Of a DNA stretch of 52,107 bases, positions 1-52,107 are shown one piece after another. Within the stretch, counting starts at the first letter, position 1, and the number at the start of each line of letters is the position of its first letter. The translations under genes were made by a program, and so were the position numbers. The DNA lies in the NCBI GenBank assembly GCA_017427545.1, contig JAFRSO010000054.1:1-52107 (forward strand), in the 5' to 3' direction. The notes beneath the pieces are model-generated. The model saw only the letters and a list, made by a program, of their open reading frames with translations. It ran no database searches and had not been told where the DNA came from. The stretch is from Selenomonadaceae bacterium (lineage in GTDB: Bacteria > Bacillota > Negativicutes > Selenomonadales > Selenomonadaceae).

Positions 1-260
1 GTGCTATACTCTCGACAGTTCTTTGAAAAGTTGGGATATGCGGTTGGTAACTCGTGAGCGTTGTTACCGTAAAATCCTGAGCGCAGTAAAGATATGCAGG
101 AAGTTCCACCTGACACGGAAACCTGTATGTGTACCCGTACGTTAGCGGGGAATTCAAGCCTGTGGAGCGTCAAAAAAACGTTAGTAGCCTCGGCCAAAAC
201 GGACGTGTCGAAGCAGGAATGGGACATAAAAGTTTACAACTTTTTATAAGTTCTCAGTAA
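1..260 (+). mobile_element. Possible 3' remnant of an IS200/IS605 TnpB locus
   Basis: No intact gene is present before cpaF. All three forward frames carry stops, but frame 1 near 160-249 reads like a TnpB C-terminal tail (…SAKTDVSKQEW…), and frame 3 from 114 is open for 48 codons to a stop at 258-260 with a P-V-E-R-Q stretch. A perfect 6-bp hairpin (GGTAAC 46-51 with GTTACC 63-68) fits the structured 3' end of such elements, where the guide-like omega RNA overlaps the gene end. The window starts inside the feature, so the body of a transposon gene could lie upstream. This is a pattern-memory call; it could instead be an unrelated 5' leader of the Tad operon. Confidence 0.35.
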
Positions 261-270
261 CGGTGACTTA

Positions 271-1761
271 ATGGCAAGATCACTTTCATTGCTGGAAAGG
301 CTTGGCGGTAAAAAGGAAGAGAAACCTCAACCGGAACGTCCGCGATTGTCAAAGCCGGAAGTCAAACCTCAACCTCAACCGCGCGAAATTTATACGGAAA
401 CTCAACGTAAACAGGAACGTGAAGCGGCGGTCGAGGCGTCAGCATTCGCGGGAAGACGTGCATTGACTGCCAAAAATGATGTCATGCAGGAGCTGAAACT
501 TGCCGTTCACCGCCGAATAGTCGACGAAATGACGCCTGAAGAACAGCAAGTTTTGGTTCGTGGCGAAGAGGCTCGCGATCAGATAAAAAATATCATTTCG
601 GTTTACAGCAGTCGTGAGCTGGCGGAAGGTGCATACGCGGCAATTTCACGCGGCGAACGTCTTCAACTGGTCGACGATATCAGCAACGAATTACTCGGAC
701 TTGGGCCATTGGAACCGCTCCTTCAAGATGACAGCATAACCGAAGTTATGGTTAACGGGCCGAAGCAAATTTTCATTGAGCAGAAGGGCAAGCTGCGATT
801 AACGGACGTGCGATTTTATGACAACGCGCATTTGATGAATATCATCGAACGAATTTTGACGCCGCTGGGACGTCGCGTTGATGAATCGTCACCGCTGGTT
901 GACGCAAGACTTGCTGACGGTTCCCGCGTCAATATCATAATCCCGCCGCTGTCATTAGTCGGCCCGACAATCACTATCCGAAAATTTTCCAAAAAAGCTC
1001 TGTCGATTGATGATTTGGTAAGTTTCGGGACGTTAAGTAAGGATATGGGCACTTTCCTCGACGCTTGCGTTAAGGCGCGGTTGAATATTTTAGTCAGCGG
1101 CGGTACAGGTTCGGGCAAAACTACGACGCTCAATGTGCTGTCGTCATTCATTCCCGCAACGGACAGAATCGTTACGATTGAGGACGCGGCCGAACTTCGA
1201 CTGCAACAAATTCACGTCGTGACACTTGAATCACGCCCGCCGAACTTGGAAGGTCAAGGCGCGATAACAATTCGCGATCTCGTGAAAAATGCTTTGCGTA
1301 TGCGTCCGGACAGAATTATCGTCGGTGAGGTTCGTGCAGGTGAGGCGTTGGACATGTTGCAGGCGATGAATACCGGTCATGACGGCTCCTTGACGACCGC
1401 TCATGCCAATGCTCCCCGCGACGTTTTGAGCCGCCTTGAGACTATGGTTTTGATGGCGGGCATGGAATTACCGGTTAGAGCTATTCGCACGCAAATTTCT
1501 TCCGCGCTTGACTTGATTATTCAGCAGTCCAGAATTCGTGACGGCTCAAGAAAAATTACTTACATCACGGAAGTTCAAGGCATGGAAGGCGACACGATTA
1601 TTTTGCAAGACCTTTTCCGCTACGTTCAAGACCGCATTGACGATAAGGGCAAATCAATCGGTCATTATGAGAGCATGGGATTTTTGCCGAACTTCCTGGA
1701 CAAATTCCAGCTCAACGGAATTGAATTACCGAAAAACTTTTTCACGAGCGGACGTGATTGA
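271..1761 (+). CDS. cpaF: CpaF/TadA family secretion ATPase
   Basis: Cytoplasmic hexameric ATPase that powers assembly of Tad/Flp-type pili or related type II/IV secretion. The first ~65 residues are a Lys/Pro/Gln-rich low-complexity head, followed by the CpaF N-terminal domain and the RecA-like core. Walker A GGTGSGKT lies at residues 277-284, and the VGEVR box that carries the Walker B-type acidic residue is near 351-355. His-box residues follow (TTAHAN). The length of 496 residues is normal for the family. ATG 271 is chosen because GGTGA lies five bases upstream. It is followed after one base by tadC, so the two are translationally coupled. Pilin, CpaE and secretin genes are not in the window and may lie upstream. 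Confidence 0.93.
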
Positions 1762-1762
1762 C

Positions 1763-2767
1763 ATGGGCATTTTACTTGTCGCATTACTGGCTTCAAGTTT
1801 TTTCGCAGTGGCAGTAGGATTCGGGGCAATGTATTTCAAGCAAAATCCTGAAGCGCAACTTAGGAAACGTCTGCACGATATGATTGACATTGCGGAGGCG
1901 GAGCGTGCCAAAAATCCCAAGCGTAAAAAAAATCGGACGCCTTCGGTTATTCAAATGGCACCGAGTGCCGCAGTTAAGGAAGTCGTGCCGCGAAATGTGA
2001 ACAGCTTTAAAGAGCGCGTGATTCGTCCGATTATGCGGCGTTGGGAAGAACGTTTTCAGAGATTCACGCCCGCCGAAATCAAAATGCAGTTGGAAGATAA
2101 AATTTTCCGCGCAGGCAAATTGGGCATTTGGAGTGTCAAAAGGCTTGTAACGCTTTGGTGTCTGTCAATCGTCGGCTGTACATTGCTGGCACTCATTTTG
2201 GTTGAAATATCCGCCCTCCACCCAATACAAGGATTATTTTTCATCTTGCTGGGAATGTTCGTTGGCGCGGCATTGCCATTTGCAATCCTCAATCAGACAA
2301 TCCGCAAGCGGCAAATCAGTATTCGCAAACAGCTGCCCGAATTCCTGGATATTTTGTGCGTAAGTGTTCAAGCGGGCTTGTCTTTTGACGGCGCAATCGG
2401 TAAAATGGTAAAGCGCATGAGGGGTCCGCTGATCGACGAGTTCAAGCGCATGCAAAATGACGTTTCATTAGGCATGACTCATCAATACGCGCTGACGAAT
2501 TTGGCGAAGCGTTGCGACATTGAGGAAGTCTATCTTTTTACAACGTCGATAATTCAAGCAGAAAAATTAGGTACGAGCATGACGCGGACACTTCAAGTTC
2601 AGGCGGATAACATGCGTGACCGGCATCGTCAAGCAGTCAAGGCGGAAGCTTTGAAGGCTCCGGTTAAAATTATTTTCCCAATGGTTATGTTTATATTCCC
2701 GTCAATATTTGTAGTCTTGCTTTTCCCGGCAATGCTCACACTCTTACGAACCTTGGGTGGAGGTTGA
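1763..2767 (+). CDS. tadC: TadC-like inner-membrane platform protein (type II secretion F domain)
   Basis: Polytopic membrane protein of a Tad pilus assembly platform, 334 residues. One hydrophobic segment is at residues 2-23, a pair near 125-170 and a C-terminal pair near 305-330. Between them is the T2SSF domain with LPEFLDILCVSVQAGLSFDGA and IIQAEKLGTSM stretches typical of TadC rather than TadB. The open frame extends upstream into cpaF, but ATG 1763, one base after the cpaF stop, gives the normal TadC N-terminus. TadB, usually encoded between TadA and TadC, is absent here. The gene is followed by a heptad repeat and a diguanylate cyclase, so the local Tad cluster ends at this point. Confidence 0.85.
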   Translation: MGILLVALLASSFFAVAVGFGAMYFKQNPEAQLRKRLHDMIDIAEAERAKNPKRKKNRTPSVIQMAPSAAVKEVVPRNVNSFKERVIRPIMRRWEERFQRFTPAEIKMQLEDKIFRAGKLGIWSVKRLVTLWCLSIVGCTLLALILVEISALHPIQGLFFILLGMFVGAALPFAILNQTIRKRQISIRKQLPEFLDILCVSVQAGLSFDGAIGKMVKRMRGPLIDEFKRMQNDVSLGMTHQYALTNLAKRCDIEEVYLFTTSIIQAEKLGTSMTRTLQVQADNMRDRHRQAVKAEALKAPVKIIFPMVMFIFPSIFVVLLFPAMLTLLRTLGGG

Positions 2768-2772
2768 GTACA

Positions 2773-2800
2773 ATTAGGATTTATGGGTTATGGGTTAGGA
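2773..2800. repeat. Heptanucleotide tandem repeat (4 heptads)
   Basis: Four consecutive heptads, attagga / tttatgg / gttatgg / gttagga, start six bases after the tadC stop. This is the shortest clear member of the heptad family in the window. Confidence 0.6.
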
Positions 2801-2833
2801 AAGATTTTGGGCGTCAAGTCCTAAAAGAATGTC

Positions 2834-4441
2834 ATGGAAATTAACAAGGGTATTCGAGCAAAAATATTTTTTCTGTTCGTCATTATGGGCGCGGTACCGT
2901 TTCTAATTCTCATCACTGCCGGCGCGATTAATACAATTTCCGAGTTGGAAGAGTCCGACAAGCAGAACGGTTTACTTAGAAATGTCATCATCTCCGAACA
3001 TATAACAGAACTTATCTCAAAAAATCAGGCCGTGTTAAAATCGCTTGCAATGAGTCCGACGGTTATAAGGTATCTTCAACAACCGACTGATACTGGCAAG
3101 GAATATGTCAGAAAGATTTTGCACGACGCGGACGAAATTTTTGCTGACGGCAATTTAACGGCTTTAACGGGTGCTGACGGCTGGCAAATCATACGCACGG
3201 ACAATGCTACCCTCGTGAACTTGAAAAAGCGTCAACACTTTCAAGAGGCGATGAAGGGCAGAGCTTACGTCTCCGATATTATTTCCAGCATGTCGACAGG
3301 CAAAATGGTTATCGTCATTGAAACGCCTGTGCTTGACGCGACGGGTAAACCTATCGGCATGATTCAGAGGAATTTTGATCTGGCCGCCCTGCAAGATTTT
3401 GCCATGCAGTTGGACGACAGCGAGGTTTATGTTGTCGTAATGGATCGCACCGGCCGAATTATCGTAAACTCCGACACCGACGGCGGCATTGGTATCAGCA
3501 GCGACTACGCCATTGACAACAGCTATAAATTTATTTTGGACAGAATTTATAACAGCAAGGGCGTTATTCGGATTGATATAAACGGCGAGGACTCATTGGC
3601 GACGTATTCGCGAAACCTTGATACCGGCTGGATGATTGTCACGATTCGCCCGTATCATTACATTATGGACAAAGTTTACGATAAGGCTGCCAAGGCCGTT
3701 ATCTTCGGAATGGTTATGCTTTTCGTCGGAACTTTGGCGGCGTATTTGTTGACGATTCGCGTTACGAAACCGATTGTTGAGATGACGGAAGTTGTTGACA
3801 AGATTGTCAGCGGCGAGGCTCCCGCAGAAAAAATCGAAGTTTCTTCCGACGACGAACTTGGACAAATGGCGGCGGCCTTCAACAAAATTCGTTCAGAGCG
3901 CGACGCCTATCAGCTTGAATCCGAGCTGGACAAACTCACCGAGCTTTTCAACAAGAAGACTATGGAAAATCTTTGCAAGATGAAGCTCAAGACTTTCAAC
4001 GAAAATGAAAACTCGAATATCTTCATGGCGTTTTATGTGATTGACCTCGACCACTTCAAGGAAGTCAATGACCTTTTAGGGCATCAATTCGGCGATAGAG
4101 TTCTTGTCGAATTTGCAAAGGGCTTGAGGAAAATTTTCCGTCCGAATGATTGTATCGGACGTTTCGGCGGTGATGAATTTGTTGTCATCGTCGACAGTCT
4201 GCCGAATATGGAAGTTGTTATCCGCAAGGCCGAACAGATTAAGCAAATCGCGTTCAACCTGTCGATTGACGGCAAGGGGCATTTCGTCACGGCGAGCATT
4301 GGCATTGCGATTGCTCCGCAGAACGGCCGCGATTATGACAGTCTTTTTGCTTCGGCGGACAAGGCGGTTTATCACGTCAAGAACAATGGCAAGAATGGTT
4401 ACTATTGTGAGCTGTTCGCCAATGAAGATGATGACGATTAA
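2834..4441 (+). CDS. Membrane diguanylate cyclase with extracellular Cache-type sensor, HAMP and GGDEF domains
   Basis: Predicted to make cyclic di-GMP from two GTP in response to an extracytoplasmic signal. Order: N-terminal membrane segment (~9-31), a ~250-residue extracytoplasmic double-Cache-like sensor, a second membrane segment (~288-310), a HAMP-like region ending near 355, then the GGDEF domain. The start-of-domain motif D-x-L-T is near residue 368, GGDEF is intact at 445-449, and an R-x-x-D inhibitory site (RPND) lies five residues upstream, so product feedback is plausible. The C-terminus is an acidic tail. It follows tadC, and c-di-GMP control of pili would fit, but coupling is inferred only from proximity. 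The ribosome site before ATG 2834 is weak. Confidence 0.9.
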   Translation: MEINKGIRAKIFFLFVIMGAVPFLILITAGAINTISELEESDKQNGLLRNVIISEHITELISKNQAVLKSLAMSPTVIRYLQQPTDTGKEYVRKILHDADEIFADGNLTALTGADGWQIIRTDNATLVNLKKRQHFQEAMKGRAYVSDIISSMSTGKMVIVIETPVLDATGKPIGMIQRNFDLAALQDFAMQLDDSEVYVVVMDRTGRIIVNSDTDGGIGISSDYAIDNSYKFILDRIYNSKGVIRIDINGEDSLATYSRNLDTGWMIVTIRPYHYIMDKVYDKAAKAVIFGMVMLFVGTLAAYLLTIRVTKPIVEMTEVVDKIVSGEAPAEKIEVSSDDELGQMAAAFNKIRSERDAYQLESELDKLTELFNKKTMENLCKMKLKTFNENENSNIFMAFYVIDLDHFKEVNDLLGHQFGDRVLVEFAKGLRKIFRPNDCIGRFGGDEFVVIVDSLPNMEVVIRKAEQIKQIAFNLSIDGKGHFVTASIGIAIAPQNGRDYDSLFASADKAVYHVKNNGKNGYYCELFANEDDDD

Positions 4442-4466
4442 AAAATTTTTATTACAACTTGCAAAC

Positions 4467-4498
4467 AAAGTCCGCTTCAGAATTTTGAGGCGGGCTTT
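4467..4498 (+). terminator. Intrinsic terminator after the diguanylate cyclase
   Basis: Nine-bp stem AAAGTCCGC (4467-4475) with GCGGGCTTT (4490-4498), one G.T pair, loop of 14. There is no long T run outside the stem, so efficiency is uncertain. Confidence 0.6.
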
Positions 4499-4588
4499 AT
4501 TCATGTCCAAGGCTAATCCGTCGCCTCTGCAACTTGATATTTGATTCGCAACGTGTTAAGCTAAAAAAAAATTCGTGGAGTGATTGAC

Positions 4589-5887
4589 TTGGAAAAATTT
4601 ATCGGTGCGAAGAAAATTCTTGATAAGAAACGCGAATATATTATGCCTTGCCTCGGACATTTTTACAGCGACCCGCCGCAATTTGTGCGCGGTGAAATGC
4701 AATATCTTTTCGACAGCACGGGCAAAAAATATCTCGACTGTTACGCGGGAGTTTCCGTGATTAATTGCGGTCATTGCAACCCGTTCATAACAGAACGCAT
4801 GATTGAGCAGATTAAAACTCTTCAACACGTCTGCAATATTTACTTGACGGAAAATTTTGTAAACCTTGCCGAACGTCTTGCCGAAGTTGCGCCGGGCGAT
4901 TTGCAAAAAAGTTTCTTCTGCTCGACAGGCACGGAGGCTAATGAAGGTTCACTTCTGCTTGCGTCGATTTATACCAAAAGTTCAGAGTTTATCGCCTTGC
5001 AGAGCGGCCTTCATGGTCGGACGAAACTCACAATGAGCTTGACGGGTATCGGCATGTGGCGCACTGATCCTCAACCCGTCGGAGGAATTAATTTCGCGCC
5101 GAATCCTTACTGCTATCGTTGCCCGCTCGGAAAAAATCCTGCGACTTGCGACTTGGCCTGCGCGGACAAAATTGAAACTATAATTCAATCGGCGACTTCA
5201 GGTAAGCCCGCCGCACTCATTGCTGAACCGATTCAAGGTAACGCCGGAATTGTCGTGCCGCCCAAAGGTTACTTCAAGCGCGTCAAGGAAATTCTGCAAA
5301 AATACGGCGCGTTGCTGATTGCCGATGAAGTTCAAACGGGCTTTGCTCGGACGGGTAAAATGTTCGCGATTGAAAATTTCGACGTGACGCCCGATATCAT
5401 GAGCGTTGCAAAAGCTCTCGGTAACGGTCAACCTATCAGCGCGTTCATCTCCACGAAAAAAATTGCCGATACTTACACACGCCCAGGCGCGTCGACACTC
5501 GGCGGCAATCCCGTTTCATCGACGGCAGGGCTTGCAGTTCTCGATTACATTGCCGAAAAAAATCTTATGGGCAATGCCAAGGTTCGCGGTGAACAACTTA
5601 TGAGCGGCTTGAAGACTCTGCAAAAAAAATTCCCGATAATCGGCGATGTGCGCGGTATCGGGCTAATGGTCGGCGCGGAATTTGTTCATGCCGATAAATC
5701 GCCCGCCTTTAAGGAACTCGACGAACTTTTGGAGGAGCTGAAAAATCGCGGCTTTATCGTCGGCAAAAACGGTGTCGGCAGAAATGTTTTGGCATTCCAA
5801 CCGCCGCTCGTCATCACCGAAAAAGATATTGACGACGTGCTCAACGCCATTGAATTGATTTTGGAGAGCAAGCATGGACGAGGATAA
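4589..5887 (+). CDS. Class III PLP aminotransferase (alanine-glyoxylate / 4-aminobutyrate type)
   Basis: Fold-type I PLP enzyme that transfers an amino group between an amino acid and a 2-oxo acid. Visible motifs: STGTEANE (PLP phosphate site), LHGRT, the DEVQTGFARTG aspartate motif, and the Schiff-base lysine K275 in SVAKALGNG. A cysteine-rich insert (YCYRCPLG…TCDLAC) is typical of the AGXT2-like/putative GABA aminotransferase subgroup; the substrate cannot be fixed. Start: TTG 4589 lies eight bases after GGAG; the upstream in-frame GTG 4580 overlaps that ribosome site and is less likely. The stop overlaps the next gene by 14 bases, indicating an operon. Confidence 0.85.
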   Translation: MEKFIGAKKILDKKREYIMPCLGHFYSDPPQFVRGEMQYLFDSTGKKYLDCYAGVSVINCGHCNPFITERMIEQIKTLQHVCNIYLTENFVNLAERLAEVAPGDLQKSFFCSTGTEANEGSLLLASIYTKSSEFIALQSGLHGRTKLTMSLTGIGMWRTDPQPVGGINFAPNPYCYRCPLGKNPATCDLACADKIETIIQSATSGKPAALIAEPIQGNAGIVVPPKGYFKRVKEILQKYGALLIADEVQTGFARTGKMFAIENFDVTPDIMSVAKALGNGQPISAFISTKKIADTYTRPGASTLGGNPVSSTAGLAVLDYIAEKNLMGNAKVRGEQLMSGLKTLQKKFPIIGDVRGIGLMVGAEFVHADKSPAFKELDELLEELKNRGFIVGKNGVGRNVLAFQPPLVITEKDIDDVLNAIELILESKHGRG

Positions 5888-6515
5888 AAAACCTAAATCC
5901 TTCACGGAGCAAATTTCAAGCAGTTTCTTCAAGGGGCTGCTGATTGTCGTACCGCCCGCGATAACGATTTTCGTAATTACGTGGCTGTTCGATTTGACGG
6001 AAAGCACAATCGGAAAATATTTGCCCGCAAAAATTCCCGGCGCAGGATTGGCGATTGTCCTGGTGGGAATTTGGATTGTCGGAGTGCTCAGCGGAAATTA
6101 CTTGTCCGAAAAAATTTTGTCGTTCTTTGACGGCATAATCGGAAAAATTCCCGTCGTTAAATTCATCTATAAATCAGTCAAGCAAGTTTCAAAGGCAGTC
6201 TTCGAGTCGGATTCGATGTTCAAAAGCGTCGTGCTCGTGCCATATCAAAAATCGTATGTGCTGGCGTTTCAAATGTTGACGGTGCCTGAACCTGTTCGCG
6301 AAAAACTCGGTGACGATTATGTTTGCGTTTACATGCCGTGGAGTATGAACATGACGGCGGGCATGAATTTTTTCGTCAAAAAGTCCGACGTGATAAAACT
6401 CGACATGTTGCCGCAAGACGCCTTGCAATTCATTTTGACGGCCGGCACAATTTCAACGGCGGGGCTTGTCCCGACAGATTTGGAGAAACTCAAAGCAACT
6501 GGGCAAAGTGATTAA
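5874..6515 (+). CDS. DUF502 family membrane protein
   Basis: 213-residue integral membrane protein with two strong membrane segments (about 18-40 and 56-75) and a soluble C-terminal portion. The pattern FFKGLLIVVPPAITIFV near the N-terminus and the GKIPVVKFIYKSVKQV and MPWSMNMTAG stretches are those of DUF502 proteins. The biochemical role of this family is not established. ATG 5874 lies inside the end of the aminotransferase gene, so the pair is translationally coupled. No terminator was seen directly after it; a tandem 22-bp repeat and a palindromic repeat follow. Confidence 0.85.
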   Translation: MDEDKKPKSFTEQISSSFFKGLLIVVPPAITIFVITWLFDLTESTIGKYLPAKIPGAGLAIVLVGIWIVGVLSGNYLSEKILSFFDGIIGKIPVVKFIYKSVKQVSKAVFESDSMFKSVVLVPYQKSYVLAFQMLTVPEPVREKLGDDYVCVYMPWSMNMTAGMNFFVKKSDVIKLDMLPQDALQFILTAGTISTAGLVPTDLEKLKATGQSD

Positions 6516-6533
6516 GCATTGAATAATTTTTAT

Positions 6534-6577
6534 GATTGAAACTTCCTTTCTTTGCGATTAAAACTTCCTTTCTTTGC
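6534..6577. repeat. Tandem 22-bp repeat (two copies)
   Basis: Positions 6534-6555 and 6556-6577 differ at a single base (…TTGAAACTTCC… versus …TTAAAACTTCC…). They lie at the left edge of the palindromic element that follows. Confidence 0.75.
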
Positions 6578-6667
6578 TTGTCCATTTAGCGGGAGAGCTG
6601 TTAGCTAGTAGTTGTTAGAATTCTACTCAGCTAACAGCTAACAGCTAGTAGCTAATTCATGACGGCC
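6578..6667. repeat. Palindromic MITE-like repeat, copy 1
   Basis: About 90 bp, nearly identical to 34750-34841. The core (6596-6657) is built of 7-nt units (gctgtta, gctagta, gttgtta, then gctaaca, gctaaca, gctagta), where the right half is close to the reverse complement of the left and GAATTC is central. Conserved flanks end in TTTAGCG on the left and TGACGGCCT on the right. It carries no ORF. It may be a non-autonomous mobile repeat or a palindromic member of the heptad family. Confidence 0.7.
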
Positions 6668-6733
6668 TCAAGAATTTCGTTATTAAACTCTACCCGGTAA
6701 TTTACCGCCATTGAAATTATTGGAGATAAAAAT

Positions 6734-7474
6734 TTGGAAACATTCAAGGTTGAAGCTGTCGTTTTGAAGACGGACGATTTCGGCGACTCTAACAGGGTCG
6801 TCACGCTTTTCACGAAGGAATACGGCAAGATTGAGGCGAACGCTTACGGCTGTCGACGGGCACGAAGTCCGCTTTCAGGTACGTTGCAAATGTTCAATCA
6901 CATTTCGGCGCAACTGACACGCGGCGCGCAAGTCGATACAATTCGTGAGGCGGACATTTTGCATTTTTACGACGAGCTGACAAAAGATTTAACGCGGCTG
7001 GCTTATGCGTCATTTTTCTTCGAGATTGTCAACCGAATGACTTTTCCGCGACAATCGGAACTTGAAACTTTTTCACTGCTGACGAACTCATTGCCGGTCT
7101 TGAGCAAACGAAATCCGAAAGTTGCAGCATTAATCGGGGCGTGTCAATTCATGGAGACGAGCGGCGTGCAGTTGAATTTTGATCGTTGCGTTCATTGCGG
7201 CGTTGAGATTGACGGCGACGCGGCGATTAGTCTTCTTGACGGCGGGGCAGTTTGCATGAATTGTGTTGACGCCGTGCAGAACGTTCGCCCATATCCTGAA
7301 GCCCTGCGGAAAACTTTTGATACGATGCTCGGTTTTAATTGGCGCGACGATACGAAATTGACTTTCAACACGCGCCAACTCAATGCGGCGGAAAATTTTT
7401 TCGTCGATTACGTTCAATCAGTCCTCGGCAGCAATTTAAAATCCGTGCAATTCATCCGCGAATTCATAAATTAA
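6734..7474 (+). CDS. recO: DNA repair protein RecO
   Basis: RecO works with RecF and RecR to load RecA on SSB-coated single-stranded DNA. The 246-residue product has the N-terminal OB fold (KVEAVVLKTDDFGDSNRVVTL), a helical middle and a zinc-finger-like region with C-x2-C (RCVHCG) and a second C-x2-C (CMNC) some 30 residues later. Length is normal. The TTG start at 6734 is supported by GGAG eight bases upstream. It is convergent with truB and ends at a strong shared hairpin. Confidence 0.93.
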   Translation: METFKVEAVVLKTDDFGDSNRVVTLFTKEYGKIEANAYGCRRARSPLSGTLQMFNHISAQLTRGAQVDTIREADILHFYDELTKDLTRLAYASFFFEIVNRMTFPRQSELETFSLLTNSLPVLSKRNPKVAALIGACQFMETSGVQLNFDRCVHCGVEIDGDAAISLLDGGAVCMNCVDAVQNVRPYPEALRKTFDTMLGFNWRDDTKLTFNTRQLNAAENFFVDYVQSVLGSNLKSVQFIREFIN

Positions 7475-7476
7475 AC

Positions 7477-7500
7477 CGCCCAAGCTCTCAACTTGGGCGG
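7477..7500. terminator. Bidirectional terminator between recO and truB
   Basis: Perfect 9-bp stem CCGCCCAAG (7477-7485) with CTTGGGCGG (7492-7500) and a 6-nt loop, with A/T-rich sequence on both sides. It can serve both convergent genes. Confidence 0.85.
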
Positions 7501-7511
7501 CTTAAAATTTT

Positions 7512-8369
7512 TCAAGCAATTATTTTTGACGACCGAAGCTCGCCGCGCTCAATCCTCCCGACGCCCAAAAATTTTCCGCCCGAAATGATTCGCAAAACTT
7601 TTTCGTCGGGTAAATGAATCGTCGTCGGCAAACCATTCATGAAGGCGCGAATTCTCCGCTCGTCAAGTTCAAACGTCGGCAAATGTTTCAAGCAATCTTC
7701 AATCGGCAGGAGACAATCCTCGCCGAATTTTTTTATTTCATCAAGCGTCAACGAAGATTTTAAATCGAAGTCGCCGACCTTGAGCCGAAGCAAATTTTTC
7801 AGCGTCGCGGGAAGGTTGAGCCGTTCGCCAATGTCAATCGCCAAACTTCGGATATAAGTGCCCTTGCCGCAATCAATTTCAATCGTCGCGGAATTTTCAT
7901 CAATGGCGACAAGTTCAAGCCGAGAAATTTTCACGCGTCGAGTAGGCATATCGAACGCAAGATTTTTTCTGGCCAAGTCGTAAGCTTTTCGCCCGTGAAT
8001 TTTTATCGCAGAGAATTTCGGCGGCGTCTGCTCAATTTCACCGACAAAATTTTTCAACGCCGCGTTGAGTTCATCGGCTGTCGGCATGTAAAAATTTTCT
8101 GCGCGGGCAATGACTTCACCTTCAAGATCGCCGCTGTCAGTCGCGGTGCCGAATAAAATTTCCGCGCGATAAGTCTTGTCGCAGTCGGCAAGATATTCGA
8201 TAAACTTCGTCGCTTGATTAATCGCAATCGGCAAAACTCCGCAAGCTTGAGGGTCAAGAGTTCCGGCATGACCGACTTTGCGCGTCGAAAAAATTTTCCG
8301 CACACGATTAACCGCGTCATGACTCGTCATACCCGACGGCTTGTTGAGATTTATAAAACCGTCAATCAT
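7512..8369 (-). CDS. truB: tRNA pseudouridine-55 synthase TruB
   Basis: Isomerises U55 in the T-loop of tRNAs. The catalytic block GHAGTLDPQACGVLP, with the conserved Asp, is visible near residue 40, followed by the KTYRAEILFG and YIRSLAIDIGE motifs and a small PUA-like C-terminal region (ISGGKFLGVG). 285 residues. ATG at 8369 gives the canonical start MIDGFINLNKPSGMTS. An upstream in-frame TTG at 8399 would add ten residues encoded wholly by a heptad repeat, and no good ribosome site precedes either start, as if the repeat had displaced it. Last gene of the leftward nirJ2-rbfA-nrnA-truB group. Confidence 0.93.
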   Translation of the reverse strand: MIDGFINLNKPSGMTSHDAVNRVRKIFSTRKVGHAGTLDPQACGVLPIAINQATKFIEYLADCDKTYRAEILFGTATDSGDLEGEVIARAENFYMPTADELNAALKNFVGEIEQTPPKFSAIKIHGRKAYDLARKNLAFDMPTRRVKISRLELVAIDENSATIEIDCGKGTYIRSLAIDIGERLNLPATLKNLLRLKVGDFDLKSSLTLDEIKKFGEDCLLPIEDCLKHLPTFELDERRIRAFMNGLPTTIHLPDEKVLRIISGGKFLGVGRIERGELRSSKIIA

Positions 8370-8452
8370 AATGCGAAATGCGCAATGCGTAATGCGCAAT
8401 TAAAAATTTTCATCAGCAATTCCTAATTCCTCATTCCTAATTTCTAATTGCA
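8370..8452. repeat. Two-block heptad repeat between nrnA and truB
   Basis: Block A (8370-8397): aatgcga, aatgcgc, aatgcgt, aatgcgc. Block B (8418-8452): aattcct, aattcct, cattcct, aatttct, aattgca. About 20 bases separate them. The nrnA stop codon and its last residues lie inside block B, and the truB ATG abuts block A. The same two heptad types recur at 13381-13449. Confidence 0.85.
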
Positions 8453-9378
8453 GTTCCGATTGCTTCGACTAAAATTTTTTCAGCATCGGCAAGCGTCGTC
8501 TTGAGTGTGCAGCCTGCCGCCCGAATATGTCCGCCGCCGCCAAGTTTATCGGCAATTTTCGACACGTCGACGCCCTTTGACCTCATGCTCACGCGGCAAA
8601 CATTCGGAGCCTTTTCCGTAATCAGAAACGCCACGTCGACAGTCTCAATCACGCGAATCTCATCGATAAAACCTTCCGTCGAGTCAAATTTTTTCGCAGT
8701 TTCATGGTCGAGAATCATGCCGGCAACTTTGTCGTCGTAAAACATTTTCAGCGAATTTAACGCCGCACTCAAGCCGCGAACTTCCGCCAAAGATTTTTTC
8801 TCCAGCTGTTCGGAAATAAAATGCGGACTGACACCGTAAGTTATCAGCTTCGAGGCAATGGCAAGAGTTTCGGCGCGCGTGTTTGAAAACTGGAAAAAAC
8901 CTGTATCCGTCGCAATCCCCGTGTAAAGGCACGTGGCGATGTCGGGCGTGATTTCAACGTCGAGTTCTTTGGAAAGCCTGAAGATAATTTCGCAAGTTGC
9001 AGCGGCTTCCGTATCAACGCAAAGTTCGTAACCGTCGCCCTTGTTCGTGACGTGATGATCGATATTCAAAATCGGCGCGTCAGTCAACTTGCTCACGTTG
9101 CCAATTCTGTCGGGTGAAGTGTCGAGAATCAGCAATAAATCCGCGTCAAATTTTTCTGCTGAAGGTCGGCGAATCTCTTCAAAATGCGGCAGGGCGTGCA
9201 GATTTTTTCGGACGCTGTCATCAATGAAAACCTGCGCAGTCTTGCCGAGTGAACGGAGCATTTGCATTGTCGCAAGTGTCGAGCCGATAGCGTCGCCGTC
9301 GGGCTGAACATGCGCCGTTATCAAAATTTTATTCGTGGTCTTGATTTTCGACGCCGCTTCCGATAGCGTTATCAGCAT
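8437..9378 (-). CDS. nrnA: DHH/DHHA1 phosphoesterase, NrnA-like oligoribonuclease / pAp phosphatase
   Basis: Degrades short oligoribonucleotides and 3'-phosphoadenosine 5'-phosphate. Motifs: HVQPDGDAIGS (Mn-binding H-x-D type), LLILDTS, the DHH motif in NIDHHVTN, and the C-terminal DHHA1 signature GGGGHIRAAGC. 313 residues. ATG 9378 is preceded by AAGGAG eight to nine bases away, inside the end of rbfA (50-nt overlap), so it is translationally coupled; the longer open frame to 9435 is rbfA sequence. The rbfA-nrnA-truB order is a conserved Firmicute arrangement around ribosome and tRNA maturation. Confidence 0.92.
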   Translation of the reverse strand: MLITLSEAASKIKTTNKILITAHVQPDGDAIGSTLATMQMLRSLGKTAQVFIDDSVRKNLHALPHFEEIRRPSAEKFDADLLLILDTSPDRIGNVSKLTDAPILNIDHHVTNKGDGYELCVDTEAAATCEIIFRLSKELDVEITPDIATCLYTGIATDTGFFQFSNTRAETLAIASKLITYGVSPHFISEQLEKKSLAEVRGLSAALNSLKMFYDDKVAGMILDHETAKKFDSTEGFIDEIRVIETVDVAFLITEKAPNVCRVSMRSKGVDVSKIADKLGGGGHIRAAGCTLKTTLADAEKILVEAIGTAIRN

Positions 9379-9730
9379 TTTTGATATCTCCTTCCACCTG
9401 CAACAAAAGCTTCTGAATGTGGTCGCCGTAGTCAAGTGACGTGTCGAGGGCGAAAGAAATTTCCGGCGTGAATCTCAAACGAATCCTCTGCCCGATTTCA
9501 CGTCGAATAAATCCCAACGCGCTGTTCAAACCTTCGAGAGAACTTTTGACTTGATCCTCTCCGCCCATCACGCTGACATAAATTTTCGCCTCACGAAGGT
9601 CGCCCGTCATCTCAACATCAGTCACCGTCACGAAACCGATTCGCGGATCTTTAAGTTCCTTCAAAAGCATTTTGCTCATTTCCTGCTTAATGAGTTCCTG
9701 TAATTTTTCTATCCTAAGTTGCTTAGCCAT
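9329..9730 (-). CDS. rbfA: Ribosome-binding factor A
   Basis: KH-fold factor that binds immature 30S subunits during 16S rRNA 5'-end maturation. The 133-residue product begins MAKQLRIEKLQELI, with the family hallmarks LKDPRIGFVTVTDVEMTGDL and FTPEISFALDTSLDYG. ATG 9730 follows AAAGGAG by six bases; the longer open frame upstream lacks support. The Asp/Asn-rich tail overlaps the start of nrnA. Confidence 0.94.
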   Translation of the reverse strand: MAKQLRIEKLQELIKQEMSKMLLKELKDPRIGFVTVTDVEMTGDLREAKIYVSVMGGEDQVKSSLEGLNSALGFIRREIGQRIRLRFTPEISFALDTSLDYGDHIQKLLLQVEGDIKNADNAIGSGVENQDHE

Positions 9731-9752
9731 ATTAACTCCTTTGTAGGGAAAT

Positions 9753-9780
9753 GGGATTAGGTTTTTAACTCCTAACTGAA
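9753..9780. repeat. Short heptad-type repeat at the nirJ2-like stop codon
   Basis: gggatta / ggttttt / aactcct / aactgaa between the radical SAM gene and rbfA. On the minus strand, TTAGGAG-type heptads supply the TAG stop (9772-9774) of the radical SAM gene. Confidence 0.5.
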
Positions 9781-10752
9781 ATTGCACCACGGTTCGCCGC
9801 TCATGAAGTCGCCGCCATTGTAACACGCCGCCCTTGCACGACACCCGCCGCATTTATTTTTGTACTTGCAGCCGCCGCAATTCCCGCTGTATTCGAGAGT
9901 TCGCAGCGTCTTCAAGATTTTGTTCGACCGCCAAATTTCGTCGAAGGGAATTTCTCTCACGTCGCCCAATTCCATGTTCAGATATGCGCAAGGCTGAACT
10001 TTTCCGCGCGGGCTGATTATGCAATAGCTCAATCCCGCCAGACACCCGCGCTTAAATCGAGTCTTTACTCCGAGTTGATCGGCGATTCGTAAAAATTGCG
10101 GCGCACATGTCGGTTTGAGTTCGATAGAAACTTCTTGTTGCTTGCGCATGATTCTCGTCAAAACATTCTCGTAACCTTCGGCGCGCAGTGATTCTTCCTC
10201 AATCGTCGCAGCTCGTCCCGTCGGCACCAGAAAGAAAAAATGATGCGCCTTTGCTCCTATTTCAACCGCAAAATCCGTCAACGCTTCCAGCTCGTGTTGA
10301 TTCCAATCCATTACCGTTGTATGAATTTGAAATGGCAATCCCGCCGCCAAACAATTTTTCATGCCGTCAACCGCACCTTGCCATGCTCCCGCGAATGACC
10401 GAAATTTATCATGCTTTTGAGCGTCGAGTGAATCGAGTGAAATGCCCATGCCCTTTGCACCGGCCGATTTTAAATCGCGTGCCATTTGCGGCGTTATCAA
10501 TGTGCCGTTCGTCCCGAAGACCGCGATTAATTTCAAGCGCGTTGCATGTTCGACCAGCTCCAAAATGTCGGGGCGCATTAATGGTTCTCCGCCGGAAAAA
10601 ATCATTATCTTGAATCCCGCGCGGGCAATCTGATTCAAAAGTTCTTTTGCCTCGGCAGTCGACAATTCCTCTTGAGCCTTACAGCCCGCGTCACGATAGC
10701 AATGGGCGCAATACATGTTGCAAGCGTTCGTCGTGTTCCATGAGACTATCAA
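9772..10752 (-). CDS. nirJ2: Radical SAM/SPASM protein, NirJ2-like (tetrapyrrole-type)
   Basis: Radical SAM enzyme with the [4Fe-4S] motif C-x3-C-x2-C at C11, C15 and C18 and a C-terminal Cys-rich SPASM-type cluster (CGGCKYKNKCGGC…). The sequence closely follows the NirJ2/AhbD family of haem d1 and alternative haem synthesis (SWNTTNACN, IMIFSGGEPLMRPDI, ISLDSLDAQKHD, CLAGLSYCIISP). The usual partner NirJ1 is not in the window. Start: TTG 10752 gives the family-typical N-terminus M-I-V-S-W-N and is seven bases from GGGAGGG; the GTG at 10785 would put that ribosome site inside the gene. The substrate is inferred from family only. Confidence 0.8.
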   Translation of the reverse strand: MIVSWNTTNACNMYCAHCYRDAGCKAQEELSTAEAKELLNQIARAGFKIMIFSGGEPLMRPDILELVEHATRLKLIAVFGTNGTLITPQMARDLKSAGAKGMGISLDSLDAQKHDKFRSFAGAWQGAVDGMKNCLAAGLPFQIHTTVMDWNQHELEALTDFAVEIGAKAHHFFFLVPTGRAATIEEESLRAEGYENVLTRIMRKQQEVSIELKPTCAPQFLRIADQLGVKTRFKRGCLAGLSYCIISPRGKVQPCAYLNMELGDVREIPFDEIWRSNKILKTLRTLEYSGNCGGCKYKNKCGGCRARAACYNGGDFMSGEPWCNFS

Positions 10753-10824
10753 ATTAAATCCCTCCCGCGCAAGTATACTTGCCACAGGAAAATTTTACAA
10801 GCTGTAAAAAAAATGAACGCCGCC

Positions 10825-10853
10825 TTGAAAATTGACGACGCTTGTTTTATAAT
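10825..10853 (+). promoter_or_regulatory. Strong sigma-70-type promoter for the small-peptide transcript
   Basis: -35 TTGAAA (10825-10830), 17-bp spacer, -10 TATAAT (10848-10853). Start of transcription is expected near 10860, about 65 nt before the small ORF. Confidence 0.75.
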
Positions 10854-10904
10854 CAGCTTGCTTGTTGCCTTGCGGCAAATAGGCGGTTTCAATCCAAAAG
10901 AAAG

Positions 10905-10919
10905 CCCCCGGAAAGGGGG
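10905..10919 (+). promoter_or_regulatory. Hairpin sequestering the small-peptide ribosome site
   Basis: CCCCC (10905-10909) pairs with GGGGG (10915-10919) over a 5-nt loop. The GGGGG belongs to the only Shine-Dalgarno sequence of the ORF at 10927, so translation would be blocked while the hairpin is closed. Confidence 0.6.
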
Positions 10920-10926
10920 TGGGATT

Positions 10927-11007
10927 ATGCGTATTATCACGATCATCATCCGTGTGGTACTTATCACCGGCGCGATCCTCTGGTTTACAGCAAAGACAGC
11001 CGCCTGA
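10927..11007 (+). CDS. Small hydrophobic peptide, possible type I toxin
   Basis: 26-residue ORF, hydrophobic from residue 3 to about 20 with a few Arg/Lys at the ends (starts MRIITIIIRVVLITG), matching a single membrane helix. It has its own strong promoter, a G-rich ribosome site held in a hairpin and a terminator at 11092-11118, so an independent transcript of about 250 nt is predicted. Hydrophobic peptide, occluded ribosome site and untranslated tail together are typical of type I toxin-antitoxin mRNAs. No antitoxin RNA could be defined, and I do not recognise the sequence family. Confidence 0.45.
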   Translation: MRIITIIIRVVLITGAILWFTAKTAA

Positions 11008-11050
11008 GCCCCAAACTCAAGCGACTGTTCTTAGTACCATTTGTAGCAAT

Positions 11051-11210
11051 CCTTAAACATGAGGGGCTAAACCGCCTTCAAGCAACCTTCGCCTCGCAAG
11101 TTCGCGGGGTATTTTTTTACAGCCACCTAAAGCTTTCCGAGGGCTAGCGACGGCTTGAATTTTAGTTTTAAATCAGCTTTCCTAAACATGAGGAGTTAAA
11201 CCGCCCTCAA
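11051..11210. repeat. Pair of ~30-bp direct repeats in the galU upstream region
   Basis: Copies at 11051-11081 and 11181-11210 share the pattern CCT(T)AAACATGAGG followed by TAAACCGCC and TCAA. The left copy lies inside the predicted small-peptide transcript. The rest of 10786-11365 holds the promoter, small ORF and terminator listed separately and no other gene. Confidence 0.65.
11092..11118 (+). terminator. Terminator of the small-peptide transcript
   Basis: CCTCGC (11092-11097) pairs with GCGGGG (one T.G pair) over a short loop and is followed by a run of seven T. Confidence 0.7.
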
Positions 11211-11301
11211 ACATTTTGCATCCTTGCGATTGAAATTATAATCGACGCGGAAAATTTTTGCAAGGGATATTTTCAAGGTAGCGGGTCAATGATTTTTCAC
11301 C

Positions 11302-11330
11302 TTGCCCAAATTGAAATTCTCCGCTACAAT
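11302..11330 (+). promoter_or_regulatory. Promoter of galU
   Basis: TTGCCC (11302-11307), 17-bp spacer, TACAAT (11325-11330), 36 bases upstream of the galU ATG. Confidence 0.65.
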
Positions 11331-11365
11331 AGTTAAAAATTTTTCATGAGGGGGAGCGATTTTTT

Positions 11366-12256
11366 ATGAAAGTACGAAAGGCCGTCATACCGGCGGCAGG
11401 ATTGGGCACGAGGTTTTTGCCGGCGACAAAATCCCAGCCAAAAGAAATGTTGCCAATCGTCGACAAGCCTACAATCCAATACATAATCGAAGAGGCAGCT
11501 GCGGCGGGCGTAGAAGATATAATCGTCGTGACGGGGCGCAATAAACGTTCGATTGAAGATCACTTCGACCGCTCGATTGAGTTGGAACTTGAGCTTGAGC
11601 GCACCGGTAAGGAAGAAATTTTGCGTATGGTAAAGGCAATTCCCGCCATTGCAAATATTCACTTCATCCGCCAAAAACAACCGCTCGGACTCGGACACGC
11701 CGTGTTGACTGCCAGCCATTTTATCGGCGACGAACCTTTTGCAGTTTTGCTCGGTGATGATGTCGTCGTCGCCAAAAAACCCGTCCTCCAACAAATGGTC
11801 GAAGTTTTCAACGAATACAAAACTTCGATTCTCGGCGTGCAAGAGGTTTCTGAAGAGGTCGTTCACAAGTACGGCATTGTTGATTGCAAACACGTTGAGG
11901 ACGGCATTTACAAGGTCAAAGATTTGGTTGAGAAGCCTGCGCGTGAAATGGCTCCAAGTCGGATTGCAATTTTGGGCAGATATATTTTAACGCCGTCGAT
12001 TTTTTCATACCTTGAGACTCAAGAACCCGGTGCAGGCGGTGAAATTCAGTTGACGGACGGGCTTAAGCGTCTGGCTCAAGATGAGGCAATGTACGCGTAT
12101 ATTTTCAAAGGACACCGTTACGATGTTGGCACGAAGATGGGATTTTTGCAGGCGAATATTGAATTTGCCCTGCGCAATCCCGAAATCACCGACGACTTGA
12201 AAAATTATCTTGACGCCCTGCATGACAATATGGAGCAAATGTTGGATTATGATTGA
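11366..12256 (+). CDS. galU: UTP-glucose-1-phosphate uridylyltransferase
   Basis: Makes UDP-glucose for envelope polysaccharide and galactose metabolism. N-terminal nucleotidyltransferase signature AVIPAAGLGTRFLPATKSQPKEMLPIVDKP, the sugar-binding region GDDVVV, LVEKP and GEIQLTDGL are all present. 296 residues, normal for GalU. ATG 11366 follows GAGGGGGAG. The following gene overlaps or abuts its stop. Confidence 0.95.
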   Translation: MKVRKAVIPAAGLGTRFLPATKSQPKEMLPIVDKPTIQYIIEEAAAAGVEDIIVVTGRNKRSIEDHFDRSIELELELERTGKEEILRMVKAIPAIANIHFIRQKQPLGLGHAVLTASHFIGDEPFAVLLGDDVVVAKKPVLQQMVEVFNEYKTSILGVQEVSEEVVHKYGIVDCKHVEDGIYKVKDLVEKPAREMAPSRIAILGRYILTPSIFSYLETQEPGAGGEIQLTDGLKRLAQDEAMYAYIFKGHRYDVGTKMGFLQANIEFALRNPEITDDLKNYLDALHDNMEQMLDYD

Positions 12257-13403
12257 CGTAAAAATTATGCCCAATCATTGCGCATTACGCCTTGCGCATT
12301 ACGAATTACTCGACACGTCAGAATATTCTTTCGCCGCAACGGAACCGATCCGCAAGCTGCATAAGTCCTTGAGCGTTTACAATGAGACGCCGCTGATTGA
12401 GCTGAAAAATTTTAAGGGCGTCCGCTCGATTTTCATCAAGGACGAATCTCAACGCTTCGGGCTGAAGGCGTTCAAAGGTCTGGGCGGAGTTTGGGCGATT
12501 TACAAAGTCATCAGCCGCGAACTTGGCTTGGACAATCCGACGCTCGAAGAAATTTTTACTCACCGCGACGAACTGGCCGAAATGACTTTTATCACGACGA
12601 CGGACGGCAATCACGGCAAGGGCGTTTCATGGGCGGCGGGACTTTTCGGTTGCAAGTCATATGTTTACATGCCGCGCGGTACCGTTGAAGTTAGAGCACA
12701 GGCGATTCGTGATGCGGGTTCGGCGACGGTTGAAATAACCGATATGGTTTATGATGATTGCGTCAAGTTCACGGCGAGTCTTGCCGAAAAAAATCATTGG
12801 CATTTGATTCAAGACACGTCGTGGGCGGGCTATGAAGAAATTCCCGCGCAGATAATGTTGGGCTATTCGACGCTGGCTTATGAAGCGTTGCGGCAGATGA
12901 ATTATCAACGGCCGACGCATATTTTCTTGCAAGCGGGCGTAGGTTCAATGGCGGGCGCGATAGCCGCAGTATTCGCCGAAGTCTTCAAGGAAAATCCGCC
13001 GCGAGTGACAATCATTGAGCCAACGGAAGTTGCCTGTTTTTATGAGACGATGCGTATTGGTGACGGGCAAATTCATTCGGCGACAGGCAACGGTCAAACT
13101 ATGATGGCGGGCTTGAATTGTGCGACGCCCTGCGAACTTGCCTGGAAAATTTTACGTCGATATGCCGCTGACACCGCGACGATTTCCGACGATGTTGCCG
13201 CCGAGGCCATGAGAGTTTTGGCGGAGGAAAAAATTATTTCGGGCGAATCAGGCTGTGCAGGATTTGCGTTGGCAAATGCCGCGTTGGATTCTGACGAACT
13301 TCGACGCGCCCTTGAACTCGACGAGCACTCAATTATTTTTGTCATCAACACGGAGGGCGACACTGACCCGATTAACTATCAATGCGTAATTCGTAATGCG
13401 TAA
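12249..13403 (+). CDS. dpaL: Diaminopropionate ammonia-lyase (DpaL/YgeX type)
   Basis: PLP fold-type II enzyme that splits 2,3-diaminopropionate to pyruvate and ammonia. KDESQRFGLKAFKGLGG carries the Schiff-base lysine (about K76 from this start). TTTDGNHGKGVSWAA, the glycine-rich QAGVGSMAG phosphate loop and the closing NTEGDTDP fit the family. Start is uncertain: ATG 12249 overlaps the galU stop, ATG 12267 and an upstream start at 12210 are also open, and none has a good ribosome site. Both termini have been remodelled by heptad repeats: a stretch of the first ~25 residues and the last six residues (CVIRNA) are encoded by them. Confidence 0.8.
   Translation: MIDVKIMPNHCALRLAHYELLDTSEYSFAATEPIRKLHKSLSVYNETPLIELKNFKGVRSIFIKDESQRFGLKAFKGLGGVWAIYKVISRELGLDNPTLEEIFTHRDELAEMTFITTTDGNHGKGVSWAAGLFGCKSYVYMPRGTVEVRAQAIRDAGSATVEITDMVYDDCVKFTASLAEKNHWHLIQDTSWAGYEEIPAQIMLGYSTLAYEALRQMNYQRPTHIFLQAGVGSMAGAIAAVFAEVFKENPPRVTIIEPTEVACFYETMRIGDGQIHSATGNGQTMMAGLNCATPCELAWKILRRYAADTATISDDVAAEAMRVLAEEKIISGESGCAGFALANAALDSDELRRALELDEHSIIFVINTEGDTDPINYQCVIRNA
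12280..12307. repeat. Heptad repeat inside the 5' end of dpaL
   Basis: tgcgcat / tacgcct / tgcgcat / tacgaat, the reverse complement of the aatgcgc heptad seen at 8370 and 13381. It is translated as part of the N-terminus of DpaL (CALRLAHYE). Confidence 0.75.
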
Positions 13404-13449
13404 TGCGCAATTAAATTCCTCATTCCTCATTCCTCATTCCTAATTGATA
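13381..13449. repeat. Two-block heptad repeat at the dpaL stop codon
   Basis: Block A: aatgcgt, aattcgt, aatgcgt, aatgcgc (13381-13408). Block B: attcctc x3, attccta, attgata (13415-13449). The dpaL stop TAA (13401-13403) lies inside block A. Heptad types match those at 8370-8452. Confidence 0.85.
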
Positions 13450-13465
13450 AAGGAGGCTGATTGTT

Positions 13466-14473
13466 TTGAAAAAAATTTTACTAATCTTGTTCCTTATTCC
13501 TTGTTCCTTGTTCCTTATAACAGGTTGCGGCGGTGAAAATTCTGCAAGCAAAGCAGTTAGATTCGGCACGGGCGGTACCGGCGGCATGTATTACGCTTAC
13601 GGCACCGAGCTTGCCAAAATGTTCCAATCCAACGGCAACGGTCATGCTCTCGACGTGAAAGTTACGGCAGGTTCAGCCGCCAATCTTCGACTTTTGCGCG
13701 AGAAATTTCTTGACTTGGCGATTGTGCAAAGTGACACGCTCTCCAACGCAATTAACGGTCGCGGAGTCTTTGCAGCGGCAGGCCCCGGCGTAGGTTATGC
13801 GGCAGTCGCGGGACTTTATACCGAGGCTTGTCAAATTGTCGTCGCTAAAAATTCCGGCATTAATGTAGTTGATGATCTCGTCGGCAAAAGAGTTTCAATC
13901 GGCGAACGAGAATCAGGCGTCCTCCAAAATGCCGAACAAATTTTGATGGCGCACGGTTTGACTTTCGAGATGATTGAGCCGCTGTATATGTCGTTCAGTG
14001 ACGCGGCGGAGGCTATGGAGAAAGGTCAACTTGACGCGTTCTTTATCACGGCGGGCGCACCCACTGCAGCTGTTGCCGACCTTGCCAATCGTAAAGAAAT
14101 TCAAATCCTCTCAATCTCACCCGACGTTCAAAGCAATATGATGAAAATGTACAAGGGCTACACGCGTTGCACAATTCCCGCCAACACTTACAAAGGCCAA
14201 ACTGAAGACGTTCAGACTATCGGCGTCAAGGCAGTTTTGGTAGCGAGCACTGATTTAAATGCCGACGAAGTTAATTACATCACCGAATTTATTTTCAAGA
14301 ACGCCGAAAATCTTCCGCACAACACCGGCGACAAATTGACTAATGCTTATGCCGTTCAAGATATACCTGCGAGCTTCCATGCAGGTGCGGCGAAGTTTTA
14401 CGATATGCAGGGCGTCAAGGTTAATGTTTACAGCGGCAAGTCCGGCGAATCCGTCAAGGCCAGTCAAGATTAG
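13466..14473 (+). CDS. TAXI-family solute-binding lipoprotein
   Basis: Extracytoplasmic solute receptor of the TAXI type, normally part of TRAP transporters. Lipoprotein signal peptide with lipobox LITGC (cysteine at about residue 21), then the TAXI core (FGTGGTGGMYYAYG, VTAGSAANLRLL, AIVQSDTLSNA, GERESGVLQNAEQIL, FITAGAP). 335 residues. TTG 13466 is nine bases from AGGAGG. No TRAP permease gene follows; instead gltS lies 91 bases downstream, suggesting an unusual binding-protein/symporter pair, with glutamate a reasonable ligand guess. The hydrophobic core of the signal peptide is encoded by heptad repeats. Confidence 0.88.
   Translation: MKKILLILFLIPCSLFLITGCGGENSASKAVRFGTGGTGGMYYAYGTELAKMFQSNGNGHALDVKVTAGSAANLRLLREKFLDLAIVQSDTLSNAINGRGVFAAAGPGVGYAAVAGLYTEACQIVVAKNSGINVVDDLVGKRVSIGERESGVLQNAEQILMAHGLTFEMIEPLYMSFSDAAEAMEKGQLDAFFITAGAPTAAVADLANRKEIQILSISPDVQSNMMKMYKGYTRCTIPANTYKGQTEDVQTIGVKAVLVASTDLNADEVNYITEFIFKNAENLPHNTGDKLTNAYAVQDIPASFHAGAAKFYDMQGVKVNVYSGKSGESVKASQD
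13486..13520. repeat. Heptad repeat encoding the lipoprotein signal peptide core
   Basis: cttgttc / cttattc / cttgttc / cttgttc / cttataa, in frame within the TAXI gene, encoding the LFLIPCSLFLIT hydrophobic core just before the lipobox. Confidence 0.8.
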
Positions 14474-14547
14474 GAACTAGTAATTAGGAACTAGGAACTA
14501 GTAGGGGTTAGGGATTAGTTTACCTAGTTCCTAGTTCCCAGTTCCTA
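14471..14547. repeat. Eleven-heptad palindromic repeat between the TAXI gene and gltS
   Basis: Unbroken 7-nt phase over 77 bases: taggaac, tagtaat, taggaac, taggaac, tagtagg, ggttagg, gattagt, ttaccta, gttccta, gttccca, gttccta. The last three are reverse complements of the first type, so the transcript can fold into a long imperfect hairpin. The first TAG is the stop codon of the TAXI gene. Confidence 0.88.
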
Positions 14548-14564
14548 GAAAAGGAAGTGACTTT

Positions 14565-15755
14565 ATGTACACGGTTGAATTCAACATGTATCAAACGCTG
14601 GCGGTCGCAGTCATCATGCTCTACGTCGGCACACTCCTCAAAAAGCGTATCCAATTCCTCGAAACTTTCTGTATCCCGTCACCGGTCGTCGGAGGTTTAC
14701 TCTTCGCCATAATCAGTTGCATTCTTTACACGTCGGGAATCCTCGGTTTTGCCTTCGACGAGACACTCAAGACCGTTTGCATGGTTGCATTCTTCACGTC
14801 GGTCGGCTTCCAAGCAAATATCAAAGTCCTCAAGAGTGGCGGCACAAGTCTTTTAATTTTCCTCGGATGTGTATGTGCGCTGATTTTCGCTCAAAACTTT
14901 TTGGCAGTAGCATTGTCGGGAGTTTTGAATATCAGCCCGTTCATCGGACTTTGCACCGGTTCAATTTCAATGGTCGGCGGTCACGGTACGGCAGGTGCAT
15001 TCGGCCCCGTCCTTGAAGATTTAGGACTTGTCGGCGCAACGACACTTTGCACGGCGGCCGCTACTTTCGGATTGGTTGCCGGTTCACTCATGGGCGGCCC
15101 TTTAGGCAGAAGATTAATCCTCGGTAAAGATTTACTCAAAACCGCCGTTAAAGCTGACGACACTCCGCTTGTCGAAGAGGAAAAAAAGCATGAACGCTCC
15201 GTCAGCATGTACGCCCCCGCCGCATATCAACTGGCTATCGCAATGGGCTTGGGCACCGTCGTTTCAATGCTCCTTTCCAAAACCGGCATGACTTTCCCGA
15301 TTTATATCGGCGCAATGATTGTCGCGGCGATTATGCGTAACTGGAGCGAATTTACCGGCGCATTCACCGTTCATATCGGCGAGATTAACGATATCGGCGG
15401 CATTTGCTTATCACTCTTCCTCGGAATTGCAATGATAACTTTAAAACTCTGGCAGTTGGCGGAACTTGCCCTGCCACTCGTCGTATTATTGGTCGGTCAG
15501 ACGGCATTAATGTTCCTGTTCGCGTACTTCATAATTTTTAACGTCCTCGGTCGAGATTACGACGCGGCAATTTTATCGGCAGGTTCATGCGGATTCGGCA
15601 TGGGCGCAACTCCAAACGCTATGGCCAATATGCAAGTCCTCACCGCAAAATTCGCCCCCTCCGTCAAGGCCTATATCCTCGTCCCGATTGTCGGTTCAAT
15701 GTTCGCCGATTTCATAAACAGCTTGACGATTACATTTTTCATTAACTTTATTTGA
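14565..15755 (+). CDS. gltS: Sodium/glutamate symporter, GltS family
   Basis: Inner-membrane secondary transporter, 396 residues with about 11-12 hydrophobic segments in two inverted halves. Each half has the glycine-rich re-entrant motif: SMVGGHGTAGAFGP near residue 140 and CGFGMGATPNAMANM near 350, the hallmarks of GltS. ATG 14565 follows AAGGAAGTGA. It lies downstream of a TAXI binding protein and upstream of an 81-codon gene with its own GAGGTGA ribosome site, likely one operon ending at 16030-16063. Pairing with a TAXI receptor suggests the pair may act together. Confidence 0.92.
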   Translation: MYTVEFNMYQTLAVAVIMLYVGTLLKKRIQFLETFCIPSPVVGGLLFAIISCILYTSGILGFAFDETLKTVCMVAFFTSVGFQANIKVLKSGGTSLLIFLGCVCALIFAQNFLAVALSGVLNISPFIGLCTGSISMVGGHGTAGAFGPVLEDLGLVGATTLCTAAATFGLVAGSLMGGPLGRRLILGKDLLKTAVKADDTPLVEEEKKHERSVSMYAPAAYQLAIAMGLGTVVSMLLSKTGMTFPIYIGAMIVAAIMRNWSEFTGAFTVHIGEINDIGGICLSLFLGIAMITLKLWQLAELALPLVVLLVGQTALMFLFAYFIIFNVLGRDYDAAILSAGSCGFGMGATPNAMANMQVLTAKFAPSVKAYILVPIVGSMFADFINSLTITFFINFI

Positions 15756-15765
15756 GGTGACTTAA

Positions 15766-16011
15766 ATGTTTGACAGAGGAATGACTAACGAACAATTCAA
15801 TTCGCATTTGGAGACGCTCGCCAAACTTATCGAATCAACCGCCACGACCGTACCTGAAGCCGCTAAGATTGTTCGCGACGCAAAAGTTGATACCGCTAAG
15901 GAAGAGCATGTAAATATGGTTTTGAATTTCGCCGCGGAAAATCTTGCATTACCGGAAGTTCACGTCGAAGAAAAAGTCATGGACGAAATCGAAAAGCATA
16001 AAGATTTTTAA
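15766..16011 (+). CDS. Small conserved-looking protein downstream of gltS, unknown function
   Basis: 81-residue soluble, helical, acidic protein (starts MFDRGMTNEQFNSHLETL, ends EKHKDF) without membrane segments or cysteines. GAGGTGA spaced five bases from ATG 15766 overlaps the gltS stop, so it is cotranslated with gltS and was probably kept for a linked role. I do not recognise the family. A terminator follows. Confidence 0.7.
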   Translation: MFDRGMTNEQFNSHLETLAKLIESTATTVPEAAKIVRDAKVDTAKEEHVNMVLNFAAENLALPEVHVEEKVMDEIEKHKDF

Positions 16012-16029
16012 ACCGAATCACCTGCAACG

Positions 16030-16063
16030 AAAATTCCCCTTGCAACTCGGAGGGGATTTTTTC
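16030..16063 (+). terminator. Terminator of the TAXI-gltS operon
   Basis: Stem AAATTCCCCT / AGGGGATTTT with an 11-nt loop, ending in a T run. Confidence 0.8.
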
Positions 16064-16097
16064 ATATTGGCGCGGTATAAATTCTCGAAAATTTTTC

Positions 16098-16128
16098 TTG
16101 ACAAGATATAACTTCAATGCGGTATAAT
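16098..16128 (+). promoter_or_regulatory. Promoter of the aldehyde dehydrogenase gene
   Basis: Consensus -35 TTGACA (16098-16103) and -10 TATAAT (16123-16128), but with a long 19-bp spacer. Confidence 0.55.
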
Positions 16129-16159
16129 GTATGAAATTTTATTTGGGAGGGATTCTTTT

Positions 16160-17647
16160 ATGGCATCGGTTCCGAAGAAAATTTGGCAGGACACCTACCA
16201 ACTCTACATCAATGGCGAGTGGCGCGACGCTGAAGGCGGCAAGACTTTCGACGTGTACAATCCCGCGAACGGCGAGTTTATGTGCAAAGTTGCGGCCGGC
16301 AGTAAGCAAGACGTTGACGACGCTGTTAAAGCTGCGTGGAAGGCATTTCCCGCGTGGAAGAAAACTTCGCCCGTCGAACGCGCAACCATTCTCCTCAAAA
16401 TCGCCGACATCATCGACGCGAACCGCGATCATCTTGCAATGATTGAAACTCTCGACAACGGCAAGCCCATTCGCGAGACAATGAACATTGATATTCCTAT
16501 GGGTTCCGACCATTTCCGCTACTTCGCGGGCGTCATTCGTGCTGAAGAAGGTTCCGCCAGCGTGATTAACGAAAACTGCTTGAGCCTTATCCTTAACGAG
16601 CCGATTGGCGTCGTCGGACAAATTGTCCCGTGGAATTTCCCCTACCTTATGGCGGCGTGGAAATTGGCACCGGCTCTGGCAACGGGCAACTGCATTGTCT
16701 TCAAGCCGTCCAGCACGACAAGTTTGAGCGTCCTTGAGCTTATGAAACTCATCGAAAAGGAATTGCCCGCGGGCGTGCTTAATATCGTGACGGGCAGCGG
16801 CGGTAAAACCGGTCAATATCTCCTCGACCACCCCGACATCAGCAAGCTTGCGTTCACCGGTTCGACTGAAGTCGGCTACAGCGTGGCTGATGCGGCGGCT
16901 AAAAAACTTATCCCCGCGACGCTTGAACTCGGCGGCAAATCTGCCAACATTTACTTCGACGATATGCCTTGGGAAAAGGGCATTGACGGCGCGTGTATGG
17001 GTATTCTCTTCAATCAGGGGCAAGTGTGCTGCGCGGGTTCAAGAATTTTCGTCCAGGATACGATTTACGACAAATTCCTTGCCGCACTTAAGGCGAAATT
17101 TGAAAGCGTCAAAGTCGGTCTGCCTTGGGAAGCCGATACGCAAATGGGCAGTCAAATTGACAATCGCCAGCTCGAAAAGATTTTGAATTACGTCGAAATC
17201 GGCAAGGCTGAAGGTGCGCAAGTCATCACGGGCGGTGCAAAGGCTGTTGTCGAAGGCGGCGAAAATGGCGCGTTCATGCAACCGACACTCATTGCCGACG
17301 TCAATAACAAAATGCGCGTGGCCTGTGAAGAAATTTTCGGCCCCGTCGCAGTCGTCATCAAATTCCACGATGAGGAAGAAGTCGTCAAAATGGCCAATGA
17401 CAGTGAATATGGCTTGGGCGGCGCAGTCTGGACGAAGGATATCAATCGTGCTTTGAGGGTTGCTCGTGCTGTCGAAACTGGCAGAATGTGGATTAACTGC
17501 TACAACGAATTGCCCGCAGGCGCACCTTTCGGCGGCTATAAAAAATCCGGTATCGGTCGTGAGACGCATAAACTTATCCTCAACGCTTACACGCAGAAGA
17601 AAAATATTTACATCAATCTTAGCGAGGCTCCCAGCGGGCTGTATTAA
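16160..17647 (+). CDS. NAD(P)-dependent aldehyde dehydrogenase
   Basis: Oxidises an aldehyde to the carboxylate. 495-residue classic ALDH: WNFPYLMAAWKLAPALATGNC and KPS (NAD pocket), FTGSTEVGYS, the general-base motif LELGGKSANI, the catalytic cysteine (about C290) in NQGQVCCAGSR, and EEIFGPV. The sequence resembles the class 1/betaine-aldehyde group, but the substrate is unknown. ATG 16160 follows GGGAGGG; the open frame starting at 16127 begins inside the -10 element and is rejected. Single-gene unit with its own promoter, followed by a heptad repeat. Confidence 0.92.
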   Translation: MASVPKKIWQDTYQLYINGEWRDAEGGKTFDVYNPANGEFMCKVAAGSKQDVDDAVKAAWKAFPAWKKTSPVERATILLKIADIIDANRDHLAMIETLDNGKPIRETMNIDIPMGSDHFRYFAGVIRAEEGSASVINENCLSLILNEPIGVVGQIVPWNFPYLMAAWKLAPALATGNCIVFKPSSTTSLSVLELMKLIEKELPAGVLNIVTGSGGKTGQYLLDHPDISKLAFTGSTEVGYSVADAAAKKLIPATLELGGKSANIYFDDMPWEKGIDGACMGILFNQGQVCCAGSRIFVQDTIYDKFLAALKAKFESVKVGLPWEADTQMGSQIDNRQLEKILNYVEIGKAEGAQVITGGAKAVVEGGENGAFMQPTLIADVNNKMRVACEEIFGPVAVVIKFHDEEEVVKMANDSEYGLGGAVWTKDINRALRVARAVETGRMWINCYNELPAGAPFGGYKKSGIGRETHKLILNAYTQKKNIYINLSEAPSGLY

Positions 17648-17690
17648 TTAGGAACTAGGAACTAGGAACTAGTTTTAACTCCTAACTGTT
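17648..17690. repeat. Heptad repeat after the aldehyde dehydrogenase gene
   Basis: Three taggaac-type heptads, then agttttaactcctaactg. It begins directly after the TAA stop (17645-17647). Confidence 0.75.
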
Positions 17691-17697
17691 AAAAATT

Positions 17698-17730
17698 TCC
17701 CTCCCGTATGATATAATTCACGCGGGAGGG
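17698..17730 (+). promoter_or_regulatory. Inverted repeat embracing the -10 box of the exporter gene
   Basis: TCCCTCCCG (17698-17706) is repeated in reverse complement as CGGGAGGGA just downstream, with TATAAT (17712-17717) between. The right arm also contains the ribosome site. It could be an operator or simply frame the promoter; the -35 is weak. Confidence 0.45.
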
Positions 17731-17738
17731 ATTTTGCT

Positions 17739-19094
17739 ATGAGAGACGACGACTTTAAAACTTATTACGAGGAACAGCGGGAACTTCTTCGCGAGGCATT
17801 TTCCGAAATCGGTCAGAAGGCTGAACTTATTTTGACGGTCGGACAACTGCTTATGGAAAACGGCGCGGATACCAGTCAAATTGTTCGCGATATGAAACGT
17901 GTCGCCGCGTACATGGGCATTCCCGCTGAAAAATTTCACTTGCACATAATGTACACAACACTCATGCTCAACATAAGTGACGAGCACCATTCGCACACGT
18001 CGTTCAGAAAATGTCCCAAACACGCAGTCAACATGCGAATTATTTCCGCTGTAAGTCGGTTGACGTGGCGGGCACTTCGCGAACATTACACTCTTGACGA
18101 ATTCAAAGGCGAACTTGAAGCCGTCAACAAACGTCCGCGCTATCCTCATCTGGTTTCAATTTGTGCGGCAGGTTCAGGTTGCGGAGCGTTCTGTACATTG
18201 TTCGGTTGCGACTTCAACGCGGCGATTTATACGGCGATTGCGGCGATTATCGGCAAGATTGTTCAAATGCAATGCGCCGAACGATTCGGAATCAATCCTT
18301 ACGTCTCGATGACTTTTGCGGCATTTTCGGCAACGATTGTCGCTTACCTCACTCACCTTTTGCCCACGACTACACCTTGGCACCCGCTCATCGCCGCAGC
18401 ATTATTCCTCGTTCCCGGCATACCGATGATTAACGCCCTAAGCGACATACTCAACACGTATTTAATCAGCGGCGCGGCTAGAATTATGCACACCGTGGTT
18501 ATTATCGGCGCAATGACTTTCGGACTTGTCTTCGCAATCGGCATGGCGGACTTTGATTCCTTCACGAATCTGCACATGCTCCCCGACAGCAATTATCTGT
18601 TATTCGCGGCGGCGGCAGCTATCGGCGCAACCAGCTTTGCAATTTTTTTCAACCTTCCGCCGAGATTGTTATTTGCGGCGGCTTGTGGCGGAATAATTTG
18701 CGTTTGCACGAGAAATTTTTTCGTCTTTGAATTGGGTATGAGTTCTGCGGTCGGAACATTGGCGGGCGCATCTTTGGTCAGCTTGACGGCAATGAAAGCG
18801 GTACATTGGCTCCACACTCCGTCACTTGTCCTGGTCGTCCCGGCAGTAATTCCACTAGTCCCCGGCGTATTGATTTATCGATTCCTCTTCGCCGTGATAA
18901 ATATCCGTCGCTTAACCGTTGACGAACTTTTATCGGCGATTCAATCGGGCGTCGACGCGCTGTTGATAATTTTGGCTATCGCAATCGGCGCGGCTATCCC
19001 GAACATTTTCGCAAGTCGATCCTTCGCGCAGGCCAGTAAGGCTAAGCAAGAAAAACTTCTCAACGAAATTTACGAAACCGATTTAAAGGAGTGA
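17739..19094 (+). CDS. Threonine/serine exporter, ThrE family (both domains fused)
   Basis: Inner-membrane amino-acid exporter. The N-terminal ~120 residues are a soluble ThrE-type domain (LTVGQLLMENGADTSQIVRDM), followed by about ten hydrophobic segments, including the duplicated ThrE and ThrE_2 membrane units that are separate proteins in some Firmicutes. 451 residues. GGGAGGG precedes ATG 17739. Substrate assignment (threonine/serine) is by family. Confidence 0.85.
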   Translation: MRDDDFKTYYEEQRELLREAFSEIGQKAELILTVGQLLMENGADTSQIVRDMKRVAAYMGIPAEKFHLHIMYTTLMLNISDEHHSHTSFRKCPKHAVNMRIISAVSRLTWRALREHYTLDEFKGELEAVNKRPRYPHLVSICAAGSGCGAFCTLFGCDFNAAIYTAIAAIIGKIVQMQCAERFGINPYVSMTFAAFSATIVAYLTHLLPTTTPWHPLIAAALFLVPGIPMINALSDILNTYLISGAARIMHTVVIIGAMTFGLVFAIGMADFDSFTNLHMLPDSNYLLFAAAAAIGATSFAIFFNLPPRLLFAAACGGIICVCTRNFFVFELGMSSAVGTLAGASLVSLTAMKAVHWLHTPSLVLVVPAVIPLVPGVLIYRFLFAVINIRRLTVDELLSAIQSGVDALLIILAIAIGAAIPNIFASRSFAQASKAKQEKLLNEIYETDLKE

Positions 19095-19098
19095 GGAA

Positions 19099-19140
19099 GG
19101 TTAGCTGTTAGCGACTAGCAGCTAGCTACTAGCAGCTAAA
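19099..19140. repeat. Heptad repeat after the ThrE-type exporter gene
   Basis: ggttagc / tgttagc / gactagc / agctagc / tactagc / agctaaa, six heptads in constant phase, related to the units of the palindromic repeats at 6596 and 34770. Confidence 0.8.
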
Positions 19141-19157
19141 AATAGGAGGCGATTGTC

Positions 19158-19433
19158 ATGGCTGATCCAAGGTTTGAAAAAAGATTAAACGTGGTTGAAA
19201 ACAAAGTTACGGCTATTGAAACGAAAATTGATATGTTCATCGGCGAAATGCGGCAACAAAATCAAATGCGCGCTGAAGAGATTCGCGAAATTCGGGAGAG
19301 TATAAGCGGTATGGGAAATCGTATCGACGACATGGGCAAGCACGTCAGAAATTTAACCGTTGCGGCTATGGTCGGTATGGGCACGATGACGATTGCCGGC
19401 ATTGCCATTGCAATTTCCATTTACTTGAAATGA
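19158..19433 (+). CDS. Small coiled-coil protein with C-terminal membrane anchor
   Basis: 91 residues. Residues ~5-68 are charged and heptad-patterned (coiled coil), and the last ~22 form a membrane helix (VAAMVGMGTMTIAGIAIAIS). A paralogue with the same plan is encoded at 49479-49778. GGAGGCGATTGTC precedes ATG 19158. Similar plans occur in XhlA/BhlA-like holin-associated proteins, but no phage genes are nearby, so no function is assigned. Confidence 0.75.
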   Translation: MADPRFEKRLNVVENKVTAIETKIDMFIGEMRQQNQMRAEEIREIRESISGMGNRIDDMGKHVRNLTVAAMVGMGTMTIAGIAIAISIYLK

Positions 19434-19451
19434 TTTTTGGGAGGCGATAAA

Positions 19452-20024
19452 ATGCATGAGCTGACAAAAAATTTGCGGCATAAGGGCTACAATCCTTGCG
19501 GCACGTTGACGGGCATTGAGCATGAACTTTGCAACCGCGCACTTGACGGATTTTTTGCGCTGTCTTACGAAAAAGTCATGCGCACGATTTTGGCTAAGGG
19601 GTTAAGTGACCTTGAGCAGAAGCAAAATTTCAGGAACATTGACGCGTTGGAGAATTGGGCGGCGTGCAATCTCAACGACATTGAACAGCGAGTTTGCATA
19701 ACTTTTGAGGATTCGTCGACGCTGCAAATCGGGCTGGCTAAATATTTGACGCACGTCCTCTACGAAAACCGCTACAACATTCACTACAACGAGCTTGTGA
19801 CTTATTGCCGCAAATTTGACGACAGAACTTTGAACGCGGCACTTAAGCGCGGTGTGACGGCGGACGCTCTCGAAAAGAAAATTAATTCAATCGCGCAGGA
19901 GGCTGACTTTTCGGCGACATATTACGGCCTCAACGAGAAGCTTGCGATTTTCATCACGGGCACGGAGAATAACGTTAGCATTATCGATGACATGTTTGAT
20001 GTCCTCGGATCAATTATTCGCTGA
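19452..20024 (+). CDS. Hypothetical protein of 190 residues
   Basis: Soluble, largely helical protein with several cysteines and no signal peptide or recognised domain (starts MHELTKNLRHKGYNPCG). GGGAGGCGATAAA gives ATG 19452 a strong ribosome site; the upstream in-frame start at 19437 would overlap that site. It follows the coiled-coil gene by 18 bases and probably shares its transcript. Base use matches the neighbours, so recent transfer is not indicated. Confidence 0.75.
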   Translation: MHELTKNLRHKGYNPCGTLTGIEHELCNRALDGFFALSYEKVMRTILAKGLSDLEQKQNFRNIDALENWAACNLNDIEQRVCITFEDSSTLQIGLAKYLTHVLYENRYNIHYNELVTYCRKFDDRTLNAALKRGVTADALEKKINSIAQEADFSATYYGLNEKLAIFITGTENNVSIIDDMFDVLGSIIR

Positions 20025-20041
20025 AAAATTTTTTTGCGGGC

Positions 20042-20070
20042 TTGCATTTTAAAAACGCGGCTGTTATAAT
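20042..20070 (+). promoter_or_regulatory. Promoter of tRNA-Pro
   Basis: TTGCAT (20042-20047), 17-bp spacer, TATAAT (20065-20070), 11 bases before the tRNA. Confidence 0.75.
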
Positions 20071-20081
20071 TGCAAGCGTTT

Positions 20082-20158
20082 CGGGTTGTGGCTCAGTTTG
20101 GTAGAGCACCGTGTTCGGGACGCGGGGGTCGCAGGTTCAAATCCTGTCAACCCGACCA
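20082..20158 (+). tRNA. tRNA-Pro (anticodon CGG)
   Basis: 77 nt including encoded CCA. Acceptor stem CGGGTTG / CAACCCG is perfect. The D arm has GGTAGAGC, the anticodon stem CCGTG / CGCGG encloses loop TTCGGGA (anticodon CGG, codon CCG), and the T arm has GGTTCAAATCC. It matches the bacterial tRNA-Pro pattern. Confidence 0.95.
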
Positions 20159-20218
20159 ATAATTGACATTTCAGGCGGAGGCCAAGAGCTTTCGCCTTTC
20201 GCGTTTAAGGAGTACATC

Positions 20219-21118
20219 ATGAAAAAAATTTTAATAGTCGCCGTGATAATTCTTTTAATCGGCGCGGGATATTTCGTCGGAAATTATTTTGTCGACTTCG
20301 CATTAAAGCGCGGTGACGATTTATCGCCGCCCAAGGCTTGCGCGAATATTGCCGACCCGAATTTGAAGGCACCGCCCATACCCAATTTTCCCGCCGAAGA
20401 TTGGACGCTTGAAAGTTTCGACGGCCTCAAACTTCACGCCAAAAAATTTTCTCCTGCTGAAAAAACTGACCGCTGGGCAATCTTGGTTCACGGTTACGGG
20501 CGCGACGGCACTTACGCTTACGATTACGCCGATGAATATCTCAAACGCGGCTGGAATGTTTTGGTTCCCGACTTGCGCGCGGCCGGTGAGAGTGAAGGCG
20601 AATTTATCACGATGGGTGCGTTGGAAAGTCGTGACGTTTTCGATTGGGCAAGTAAACTTCCGTCCGACGCGAAAATTATTTTGCACGGCGTTTCAATGGG
20701 CGCGGCAACTGTGATGATGACTGCCGCCCTTAAGCCGAAAAATTTAGTCGCCGTCGTTGAGGATTGCGGCTACACTTCCGCTTACGAAATGTTTACCGCG
20801 CAGCTCAATAAAATTTTCAGTCTGCCCGAATATCCCGTCATGCCCTGCGCTAACAATGTCTGTAAACTCAAAACCGGCGTGAAAATTTCTGACGCCGCGC
20901 CGCTTGAAGTCGTCGACGAAATTACTGTGCCGATACTTTTCATTCACGGCGACGCTGACGGACTTGTTCCTTTCGAGATGATGGGCAGACTTTATGACAA
21001 GGCCGTTGCTCCGAAAGAAAAATTTGTCGTCAAGGGCGCGGGTCATGCTGACGCTAAACGCACGAATCCCGCCGCTTACTTCGATAAAGTCTTTACATTT
21101 CTGGAGGGGAGCTTATGA
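20219..21118 (+). CDS. Alpha/beta hydrolase with N-terminal membrane anchor
   Basis: 299 residues. N-terminal hydrophobic segment (about 3-25, signal anchor), then an alpha/beta-hydrolase fold: oxyanion region LVHGYGRDGTY, nucleophile elbow GVSMGAA, Asp in FIHGDADGLVP and His in GAGHADA. It resembles the YqkD/BAAT-like group of Firmicute hydrolases; substrate unknown. AAGGAG lies six bases from ATG 20219; the open frame reaching back into the tRNA is rejected. The stop overlaps the pth start (ATGA). Confidence 0.85.
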   Translation: MKKILIVAVIILLIGAGYFVGNYFVDFALKRGDDLSPPKACANIADPNLKAPPIPNFPAEDWTLESFDGLKLHAKKFSPAEKTDRWAILVHGYGRDGTYAYDYADEYLKRGWNVLVPDLRAAGESEGEFITMGALESRDVFDWASKLPSDAKIILHGVSMGAATVMMTAALKPKNLVAVVEDCGYTSAYEMFTAQLNKIFSLPEYPVMPCANNVCKLKTGVKISDAAPLEVVDEITVPILFIHGDADGLVPFEMMGRLYDKAVAPKEKFVVKGAGHADAKRTNPAAYFDKVFTFLEGSL

Positions 21119-21723
21119 AAATTTTCGTCGGATTGGGTAACCCCACTGCCGAATATGCCGCGACTAAACATAACGTCGGATTTATGCTGGCCGATAAACT
21201 TGCCGAAAAAATTTCCGCATCCGAGTGGCGAGAAAAATTCAACGCGCTCATTGCCGAAAGTTTTGTTGACGGCGAAAAAATTTTAATCGTCAAGCCGCAA
21301 ACTTTCATGAACTTGAGCGGCGAGGCTGTCGGCCCGATTATGAATTTTTACAAGCTCGACACGGAAAATTTAGTCGTTGCTCATGACGATATGGATTTGC
21401 CGCTGGGAATGATTCGTTTGCGTCCGAAAGGTTCAGGCGGCGGTCATCACGGCATTGAGTCGATTATTCAACATCTCGGCGGCGAACAAAATTTCCCCCG
21501 CGTAAGAATCGGTGTAGGTCGTCCGCCAAAAAATTGGACGGTCAATCATCACGTCTTAAGTCCTTTCACTGTCGAAGACGCCGAAAAAATTTCCGCCACG
21601 ATTGATGAACTCGTCCCGGCAGTGCTTTGCATTTTCAGCGAGGGAATCAATAACGCCATGAACAAATTCAATCCCAGGAAGGTCAAAGCTCATGAAGAAT
21701 CCGATAACGGCGTTGATAGCTGA
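21115..21723 (+). CDS. pth: Peptidyl-tRNA hydrolase
   Basis: Releases tRNA from prematurely dropped peptidyl-tRNA. Visible: VGLGNPTAEY, the catalytic His in TKHNVGF, KPQTFMNLSG, AHDDMDLPLG and the GGGHHGIESI signature. The C-terminus is extended by a few polar residues. 202 residues. It overlaps the hydrolase stop by four bases, and its own end overlaps the next gene by 32 bases. Confidence 0.94.
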   Translation: MKIFVGLGNPTAEYAATKHNVGFMLADKLAEKISASEWREKFNALIAESFVDGEKILIVKPQTFMNLSGEAVGPIMNFYKLDTENLVVAHDDMDLPLGMIRLRPKGSGGGHHGIESIIQHLGGEQNFPRVRIGVGRPPKNWTVNHHVLSPFTVEDAEKISATIDELVPAVLCIFSEGINNAMNKFNPRKVKAHEESDNGVDS

Positions 21724-22930
21724 CGAGCGGGGAAATATTTTTGACGTGCCGAATGTTGAGGGCGTCGGTCGCGTCGGAGAAAAATTTTTCAAGCTCAAGC
21801 CCGAAGATTTAATCAAGCTCCCCGAATCAGCCGATTTAATGTTCTTGCCCAAGCGTCGAGCAATCGGTTTCAGTCGCGGAGAATTTATCACGCTTCAAGG
21901 GCAGGCAGTCTCGGCGATTTTGCCGCAAGGTTACACTCGGACGCATTTGCCAGCCTTCAAGAAAAATTCCCGCGCACAAATTTTGCCGCTGTACGGTTAC
22001 ACGGCCGTCGTCCTCTACAAAGATGAACTTCATGCCGCCGCGCTTTACACTGACGAAAATCACAAGTGGAATCCCGAACATTACAACACGTCCGCGCTGA
22101 AAAAATTTATTCGTCGTGTCAAGAAAGATTTGCCGGATAATCGAATCGTCGCGCAGGTTGCAAAGTGTTCGTTGGAGTGGCATTGTTTGACGGCGCAAAA
22201 TTTATTTTATCGGCGTTGGGAATGTGGCGTGCCGACTTCCCCGACATGCAACGCGAATTGTTTAGGTTGCATATCTTTGCAAAGTTCGGAGTGTTGTCCC
22301 AGTCCACAGAGCCGAATCACTTTCAAGCCGACTGTTGAGGAGATTGCCGACGTTGGGATTTATCATCTGAATCACGCGGCGGAAGGGATTATCAGTTTCG
22401 GGCAAGGTTGCGAGGGTGAGCCGAGTTTGATGGCGGAAAATATTTCTGCGGCGATAAAAAAAATTCGTGCGACGACTTCACGCGGGCAAATCAATATCAA
22501 TACCAACGCGGGCTTCACTGCCGGCATAAAAAAAATTGTCAACGCGGGCTTGGATTCAATGCGAGTTTCGATTATCAGCGCGGACGCCGAAAATTATCAA
22601 CGCTACTATCGTGCCGCCTATCAACTCGACGCCGTGAAAAATTCTATCCGCTACGCCCTTGACAAAAATATTCACGTCTCGTTGAATATGCTGTACATGC
22701 CCGGCTTTAATGACCGCGAATCGGAGTTTGCCGCGTGGAAAATTTTTTTGACTGAATTGCCCGTGCAGATGATTCAAGTCCGCAATCTCAACTACGACCC
22801 CGACGAATTTTTTGCCGTCATGCCAAACGATGAAAATTTTCTCGGCACAAAAAAATTCTTGCGCGAACTTAAAAAAATTTCCCCCGCGTTGACGATTGGA
22901 AATTTCAGCCATTACACGAGGAGTGATTAA
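21692..22930 (+). CDS. Radical SAM protein of unknown substrate
   Basis: 412 residues. A ~180-residue N-terminal region without recognised fold precedes the radical SAM core with C186-x3-C190-x2-C193 (TCNANCLGC). Downstream motifs FGQGCEGEPSL, INTNAGF and DSMRVSIIS fit SAM binding and the TIM-barrel strands. Another cysteine pair (CC) follows the cluster motif. It starts inside the end of pth and ends inside the start of the restriction gene. The family appears in anaerobes, but I know no assigned reaction. Confidence 0.8.
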   Translation: MKNPITALIADERGNIFDVPNVEGVGRVGEKFFKLKPEDLIKLPESADLMFLPKRRAIGFSRGEFITLQGQAVSAILPQGYTRTHLPAFKKNSRAQILPLYGYTAVVLYKDELHAAALYTDENHKWNPEHYNTSALKKFIRRVKKDLPDNRIVAQVAKCSLEWHCLTAQNLFYRRWECGVPTSPTCNANCLGCISLQSSECCPSPQSRITFKPTVEEIADVGIYHLNHAAEGIISFGQGCEGEPSLMAENISAAIKKIRATTSRGQININTNAGFTAGIKKIVNAGLDSMRVSIISADAENYQRYYRAAYQLDAVKNSIRYALDKNIHVSLNMLYMPGFNDRESEFAAWKIFLTELPVQMIQVRNLNYDPDEFFAVMPNDENFLGTKKFLRELKKISPALTIGNFSHYTRSD

Positions 22931-25900
22931 AATTTTTTCACTTGAAAATTTATTCAGCGACTCCACGCACAAGAGTACAATTTTTGAGCCGGCACAAATT
23001 GCGGCGATTGAGGCGGCAGTTTATACAAAAATCATTCGCGGGAAAATCACGCCGTTTATAAAATGTCTCGTCCGCGGCAAAGAAATTCGCCTCACTCCCG
23101 AAGAAGCCGTCCGCCAAATGTTTATCCGCAAACTTATCGACGATTACGGCTACTCAACCGCTCAAATGGCCGTTGAACACGCAATTCATTTCGGACGCGA
23201 GACTAAGCGCGCCGACATTGTGATTTTTGAAGCCAATCGCCCGACCGTCGAATATATTATTGTCGAAGTCAAGAAACCCAAGCTCAAGGACGGTAAGGAG
23301 CAACTCAAATCTTACTGCAACGCGACCGGCTCAACTATGGGCATTTGGTCGAACGGCGAAAAAATTTCTTTCTATCACCGCAAAGACCCGAATTATTTTG
23401 AGGACATACCCGACATTCCCCGCGCCGGTCAAAAGCTCAAGGATATTCTCCGCGAACGCCGCACCATCGCAAATCTTATCGACGAAGATAAACTTTTGCG
23501 CGAAAATAAAACTCTGGCCGATCTTATCCGCGAACTTGAAGACGAAGTTTTGGCCAATGCCGGCGTTGACGTCTTTGAAGAAGTTTTTAAGCTCATTTAC
23601 ACGAAACTTTTTGATGAAATGCTTGGCGGGCGTGATAAAAATCGCGTGCTGGAGTTTTGGAATTACGGCGAGACCGATTCAGAACTTAAAGATACGATTC
23701 AAAATCTCTTCGACTGCGCAAAAAATAAATGGGCGGGAATTTTTGCTGACGACAACAAAATCAAACTCACGCCTTCGCACCTTGCAATTTGCGTATCATC
23801 TTTGCAGAACGTCAAACTTTTTAACTCGAATCTCGACGTTATCGACGACGCCTTTGAATATCTGATGAGTAAATCTCAAAAGGGCGAGAAGGGGCAATTT
23901 TTCACGCCGCGTTACGTGATTGATATGTGCGTCAAAATGCTCAACCCGAAAATTAACGAAACCATGATTGATACGGCAGCAGGATCGTGCGGCTTTCCCG
24001 TCCACACGACTTTTTTTGTCTGGAAAAAAATTCTCGACGCCAAAGGTATTCCGCAAAGTCATCAATTCAGTCTCGAACCTAAGCCGCCCGAATGTGAAGA
24101 TTATGTCGGCAGAAATATTTTTGCGATTGATTTTGACGAAAAGACCGTCCGAGTTGCTCGCACGCTGAATTTGATTGCCGGCGACGGTAAAACCAATGTC
24201 CTGCACCTCAACACGCTTGACTATGAACGCTGGGACGAAATTATCGACGAGGATTGGCTTGATATTTACAACGACGGCTGGAAGGGTTTAAGGAAACTTC
24301 GCGCCGTCAAAAATGATAACAGCCGCTTCAATTTTGATATAGTAATGGCTAATCCGCCGTTTGCCGGTGACATTAAGGAGAGCCGAATCATCGCCAAATA
24401 CGAACTCGGCAAAAATCTCAAAGGTAAATATCAATCGAAAGTCGGCCGCGATATTCTGTTCATTGAGCGCAATTTGAATTTTCTAAAATCGGGCGGACGC
24501 ATGGCGATTATTCTGCCGCAAGGGCGTTTCAATAACTCAAGCGACAAATATATCCGCGATTTCATTTCCGAACGTTGCAGGATTCTTGCAGTTGTCGGGT
24601 TGCACGGAAATGTTTTCAAACCTCACACCGGCACTAAAACCAGCGTGCTTTTCGTGCAGAAATGGGACGACGAACTTTGTCCGCGCCGTGATGATTATCC
24701 GATATTTTTTGCGACCATGCGCGAACCGTCAAAAGATAATTCCGGCGAAAAAATTTTTGAAACTGTCGACGGAAAGCTTCTGCGCGATAAACATAATCAC
24801 ACAATCGTTAAGCACGACCTGTTCAATCATGACGGCAAAACTCGTGACGGTATTGCTGAAGCTTTTATTGAGTTTGCCAAACGTGAAGGCTTAAGTTTTT
24901 TTGAGCAAGGCTCCTTCGACGCTGCTAAATATAAAATTTTATCGGAGGAGCTTGAATGTACGGAGATTTTTTTATCAACCTGCGCGGCGGCTACGGATTA
25001 TTTTCGACTTGAAGCCGAATATTTCAACGCGGGGACTTTTTCATATGCAAAACTTTTGCGCGGCAAAGATGTTGTCAGCGAAATTCAATACGGAACGTCA
25101 AAATTTTGCGATGAGAATTCGACAGGCGGCTATCCTGTTTTGAGATTGAACGAATTGCAAAACGGATTTATCGGCACGCCGCAAAAATTTTGCCACATTT
25201 TGATAAAAGCTGAATTTGAGACATTGCGCTTGCGAAAAGGCGACGTTTTGATAATCAGAACGAATGGAAATCCTAATTTGGTCGGGCGGTCGGCAGTCGT
25301 CATGAAAGATACAAAATTTGCCTTCGCCTCGTATCTGTTCAGAGTTGTGACGAACGATTTAATCAATCCCGAAACGCTGACAACGTTTTTAAATTGTCGT
25401 TACGGTCGAATTGAGATTGATAAAAATTCAATGAAGGGTAATCAAACAAATTTCAGCCCCGCGAAGTTTTGCGATATTAATATTCCCGCGTTCGGAAAAT
25501 ATTTTCAGTCACAGATAAAAGAAATCGTTCAAGCGGCGTTCAAATTTAGTGAGCTTGCCGACGACAATTATCACGCGGCGGAAAAAATGTTGTCCGAGGC
25601 ATTAGGCTTGGAAAATTTTAAGCCGTCGAGTGAAAACGTCGCGATAAAAAATTTCAGCGCGTCATACAAAGTCAGCGGACGCCTTGACGCCGAATTTTAT
25701 CAATCAAAATATGAGGACATTGAATCAAAAATTTTTGACTGTGATCCGAACGCGAAAAAACTTGCTGACGTTGTTGAATATATTTTCACCGGCGAATACA
25801 GCGAAGAATATTACGACAAAAACTTTTCTGCGCCGAATTTGCGATATTACATTCGCGGAACAGATATAAACAATGGACGAATTATTGCTGACGATACGCA

Positions 25901-26339
25901 TTGCGTTAGCGCGCAAGGATTTTCTAAATTTGTTTCGACAGGTGACATTGTAACCGGCAGAGTAGGTACAATAGGAAATTTTGGTGTCGTCGACGTTAAT
26001 TTAAAAGGTTCCGTTTGCTCCGACAATATAATTTGTTTTCGGTTGCCGAAAAATTACAATCCAAACGTCTACGCGCTTTATTTTAATAACAAATTTATAA
26101 AAGATTTGTGTAAAAAGCTTTCTCGTGGTTCAGTTCAGCAACGATTGAATCAAGAAACTTTAACAGATTTAATAGTTCCGTTTATTAACGAAAAAATACA
26201 AGAAAAAATCGCCGCGCAAGTTTCGGAATCGTTCAGACTGCGTGGCGAATCGGAAAGACTTTTATCCAAGGCAAAAGCCGCCGTCGAAATTGCTATTGAA
26301 CGTGGCGAAGAGCCAGCAATAAAATTTTTGGAGGAATGA
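22896..26339 (+). CDS. Single-chain restriction-modification protein (nuclease, N6-adenine methylase and specificity domains)
   Basis: About 1147 residues. Residues ~45-180 resemble the HsdR N-terminal PD-(D/E)XK nuclease (ADIVIFE…, EVK at 124-126). A helical spacer follows, then a type I HsdM-like N6 methylase with SAM motif DTAAGSCGF at 359-367 and NPPF at 486-489. The last ~430 residues hold two HsdS-like target-recognition regions separated by helices. The layout resembles type IIG/IIC enzymes. Start is uncertain: ATG 22896 lies in the radical SAM gene, GTG 22923 is the alternative. An AAA+ ATPase gene follows three bases after the stop and may be a partner. Confidence 0.82.
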   Translation: MEISAITRGVIKIFSLENLFSDSTHKSTIFEPAQIAAIEAAVYTKIIRGKITPFIKCLVRGKEIRLTPEEAVRQMFIRKLIDDYGYSTAQMAVEHAIHFGRETKRADIVIFEANRPTVEYIIVEVKKPKLKDGKEQLKSYCNATGSTMGIWSNGEKISFYHRKDPNYFEDIPDIPRAGQKLKDILRERRTIANLIDEDKLLRENKTLADLIRELEDEVLANAGVDVFEEVFKLIYTKLFDEMLGGRDKNRVLEFWNYGETDSELKDTIQNLFDCAKNKWAGIFADDNKIKLTPSHLAICVSSLQNVKLFNSNLDVIDDAFEYLMSKSQKGEKGQFFTPRYVIDMCVKMLNPKINETMIDTAAGSCGFPVHTTFFVWKKILDAKGIPQSHQFSLEPKPPECEDYVGRNIFAIDFDEKTVRVARTLNLIAGDGKTNVLHLNTLDYERWDEIIDEDWLDIYNDGWKGLRKLRAVKNDNSRFNFDIVMANPPFAGDIKESRIIAKYELGKNLKGKYQSKVGRDILFIERNLNFLKSGGRMAIILPQGRFNNSSDKYIRDFISERCRILAVVGLHGNVFKPHTGTKTSVLFVQKWDDELCPRRDDYPIFFATMREPSKDNSGEKIFETVDGKLLRDKHNHTIVKHDLFNHDGKTRDGIAEAFIEFAKREGLSFFEQGSFDAAKYKILSEELECTEIFLSTCAAATDYFRLEAEYFNAGTFSYAKLLRGKDVVSEIQYGTSKFCDENSTGGYPVLRLNELQNGFIGTPQKFCHILIKAEFETLRLRKGDVLIIRTNGNPNLVGRSAVVMKDTKFAFASYLFRVVTNDLINPETLTTFLNCRYGRIEIDKNSMKGNQTNFSPAKFCDINIPAFGKYFQSQIKEIVQAAFKFSELADDNYHAAEKMLSEALGLENFKPSSENVAIKNFSASYKVSGRLDAEFYQSKYEDIESKIFDCDPNAKKLADVVEYIFTGEYSEEYYDKNFSAPNLRYYIRGTDINNGRIIADDTHCVSAQGFSKFVSTGDIVTGRVGTIGNFGVVDVNLKGSVCSDNIICFRLPKNYNPNVYALYFNNKFIKDLCKKLSRGSVQQRLNQETLTDLIVPFINEKIQEKIAAQVSESFRLRGESERLLSKAKAAVEIAIERGEEPAIKFLEE

Positions 26340-26342
26340 ATC

Positions 26343-27200
26343 ATGCCGATAAATCCGAAACATGCCGCCGACGAATCAAAGCCGGTCGCTCAACCCGTCG
26401 AAGAAGTTTTTGTCCCCGAAGAGCCGAAATGGTCGCTGGACGAAATAATTTTGCCCGCCGAAGTCAAAGCGCAGATTTTGGACGTGGCGACATATGCGGA
26501 CAATTCGCACAGAGTTTTTGAGTTGTGGGGATTCAAGCGCACGCATAAATTTTCGCGACGAATCGGAATAAATCTATACGGCGCGCCCGGTACAGGAAAG
26601 ACTATGGCGGCGCACGCTATTGCCCGCGAACTCGGCAGAAAAATTTTAATCGTCAACTACGCGGACATTGAATCGAAATATGTTGGTGAGACGCCGAAAA
26701 ATATTCGTAAGGCGTTCGAGGCTGCGAAGAATTCAAACAGCATTTTATTTTTCGACGAGGCGGACGCGATTTTAAGCAAGCGTGTTACGAACATGACGCA
26801 GGCGGTTGATGTCAGCGTGAATCAGACGCGCTCGGTTATGCTCATGCTGATGAATGAGTTTCAAGATTTTATCATCTTCGCGACGAATTTTATTGAGAAT
26901 TTTGATCCGGCGTTCATGCGGCGAATTTCAATTCATGTAAAATTTACGTTGCCGGACGAGGATTGTCGGAAAAAACTTTGGCGCATGTACACGCCGCCGG
27001 AAGTGCCGAATAATTTGGACTTCGACGAGCTGGCAAAAAAATTCGACGGTATCAGCGGTTCGGATATTTCAAACGCCATGTTAAACGCCGCGTTCAAAGC
27101 TGCCCGCCTCAAGGTTGACGAGCTGGACAAAAATTTGGTCTTCGAGGCCGTGGAAAATATTTTGGCGAGCAAACGCGCCAATTTAGGTATTAGTGGTTAG
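26343..27200 (+). CDS. AAA+ ATPase next to the restriction-modification gene
   Basis: 285 residues. Pro/Lys-rich head, then one AAA+ module: Walker A GAPGTGKT at residues 80-87, Walker B FFDEAD near 137-141, sensor-1 FATNF and an Arg-finger-type AFMRRIS. Overall it resembles FtsH/Cdc48-type AAA cores without a protease domain. It is coupled to the preceding R-M gene (3-base gap), so an energy-dependent partner or regulator of that system is inferred. The C-terminal residues GISG and the TAG stop are supplied by a heptad repeat. Confidence 0.8.
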   Translation: MPINPKHAADESKPVAQPVEEVFVPEEPKWSLDEIILPAEVKAQILDVATYADNSHRVFELWGFKRTHKFSRRIGINLYGAPGTGKTMAAHAIARELGRKILIVNYADIESKYVGETPKNIRKAFEAAKNSNSILFFDEADAILSKRVTNMTQAVDVSVNQTRSVMLMLMNEFQDFIIFATNFIENFDPAFMRRISIHVKFTLPDEDCRKKLWRMYTPPEVPNNLDFDELAKKFDGISGSDISNAMLNAAFKAARLKVDELDKNLVFEAVENILASKRANLGISG

Positions 27201-27239
27201 TGGTTAGAAACTTGTTCCTTGTTCCTTGTTCCTTAACTT
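27191..27239. repeat. Seven-heptad repeat between the AAA+ gene and proS
   Basis: tagtggt x2, tagaaac, ttgttcc x3, ttaactt in one unbroken phase. It supplies the TAG stop (27198-27200) of the AAA+ gene and a TTGTTC that lies 17 bp from the -10 of proS. Confidence 0.85.
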
Positions 27240-27247
27240 GATATAAT
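27219..27247 (+). promoter_or_regulatory. Promoter of proS, with the -35 inside the heptad repeat
   Basis: TTGTTC (27219-27224), 17-bp spacer, TATAAT (27242-27247). The -35 box is one of three identical ttgttcc heptads. Confidence 0.5.
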
Positions 27248-27275
27248 GACGGAAAATTTTTCAGAGGTGACTATT

Positions 27276-28991
27276 TTGAAAGCAACTCAACTTTACGCAC
27301 CGACACTTCGCGAATCTCCCGCAGAGGCCGAACTCGTCAGCCACAAGCTGATGTATCGCGCGGGCTTGATTCGTAAGGCGGCGGGCGGATTGTATTCGTA
27401 TCTGCCGCTGGCTTGGCGCACGATGAAAAAAATTATGCAAATCCTTCGTGAGGAAATGGACGCCAAGGGCGGTCAAGAAATCATGATGCCGATTGTGCAG
27501 CCGGCGGAAATGTGGAAGGAGTCGGGACGTTGGGCGGTTTACGGCGATGAAATGATGCGTCTCAAGGATCGTCACGGCAGAGAATTTGCACTTGGCCCGA
27601 CGCATGAAGAAATGGTTACAACTTTGATTCGTGATGAAGTTCGCTCCTATAAGCAACTGCCCGTCATGCTCTACCAAATCCAAAATAAATATCGTGATGA
27701 AATTCGGCCGCGCTTCGGATTGATGAGGAGCCGCGAATTTGTCATGAAGGATTTATATTCTTTCGACCGCGACGTTGAGGGCATGAATATTTCCTACGAC
27801 AAAATGTACGACGCTTACAGCAGGATTTTTACGCGTTGCGGCTTGAAGTTCCGCGCAGTCGAGGCGGATAACGGTGCAATCGGCGGCGGTCATTCGCACG
27901 AATTTACGGTTTTGGCTCCGAGTGGTGAAAGCAGCATTGCCTACTGCGAGAATTGCAACTTTGCCGCCAGTGATGAGAAGGCTGAACTTAAAATCATTCA
28001 AGCCGAGCCTGAAGAACTTCGCCCGCTTGAAAAAGTCAAAACTCCCGACTGTCACACGATTGAGCTTGTCAAAAATTTCCTCAACGTCCCGATTGAAAAG
28101 ACGATTAAAGCCGTTGCGTTCATGGACGACGAAGAGCGATTGATTTTGGCATTTGTGCGCGGCGATCACGAAGTCAACGAGATTAAAGTTATAAACGCCG
28201 TCGAGGGCGCGAATCATCTTTACATGGCGGGCGATAAGTTGATTGAGGACGCGGGCGGCTGCGCGGGATTTATGAGCCCGATTGGCCTCAACGACAAGGC
28301 AATTATCGTCGTCGATCAAAGCGTTATGCTGATGTCAAATGCCGTCGCCGGAGCAAATGAAGTTGACACGCATTTTATCAACGTCACGCCGAAAAGAGAT
28401 TTCGACGATGAGAAAATTATTGTCGCGGATATTCGCATGGTGCAGGCGGGCGATCCCTGTCCACATTGCGGCGCCCCCTTGCAAATGACACGCGGCATTG
28501 AAGTCGGGCAAGTCTTCACGCTCGGCAAAAAATATTCCGAAGCTCTTCACGCGACTTTTCTTGACGAAGACGGCTCGACGAAATTTTTTGAGATGGGCTG
28601 CTACGGAATCGGCGTCGGGCGGACAATGGCTGCGGCGATTGAGCAGAATAACGACGCTGACGGAATTATTTGGCCGCGGACGATTGCGCCGTTTGAAGTC
28701 GTCGTCGTTCCCGTCAATGCAAAGGATTATAATCAACTTGACTTCGCGAAAAAAATTTATGCCGACTTGATAGCGGCGGGCGTTGATGTTTTGCTCGACG
28801 ACAGGAAAGAGCGTGCCGGCGTCAAGTTCAAAGACTGCGACCTTATCGGCTATCCTTTGCGCGTGACGATCAGCCCGAAGACTTTGGACAGCGGCAACGT
28901 TGAAGTCAAAGTTCGTCGGACGGGAGAATTTTTCAATTTTGCTCGCAGCGAATGTGTCGAAAAAATTTTGAAACTCTTGGAGACGTTGTGA
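27276..28991 (+). CDS. proS: Prolyl-tRNA synthetase
   Basis: Class II synthetase charging tRNA-Pro; 571 residues of the long bacterial type with the editing (INS) domain between motifs 2 and 3. Visible: LRESPAEAELVSHKLM, motif 2 region PTHEEMVTTLIRDEVRSYKQLP and RPRFGLMRSREFVMKD, and the motif 3 region GCYGIGVGR. TTG 27276 follows GAGGTGA by seven bases; the ATG at 27246 overlaps the -10 box and is rejected. A cognate tRNA-Pro gene lies 7 kb upstream. A strong terminator follows. Confidence 0.95.
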   Translation: MKATQLYAPTLRESPAEAELVSHKLMYRAGLIRKAAGGLYSYLPLAWRTMKKIMQILREEMDAKGGQEIMMPIVQPAEMWKESGRWAVYGDEMMRLKDRHGREFALGPTHEEMVTTLIRDEVRSYKQLPVMLYQIQNKYRDEIRPRFGLMRSREFVMKDLYSFDRDVEGMNISYDKMYDAYSRIFTRCGLKFRAVEADNGAIGGGHSHEFTVLAPSGESSIAYCENCNFAASDEKAELKIIQAEPEELRPLEKVKTPDCHTIELVKNFLNVPIEKTIKAVAFMDDEERLILAFVRGDHEVNEIKVINAVEGANHLYMAGDKLIEDAGGCAGFMSPIGLNDKAIIVVDQSVMLMSNAVAGANEVDTHFINVTPKRDFDDEKIIVADIRMVQAGDPCPHCGAPLQMTRGIEVGQVFTLGKKYSEALHATFLDEDGSTKFFEMGCYGIGVGRTMAAAIEQNNDADGIIWPRTIAPFEVVVVPVNAKDYNQLDFAKKIYADLIAAGVDVLLDDRKERAGVKFKDCDLIGYPLRVTISPKTLDSGNVEVKVRRTGEFFNFARSECVEKILKLLETL

Positions 28992-29008
28992 CAAGCAATT
29001 AAAAGTTT

Positions 29009-29062
29009 GGAACCGGGTATTGGCGAATTTTAATCAATGCCCGGTTCCTAAAGTTTTTTTTT
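29009..29062 (+). terminator. Strong terminator of proS
   Basis: 14-bp stem GGAACCGGGTATTG (29009-29022) with CAATGCCCGGTTCC (29035-29048, one T.G pair), followed by a run of nine T (29054-29062). Confidence 0.92.
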
Positions 29063-29082
29063 GAGCGGAAGGATTCAAAGTA

Positions 29083-29562
29083 ATGGAAGATTTAATTTCA
29101 AAATTTGGTCTGACATTGATTTGTATAATTTTAATGGCCGGGTGGGCTTGGCAAGCCTTTCCAAAATTTAAACGTTCAGTTAAAGAAAATCCATTCGGAG
29201 ATTTTGAACAGCCGAATACAGCATCAGTTTTGGGAGTTTTGGGCACTTTCATAGGAATTGCGTGGGGGCTTTTTAATTTTAATCCTTCGCCAGAGGCAAT
29301 GCACAACAGCGTTACAAATCTTTTGGGCGGAATGACTACAGCCTTTTTCACTTCAATTTTGGGCATGGGAATTACACGAGGAATTTCTGCGACTACAAAC
29401 ACGGCTTTAAGTAAAATTAACGATACAACCAATCAAACAATTGCTTCGATGAAGAAAATGTCCGAAGAAATTAGTAGCGAATCATTTAAAATAACGTCCG
29501 AAACTGTCTCAAAAATGGAAAAGATGATGGCGGCGAACGATAAAAACTTTAGAGAGCCGTGA
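29083..29562 (+). pseudogene. Truncated MotA/TolQ/ExbB-like proton channel protein (ZorA-like?)
   Basis: 159 residues. Membrane segment ~8-25, then LGVLGTFIGIAWGLFNF and NLLGGMTTAFFTSILGMG, the paired helices of MotA/ExbB-type channels, then the start of a coiled coil that stops abruptly. ZorA of the Zorya anti-phage system has this plan with a much longer coil. Composition is more A+T-rich than in the neighbours, suggesting transfer. The next reading frames run into an HNH relic, so a deletion probably removed the rest of this gene and the genes after it. The Zorya link is an inference. Confidence 0.6.
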
Positions 29563-29741
29563 CGCGTCAGCAAGAATATTTGAACAACATGGAACTTTCG
29601 CAATCGAGAACGCGAGCGGTTTTGGTTTACGCGATAAATATGCCTGCCTTACAAGAAAATTTGGAGTGGATTATTCGCAGAATCACCGCGAACGGCTTAT
29701 CCTCAAGTCAACCCGTGATTTTCGACGGAAAGAAAGTGTAG
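29559..29741 (+). pseudogene. Short open frame within the deletion scar, unknown
   Basis: 60 codons (GTG start overlapping the previous stop), reading QSRTRAVLVYAINMPALQE…. The region is also open in the HNH frame, so only one of the two readings can be real. No family recognised. It probably belongs to a gene fragment between the channel relic and the HNH relic. Confidence 0.3.
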
Positions 29742-30124
29742 AAAAATTGCACGTTTGCAAGCATTGTTTGCGGCGATTGAATCAACAAGGATATAATTTT
29801 ACTTACGAGAATTTTTCTATCGAAGAATTTTTCAGGATTATGAACGAAAATAACAGCGGAAATTTTCAAGTTTTACCTGATGAAAATGATTTAACTGCCC
29901 CGCTAAATGTTTATCCGAAGAATTGGGACGAAATATCTCGTCGTTTGAAGGAAAAATATAATTATACTTGCCAAGAATGTCACAGAAATTTTTCTAATAA
30001 TAAATCGCAGGTGCATGTTCATCATAAAAACGGACTTAAAAACGACTGCAGAGAATCGAATTTGGAAGTTTTATGTGTTGATTGCCATCAATCGAAGCAC
30101 AATTACAAAATAACGAGGAAGTGA
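29666..30124 (+). pseudogene. HNH endonuclease, probably the C-terminal part of a truncated gene
   Basis: About 152 residues from GTG 29666, without a convincing ribosome site; the frame stays open further upstream. It has two C-x2-C pairs (CKHC, CQEC) and the HNH core VHVHHKNG…N…CVDCHQSKH, matching zinc-supported HNH nucleases. An HNH protein (ZorE) is the effector of type II Zorya, which would fit the channel relic upstream, but many defence systems use HNH domains. The stop lies four bases before thiD, so it may still be transcribed. Confidence 0.6.
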
Positions 30125-30128
30125 CGCT

Positions 30129-30911
30129 ATGAAAACTGCATTGACGATTGCAGGTTCTGATTCATCGGGCGGCGCGGGAATTCAAGCCGACTTGAAAACT
30201 TTTTTGGCTAACGGCGTTTACGGCATGAGCGCAATAACTGCTTTGACTGCGCAGAATACTTGCGGCGTAAGGTCTGTTATGAACTCAACGGCGGAATTTT
30301 TGTGCGACCAACTCGACGCCATTTTTGAGGATATTTTCCCCGACGCAATTAAAATCGGCATGGTATCCTCGGCGGAGCTGATTGAAATTATCGCGGCGAA
30401 GTTAAAATTTCGTGGCGCAAAAAATATCGTCGTCGACCCGGTGATGGTTGCGACGAGTGGTTCACGATTGATTGATGAGGACGCCATTAAAACTTTGGAG
30501 GAAAAACTTTTCCCGCTTGCGACGGTAATCACGCCGAATTTGCCGGAACTCGAAACGATTGCCGCGACTGATGACATGGAACTTGGAGCTAAAAAAATTT
30601 TTGAGCAATACGGCTGCGCGGTCTTGGCGAAAGGCGGTCACGGTCACAACGACGCAAATGATTATCTCTTCGACGGCGCGGGCAAATGGTTTTACGGGCG
30701 GCGAATTGATACGACCAATACTCACGGCACCGGTTGCACGTTGAGTTCAGCAATCGCCGCAAATCTCGCAAAAGGTTACAACTTGAAAGTTTCAATCGGA
30801 CGAGCGAAAAGTTATTTGACGGGCGCATTGTCGACGGGTTTAAATCTCGGCAAAGGTTCAGGCCCTCTCGACCACGGCTTCAATCTTCGCGGCAGTGACT
30901 TCAACGACTAA
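30129..30911 (+). CDS. thiD: Hydroxymethylpyrimidine (phosphate) kinase
   Basis: Phosphorylates HMP and HMP-P for thiamine synthesis. 260 residues of the ribokinase-like fold with TIAGSDSSGGAGIQADLKTF, the DPVMVATSG and TPNLPELE motifs and the anion-hole signature NTHGTGCTLSSAIAA. ATG 30129 follows GAGGAAGTGA, which overlaps the HNH stop. No TPP riboswitch was seen upstream. It ends at a terminator. Confidence 0.94.
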   Translation: MKTALTIAGSDSSGGAGIQADLKTFLANGVYGMSAITALTAQNTCGVRSVMNSTAEFLCDQLDAIFEDIFPDAIKIGMVSSAELIEIIAAKLKFRGAKNIVVDPVMVATSGSRLIDEDAIKTLEEKLFPLATVITPNLPELETIAATDDMELGAKKIFEQYGCAVLAKGGHGHNDANDYLFDGAGKWFYGRRIDTTNTHGTGCTLSSAIAANLAKGYNLKVSIGRAKSYLTGALSTGLNLGKGSGPLDHGFNLRGSDFND

Positions 30912-30930
30912 AAAAGTTTCCGCAAAAAAA

Positions 30931-30962
30931 ATTCCCGTCAACACTCGGCGGGATTTTTTTTA
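30931..30962 (+). terminator. Terminator of thiD
   Basis: Short stem ATTCCCG / CGGGAT with an 11-nt loop and a run of eight T. Confidence 0.75.
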
Positions 30963-30982
30963 TCATCAATCAAAGTGCAAGC

Positions 30983-32170
30983 TTACAAATTGTTAGGATT
31001 GGTCAAACGTTTTTTGGCAGCATTGTATTTATCGATAAATGCCGCGTAATCGTTTTGGACTTGACTATCCACATCCTTAGCGGCATTTTCTTTTTTCATG
31101 CGGTCAGCATGATAATTGTTGAAGCCCAAATTCGCCGCCTCGCGCATGAGTTCGCAATAGCTTATCGAACTGTCCAGCACGCCGCGAAAACTCCGTTTTA
31201 AATCTTCGGTTCCTTCAGGAGCAGTAATATCGCTGACAACATTCCTTATGCCCACTCGCTCGGATTTTGCGCGGTCAAGAACATTAAAATAATCCGCCCA
31301 AATCATACCGCTGGTTTTATTGCTGTCCAAAATTTTTCCAAGGTCGAGTTTTGCGCCATCATAGCGGTGAATTGCGTCGTCCATCTGCCGGAAAAATTCT
31401 TGATTGGCGGAAAGCTTTTCCATTTTAGCTTCGTTGATTTTCTTTTGCTCCGTGACGAAAAGATTAAGTTGTTCGGGGACGGCTGACAAATTCACATTTG
31501 AAACGAGATTTGCATTCGGAACTTTTATCTGCTCGCTTAAAGTTTTCAAAGCCGCAATGTTATCTTTCAGACCGTTAATTGAAGTTTCGGTGTTGGCGTC
31601 GAGAGGATTTGAAATGATTTGAATAACTTGCCCGACAATTTCGTTCTCCTTATGTATCAGTGCAATAACGTCGGCATGTTGCTTTTCGTATTTCTTGAAC
31701 GGCTTCATCTCCGAAAAAATTTTTTCCTGCGAATCCAAAATATTTTTTTGCGCCTTCATCTGTTCGGCAAGAGTTTCAGGTTTCGTCGATTTGAGCGTAT
31801 CAATTTTTATGTTACTCGCAACAGCCCCGTTGACTTCGTTGAGGTCGCGGGCGACGGCTGCATAATTTGTCAAATATTTATCTTCATTCACGCCGGTGAA
31901 ATAAAAATATGAACCCAGTCCGCCAATCAAAGCTACAGCGATGACGGCCAGCGCGTATTTAAATTTCGCGGAATAAATAAATTTCGTTTGCTTATCGTGA
32001 CTTTCGCCGCAAGATTTGCAAAAGGTCGCTTCGGCAGGATTTATTTGCCCGCAATTTTTGCACGTCCAATCCTCCGAAATCGTTTGAAGATCCGCGCCGC
32101 ATTTCGGACAAAATTTCGCGGCGGCATCTTCAATAACATTTTTGCACTTGGGGCAGATAATTTCTTTCAT
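30983..32170 (-). CDS. Membrane protein with two zinc ribbons and a helical extracytoplasmic domain
   Basis: 395 residues. Two N-terminal zinc ribbons (CPKC…CPKCG and CKNCG…CKSCG within residues 1-57), one membrane helix near 70-92, then ~300 residues of helical, coiled-coil-prone sequence outside the membrane. The plan is a cytoplasmic metal-binding head with an external sensor or scaffold domain. ATG 32170 follows AAAGGAA; seven extra residues upstream are unsupported. The stop of the preceding minus-strand gene is 17 bases away, so the two form an operon. Function unknown. Confidence 0.78.
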   Translation of the reverse strand: MKEIICPKCKNVIEDAAAKFCPKCGADLQTISEDWTCKNCGQINPAEATFCKSCGESHDKQTKFIYSAKFKYALAVIAVALIGGLGSYFYFTGVNEDKYLTNYAAVARDLNEVNGAVASNIKIDTLKSTKPETLAEQMKAQKNILDSQEKIFSEMKPFKKYEKQHADVIALIHKENEIVGQVIQIISNPLDANTETSINGLKDNIAALKTLSEQIKVPNANLVSNVNLSAVPEQLNLFVTEQKKINEAKMEKLSANQEFFRQMDDAIHRYDGAKLDLGKILDSNKTSGMIWADYFNVLDRAKSERVGIRNVVSDITAPEGTEDLKRSFRGVLDSSISYCELMREAANLGFNNYHADRMKKENAAKDVDSQVQNDYAAFIDKYNAAKKRLTNPNNL

Positions 32171-32187
32171 ATCAAATTCCTTTCGAC

Positions 32188-32820
32188 TCATTGAACAAAT
32201 CGGATGCTGATATAGTCAACCCTGTTTTCTTCGTCACGCACGGCAAAACGTAACCAACAAGGCGTCCCGTTTTTTGAAGTGATTGTGTATTCGTAAAGCG
32301 TCGTGTTTTCGTAAGAAGATTTTTCATAATCCGTGCCGTACTCGTCGAAAACTTTTTGTGCGGGTGACCCGTCATGAATTCCGCGCGGTGTAGAAACTGC
32401 GGAAGTTTGTGAGACGAGCGCAGAAACTTTCCCGTTACGCAAGACAACTTCCAACGTATCGAATTTGAGACGCGTGCCGTAGTCTTCTACTTTTTTGTCG
32501 AGCGGTTCGCCGAGAGCTTGACGAACTTTTTCTTCGGGATCGTCAATCGTCAAAACGCCGAGTGATAAATCAAGCGCGTTGAGTTGACCGGTTTGTTTTG
32601 GCGGCGGAGAAATTTTTTCCGACTCACCGGCAGATACGCTTGACGATTCGGCAGCCGGTTTAGTCGAAGGTTCAGCAGCCGGTTTAGTCGAAGATTCAGC
32701 GGGCGACGCAGTGACATTTTGTGAAGACTCTGTGCGGGCTGTATTTACAGGTTCGTAATTATCATTTTGTCCCACAAAAAAATATCCCACGCCGACGGAA
32801 ATTATCAGCATGATAACCAA
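32188..32820 (-). CDS. Exported or membrane-anchored protein with Ser/Pro/Ala linker, unknown
   Basis: N-terminal membrane helix, a low-complexity linker with a repeated STKPAAE unit, then a ~110-residue C-terminal domain (LTIDDPEEKVRQALGEP resembles SmpA/BamE-like or DUF4309-like folds). A TTG at 32820 is the first standard start, with a poor ribosome site. Reading ten codons further up gives a normal K-S-K-L-P-F-I-A-G-L head that begins at ACG (32848-32850), nine bases after AAGGGG, so the true start may be that ACG. Upstream partner of the zinc-ribbon gene. Confidence 0.7.
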   Translation of the reverse strand: MVIMLIISVGVGYFFVGQNDNYEPVNTARTESSQNVTASPAESSTKPAAEPSTKPAAESSSVSAGESEKISPPPKQTGQLNALDLSLGVLTIDDPEEKVRQALGEPLDKKVEDYGTRLKFDTLEVVLRNGKVSALVSQTSAVSTPRGIHDGSPAQKVFDEYGTDYEKSSYENTTLYEYTITSKNGTPCWLRFAVRDEENRVDYISIRFVQ

Positions 32821-32923
32821 TCCCGCTATAAACGGTAATTTTGATTTCGTTTAAATCATCCCCTTAAAACATAATTTGCGAAATTTTATCATGTGACTTT
32901 TTGACTGTCAATGAATTTGCTGT

Positions 32924-32952
32924 TTGACAGGAGCCGCCTCCGTCATTACAAT
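32924..32952 (+). promoter_or_regulatory. Promoter of nadE
   Basis: Consensus TTGACA (32924-32929), 17-bp spacer, TACAAT (32947-32952). Start of transcription near 32959 supports the short form of nadE beginning at 32980. Confidence 0.8.
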
Positions 32953-32979
32953 AAAAAAAATTTCAAGGAGGCGATTGGC

Positions 32980-34716
32980 TTGCCGAAGATAGCTTATGCG
33001 CAAATGAAAGTTGTGGCGGGACATCCCGACGCGAACACGAAAAAAATTTTGCAATTCATTGACGAGTCGCGCTCAAAAGGTGCGGACATGGTAATTTTTC
33101 CGGAACTTGCAGTACCCGGCAGAATGGTTGGTGAAAATTTCTGGGCGCAACCTTTCCTGCTGGAATGCATATCTTGCGGCAAAGAAATCATTGCGGCGAG
33201 TAAAAGCATTACCGTGGCTTTCGGCAACGTCCATGTTAAAGATCCCAAAGATTCGGATTCGCCTATATACAATTCGATTTTCTTCGCGAAAAACCGCAAA
33301 TTGCTTTGTGAGCCTTTGTGTAAAGAATGGCTGATTTTAGATGAGGAAAAATATTTTTATCATTCCGGTTGTCCGCCGTTGCCTATCAGCATTAAACTCG
33401 GCAGAAAAAATTACAGCGTCGGGATTATAATGGGGCGTTATTACAGTAGATATTCTGCCCAAAAAGACTTTTATATAAATTTTCTCGCGGAGCCTTTCTG
33501 CCAATCTTCCCGCTACCAAAAAGATTACGGATTTAAATACAAGGTTAACTTTCCGATTATTTATGTCGGTTGCGTCGGCATTCAGAATACCGGCAAGACG
33601 ATTTACACTTTCGACGGGGCAAATGCAGTTTTCAATTCACGCGGCGAAATCGTTCAATATGCCGAACCGTTCGCGGATTGTTTGAATATTATCGAGTTTG
33701 ACGAGATTGACGAAATACCCGCGCTTGAAATTCCCGAAGTCAGCGAGACTGAAAAAATTTATCGCGCGATAAGCTACGGCGTGAAAACTTTCCTTGAGCA
33801 AATCGGCATGAGCAAGGTTGTTATCGGCGTGAGCGGCGGGATTGATTCGGCAGTTGCTGCGGCAATTTACACCAAAGTCCTCGGCGCGGAAAATGTCGTG
33901 CTCGTCAACATGCCCAGCGTCTTCAACTCCGCCACAACTAAAAATCTTAGTGAACAGCTTGCAAAAAATCTCGGCTGCAAATATTACGTTGTGCCGATTC
34001 AAGAATCTGTTGATTGGACGGTTAAACAGCTTGAGGAGCGCGGCATTGCAGTTTCGAGTTTCGTCAAGGAAAATATTCAAGCCCGCGACCGCAGTTCGAG
34101 AATTTTGGCGGCGATTGCGGCATCACTCGGCGGTGGCTTCACTTGCAATGCCAACAAAGCTGAATCAACCGTCGGATACGCGACGCTTTACGGTGACGAG
34201 GCGGGATTTTTGAGTGCGCTGGCTGATTTGTGGAAATTTCAAGTTTACAATCTTGCGCGCTACTTGAATGAAAAAATTTTCTGCCGCGAAGTCATTCCGC
34301 AGGGGATTATTGACATTGTGCCCAGTGCAGAGCTGTCGACTGCGCAAAATGTTGATGAGGGTAAGGGCGACCCGCTCAAATATCCGTATCACGATTATTT
34401 ATTCCGTGCCTTCGCCGAAGATAATCAAACTCCCGAAGATATTTTGCGTTGGTATGCGAACGGCGAGCTTGAAAAAAATATCGGCTGTGAAGTCGGTCTC
34501 GTCGAAAAATATTTTCCGACGTCCGAAGACTTCATTGCCGATTTGGAGCGTTGGTGGAAACAATTCAATGGTATGGGCGTTGCCAAAAGAATTCAATCAC
34601 CGCCGATTCTCGCCGTCACCAATTCACCTTACGGAGGACGTGCCGAATCTCAAAACGGCGTTCACTTCACGGAAAAATATTTTGAGCTGAAACGAAAATT
34701 AACGGGGACATGTTGA
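32980..34716 (+). CDS. nadE: NAD+ synthetase with degenerate glutaminase domain
   Basis: Converts deamido-NAD to NAD. Residues 1-~265 are a nitrilase-like glutaminase domain, ~270-578 the synthetase. The synthetase P-loop GVSGGIDS (283-290) is intact. In the glutaminase part the Glu (FPELAVPG, E42) and a candidate Lys (K115) remain, but the nucleophile motif expected as I-C-E-D reads I-I-M-G-R-Y, with Gly at 152 in place of Cys. The enzyme may depend on free ammonia. TTG 32980 follows AAGGAGG; the upstream ATG 32911 lies before the promoter and is rejected. Followed by the palindromic repeat. Confidence 0.88.
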   Translation: MPKIAYAQMKVVAGHPDANTKKILQFIDESRSKGADMVIFPELAVPGRMVGENFWAQPFLLECISCGKEIIAASKSITVAFGNVHVKDPKDSDSPIYNSIFFAKNRKLLCEPLCKEWLILDEEKYFYHSGCPPLPISIKLGRKNYSVGIIMGRYYSRYSAQKDFYINFLAEPFCQSSRYQKDYGFKYKVNFPIIYVGCVGIQNTGKTIYTFDGANAVFNSRGEIVQYAEPFADCLNIIEFDEIDEIPALEIPEVSETEKIYRAISYGVKTFLEQIGMSKVVIGVSGGIDSAVAAAIYTKVLGAENVVLVNMPSVFNSATTKNLSEQLAKNLGCKYYVVPIQESVDWTVKQLEERGIAVSSFVKENIQARDRSSRILAAIAASLGGGFTCNANKAESTVGYATLYGDEAGFLSALADLWKFQVYNLARYLNEKIFCREVIPQGIIDIVPSAELSTAQNVDEGKGDPLKYPYHDYLFRAFAEDNQTPEDILRWYANGELEKNIGCEVGLVEKYFPTSEDFIADLERWWKQFNGMGVAKRIQSPPILAVTNSPYGGRAESQNGVHFTEKYFELKRKLTGTC

Positions 34717-34749
34717 ATAAATTTTATGTTTTATATCTACTTTTTCTTT

Positions 34750-34841
34750 GCGCGTCAATTTAGCGTGAGAGCTGTTAGCTACTAGTTGTTAGAATTCTAT
34801 TCAGCTAGCAGCTAACAGCTAGAAGCTAATCCTTGACGGCC
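34750..34841. repeat. Palindromic MITE-like repeat, copy 2
   Basis: Near-identical to 6578-6667, with the same TTTAGCG left flank, the same heptad-built palindrome around GAATTC and the same TGACGGCCT right flank. It lies between the convergent nadE and deoB genes, where it may also act as a transcript end. Confidence 0.7.
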
Positions 34842-34856
34842 TAATAATTCGTCAAA

Positions 34857-36029
34857 TTATTTTCTTATACAACCTAAAAAACTTTTGCCGGGTGTATCAA
34901 GTTCGACGGAAAAAATTTCGGCAATCGTCGCGGCAATGTCAGCAAAACTTTGGAGCGTGCCGAGATTGACGCCTGCGCGAACTTTTGAGCCGTAAACAAT
35001 CAGCGGGACATTTTCGCGAGTATGATCGGTACCTTTCGCGGCAGGATCGCAACCGTGATCGGCGGTTATCATCAGCAAATCATCTTCGCGCATCACGCCT
35101 AAAAATTCGCCTAGTTGAGCGTCAAAATCTGTCATAGCTTGCGCGTAACCGTCAACGTCGCGTCGATGACCGAATTTCATATCAAAATCAACGAGATTGA
35201 CGAAACACAGTCCGCGAAAATTTTCATTCATGAGGCGCAGAGTTTTATTCATGCCGTCGGAGTTGTCGACATTGACGTCGAGTGAACGATTGACGCCTTG
35301 CCCCGCAAAAATATCATGAATCTTGCCGACGCCGATTGTCGCAAGATTTTTTTTGTTGAGCGCGTCCAAAATCGTTTCAGCGGGCGGCTTGAGTGAAAAA
35401 TCATGACGGCGGGGCGTGCGTTCATAGTTGGGAAATTCGCCGATAAACGGGCGGGCAATAATCCTCCCGACGCCGTGAACGCCCTGCATAATCTTCCGCG
35501 CCGTCCGACAAAAATTATACAGCTCGTCGACGGGAACAATTTTTTCATGCGCGGCAATTTGTAAAACGCTGTCGGCGGAAGTGTAAACGATTAAATCGCC
35601 CGTAACCTCGTGAGCCTGCCCGTAATCGTGAATAACTTTCGTGCCGGAATACGGTTTGTTGCAGAGAATTTTTCTGCCGAAATTTTTTTCAAGTTCGGCG
35701 ACAACTTCGGGCGGAAAACCTTCAGGGTAAGTCGGCAGCGGTTGAGCTGAAATAATTCCGGCAATCTCCCAATGCCCAATCGTCGTATCCTTGCCGTTAG
35801 ACGCCTCAACAACTCTTGCGAACGAACTTTGAGGATTTTTTTCGCGCGGACAAAAATTTATTCCGTCGATATTGAACAGACCCAGCCTTGAAAGATTCGG
35901 CGTGTGAAAATTTTTCGACGCGGCGATTGTCTTCAAAGTGTCGGGATTATCGTCGCCGAAAATTTTTGCGTCAGCCGCACCGCCAATCCCGCAACTGTCC
36001 AATACGATTAAAAATACTCGATTAATCAA
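34857..36029 (-). CDS. deoB: Phosphopentomutase
   Basis: Interconverts ribose-1-/deoxyribose-1-phosphate and the 5-phosphates in nucleoside salvage. 390 residues of the alkaline-phosphatase-like fold, with metal ligands visible in LIVLDSCGIGG, ITADHGCDP and GTDHTRENVP, the nucleophile-region NGKDTTIGHWE, and FDMKFGHRRD. TTG 36029 is seven bases from GAGGTGA. Monocistronic as far as can be seen. Confidence 0.94.
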   Translation of the reverse strand: MINRVFLIVLDSCGIGGAADAKIFGDDNPDTLKTIAASKNFHTPNLSRLGLFNIDGINFCPREKNPQSSFARVVEASNGKDTTIGHWEIAGIISAQPLPTYPEGFPPEVVAELEKNFGRKILCNKPYSGTKVIHDYGQAHEVTGDLIVYTSADSVLQIAAHEKIVPVDELYNFCRTARKIMQGVHGVGRIIARPFIGEFPNYERTPRRHDFSLKPPAETILDALNKKNLATIGVGKIHDIFAGQGVNRSLDVNVDNSDGMNKTLRLMNENFRGLCFVNLVDFDMKFGHRRDVDGYAQAMTDFDAQLGEFLGVMREDDLLMITADHGCDPAAKGTDHTRENVPLIVYGSKVRAGVNLGTLQSFADIAATIAEIFSVELDTPGKSFLGCIRK

Positions 36030-36124
36030 ACTGAATCACCTCGATAAAATATTTTGACGGGTGAAGGTTACTTCCTTCAAACTGTGATATAATCGGAGAA
36101 AAATTTATAAAGGAAGCGCGTCAT

Positions 36125-38074
36125 GTGTTTGCGGGAAAAATTATTTTAATTTGTTTTGCAAGCTTGGCTTTAAATCTGTTTGGTTCGTTGATTGCGGAAG
36201 TTTTCGGCTTGAATGTTTATCTTGACACGAGCGGCACAATTTTTATTGCGGCACTCGGCGGATATGCACCGGGTATAGCCGTCGGATTTTTTACGAATCT
36301 GCTTAAAGCTGTCTTCGACCCGTCGGAAATGTATTTTTGCTCCGTCAGCGTGATTGTCGCGATATTCACGGCATTTTTTGCGCGAAGGGGATTCTTCGAC
36401 AACTTCCTCAAACTGCTGATTATTATTCCTGTGCTGACTTTCATAACGGGGACGCTTGATTTACTTATCTCTGATTTTTTGAACTCGACGAGCTTTATTA
36501 AATCCGTCAACGAATTTGAAATGGGCTTCACGGGAAATATCTTAAACGAGTGCCTCGACAAAAGCTTTTCGGTTATACTGGCATTCGTCCTGCTGAAATT
36601 GACGCCGCCGCGTACAAAAAAATTATTCAGTGTGTTGGGTCAGAAGCAAGCACCGCTCTCCGACGAAATGAAACGCGTCATCAATGAAAAAAGGTATTTG
36701 TCATCTTCCCTGCGCACAAAGACGCTTGCAATTTTGATGTTGAGTTCGCTTTTCGCATCATTTTCTATCGCGCTGATAAGTTACCTGCTCTTCAAGGACG
36801 CCGCCATTGATGAGAGAATCAAAACGGTTGACGGCATGGTTACTGTTGCCGGCAGTGAAATCAATCCTTACCGCGTCGACAGTTATATCAAGCTCGGACG
36901 TGAGGCGGAGGGTTACAAGTCCACCGAAGAAAAACTTTATTCGATTAAAAACAGTGCGCCCGATGCCAAATATCTTTACGTTTACAGGATTTTGGAGGAC
37001 GGTTGCCATGTCGTTTTTGATTTGGATACGGCGATGGTTGAGGCCGATAAGCCCGGTCAAGTCATTGAGCTGGAAGAAACCGTCAAGCCTTATCGCGAAG
37101 ATTTACTTGCCGGCAAACCCATTCCGCCGATTATTTCCGACGACGAATACGGCTACCTGCTCACGCTTTACAAGCCGATTTATGACGGTTCGGGCAGGTG
37201 TCAATGTTACGTCGCCATTGATTTTTCTATGGAGCCGCTCGTCGAATACACGCACACTTTCATTATCAAGCTGCTGGCATTGTTCGCAGGATGTTTCATT
37301 TTCATTTTCGCAATCGGCTTGATGTTCGTCGAGAACAATATCATTTTGCCGGTCAACACGATGGCCTATTGCGCCCGAAATTTTTCCTACGACAACATGA
37401 CGGCTCGCGAAAAAAATATTGAGCGAATTAAAAATTTGAAGATTCACACGGGCGATGAGATAGAAAATTTATATCATGCTCTGCTTCGGACGACGGAAAA
37501 TTTTTCGAGATACCTTGAACATTTGCAGCGGGCGAAAACTCAAGTTGCCGACATGCGCGTAAAAGTTTTTGCAATGGACGAGATCGCTCACAAGGATTCA
37601 TTGACGGGCGTGAAAAATAAAACCGCTTACACCGAGGAAATTGCCGAGTTGGACAAAAAAATTTCTGCTGGCGATGCGGAGTTTTGTATCGTGATGGTTG
37701 ACGTGAATTATCTTAAACGCGTCAACGACACTTACGGTCATGAAATCGGCAACACTTACCTCAAAAATGCTTGCCGTCTGACATGCGCGGTTTTCGGTGA
37801 GGAAAATGTTTATCGCGTCGGCGGAGATGAATTCGTCGTGATTTTGGAGGGCGAAAAAGTTTCCTTGAGCAAATATTTCGTGGCGCAATTCAAATCCGAA
37901 ATGGAGCACAAACTTTCTAACGAATCGCTTGCCTTGTGGGAAAAAATTTCTGCGGCAGTCGGAATTGCCTTCTACGAACCTGCAAAAGATAAAACTGCCG
38001 ACGAGGTTTTTAAGCGGGCTGATAAGGAAATGTACGCGAACAAATTAGCGATGAAGGCCGCCAGAACCGATTAA
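36125..38074 (+). CDS. Membrane diguanylate cyclase with multi-helix N-terminus and sensor domain
   Basis: 649 residues. About six N-terminal membrane helices (residues ~5-165, resembling small-solute S-component or MASE-like regions), a further helix near 198-222, a ~160-residue extracytoplasmic sensor, a helix near 375-397, a HAMP-like linker and a GGDEF domain with D-x-L-T (KDSLTG) and GGDEF at 566-570. The R-x-x-D inhibitory site is missing, so product inhibition may be absent. GTG 36125 is chosen; the ATG at 36123 is in another frame and closes after eight codons. A TATAAT at 36088-36093 is a likely -10. Confidence 0.88.
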   Translation: MFAGKIILICFASLALNLFGSLIAEVFGLNVYLDTSGTIFIAALGGYAPGIAVGFFTNLLKAVFDPSEMYFCSVSVIVAIFTAFFARRGFFDNFLKLLIIIPVLTFITGTLDLLISDFLNSTSFIKSVNEFEMGFTGNILNECLDKSFSVILAFVLLKLTPPRTKKLFSVLGQKQAPLSDEMKRVINEKRYLSSSLRTKTLAILMLSSLFASFSIALISYLLFKDAAIDERIKTVDGMVTVAGSEINPYRVDSYIKLGREAEGYKSTEEKLYSIKNSAPDAKYLYVYRILEDGCHVVFDLDTAMVEADKPGQVIELEETVKPYREDLLAGKPIPPIISDDEYGYLLTLYKPIYDGSGRCQCYVAIDFSMEPLVEYTHTFIIKLLALFAGCFIFIFAIGLMFVENNIILPVNTMAYCARNFSYDNMTAREKNIERIKNLKIHTGDEIENLYHALLRTTENFSRYLEHLQRAKTQVADMRVKVFAMDEIAHKDSLTGVKNKTAYTEEIAELDKKISAGDAEFCIVMVDVNYLKRVNDTYGHEIGNTYLKNACRLTCAVFGEENVYRVGGDEFVVILEGEKVSLSKYFVAQFKSEMEHKLSNESLALWEKISAAVGIAFYEPAKDKTADEVFKRADKEMYANKLAMKAARTD

Positions 38075-38136
38075 ATTTCTTTCGTGCCGCTGTTCAAGAA
38101 AAAACTTTCCGACCATTCGGAAATGATTGACTTGCA

Positions 38137-38520
38137 TAAATGTTTGTGTTATGCGAATTCTACAAAGACTTTACGGCAGTTGCAGGCATTGAGGGCATGT
38201 CGAAAGATGCGGTCAAAGCTGCGGTCGGTGCCAATCAAAACATTTTGCAAAGAGCGGCGGCGATTGCGGCTGAAATTTTCGCACCGTTAATTCCGGCGAT
38301 TATCACAGGCGGTCTCATTCTCGGTTGCAGAAGCCACATTAATTCATTGTATATATTCGAGTACGGAACGAAAACACTGGTCGAACTCAGTCAATTTTTG
38401 GCGGGCATGGATCACTTCCTTTGGTTGATTGATGAGGCAGTCTTCCACGTCGGTATTCCGGTCAGAATTTGTTGGTCGGTCGTGCGCAAGATGGACGGTA
38501 CTCCAATTTTAGGTATCGTG
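38137..38520 (+). pseudogene. treP: treP fragment: part of the trehalose PTS EIIBC
   Basis: The open frame 38140-38544 carries the junction of EIIB and EIIC of a trehalose-type PTS permease (FYKDFTAVAGIEGMSKDAV, QNILQRAAAIAAEIFAPLIPAII, TKTLVELSQF, KMDGTPILGIV). The EIIB domain with its phosphorylated cysteine is missing at the left. At about 38520 host sequence stops and the GIY-YIG element begins; the rest of EIIC is gone. Non-functional. Confidence 0.85.
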
Positions 38521-38545
38521 CAGATTTCGACGGCTTTACGGTGAA

Positions 38546-39204
38546 CTAATCAGCGTATTGTCAATGATAGCCGCCTGCAGTACGGTTACTTTTACCGACT
38601 GCAATACTTAGAGTGGAAAAATTAACCTTTGCCCATTTAGCCGCTGCTTTTATAGATTCAAAAGCTTCATTAGTCTCGATACAACGTACGGGGCATTTAT
38701 TTTTACACTTTGCCGACAACTTGCGGCGTGTTTCTTCCGAATGTGGCTTTCTTTTGGTGCCGCGTTGTCTCTCGGAAATATTTCTGCAATATTCTTCAGA
38801 ACGTTTGACTCCTTTGTTTGCAAGTGAAATTTTTTTGCGATGTTCTTCGCTAAGAGGCTGAAATTTGCGTCTTGTGCGTGCTTCGGATATTTTTTGCGCG
38901 TTTCGTCAGAGACAATACGCCCTGCAGTGCCTTCGCCACCGTCGGTCAGATTGTAGCCGTTCGGAAACTTGGTCTTATATTCGACGATACTTTTTCTTTC
39001 GCATTCGTTAAGCTCTTCGATAGTTTTGCACACTGCAAGAACTTCAACCGTAAAATTTTTCCAACCATGCTTTTTAATGGCTCGGTCGACGTAAGAGTTG
39101 CGGCTGTTGCGCAGGTGTTCTTTGATGCGTTCGTCAAGTGAACGTGTAGTTTTGCCGACGTAGCTCATGCCGTTAAGTTTGCAGGTGATTTTGTAGATAA
39201 TCAT
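38546..39204 (-). pseudogene. GIY-YIG endonuclease, frameshifted copy
   Basis: ATG 39204 (after AAGGATA) starts an intact GIY-YIG domain ([17 protein letters not shown], with catalytic Arg and Glu regions) and a linker. At a T run (38890-38895; A run on the coding strand) one base is missing. In the other frame the sequence continues as EEHRKKIS, SEETRRKLS and RCIETNEAFESIKAAAKWA, the NUMOD-type DNA-binding repeats seen in copy 2. A TGA (38561-38563) replaces the Trp of the final GGYHWEY and the frame ends at TAG 38546. Two lesions make it inactive, unless the base loss is a sequencing error. Confidence 0.8.
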
Positions 39205-39237
39205 TATCCTTACCTCGCTTTTAATTGACACTCACGG

Positions 39238-39272
39238 GCAAGACTGCTAGAATCAGCAAAGAAAAATCTTGC
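39238..39272 (-). promoter_or_regulatory. Conserved hairpin in the GIY-YIG leader (element 1)
   Basis: GCAAGA (39238-39243) pairs with TCTTGC (39267-39272), with an inner TGCT/AGCA stem. It is conserved in element 2 and lies in the predicted 5' leader. Confidence 0.5.
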
Positions 39273-39302
39273 ACGTGACTAATTTGACTTTTAGCAGTTC
39301 AA

Positions 39303-39331
39303 ATTCTATTACGAGCAAGTTTTTTCGTCAA
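39303..39331 (-). promoter_or_regulatory. Promoter of GIY-YIG element 1
   Basis: Minus strand TTGACG (complement of 39326-39331), 17-bp spacer, TAGAAT (complement of 39303-39308). Confidence 0.65.
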
Positions 39332-39348
39332 TATGGCTTTTTTTTGCG

Positions 39349-39742
39349 TAAAATTTCTCGGCGGGTATGGTCGGACAAGGTTTGGCGATTAAACCTGCTA
39401 ATGAAACTGTCTGCGCTCCTGTATCGGGAAAAATTACCGTGCTGATGGAAGATTCAAAACACGCGGTCGGCATGACGCTTTCAAACGGCGTCGAGATTTT
39501 GATTCACGTCGGGATTGATACGGTGTCAATGGGCGGCGAAGGTTTCAGTTATCTTTGCAAGGTCGGTGATGTTGTTAAAGCTGGAACTCCTCTGCTCAAG
39601 TTCAGTCGTGTGGCAATAAAAAAAAGCCGGTCACCCTGACACGGCAGTTTTCGTCGTCGCCAATCCCAACGGCGTTGAGACGTTCAAATTTATGAGCGGT
39701 CAGCAAGGCAAATCGAATGAAACGGTTATCGCGACTTATTGA
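39349..39742 (+). pseudogene. treP: treP fragment: PTS EIIA (glucose-family) domain with frameshift
   Basis: FSAGMVGQGLAIKP…VCAPVSGKITVL…VEILIHVGIDTV with the phosphorylated His in the ILIHVG motif: an EIIA domain of the Crr type, fused in the original gene to EIIBC. A run of eight A at 39618-39625 has one base too many; in the corrected frame the domain continues through GHPDTAVFVVANPNG to TGA 39740-39742. Upstream the linker is joined directly to the GIY-YIG element. Confidence 0.8.
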
Positions 39743-39754
39743 GGAGGGTTTTGC

Positions 39755-39848
39755 ATGAAGTTCAGCGACAAAGTTGTTTATCAAATTTACCCGAAAAGTT
39801 TCTACGACTCGAACAGCGACGGCATTGGCGACATACACGGCATTATTA
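39755..39848 (+). pseudogene. treC: treC fragment: N-terminus of trehalose-6-phosphate hydrolase
   Basis: ATG 39755 after GAGGAGGG, encoding [16 protein letters not shown] and the calcium-type loop [14 protein letters not shown] of GH13 family TreC. Host similarity stops at about residue 31, where GIY-YIG element 2 begins. Confidence 0.85.
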
Positions 39849-40460
39849 ATAGGCAGAACCGTCGATGTACTCCCAATGATAACCGCCCGACCGTTTTGTT
39901 TTTCCATGAAGTGCCATGCTTATTGCGTTGACGGTGACGCTTGCCCATTCTGACGCGGCAGTTATCGAATCGAAAATTTCGTTGGTTTCTATGCAGCGAA
40001 CAGGGCGTTTTAGTGGCGAATTAGCAGATAATTTGGCTTTGGTCTCGTCTGTTACCTCGTGCCCTTTCCAAGTTTTCGACATTTTCTTTCGAGTAGCGTC
40101 AGAACGTTTTTGACCGCTGTTTGACTTGGAGATCTTTGCACGATGTTCAGGCGGCATAATTCGCCCCGAAACACCTTCGCCACCGTCAGTTAAGTTATAA
40201 CCATTCGGTTTCTTACAGTTAAGCTCACGAATCCAAAATTTTTCGCGTTCATTGAGTTGTTCGAGCGTCTGGCAAATCTCAAGAACCTCTACTGTAAAGT
40301 TTTTCCAGCCGTACTTTCCGATGGCGTTATCAATGTAAGATTTATTGCGACGAGTGCGGCTGTTATACAGATGTTCAGTAATACGTACTTTAAGCGAACG
40401 CGCTGTCTTGCCGACATAACTCTTTCCGTTAAGTTTGCAGGTAATTTTATAGATAATCAT
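39846..40460 (-). CDS. GIY-YIG homing endonuclease with NUMOD-type DNA-binding repeats
   Basis: 204 residues, intact. N-terminal GIY-YIG nuclease domain ([20 protein letters not shown], then R at the second motif and [11 protein letters not shown] with the metal-binding Glu), [11 protein letters not shown], then short basic helical repeats ([23 protein letters not shown]) and a C-terminal NUMOD1/helix-turn-helix unit ([19 protein letters not shown]… GGYHWEY). ATG 40460 gives the family-type MIIYKITC start; longer readings are unsupported. It is free-standing on the strand opposite to treC, so not an intron ORF of that gene. Active homing is plausible but unproven. Confidence 0.85.
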
Positions 40461-40558
40461 TAGCCTTACCTCGCTTTTGATTGACACTAACGGGCAAGAC
40501 TGCTAGAATCAGCAAAGAAAAATCTTGCACGTGACGAATTTGACTTTTGACAGTTCAA

Positions 40559-40587
40559 ATTTTATTACGAGCAAGTTTTTTCGTCAA
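40559..40587 (-). promoter_or_regulatory. Promoter of GIY-YIG element 2
   Basis: Minus strand TTGACG (complement of 40582-40587), 17-bp spacer, TAAAAT (complement of 40559-40564). Same layout as element 1. Confidence 0.65.
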
Positions 40588-40605
40588 TATGGCGTTTTTT
40601 TTTTT

Positions 40606-41364
40606 GCGTTGAAAAAACTTTTCGAGACGTGGCAAGTAGGCATGGCAAAGGCGAATGGTTGGAACGCAGTCTTCTGGTGCAATCACGACCAACCGCGAGC
40701 AGTCTCTCGTTTCGGTGACGATAAAAATTATCACAACGAGTCGGCGAAAATGTTGGCGGCGGCGATTCACTTCATGCGCGGCACGCCTTATATTTATCAA
40801 GGCGAAGAACTCGGCATGACTAACGCCGATTACATTTCGATTGAGCAGTATCGCGACGTTGAAAGCTTGAACTACTACAAAATTTTGCTTAAGCAGGGCA
40901 AGAGCAAATCGGAAGCGTTGAAGATTATCGGCGAACGTTCACGCGATAACGGGCGCACGCCTATGCAATGGTCGGCAGAAAAATACGCAGGCTTTTCAAG
41001 TGTCGAACCGTGGATTTCATCTCCCGACAACTTCACGCACTTTAACGTTGTAGTCGAGGAACGCGACGAAAACTCTGTGCTGAATTTTTACAAGCAACTC
41101 GTTCGTCTGCGCAAGAGTAAAAAAATTATTTCTGACGGCGCGATTGATTTTCTTGAGCGCGACAATCCTAATGTCCTTGCTTATCGCCGAACGCTTGGAA
41201 ATGAAGAGCTGATTGTTATTTGCAATTTCCTCGGCGTCGAATCAAAACTTGCCGAAAAAACTTTGGCTGATTACTCCGCTCAAGGCCATAAAAAACTTCT
41301 CGGCAATTACGACGGGCTTGCCGAAAATCTTCGTCCGTTTGAAGTTGTCGTTCTCGAAAAATAA
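40606..41364 (+). pseudogene. treC: treC fragment: C-terminal half of trehalose-6-phosphate hydrolase
   Basis: Resumes at LKKLFETWQVGMAKANGW and runs through the GH13 motif FWCNHDQPRAVSRFGDD, TPYIYQGEELGMTN, RSRDNGRTPMQW and the C-terminal beta domain, 250-odd residues, to a normal stop. The barrel portion with the nucleophile Asp and acid Glu is missing, so no activity is expected. The open frame 40525-41364 includes ~27 codons of the element. No start signal. Confidence 0.85.
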
Positions 41365-41424
41365 TTCACTTCTCCCAATAAATTTTCTGTCGCTTACGGG
41401 CGGCAATTTTTTTGTAAGCAAAAA

Positions 41425-41451
41425 CCCGCCTCAATTTTCCGAGGCGGGCTT
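41425..41451. terminator. Bidirectional terminator between treC and the SGNH hydrolase gene
   Basis: Perfect 8-bp stem CCCGCCTC (41425-41432) / GAGGCGGG (41441-41448), flanked by A run on the left and CTTT on the right; similar in sequence to the terminator at 4467-4498. Confidence 0.85.
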
Positions 41452-41465
41452 TAATCTTCAAGCTG

Positions 41466-42800
41466 TCATTTCAAGTTCAAATATTTATCAAGCCAGGCGG
41501 CCACTGCCTCACCGATAATTTTTTTGCCTTCAGCGTCGGGGTGCAGTCCGTCAACCGATAAACTTTCCAGCAAATTGCCATCGTCGTCAACAAGTTTTTC
41601 GTTCACGTCGATAAAAAATTCCTGGTCACAAATCCAATCGCAAATAAATTTTCTATGCTCCTGCCAATCTTCGGGCGGCCGGTCGATAAAATTCAGTTTT
41701 TGAATTTGCGCGGGATTGAGCGGTGTCGGCGTAAGGAAGACCGGTTTAATGCCGTTGTTTATGCATTTGGCTTGAATCGCCTGCAAATTTTCAACCGACT
41801 CCCAGCCCATGATATTTGCGCGGTAATCGTTGACACCAGCCATGATGAATAAAACTTCGGGGCGGAACGGTAAAACGTCGTTGTCGAAGCGCGCTAAAAT
41901 TTCTGCGGTAGTGTCGCCGCTCCTGCCGAGATTTTTGACGGGAATCGCGCAGTAAGTTTCCCAGTTGTAAATCACAGTCGACGGTGGAACGGAAATTGAG
42001 CCGCCGCCATGAGTTATGCTGTCACCGAGCGCGCAGAATCTGACTTTGTGCACGACCTCGAAACTGTTTGAAGCGTCCTTTACAGACCACTGCGTCAACG
42101 GCTGATTGTATTGATTGAGCGCACGCACTCGCCAAAAATATTCGCCCTCATCAAGCACCGGCTCCTTGTCGTAAAAATCAAAATTATCATCATGCGGCTG
42201 CGACGGCGTAAAATATCGACGAATAATTTTATTGTCCTTAATGAGTTCAATTTCATAATGATCCGCGCCACTCGTCGGAATCCACGAGTACACGGGATAA
42301 ATCGGAGGATAATTCATCTTGTCGAATTCGGTAGTAGTTCGCGGGGCAACAGGATTCGTGTCAATGGCGACAATCGGCAATTTATTTTCAAGCGTCGTGC
42401 CTTCCAAAGATACGGCGTTGACTTGAAATTTCGCATTGACATTTTCGACGGGAATTTCAATGCCGTTAGTGTAGGCGAAAAGCGAAGTGCCGCTGATGAG
42501 AACTTCATACTTGACGGCGTTGGGGACAATATCCCAGCATAGCCGCAAAATATTTTGTTCGCGCGGAATAATTTCTTCATTGGAACTTTGGACGGAATTA
42601 GCGGTCACGTCCTCAAACTCGTAAATTTCATTAATCGTGGCGGCTTGAGCATTTTTATCTTGCGTCAAATGATTGTGCGGGGCGTGAGCGTCGGCAACCT
42701 TAACCGAATCATTTTCGGTCACGTGTCCGCCAAGATTGATGAATCCCAAATTTGAAAAGCAAAGAATTACGGCGAGGATAATCGGCACAGCTCTCAACAT
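41466..42800 (-). CDS. Secreted SGNH/GDSL hydrolase with fibronectin-III-like domains
   Basis: 444 residues. Signal peptide or anchor (~1-25), a low-complexity stretch, two Fn3-like beta domains (LCWDIVPNAVKYEVLISG; GADHYEIELIKDN … EYFWRVRALNQYNQP), then a C-terminal SGNH hydrolase with block I ALGDSITHGGGS, block III AGVNDYR and the Asp-x-x-His pair in DGLHPDAEG. Likely a carbohydrate or envelope-polymer esterase outside the membrane. ATG 42800 is five bases after GGAGG and overlaps the end of the ABC-F gene by 7 bases. Confidence 0.88.
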   Translation of the reverse strand: MLRAVPIILAVILCFSNLGFINLGGHVTENDSVKVADAHAPHNHLTQDKNAQAATINEIYEFEDVTANSVQSSNEEIIPREQNILRLCWDIVPNAVKYEVLISGTSLFAYTNGIEIPVENVNAKFQVNAVSLEGTTLENKLPIVAIDTNPVAPRTTTEFDKMNYPPIYPVYSWIPTSGADHYEIELIKDNKIIRRYFTPSQPHDDNFDFYDKEPVLDEGEYFWRVRALNQYNQPLTQWSVKDASNSFEVVHKVRFCALGDSITHGGGSISVPPSTVIYNWETYCAIPVKNLGRSGDTTAEILARFDNDVLPFRPEVLFIMAGVNDYRANIMGWESVENLQAIQAKCINNGIKPVFLTPTPLNPAQIQKLNFIDRPPEDWQEHRKFICDWICDQEFFIDVNEKLVDDDGNLLESLSVDGLHPDAEGKKIIGEAVAAWLDKYLNLK

Positions 42801-44437
42801 TGCAACTCCTCCCACCTAAGATAAAATTCGTCAATCTCCGCCAACTTCGCCACATGCGCCGCAGCCAACTCCGTCAATTTGTCCGGCTCGACTGCGGAAT
42901 TTATCTCATGTTCTATCATCTTCAATTCCATCTCCGCCATTTTTATTTGCGCTTCGATTTTGTCCAATGCTTGCGTGTTAGGTTTGAGCTTTGAGCTTTG
43001 AGGTTTGAGGGGTTGAGGTTTTGATTTATCCCTTTTCCCATATCCCTTTTCCCTTTCGACGAATTCTATTATTCGCGAAGTTACTTTGTCAAGCAAATAT
43101 CGGTCGTGCGTGACGATTAAAATTGTTCCGTCGAAGTCGTTTAAAGCCGCCTCGATTGCCTCACGCGCCGGCAAGTCCAAATGATTCGTCGGCTCGTCCA
43201 GGATTAAAAAATTTGCGCCCGTCAAAATTAATTTCGTCAACGCCACGCGAGTTTTCTCACCTCCCGACAAATCGGCAATCGGCTTTTCCACGACTTGAGC
43301 AAACAAATTTAATCGCGCAAGTTCGGAGCGGGCTTGACCTTCCGTCAAACCGAATTCGTAATTCAATTCCTCAAGCGGCGTCCGATTCTCGTTAAGTTCC
43401 TCGTGCCCTTGAGAAAGATAGCCGATTTTTACGCGGTTGCCAATTTTTATTTCGCCCGAATCAGCTTTGAGTTCGCCGACGATAATTTTCAGCAACGTAG
43501 ATTTTCCGACGCCGTTGCGCCCGATAAGTCCGATTTTTTCGCCCTTGAAAATTTCCGCGCTGAAATCCTTGATGATGTTCTTGAAAAAAATTTTCTCCAA
43601 AATCAACACGCGGTTTGCTGACTCGGCAGCGTCGCCCAATCTGATGTTGGCAGTTTCATTCGACGGCGGCTTTTCCAATCGTTGCATACGGTCAAGCAAA
43701 GTCTGACGCCCGCGAGCCTGTTTAGCCTTGACGCCCGCTTTATTCCGCCGCACAAATTCTTCCAGCTTCGCAATTTCAATCTGCTGCTTTTCATAAGCTT
43801 TAAGTTCCGCCTCATGACGTTCCCGCTTAAGCCGAACAAATTTTTCATAGTTGCCGGGATAAAGCGTCGCCCGAAAATTTTCCATGTCCAAAATTTTTTC
43901 AACGCAATTTTGCAGGAAGTGCCGGTCGTGCGTGACGGCAATAACCGTGCCGCGATAATTCTTGACGAACTCTTCCAGAAATTCAATCGAGTAAATGTCC
44001 AGATGATTTGTCGGCTCGTCGAGAATCAAAATCCGCGGTTCATTTAGCAGAGCCTTAGCCAGAGAAATTTTCGCAGATTCGCCTCCGCTGAAGTGATTCG
44101 GATTTTTATCAAGCTCCGCCTCCGAAAATCCCAGCCCGAATAAAATTTTTCTCGCCTGAAATTTTTCGACGCCCTCAACAGTCAACATTTCGTTGAGGAG
44201 TGTCGCGGCAGTGAATTTGGGCGTCTGTTCAACACAGCCGATATCTTCCGCACGAAGTCCGCCGATTGTGCCGGCCTCAAAAGGTTCCGCGCCCGTCATA
44301 ATTTTAATCAGCGTGGATTTACCCGCGCCGTTTTTGCCGACGATACCGACCTTTTCACCGTCGAAAATTTTAAAGCTCACGTCGCGGAAGATGAGCCGTT
44401 CGCCGTAATATTTTGTAACGTTTTCAAGTTGAATCAT
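42794..44437 (-). CDS. ABC-F family ATPase
   Basis: 547-residue soluble protein with two ABC domains and no membrane segments; ABC-F proteins act on ribosomes (translation factors or antibiotic resistance). Walker A GKNGAGKST and GRNGVGKST, signatures FSGGESAK and LSGGEKTR, Walker B LILDEPTNHLD twice, and the charged interdomain linker (KAYEKQQIEIAKLEEFVRRNK). A C-terminal coiled coil resembles Uup. The Lys/Pro-rich segment before it (residues ~462-486) is encoded by heptad repeats. ATG 44437 follows GGGGAGAAG; the open frame to 44632 crosses the divergent promoter and is rejected. Confidence 0.9.
   Translation of the reverse strand: MIQLENVTKYYGERLIFRDVSFKIFDGEKVGIVGKNGAGKSTLIKIMTGAEPFEAGTIGGLRAEDIGCVEQTPKFTAATLLNEMLTVEGVEKFQARKILFGLGFSEAELDKNPNHFSGGESAKISLAKALLNEPRILILDEPTNHLDIYSIEFLEEFVKNYRGTVIAVTHDRHFLQNCVEKILDMENFRATLYPGNYEKFVRLKRERHEAELKAYEKQQIEIAKLEEFVRRNKAGVKAKQARGRQTLLDRMQRLEKPPSNETANIRLGDAAESANRVLILEKIFFKNIIKDFSAEIFKGEKIGLIGRNGVGKSTLLKIIVGELKADSGEIKIGNRVKIGYLSQGHEELNENRTPLEELNYEFGLTEGQARSELARLNLFAQVVEKPIADLSGGEKTRVALTKLILTGANFLILDEPTNHLDLPAREAIEAALNDFDGTILIVTHDRYLLDKVTSRIIEFVEREKGYGKRDKSKPQPLKPQSSKLKPNTQALDKIEAQIKMAEMELKMIEHEINSAVEPDKLTELAAAHVAKLAEIDEFYLRWEELQC
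42975..43056. repeat. Heptad repeats inside the ABC-F gene
   Basis: gtgttag, gtttgag, ctttgag x2, gtttgag, gggttga, an eight-base unit, and after four bases tcccttt, tcccata, tcccttt x2. They keep the ABC-F frame open and encode a Lys/Pro/Ser and Glu/Lys/Gly-rich linker. Confidence 0.8.
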
Positions 44438-44488
44438 TGCTTCTCCCCAAAAATTTTTTTCACATGATAGCAGAAAAAATCCTTCGCG

Positions 44489-44516
44489 TCGACAAAATTT
44501 TTCGGCGTGATATAAT
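44489..44516 (+). promoter_or_regulatory. Promoter of the DUF3298-like gene
   Basis: TCGACA (44489-44494), 16-bp spacer, TATAAT (44511-44516). Confidence 0.55.
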
Positions 44517-44534
44517 TCGTCCGAGGTGATTTGT

Positions 44535-45173
44535 ATGCGAAAAATTTTTATAGCTTTACTTGTCGCGTTGATTGTCAGCGTCCAAAATTTTTGCGGTGCG
44601 GCAAAGATTGAGTCCGCCAAATTCAACGGCAATGAAACTTTGATTTATCCCGTGGTGCATGTGGATAATCCGGCCGTCGAAAATCGGATCAACGCTAAAA
44701 TCGAGGAGGAAATTTCAACCTTCATCAAGGGGTTGCATTATGCCGCGCAATACGATAACCGCAATGTTCTTGACGCCCGCACGAGTTATGAAATCGGTTC
44801 AAATGAATCGGGCGGCACCGTGATTTTGAGCATTATCATAACGGAAAGCCAATATTTTGAGGGCGCGGCACATCCTGCGACTTGGCAACACACGCTGAAT
44901 TTTAACACATCGTCGGGCGAGTTGATGGGCATGAATTATTTGACGGAAGTCGGCGAAGGTGTCAGCCCCGATGAATTCAAAAGTCGGATTGAGCGCAAGC
45001 TTCGTGAAAAGGCTGAGCGTGAAAAATTATATTTTTTCCCCGAAGCACTGCCGCTGAAACATCTTCCCGAAGATTTTTATTGGGACGAAAATCTTCACGT
45101 GCATTTTATCTTCCAGCATTATGATATTGCGCCATATGCGGCGGGCATTATCGACGTTGACATTGACGCATAA
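44535..45173 (+). CDS. Exported DUF3298/DUF4163-like protein
   Basis: 212 residues with a cleavable-looking signal peptide (1-~24, ending NFCGAAK). The mature part matches the RsiV/PdaC-type tandem DUF4163-DUF3298 plan: YPVVHVDNPAVENRINAKIEEEI, then the Tyr/Ala-rich GAAHPATWQHTLNFNTSSGELM and the C-terminal FIFQHYDIAPYAAGI. Extracytoplasmic, possibly lysozyme- or wall-related by family. ATG 44535 follows GAGGTGATT. Divergent from the ABC-F gene. Confidence 0.85.
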   Translation: MRKIFIALLVALIVSVQNFCGAAKIESAKFNGNETLIYPVVHVDNPAVENRINAKIEEEISTFIKGLHYAAQYDNRNVLDARTSYEIGSNESGGTVILSIIITESQYFEGAAHPATWQHTLNFNTSSGELMGMNYLTEVGEGVSPDEFKSRIERKLREKAEREKLYFFPEALPLKHLPEDFYWDENLHVHFIFQHYDIAPYAAGIIDVDIDA

Positions 45174-45178
45174 AAAAT

Positions 45179-45285
45179 GAGCCGCCCGTTTTCAGTTAGG
45201 AGTTAGGAGTGAGGAGTTAGGAGTTTTTAAACTTGTTCCTTTTTCCTTATTCCTTTTTCCTTAACAGCGGCTCTGATTTTTTTTT
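45179..45285 (+). terminator. Terminator whose loop is filled by a heptad repeat
   Basis: Stem GAGCCGC (45179-45185) / GCGGCTC (45267-45273) followed by nine T (45277-45285). The ~80 bases between the arms consist almost wholly of ten heptads, which can pair among themselves to form an extended hairpin. Confidence 0.65.
45194..45263. repeat. Ten-heptad repeat within a terminator
   Basis: agttagg x2, agtgagg, agttagg, agttttt, aaacttg, ttccttt, ttcctta, ttccttt, ttcctta: 70 bases in one phase, the second half roughly complementary to the first. Confidence 0.88.
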
Positions 45286-45297
45286 GCAAAGCTTCAA

Positions 45298-46326
45298 TCA
45301 ATAGAGGTTGTGTTTAACTCTGTCATGCTCTTCTGATTTTTTAGCGTCATTCCAACGGTCTGTTGTGCCGACAAGATACTTTAATGGACTGTTTCTTGCC
45401 CCATAGGGCGGACACGTGCAGTCTCTACAATTGGTAAATTAGCTGGATACTCAACGTCATAACCGTAAACGTGCGAACGGTGCTTTTTGAATTTGGCGCG
45501 GACATGTTCAACAGTCTTGCTCATTTGTTCAGCCAACCAACGAGCGGCAGCGGTTGCGGATTCAAAATTATGCCTTTCGTCGCCCTTAATCAGTGCAAGC
45601 GGTTTCATTCTCCGACGTCGAGCCGCTTCAAGATTCGCCGAACCAATTTTGCTAATGCCGCTGTGGTCACGATTTTTCATTTGTTCACTCTTAGTCACGT
45701 AGCGTAAATTTGTCCAGTGATTATTTAAGCTGTTGCGGTCAATGTGATCTATCTCATAACCTTCAGGCTTAGCTCCAAGCCAGCATTCGGCAACTACGCG
45801 AGCTATGGGTATTCGTTGAACTTTACCTTTGCGGCAAATAAAAGTGAAACAATATCCTGCGGGCGAATGATGATAATCGATGATAATTTTATTTTGCTTC
45901 TTCGACTTAACGTTGCGGAAAATCCGCCCGTCTTCGCTGACTTCGTATAAAAATTTCAGTGACGGTATCTTTCTAAATACTTTACCAACCTCGCGATCAG
46001 TCATATTAATGACCTCCCCCGAATCATGTACGTTATTTTTTTACTTCTGACCTCTATCGAAGTCCGGCGTACATAACGGCATTTCTGCCACAGTGTCACT
46101 TTGCGGGCTATCCTTAATCGGTACCCGTTATTCTTCTGATACGTTCAAATTTCTCACCGCGAGCAGTATAACTCACGTCAACCAAACCGTCGTCACAAAG
46201 CTTAACGGAAATGGTTTTGACAGGTACCGAGACGCGTCCGCGAACATAAGCGACGTAGTTGGCAGCCTCGTCACGGGTGGCGTCATCAATGCCGACAAAA
46301 TTTACCTTAACGCCGTCAACAATCAT
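45298..46326 (-). CDS. NrdD-like (glycyl-radical C-terminal type) small protein, split by a group I intron
   Basis: Spliced product of 94 residues: exon 1 46326-46123 (68 codons) and exon 2 45378-45298 (26 codons plus TGA). Exon 1 ends …KFERIRRITG and exon 2 starts YLVGTTDRWNDAKKSEEHDRVKH, which together match the C-terminal pattern of anaerobic ribonucleotide reductase (E. coli NrdD …RRTCGYLGS…AGKQEEVKRRVKH). Unspliced reading ends two codons into the insert at TAA. ATG 46326 follows AGGAAGTGATTATC. It may be an accessory or spare-part glycyl-radical protein; catalytic cysteines of a full NrdD are absent. Overlaps nothing but abuts mscS upstream. Confidence 0.75.
45379..46122 (-). mobile_element. 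Group I intron carrying an HNH homing endonuclease gene
   Basis: 744 nt, phase 0. The 5' exon ends in U (ACGGGU) and the intron ends in G. Exon CGGGU pairs with GCCCG 14 nt inside the intron, giving P1 with the conserved U.G at the splice site. Near the 3' end are AGAGACUG and AAGAAACAGUCC, forming P7 (GACUG/CAGUC) as in R and S elements, GCCC-UAU-GGGGC as P8, and GUCCG able to pair with CGGAC near the 5' end as P3. The exons join perfectly in frame. Subclass not determined. Confidence 0.82.
45381..46004 (-). CDS. Intron-encoded HNH homing endonuclease (NUMOD4-HNH)
   Basis: 207 residues. N-terminal NUMOD4-like segment (YEVSEDGRIFRNVKS), HNH core (EIDHIDRNSLNNHWTNLRYVTKSEQMKNR), then a basic C-terminal region with a NUMOD/helix-turn-helix-type unit (FESATAAARWLAEQM). 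ATG 46004 follows GGGGGAGGTCATTA, a very strong ribosome site. The gene ends two bases before the 3' splice site, so its last ~15 codons (…MGQETVH) also form the R/S core and P7/P8 of the intron. Such enzymes cut intron-less alleles and promote intron homing. Confidence 0.85.
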   Translation of the reverse strand: MTDREVGKVFRKIPSLKFLYEVSEDGRIFRNVKSKKQNKIIIDYHHSPAGYCFTFICRKGKVQRIPIARVVAECWLGAKPEGYEIDHIDRNSLNNHWTNLRYVTKSEQMKNRDHSGISKIGSANLEAARRRRMKPLALIKGDERHNFESATAAARWLAEQMSKTVEHVRAKFKKHRSHVYGYDVEYPANLPIVETARVRPMGQETVH

Positions 46327-46331
46327 GATAA

Positions 46332-47432
46332 TCACTTCCTTAAATTGATTTTTGTATCATCAGGCAAATCGAGCGTGCGAATCGGGAACGGAATATTAAT
46401 GCCCTCTTCGCGATAACGCTTCGTGATTGCCTTGATGAATTCATGCTTCAAAATATATTGATTGGTGAAAGTTTGGACGTGCATAACCGCGTTGAAGTCA
46501 ATCGACGAATCGTTGAATTTTTGATAGCGGACGACGGGTGCGAGAGGATTTCTGTCGACGCCTTCCGAATCGATTTTGGGTTGATAGCCGTCAATCTTCG
46601 TCTGAAGTTCTGTGGCAACCTCAACCGTCACGCGCTCGACAAGCTCCAAGTCACTTTCATAGCCCACTCCGATTGGTACGACCAAAACTATATCGTCGTG
46701 CGGCTGGGAAAAATTCGTCGTGACTGCCCCGGCAATGACTTTGTTCGGAATGACGACGACGCTGCTTTTTGACGCCGGCATAACCGTAATATATCGCCAG
46801 TTAATGTCGGTAACGCGCCCTTCGTCGCCCGACGAAAGTCTTATGTAATCATTAACGCGAATTTGTTTTGAAATAATAATTTGCAATCCCGAAAAAATAT
46901 TTTCTAAAGTTTCCTTCAAGCCGAGACCAACTGCCATACCGCCGACACCCATTGCCGCCATAATCGGCGCGATTGAGATATTGAAGTAGTCGAGGATAAT
47001 CAATGCGCCCGAAGCGTAAATTGCCACTCGGAAAATCGTATCGAGCAGAGTTGATTGCGTCATGTCGCTTGAGTCGGAAAATTTCAGCCTGATAAATCCC
47101 GACAGCGTCCGCTCACAAACTCGCGTTATTGAAAATACGATCATTGCGAACAGGACATATGAAAAAATTTTTTCGAGACCGGCGGGCATATCGGAAGTCG
47201 TGACGCTCCAATAAAGACCGATTACCAAGCACAAGGAAATTGGTACGCCCTTCATTGCGCGGAAGAAAATTTCCATGAGTTCCGATTCGCTGGCCTTAAC
47301 GTGACGTGCAAGTTTTTTCGTCAACAGCTGGTTGAGTGCGATTCCGACGAACAATGAAAATGCCAAAATGCACGCCGGCACGATGAGCTTTTGTCCCAAT
47401 GCCCACCAATCAATATGTTGAAAATATTCCAA
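46332..47432 (-). CDS. mscS: Small-conductance mechanosensitive channel, MscS family
   Basis: 366-residue inner-membrane channel that opens on hypo-osmotic shock. Four to five N-terminal helices end with the pore helix (AAMGVGGMAVGLGLKETLENIFSGLQI), followed by the beta domain (VNDYIRLSSGDEGRVTDINWRYITV, VVIPNKVI) and a C-terminal alpha/beta domain. Start ATG 47432 with GGGGAGGAAT upstream on the minus strand. The NrdD-like gene begins just after its stop and is probably cotranscribed. Confidence 0.92.
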   Translation of the reverse strand: MEYFQHIDWWALGQKLIVPACILAFSLFVGIALNQLLTKKLARHVKASESELMEIFFRAMKGVPISLCLVIGLYWSVTTSDMPAGLEKIFSYVLFAMIVFSITRVCERTLSGFIRLKFSDSSDMTQSTLLDTIFRVAIYASGALIILDYFNISIAPIMAAMGVGGMAVGLGLKETLENIFSGLQIIISKQIRVNDYIRLSSGDEGRVTDINWRYITVMPASKSSVVVIPNKVIAGAVTTNFSQPHDDIVLVVPIGVGYESDLELVERVTVEVATELQTKIDGYQPKIDSEGVDRNPLAPVVRYQKFNDSSIDFNAVMHVQTFTNQYILKHEFIKAITKRYREEGINIPFPIRTLDLPDDTKINLRK

Positions 47433-47447
47433 ATAAAATTCCTCCCC

Positions 47448-47475
47448 TTGAAAAATTTTTTATAGCTGATATATT
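47448..47475 (+). promoter_or_regulatory. Promoter of the GNAT gene
   Basis: TTGAAA (47448-47453), 16-bp spacer, TATATT (47470-47475), within the mscS-GNAT divergent region. Confidence 0.5.
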
Positions 47476-47496
47476 TATCGTGAAGGAGATGGTTTC

Positions 47497-48021
47497 ATGA
47501 ATGAAATTTTGATCGAGGGAAAACGGTTGCGCCTTAGGCGGGCGAACGCTTCCGATTTAAACTATATAATAACGCTGCAATATGCGCCGGAAAATTTGAA
47601 ATTTGTCGTGCCGTTCGACGAAAATTATCACCGCGAGATTATCACTTCGGACGGTTCGGAAAAAATTGACGTGATTGTTGAGGAGCTTGAAACGGGAAAT
47701 TCCGTCGGATATTTCATGCTCCGCAAATTGGATTCGCCATGCGCCGAGTTCACTCACGTTATCATCGGGCGCAAAGGTATCGGCTACGGTCGAGAGGCAT
47801 TGCAACTGCTCATGAAGTGGACGTTCGAGGTTAAAAATTTTCACCGCATTTGGATTGACTGCAAAGACTACAACAAAGTTGCGCTCCACCTATACGAAAG
47901 TTTAGGATTTGTCCGCGAAGGTTTCTTGCGCGAATATCTTTTGACCAACGGCGTCTACGAAAATTTGATTGTGCTGGGCATGATTGACCGCGAATATTTA
48001 GGGATTAGCTGTTGCTGTTAG
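47497..48021 (+). CDS. GNAT family N-acetyltransferase (RimJ/RimL-like)
   Basis: 174 residues. GNAT fold with KRLRLRRANASDLNYI, the acetyl-CoA loop GRKGIGYGREALQLLMKWTFE and the C-terminal NKVALHLYESLGFVREGFLRE typical of RimJ/RimL and spermidine-type acetyltransferases. Acceptor unknown. ATG 47497 follows GAAGGAGATGG. The last residues (GISCCC) and the TAG stop come from a heptad repeat, so the natural C-terminus was probably altered. Confidence 0.88.
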   Translation: MNEILIEGKRLRLRRANASDLNYIITLQYAPENLKFVVPFDENYHREIITSDGSEKIDVIVEELETGNSVGYFMLRKLDSPCAEFTHVIIGRKGIGYGREALQLLMKWTFEVKNFHRIWIDCKDYNKVALHLYESLGFVREGFLREYLLTNGVYENLIVLGMIDREYLGISCCC

Positions 48022-48043
48022 AAACTAGTTCCTAGTTCCTAAA
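48002..48043. repeat. Heptad repeat at the GNAT stop codon
   Basis: ggattag / ctgttgc / tgttaga / aactagt / tcctagt / tcctaaa; the GNAT TAG stop (48019-48021) is in the third unit. Confidence 0.75.
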
Positions 48044-48047
48044 AAAT

Positions 48048-48081
48048 ATCCCCGCTCTGATGAAGACACGGGGATTTTTTA
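48048..48081. terminator. Bidirectional terminator between GNAT and flavodoxin genes
   Basis: Perfect 7-bp stem ATCCCCG (48048-48054) / CGGGGAT (48069-48075), with A run to the left and T run to the right. Confidence 0.85.
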
Positions 48082-48097
48082 TTGCATGGGAAAAATT

Positions 48098-48526
48098 TTA
48101 CACAGCCTTAGCCAAATCCTCACCGAGCTTACGGCATTCGTCAAGGGCAGTATCGTCGGGCGCATTTTCAGCGATCACATTGCCGACGAACCTTGCACCG
48201 GCCTCTTTGGTACGCTCACTCCAATTTTCCATCCACGTGCCGCCGCCCCAACCGTAACTGCCGAAAAGTCCGACGGGTACGCCGTTGAGTTTCGATTCAG
48301 CTTCGGTGAAGAAAGGCTCGAAAGAATCTTCTTCCAAAACCTCGTCGCCCATTGCCGGGCAACCGAACAGGAAGCCGTTATAATCCGCCATGTCAGTTGC
48401 GTTGAAGTCGTCGACCTGGAAAACTTCAACGTCCGCGCCGGCAGCTTTTGCACCTTCAGCTACAGCTTCCGCCATTGCCTCGGTATTGCCGGTGCCGCTC
48501 CAAAACACGACTGCGATTTTACTCAT
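48098..48526 (-). CDS. Flavodoxin
   Basis: 142-residue FMN electron carrier of short-chain type: FMN-phosphate loop WSGTGNTEAMAEAV, 50s-loop region FGCPAMGDEVLEE and 90s loop FGSYGWGGGTWMENW with Trp and Tyr positions for the isoalloxazine ring. Strongly acidic, as expected. ATG 48526 follows GGAGGCGATT; the longer frame to 48619 is unsupported. Probable low-potential donor for the radical SAM or anaerobic RNR enzymes of the cell. Confidence 0.94.
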   Translation of the reverse strand: MSKIAVVFWSGTGNTEAMAEAVAEGAKAAGADVEVFQVDDFNATDMADYNGFLFGCPAMGDEVLEEDSFEPFFTEAESKLNGVPVGLFGSYGWGGGTWMENWSERTKEAGARFVGNVIAENAPDDTALDECRKLGEDLAKAV

Positions 48527-48613
48527 CAAGAATCGCCTCCAAAAAAATTTACTCTTAGCCGCGCACATATTATCACAGCGTTTTTTGCCCGTCAATAAAT
48601 TTGTCAAGATAAA

Positions 48614-48642
48614 TTGCACAAAGCCCTAATCGGTTGTATAAT
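48614..48642 (+). promoter_or_regulatory. Promoter of the HD-domain gene
   Basis: TTGCAC (48614-48619), 17-bp spacer, TATAAT (48637-48642). Confidence 0.7.
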
Positions 48643-48679
48643 CGCGCTAATGATATTTTAATTTTGGGAGGTCGATTGA

Positions 48680-49465
48680 ATGCGGGAATTGTTGAGCCGA
48701 ATGCACGCGTGGATGGCGGCTTACATGAAAAGTTTTTATTCGGACGACGCTCAAGTTCAGCAGGGAATTTTAATCAAGGAGAAGCATACCGGCTACGTCA
48801 CGGCAAATTGTGTGGAGCTTGCAAAATTCTTGAAGTTGTCGACGCATGACACCGATCTTGCCGAAATTATCGGGCTTTTTCATGACGTGGGACGCTTCCG
48901 CCAATACAGCATTTACAAAACTTTCAACGATGCCGATTCCGAAGATCATGCCGACCTTGCCCTCAAAGTCATTGACGATCTGGAATTTTTCAAGGAACTT
49001 TCCGCCGAAGATTATGGCCTTGTGAAATTTTCAATTCAGAATCACAACAAGAAAATCATTGCCCCGACTGACGACGATAGAAAAATTTTATTCGCCAAAC
49101 TGATTCGTGACGCTGACAAGCTCGACATTTACCGCGTACTTGAACCTTTCCTTGCGCAGGAGAATGCTGACAAAATGCCGCAGTTCATTAAGTCGACGAG
49201 CAGATTGGTTGCCGACATAAGCCCCGACTTTGTGGAAAATTTCGTGACGGGTGAGCAAGCCGACTACAGGAAAATTCGCACGAACGGTGACAGGAAAATT
49301 GTTCGGCTCATGTGGATTTACGATGTCAATTTTTCGTGGACGATGCAAAAGATTGTTGAGCGCGGCTACATTGAAAAAATCGTTTCAAATCTTCCAATGG
49401 ACGAGCGCGTTGCTGAAGGTGTTCGCCGCTTAAAACTTCACGTCAAGGAGAAACTTGCCGATTAA
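48680..49465 (+). CDS. HD-domain metal-dependent phosphohydrolase
   Basis: 261 residues. HD superfamily with first His in KEKHTGYVTAN, the HD doublet in LFHDVGRFRQ, HADLAL and Asp in RDADKLDIYRV, so all metal ligands are present. Substrate unknown; candidates are nucleotides or cyclic nucleotides. GGGAGGTCGATT precedes ATG 48680. Followed by the small coiled-coil gene and glnS on the same strand, probably one transcript. Confidence 0.88.
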   Translation: MRELLSRMHAWMAAYMKSFYSDDAQVQQGILIKEKHTGYVTANCVELAKFLKLSTHDTDLAEIIGLFHDVGRFRQYSIYKTFNDADSEDHADLALKVIDDLEFFKELSAEDYGLVKFSIQNHNKKIIAPTDDDRKILFAKLIRDADKLDIYRVLEPFLAQENADKMPQFIKSTSRLVADISPDFVENFVTGEQADYRKIRTNGDRKIVRLMWIYDVNFSWTMQKIVERGYIEKIVSNLPMDERVAEGVRRLKLHVKEKLAD

Positions 49466-49478
49466 GGTGGTGTTTGAC

Positions 49479-49778
49479 ATGACCGAACAAGAAAGAATTA
49501 ACGAATCACTTCAAAGACAGATTGATGCGCAAAATGCACGGATTGATAACACACTGATTAAAGTCGACATGGTAATGGAAGAAATTCGCGATATTCGTGC
49601 AGATATGCGCGAAATGAATCAGCGATTTTACACAAAGGTTGATAGCCTAGACAAGAAAATTGATGATAAATTCGACCGTTTAAGCGATCAAATTCACACG
49701 ATGACGATAGCAGCGGTCGTAGGTTTCGGAGCAATCGCGGCGGCAGTCGGAGGATTGGTCTTTGCGGCTTTCAAGTGA
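49479..49778 (+). CDS. Small coiled-coil protein with C-terminal membrane anchor, paralogue of the gene at 19158
   Basis: 99 residues: heptad-patterned coiled coil (~5-72, MEEIRDIRADMREMNQRF) and a C-terminal membrane helix (MTIAAVVGFGAIAAAVGGLVF). The end of the coil and the helix resemble the protein at 19158-19433. AAGGTGG lies seven bases before ATG 49479; the upstream start at 49455 overlaps the HD gene. Function unknown. Confidence 0.78.
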   Translation: MTEQERINESLQRQIDAQNARIDNTLIKVDMVMEEIRDIRADMREMNQRFYTKVDSLDKKIDDKFDRLSDQIHTMTIAAVVGFGAIAAAVGGLVFAAFK

Positions 49779-49818
49779 AATAATTTATGACGCAGATAAA
49801 AATTAAAGGAGTCTTGAT

Positions 49819-51471
49819 ATGATAAATTTTATACAGCAGGAAATTGAAAACGATTTGAAGGCGGGCAAGTACACTGACGGGATTCATACGCGATTTCCGC
49901 CGGAGCCGAACGGTTATTTGCATATCGGTCACGCAAAATCCGTTTGCTTGAATTTCGGACTTGCCCTTCACAACGGCGGCTTGTGTAATTTGCGTTTCGA
50001 CGACACCAATCCGACTAAAGAGGACGTTGAATTTGTCGATTCGATTCAAGAGGATATTAAGTGGCTGGGCTTTGATTGGGGCGACAGAAAATTTTTCGCG
50101 TCGGATTATTTCGGCAAGTTTTATGATTTCGCGGTTGAGCTGATTAAACGCGGGCTGGCTTATGTCGACGATTTGAGTGTGGAAGAAATTCGAGCTTATC
50201 GCGGCACTTTGACTGAACCGGGTAAGGAAAGTCCTTGGCGCAATCGCAGTGTCGAAGAAAATTTGGATTTGTTCACGCGCATGAAGGCGGGCGAGTTTCC
50301 TGACGGCTCAAAAGTTTTGCGGGCGAAAATTGACATGGCAAGCCCGAATATCAACATGCGCGACCCCGTCATCTATCGAATCACGCGCGCACATCATCAT
50401 CACACCGGCGACGATTGGTTGATTTATCCCATGTACGATTTTGCGCACCCGCTTGAGGACGCGATAGAAAATATCACTCACTCGGTCTGTACGCTGGAGT
50501 TTGAAGATCATCGCCCGTTTTATGATTGGCTGTTGGATTCTCTCGGCTTCGACGTGAACAGCCGCCCGCGTCAAATAGAATTTGCCCGCCTTGACTTGAC
50601 GAACACCATCACCAGCAAGCGTAAACTTCGGCAGTTGGTTGAGGAAAATTACGTTCGCGGCTGGGACGATCCTCGTATGCCGACACTTTGCGGACTTCGG
50701 AGGAGGGGCTTTACTCCCGCGGCGATTAAAGATTTTTGTGAGCGTATCGGCGTCGCCAAAAGTAACAGCGTCGTCGATATTGCAATGCTTGAACACTGCG
50801 TCCGCGAAGATTTGAACGAAAATGCCGATAGGGTTATGGCTGTCCTTGAACCGCTGAAAGTTGTTTTGACGAACGTGGACGAAAATTCTGTTGAGTATTT
50901 GACGGCTGAAAATCATCCCAAACGCGGCGGCAGTCGATTTGTTCCCTTCACGCGAGAAATTTTCATTGAGCGCGAAGACTTTATGGAAGACGCTCCGAAA
51001 AAATTTTTCCGACTCAAACCCGGCGGTGAAGTTCGACTCAAGCACGCTTACATCATCAAATGCGAGGAGGTTATCAAAAATTCTGCGGGCGAAGTCGTCG
51101 AGTTGCGTTGCACAATCGATCCGACTTCAAAATCAGGCGGCGCGACTGCCGGACGTAAAATCAAGGGCACGATTCATTGGGTCAGCGCGAAATTTGCACT
51201 CCCCGCCGAAGTCAGATTGTATGATTATCTTTTGACGACCGACGCTAACGGTAACTTGCCGGAAGATTTTATCGCCGCACTCAATCCCGATTCGCTGATT
51301 GTCAAGCAAGCGTTGATTGAACCTTCCGTTAAATGGACGGGCGCGGGCAGTCATTACCAATTTTTGCGCCTGGGATATTTTGTCGTCGACCCGGACACTA
51401 CCGCCGATAAATTGGTTTTTAATCGCGTTGTCGGCTTGAAGGACACTTGGGCAAAAGTTAAAGCGAGGTGA
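49819..51471 (+). CDS. glnS: Glutaminyl-tRNA synthetase
   Basis: Class I synthetase directly charging tRNA-Gln; 550 residues. [22 protein letters not shown] contains the HIGH motif, [10 protein letters not shown] and the GlnRS hallmarks [10 protein letters not shown] and LYDYLL follow, and the KMSKS equivalent reads ITSKRKL. The C-terminal anticodon-binding beta barrels are complete. GlnRS is patchy among Firmicutes, most of which use GatCAB instead, consistent with ancient acquisition. AAAGGAG gives ATG 49819. Confidence 0.95.
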
Positions 51472-51477
51472 TTAATT

Positions 51478-51789
51478 ATGCCGAAAATCCCGCGCGGCTT
51501 GACGGATAAAGATATGGTAAAAAATTATGTCGAGGAGGAGACGATTGAGCAGCAACTCCTTTCCGCCGCGAAAAAAGCTGAAAAACTTCGTGCACTTGAG
51601 GCGGCTGAAGCTCCACCCGCGCCGCTTGCAAAGGCAGGATTTACTCCCGAACTTACCGACAAACTCGGCAGGGAACTCCTCGCCTTGAGGATTGAGCTGT
51701 CGAACGCGGGCGTCAAAAGCTACAACTTCAAGATAAAACGTGACGGCGAAAAAATTACTCTGACCGTTACTGATAAAAAACTTTACTGA
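51478..51789 (+). CDS. Small protein downstream of glnS, unknown
   Basis: 103 residues: charged helical N-terminal half with Ala/Pro-rich hinge (EAAEAPPAPLAKAG) and a small C-terminal alpha/beta part (VKSYNFKIKRDGEKITLTV). No signal peptide or cysteines. GAGGTGATTAATT precedes ATG 51478, overlapping the glnS stop, so it is coupled to glnS. Family not recognised. Confidence 0.75.
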   Translation: MPKIPRGLTDKDMVKNYVEEETIEQQLLSAAKKAEKLRALEAAEAPPAPLAKAGFTPELTDKLGRELLALRIELSNAGVKSYNFKIKRDGEKITLTVTDKKLY

Positions 51790-51844
51790 TTGCACTTGTA
51801 AAAAAATTTTTTGACCGAAAATTTTTTGAGAGGAAGGTAATTTA

Positions 51845-52107
51845 ATGGAAACCATGACGATTGTGGCGATTGTGATTTTCATAACCGCCTACGCGCTGAT
51901 AATTTCCGAAAAAATCCACCGAACGGTTGTCGGACTTTTCGGCGCAATGCTGATGATTCTTTTGGGAATTATCGACCAGGAAACCGCCGTGCACCATATC
52001 GACTTCAACACAATCGGACTTTTAATGGGCATGATGATTGTCGTCAACATCACGAGTGAAACGGGGCTTTTCAACTTCCTGGCAATTTGGTCGGCAAAAA
52101 AAGTTAA
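51845..52107 (+). CDS. ArsB/NhaD-type (SLC13-like) ion transporter, cut by the window end
   Basis: Only the first 87 codons are present. Hydrophobic N-terminus (IVAIVIFITAYALIISEKIHRTVVGLFGAMLMILLGI) followed by HHIDFNTIGLLMGMMIVV, the standard beginning of ArsB/NhaD/citrate-type membrane permeases. AGAGGAAGGTAATTTA precedes ATG 51845. Substrate cannot be told from the fragment. Confidence 0.82.
   Translation, partial: METMTIVAIVIFITAYALIISEKIHRTVVGLFGAMLMILLGIIDQETAVHHIDFNTIGLLMGMMIVVNITSETGLFNFLAIWSAKKV

Follow-up and report, generated by a model that had tools for sequence, protein, structure and literature searches.

The 744-nt insert at positions 45,379 to 46,122 (minus strand) of the window, by which we mean the whole 52,107-nt stretch of DNA analysed here, is best explained as a group I core that carries an HNH gene, that is predicted to be self-splicing, and that interrupts a small stand-alone gene which likely provides in trans the radical segment missing from the class III RNR protein NrdD; we place the probability of this reading at about 0.82. 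The precursor RNA would fold, an exogenous G would attack after the GGU, and ligation of the exons would yield RRITG-YLVGT, while alleles that have no intron would be nicked or cut by the HNH protein and would then receive a copy of the intron. The 94-aa product would be activated by NrdG and, docked into the NrdD barrel, would form a separate subunit. We also lean, by a small measure, towards a broader proposal: that the sole RNR of the genus is a two-piece class III enzyme whose radical glycine lies on an exchangeable small protein, made in many members only after group I or group II splicing, and that in some genomes an intein sits at the radical cysteine as well, so that both radical residues would be held by selfish elements.

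The window corresponds to contig C42 in a 2.44-Mb MAG (G000) whose completeness is 83%, which means that a second, intact copy of the gene or a further RNR could have escaped the data for this genome; the closest named records are Quinella and Selenomonadaceae MAGs, chiefly ruminant. Exon 1 (46,123 to 46,326, minus strand), assigned from its reading frame and its relatives, comprises 68 codons of a stand-alone glycyl-radical-domain gene (MIVDG...RRITG) and closes on GGT, the codon for the predicted radical glycine as aligned with Gly711 of P. copri NrdD. The frame then runs ACC GAT TAA, an in-frame stop, and reading resumes at 45,378 with TAT CTT GTC; the coordinates agree with the earlier note, which had the minus-strand gene stop two codons beyond RRITG and resume 744 nt later. 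Exon 2 (45,298 to 45,378, minus strand; YLVGTTDRWNDAKKSEEHDRVKHNLY), with its TGA stop at 45,298 to 45,300, matches the extreme C-terminus of NrdD (NF011292, E 3.4e-7). The insert, whose last base is G, splits a 94-codon gene precisely after the Gly codon, between RRITG and YLVG, and the joined coding length is 285 nt, as had been calculated. An MscS-like gene lies upstream (46,332 to 47,432, minus strand), and it serves as the marker of the orthologous locus, with a homologue in the flank of 52 of the 60 loci tested. The host had been described as a chromosomal NrdD-like gene; chromosomal and NrdD-like it is, but it is a stand-alone glycyl-radical-domain gene and not a full NrdD.

That the insert is a group I intron is well supported by a comparison of 28 distinct HNH-bearing introns of 663 to 756 nt (type 1 hereafter), 18 from bacterial genomes and 10 from IMG/VR contigs. 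Exact duplicates were removed, L059 and L060 were left out as being of the same type and at the same site as L058, and 15 loci in which only one half was paired were likewise set aside. Pairing was judged against shuffled controls (2000 for P3 and 1000 for each other helix), with the relatedness among the sequences retained. All coordinates that follow are on the minus strand. P3, formed by GACAC (46,093 to 46,097) and GUGUC (45,411 to 45,415), makes 138 of 140 pairs, against a shuffled mean of 98 and maximum of 114; P4, with its 5' strand at 46,068 to 46,077 and its partner at 46,024 to 46,032, makes 270 of 276 (shuffle maximum 217); the P5 hairpin GACUUC/GAGGUC (46,049 to 46,064) makes 156 of 166 (maximum 139); and the P8 hairpin GCCC/GGGC (45,398 to 45,409) makes 109 of 112 (maximum 104). 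P6 (UUC/GAG, 46,014 to 46,023), a hairpin of only 3 bp, reaches 79 of 83 pairs (maximum 76), and P7, in which G(A)GACUG with its bulged A (45,419 to 45,425) faces CAGUCC (45,386 to 45,391), is nearly invariant and kept in all 28 (168 of 168 pairs; maximum 167). P1, in which the guide GCCCG (46,104 to 46,108) pairs with exon CGGGU (46,123 to 46,127) and places a U.G at the splice site, makes 122 of 139 pairs (maximum 118). Together these elements give a P7 with a bulged base, a P3/P7 pseudoknot, P8, a P4-P5-P6 domain, P1 and a terminal G, and the group I assignment of the earlier note is upheld by the covariation of P1, P3, P4, P5 and P8 over the 28 introns and by the presence of P7 in every one.

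A hairpin (GGCAGAAAUGCC, 46,078 to 46,089) lies between P3 and P4, and all 28 type 1 introns have a hairpin at this place; no P2 was seen in them. The HNH ORF (45,381 to 46,004; 207 aa; Pfam HNH_3, E 1.1e-12) follows 118 nt of structured RNA and spans P7, the 3' strand of P3 and P8, the overlap with the 3' catalytic core that had been pointed out before. The complementarities proposed earlier for P1, P7 and P8 are present in the window and kept among relatives. The one proposed for P3, CGGAC/GUCCG, is also present in the window, but across the 28 relatives only 89 of 140 pairs form and just 4 sequences have the whole helix, and we have replaced it with the covarying GACAC/GUGUC.

The P1 guide tracks the third bases of the exon Thr and Gly codons, with ACA answered by GCCUG and ACU by GCCAG; in L014 and L016 the Gly codon is GGC, the guide has A, and a C.A pair replaces the U.G. 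The fifth P1 pair fails in several type 1 introns, a one-base shift of P1 is needed in L014, L016 and L056, and a free search for the P1 register is not unique, giving other sites too in six type 1 introns. Where the protein frame alone fixes the ends, G is the last base in all 21 introns, and the base before the intron is U in 19 and C in 2, in good agreement with the expected exon-terminal U and intron-terminal G. In the phage nrdD genes the splice point was read one base later, to give a U at the exon end and a G at the intron end; the ends of the seven introns so set were placed by rule and are excluded as support for the ends. The insertion falls at the identical codon boundary in all 18 bacterial type 1 introns. 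Self-splicing itself is predicted from these features.

The Rfam group I model RF00028, proposed earlier as a check whose failure would refute the intron, gave no match for the window insert, and there was no Rfam group I match in 15 relatives, eight of type 1 and seven of type 2 (the second kind of intron described below). The intron of phage SPO1, taken as a control and having a related HNH protein, scores 25.6 bits against the Rfam threshold of 50; a known intron thus also falls below the threshold, and the missing match is not informative. That intron is called self-splicing in the title of a paper cited by a review (PMC3984707, as far as its available text goes). An Rfam scan, it appears, overlooks introns of such a kind.

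We turn to what the small gene is for. In the window genus the main NrdD stops right after its Zn site (in L112 the protein ends with CPHCHRKEIETGTFHIARLKPNDK and a stop). Among the matches listed, the NrdD match ends at profile position 549 to 553 of 581 in at least 56 of 66 genomes, with true stop codons in the loci that were read, and the small gene matches about positions 550 to 581. An NrdD that reaches position 581 was found, again among the matches listed, in six of the 66 genus genomes (G015, G016, G021, G064, G066 and G067); G007 has a full-length NrdD interrupted by a type 2 intron, and G065 a broken one. Outside the genus, G044 and G048 also combine a short NrdD with the small gene. 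The L112 core aligns with residues 5 to 716 of 8p23, including GCRTR (Cys416), and so holds the radical cysteine and the Zn-site core, while the C-terminal glycyl-radical loop is absent from this chain and lies on the separate small gene. The C-terminus of the small family aligns with the radical domain of P. copri NrdD, with Gly711 matching the G of RITG when a four-residue offset is allowed; in that enzyme, according to the available portion of its description, Gly711 carries the radical and faces Cys416 (PMC11226230). In the window genome an NrdG gene (G000:C54:9272-9703; 152.4 bits against a cut-off of 126.1) and the nrdD core are about 1.2 kb apart, and no class I or class II RNR catalytic (large) subunit was found in any of the 66 genomes, by a search whose control was detected in 11 of 14.

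The small family numbers 5681 proteins, and the best 120 of the 5681 are mostly unnamed; the bare first exon has apparently been deposited as a protein, in the form of entries of 68 to 78 aa without a Pfam domain. In the structural model of the small protein the radical loop has a pLDDT below 50, so the structure does not support docking, and a fold search with this model returned nothing better than E 0.15. On sequence grounds, we consider it likely that the small gene functions as the radical subunit, and the class III RNR of the genus is probably made from two genes, the one with the radical glycine being a hot spot at which three putatively self-splicing kinds of intron have inserted. The radical cysteine is similarly affected in two NrdD cores (L249 in G071 and L250 in G007), where a long intein-like insertion starts with Cys and ends with SGN before CRTR; long NrdD frames were also noted in G010, G015, G016, G017, G031, G032, G064, G074, G082 and G088. 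G071, which is 94% complete, has a type 2 copy of the small gene only, together with the NrdD core bearing this insertion (GC...NCRTR).

The intron might be real and the small protein merely a repair part for damaged NrdD, dispensable as a subunit, much as GrcA/YfiD is a repair part for pyruvate formate-lyase. Other genomes of the same class (for example G037, G038, G040, G043, G045, G046 and G052) do possess both a full-length NrdD and the small gene, and stand-alone copies occur on some IMG/VR contigs. We nonetheless consider this explanation rather unlikely, for in the window genus, as in G044 and G048, the main NrdD stops short of the radical loop, and where it does so the small part is not optional unless another NrdD exists, an uninterrupted one having been found in six of 66 genomes.

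The distribution of the gene bears on whether the interrupted copies are alive. The 94-aa product has a match in 56 of 60 related genomes searched and in 62 of 66 genus genomes, and uninterrupted, full-length, stop-free 94-residue proteins occur in relatives (among them L018 to L024, at 87 to 95% identity), and empty alleles with the joined RRITG-YLVGT, for which the earlier note had advised looking in orthologues, are common. In a census of the 62 genus genomes with the gene, 27 have intact copies only and 35 at least one interrupted copy; an intact copy is present in 35, a type 1 copy in 18, a type 2 copy in 20 and a group II copy in three. Insertions of this sort had been described as rare, but in this genus they are common. 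No intact copy was found in 27 of the 62, and 21 of these are also without a full-length NrdD (one of the 21, G032, has a second, partial NrdD); copies were assigned by hand, some intact calls rest on an unbroken match, and some type 2 copies end at a contig edge. Judged by their flanks, empty and occupied alleles share one locus: beside mscS there are 46 distinct alleles, 22 intact, 14 of type 1 and 10 of type 2, six duplicates having been removed. Each of the 41 distinct group I introns found in the small gene brings an in-frame stop within 15 codons of exon 1, and with such early stops and with lengths in all three phases, only exact removal would restore the frame. Should our reading be right, cells lacking an intact copy would need RNA splicing in order to make dNTPs.

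Over the 20 codons of exon 2, pN/pS is 0.23 for type 1 (n=20), 0.16 for type 2 (n=21) and 0.27 for intact alleles (n=31), and within the genus it is 0.19 (n=18), 0.16 (n=21) and 0.26 (n=28), respectively, all of these being rough values since synonymous sites are near saturation. The within-genus set drops five sequences: L086 and L087 (full-length NrdD, other families), L151 and two IMG/VR type 1 introns. Such purifying selection is as expected if exon 2 were still translated after splicing.

These observations weigh on the idea that a free HNH cassette has turned the gene into a pseudogene, with no splicing and a small protein that is a dispensable paralogue. An in-frame stop follows exon 1, Rfam is silent, the genus has paralogues and decayed copies (L077 and L157, for example, have an internal deletion), and parts of the core are gone from the type 2 copies L046 and L073. 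At the same time, a dead gene sits poorly with the purifying selection on exon 2, with the single codon boundary used by all 18 bacterial type 1 introns, with the covariation of core helices outside the ORF, and with the 21 genomes, G032 and its partial NrdD among them, that lack both an intact copy and a full-length NrdD; we regard it as improbable. Removal of the insert as an intein, or its passage by frameshift or bypass, is very improbable indeed, for although intein-like insertions are known in the NrdD core of the genus, Pfam finds HNH_3 in the ORF but no intein domain, the early stops recur in 41 of 41 copies, and structured RNA precedes the ORF.

With the insert taken as a group I intron, its spread can be considered. 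The HNH protein matches PDB 1u3e, a solved HNH homing endonuclease that we take to be I-HmuI, at E 2.3e-11, and it also aligns with ORFs of SPO1-group phages. Phage nrdD genes carry an HNH-type intron at the same place. Identities cross between intron and host: L007 is 76% identical to the window in HNH but 51% in exon 1, and L014 is 52% identical in HNH but 90% in exon 1, which argues that introns have passed from one allele, paralogue or phage gene to another; that the HNH protein drives homing is an inference. In L014 and L050 the HNH frame extends into exon 2. The purine-rich, ribosome-binding-like stretch 5' of the HNH start codon falls within P6, and endonucleases of T4 have ribosome-binding sites hidden in hairpins, in the accessible part of one account (PMC2988022). 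Two phage arrangements may be recorded here. On the L052 phage contig, an NrdD frame without the radical loop is followed by a GIY-YIG-like ORF of 134 aa and then by a stand-alone radical-domain gene with a type 1 intron; in L057, a relative of the HNH ORF lies directly after the uninterrupted 3' part of a phage nrdD, outside the gene.

Two further kinds of intron occupy the site. Type 2 comprises 21 distinct ORF-less inserts of 203 to 393 nt at the same point as type 1, also with a group I core. In 19 of the 21 (L046 and L073 left out), pairs number 68 of 76 in P1 (shuffle maximum 66), 140 of 152 in P2 (130), 64 of 76 in P4 (62), 51 of 57 in P6 (47), 95 of 95 in P7.1 (80), 76 of 76 in P8 (75) and 75 of 76 in P9.1 (72); P3, P5 and the P7 core are almost invariant, and the P9 count is reached in 59 of 1000 shuffles, so that these give no covariation support. 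The outer P7 pair is A-U with a bulged C in 12, G-C with a bulged A in eight and absent in one. The picture is complicated by the flanking base: of the 21 inserts, 13 are preceded by T, five by C and three by G, with C in the guide in the G cases; a G before the insert with a guide C is unusual for group I introns. Relatives of the type 2 3' part adjoin an annotated tape-measure gene in a Streptococcus phage and a terminase gene in a crAss-like phage, and one copy (L175, G025:C138) lies in an unannotated frame that appears to be tail tape-measure-like, so type 2 introns also occur outside RNR genes; another, as noted, lies in the full-length nrdD of G007. L046 and L073, both from G034, are two type 2 copies with different internal deletions of core pieces, through decay or assembly error. 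Group II introns lie at nearly the same place in L148, L072, L153 and L154 (from genomes G062, G026 and G011), with scores of 160.7 and 55.1 bits to RF02004 (threshold 34.5) and of 64.4 and 63.6 bits to RF00029 (threshold 40); three of the four end at contig edges or show one half only.

Among known systems, the closest likeness is to the SPO1 DNA polymerase intron, which is also of group I and whose annotated ORF, gp31.2, encodes a homing endonuclease (presumably I-HmuI) belonging to the same HNH family. It differs in that its host is a phage DNA polymerase gene and its HNH protein is 28.7% identical to that of the window, and in that the window intron has no P2 and bears a hairpin between P3 and P4. 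Group I introns of phage nrdD, in T4 (with I-TevII) and in Jug phages, have anaerobic RNR genes as hosts, as here; the available text reports metatranscriptome reads in support of splicing for the Jug phages (PMC12363816), and a phage survey, in its accessible portion, gives nrdD as the commonest split RNR gene (PMC3653736). The T4 nrdD intron is described with a GIY-YIG nuclease, in contrast to the HNH of the window intron, and the T4 and Jug hosts are phage nrdD genes, whereas the host here is a chromosomal radical-domain gene. Bacterial group I introns in nrdE, nrdF, recA and flagellin genes, whose similarity to phage introns has been noted (PMC3984707), resemble the window intron in having chromosomal protein-coding hosts that include RNR genes, although the RNR hosts named in the available text of that review are nrdE and nrdF of Bacillus and cyanobacteria, and nrdD is not among them. 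An RNR cut into two genes, both needed, is described for Pseudomonas aeruginosa as NrdJa and NrdJb (PMC4520616, in the part available); that enzyme is class II, whereas the one proposed here would be class III with the radical glycine on the small part.

A literature search returned, in the portions of text it covered, nothing on a split class III RNR and nothing on the RNR or the introns of Quinella. If our reading is correct, this would be a cellular class III RNR with its glycyl radical on a separate subunit, the sole described cellular split RNR that we found in those portions being class II, and it would make testable the loading of a glycyl radical on one chain for use by another as the normal state, beyond repair. 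The small region, found in four states (empty, two group I types and group II), also offers a natural series for how introns settle in an active-site codon and for the movement of introns between phage and host nrdD genes.

Some minor features of the loci deserve mention. L077 (G000:C49) and L157 (G029:C34) are paralogue remnants that lack the stretch between RERV and VKH, and with it the radical loop. Just 3' of the window gene, at 45,180 to 45,275, lies a purine-rich/pyrimidine-rich near-palindrome (AGGAAAAAGGAATAAGG... ACTCCTAACTCC), and similar short repeats occur in the P8 loop of the type 2 intron L133. At the far end of the window, positions 159 to 219 (plus strand) match the RAGATH-18 RNA at 65.1 bits, against a threshold of 44.9.
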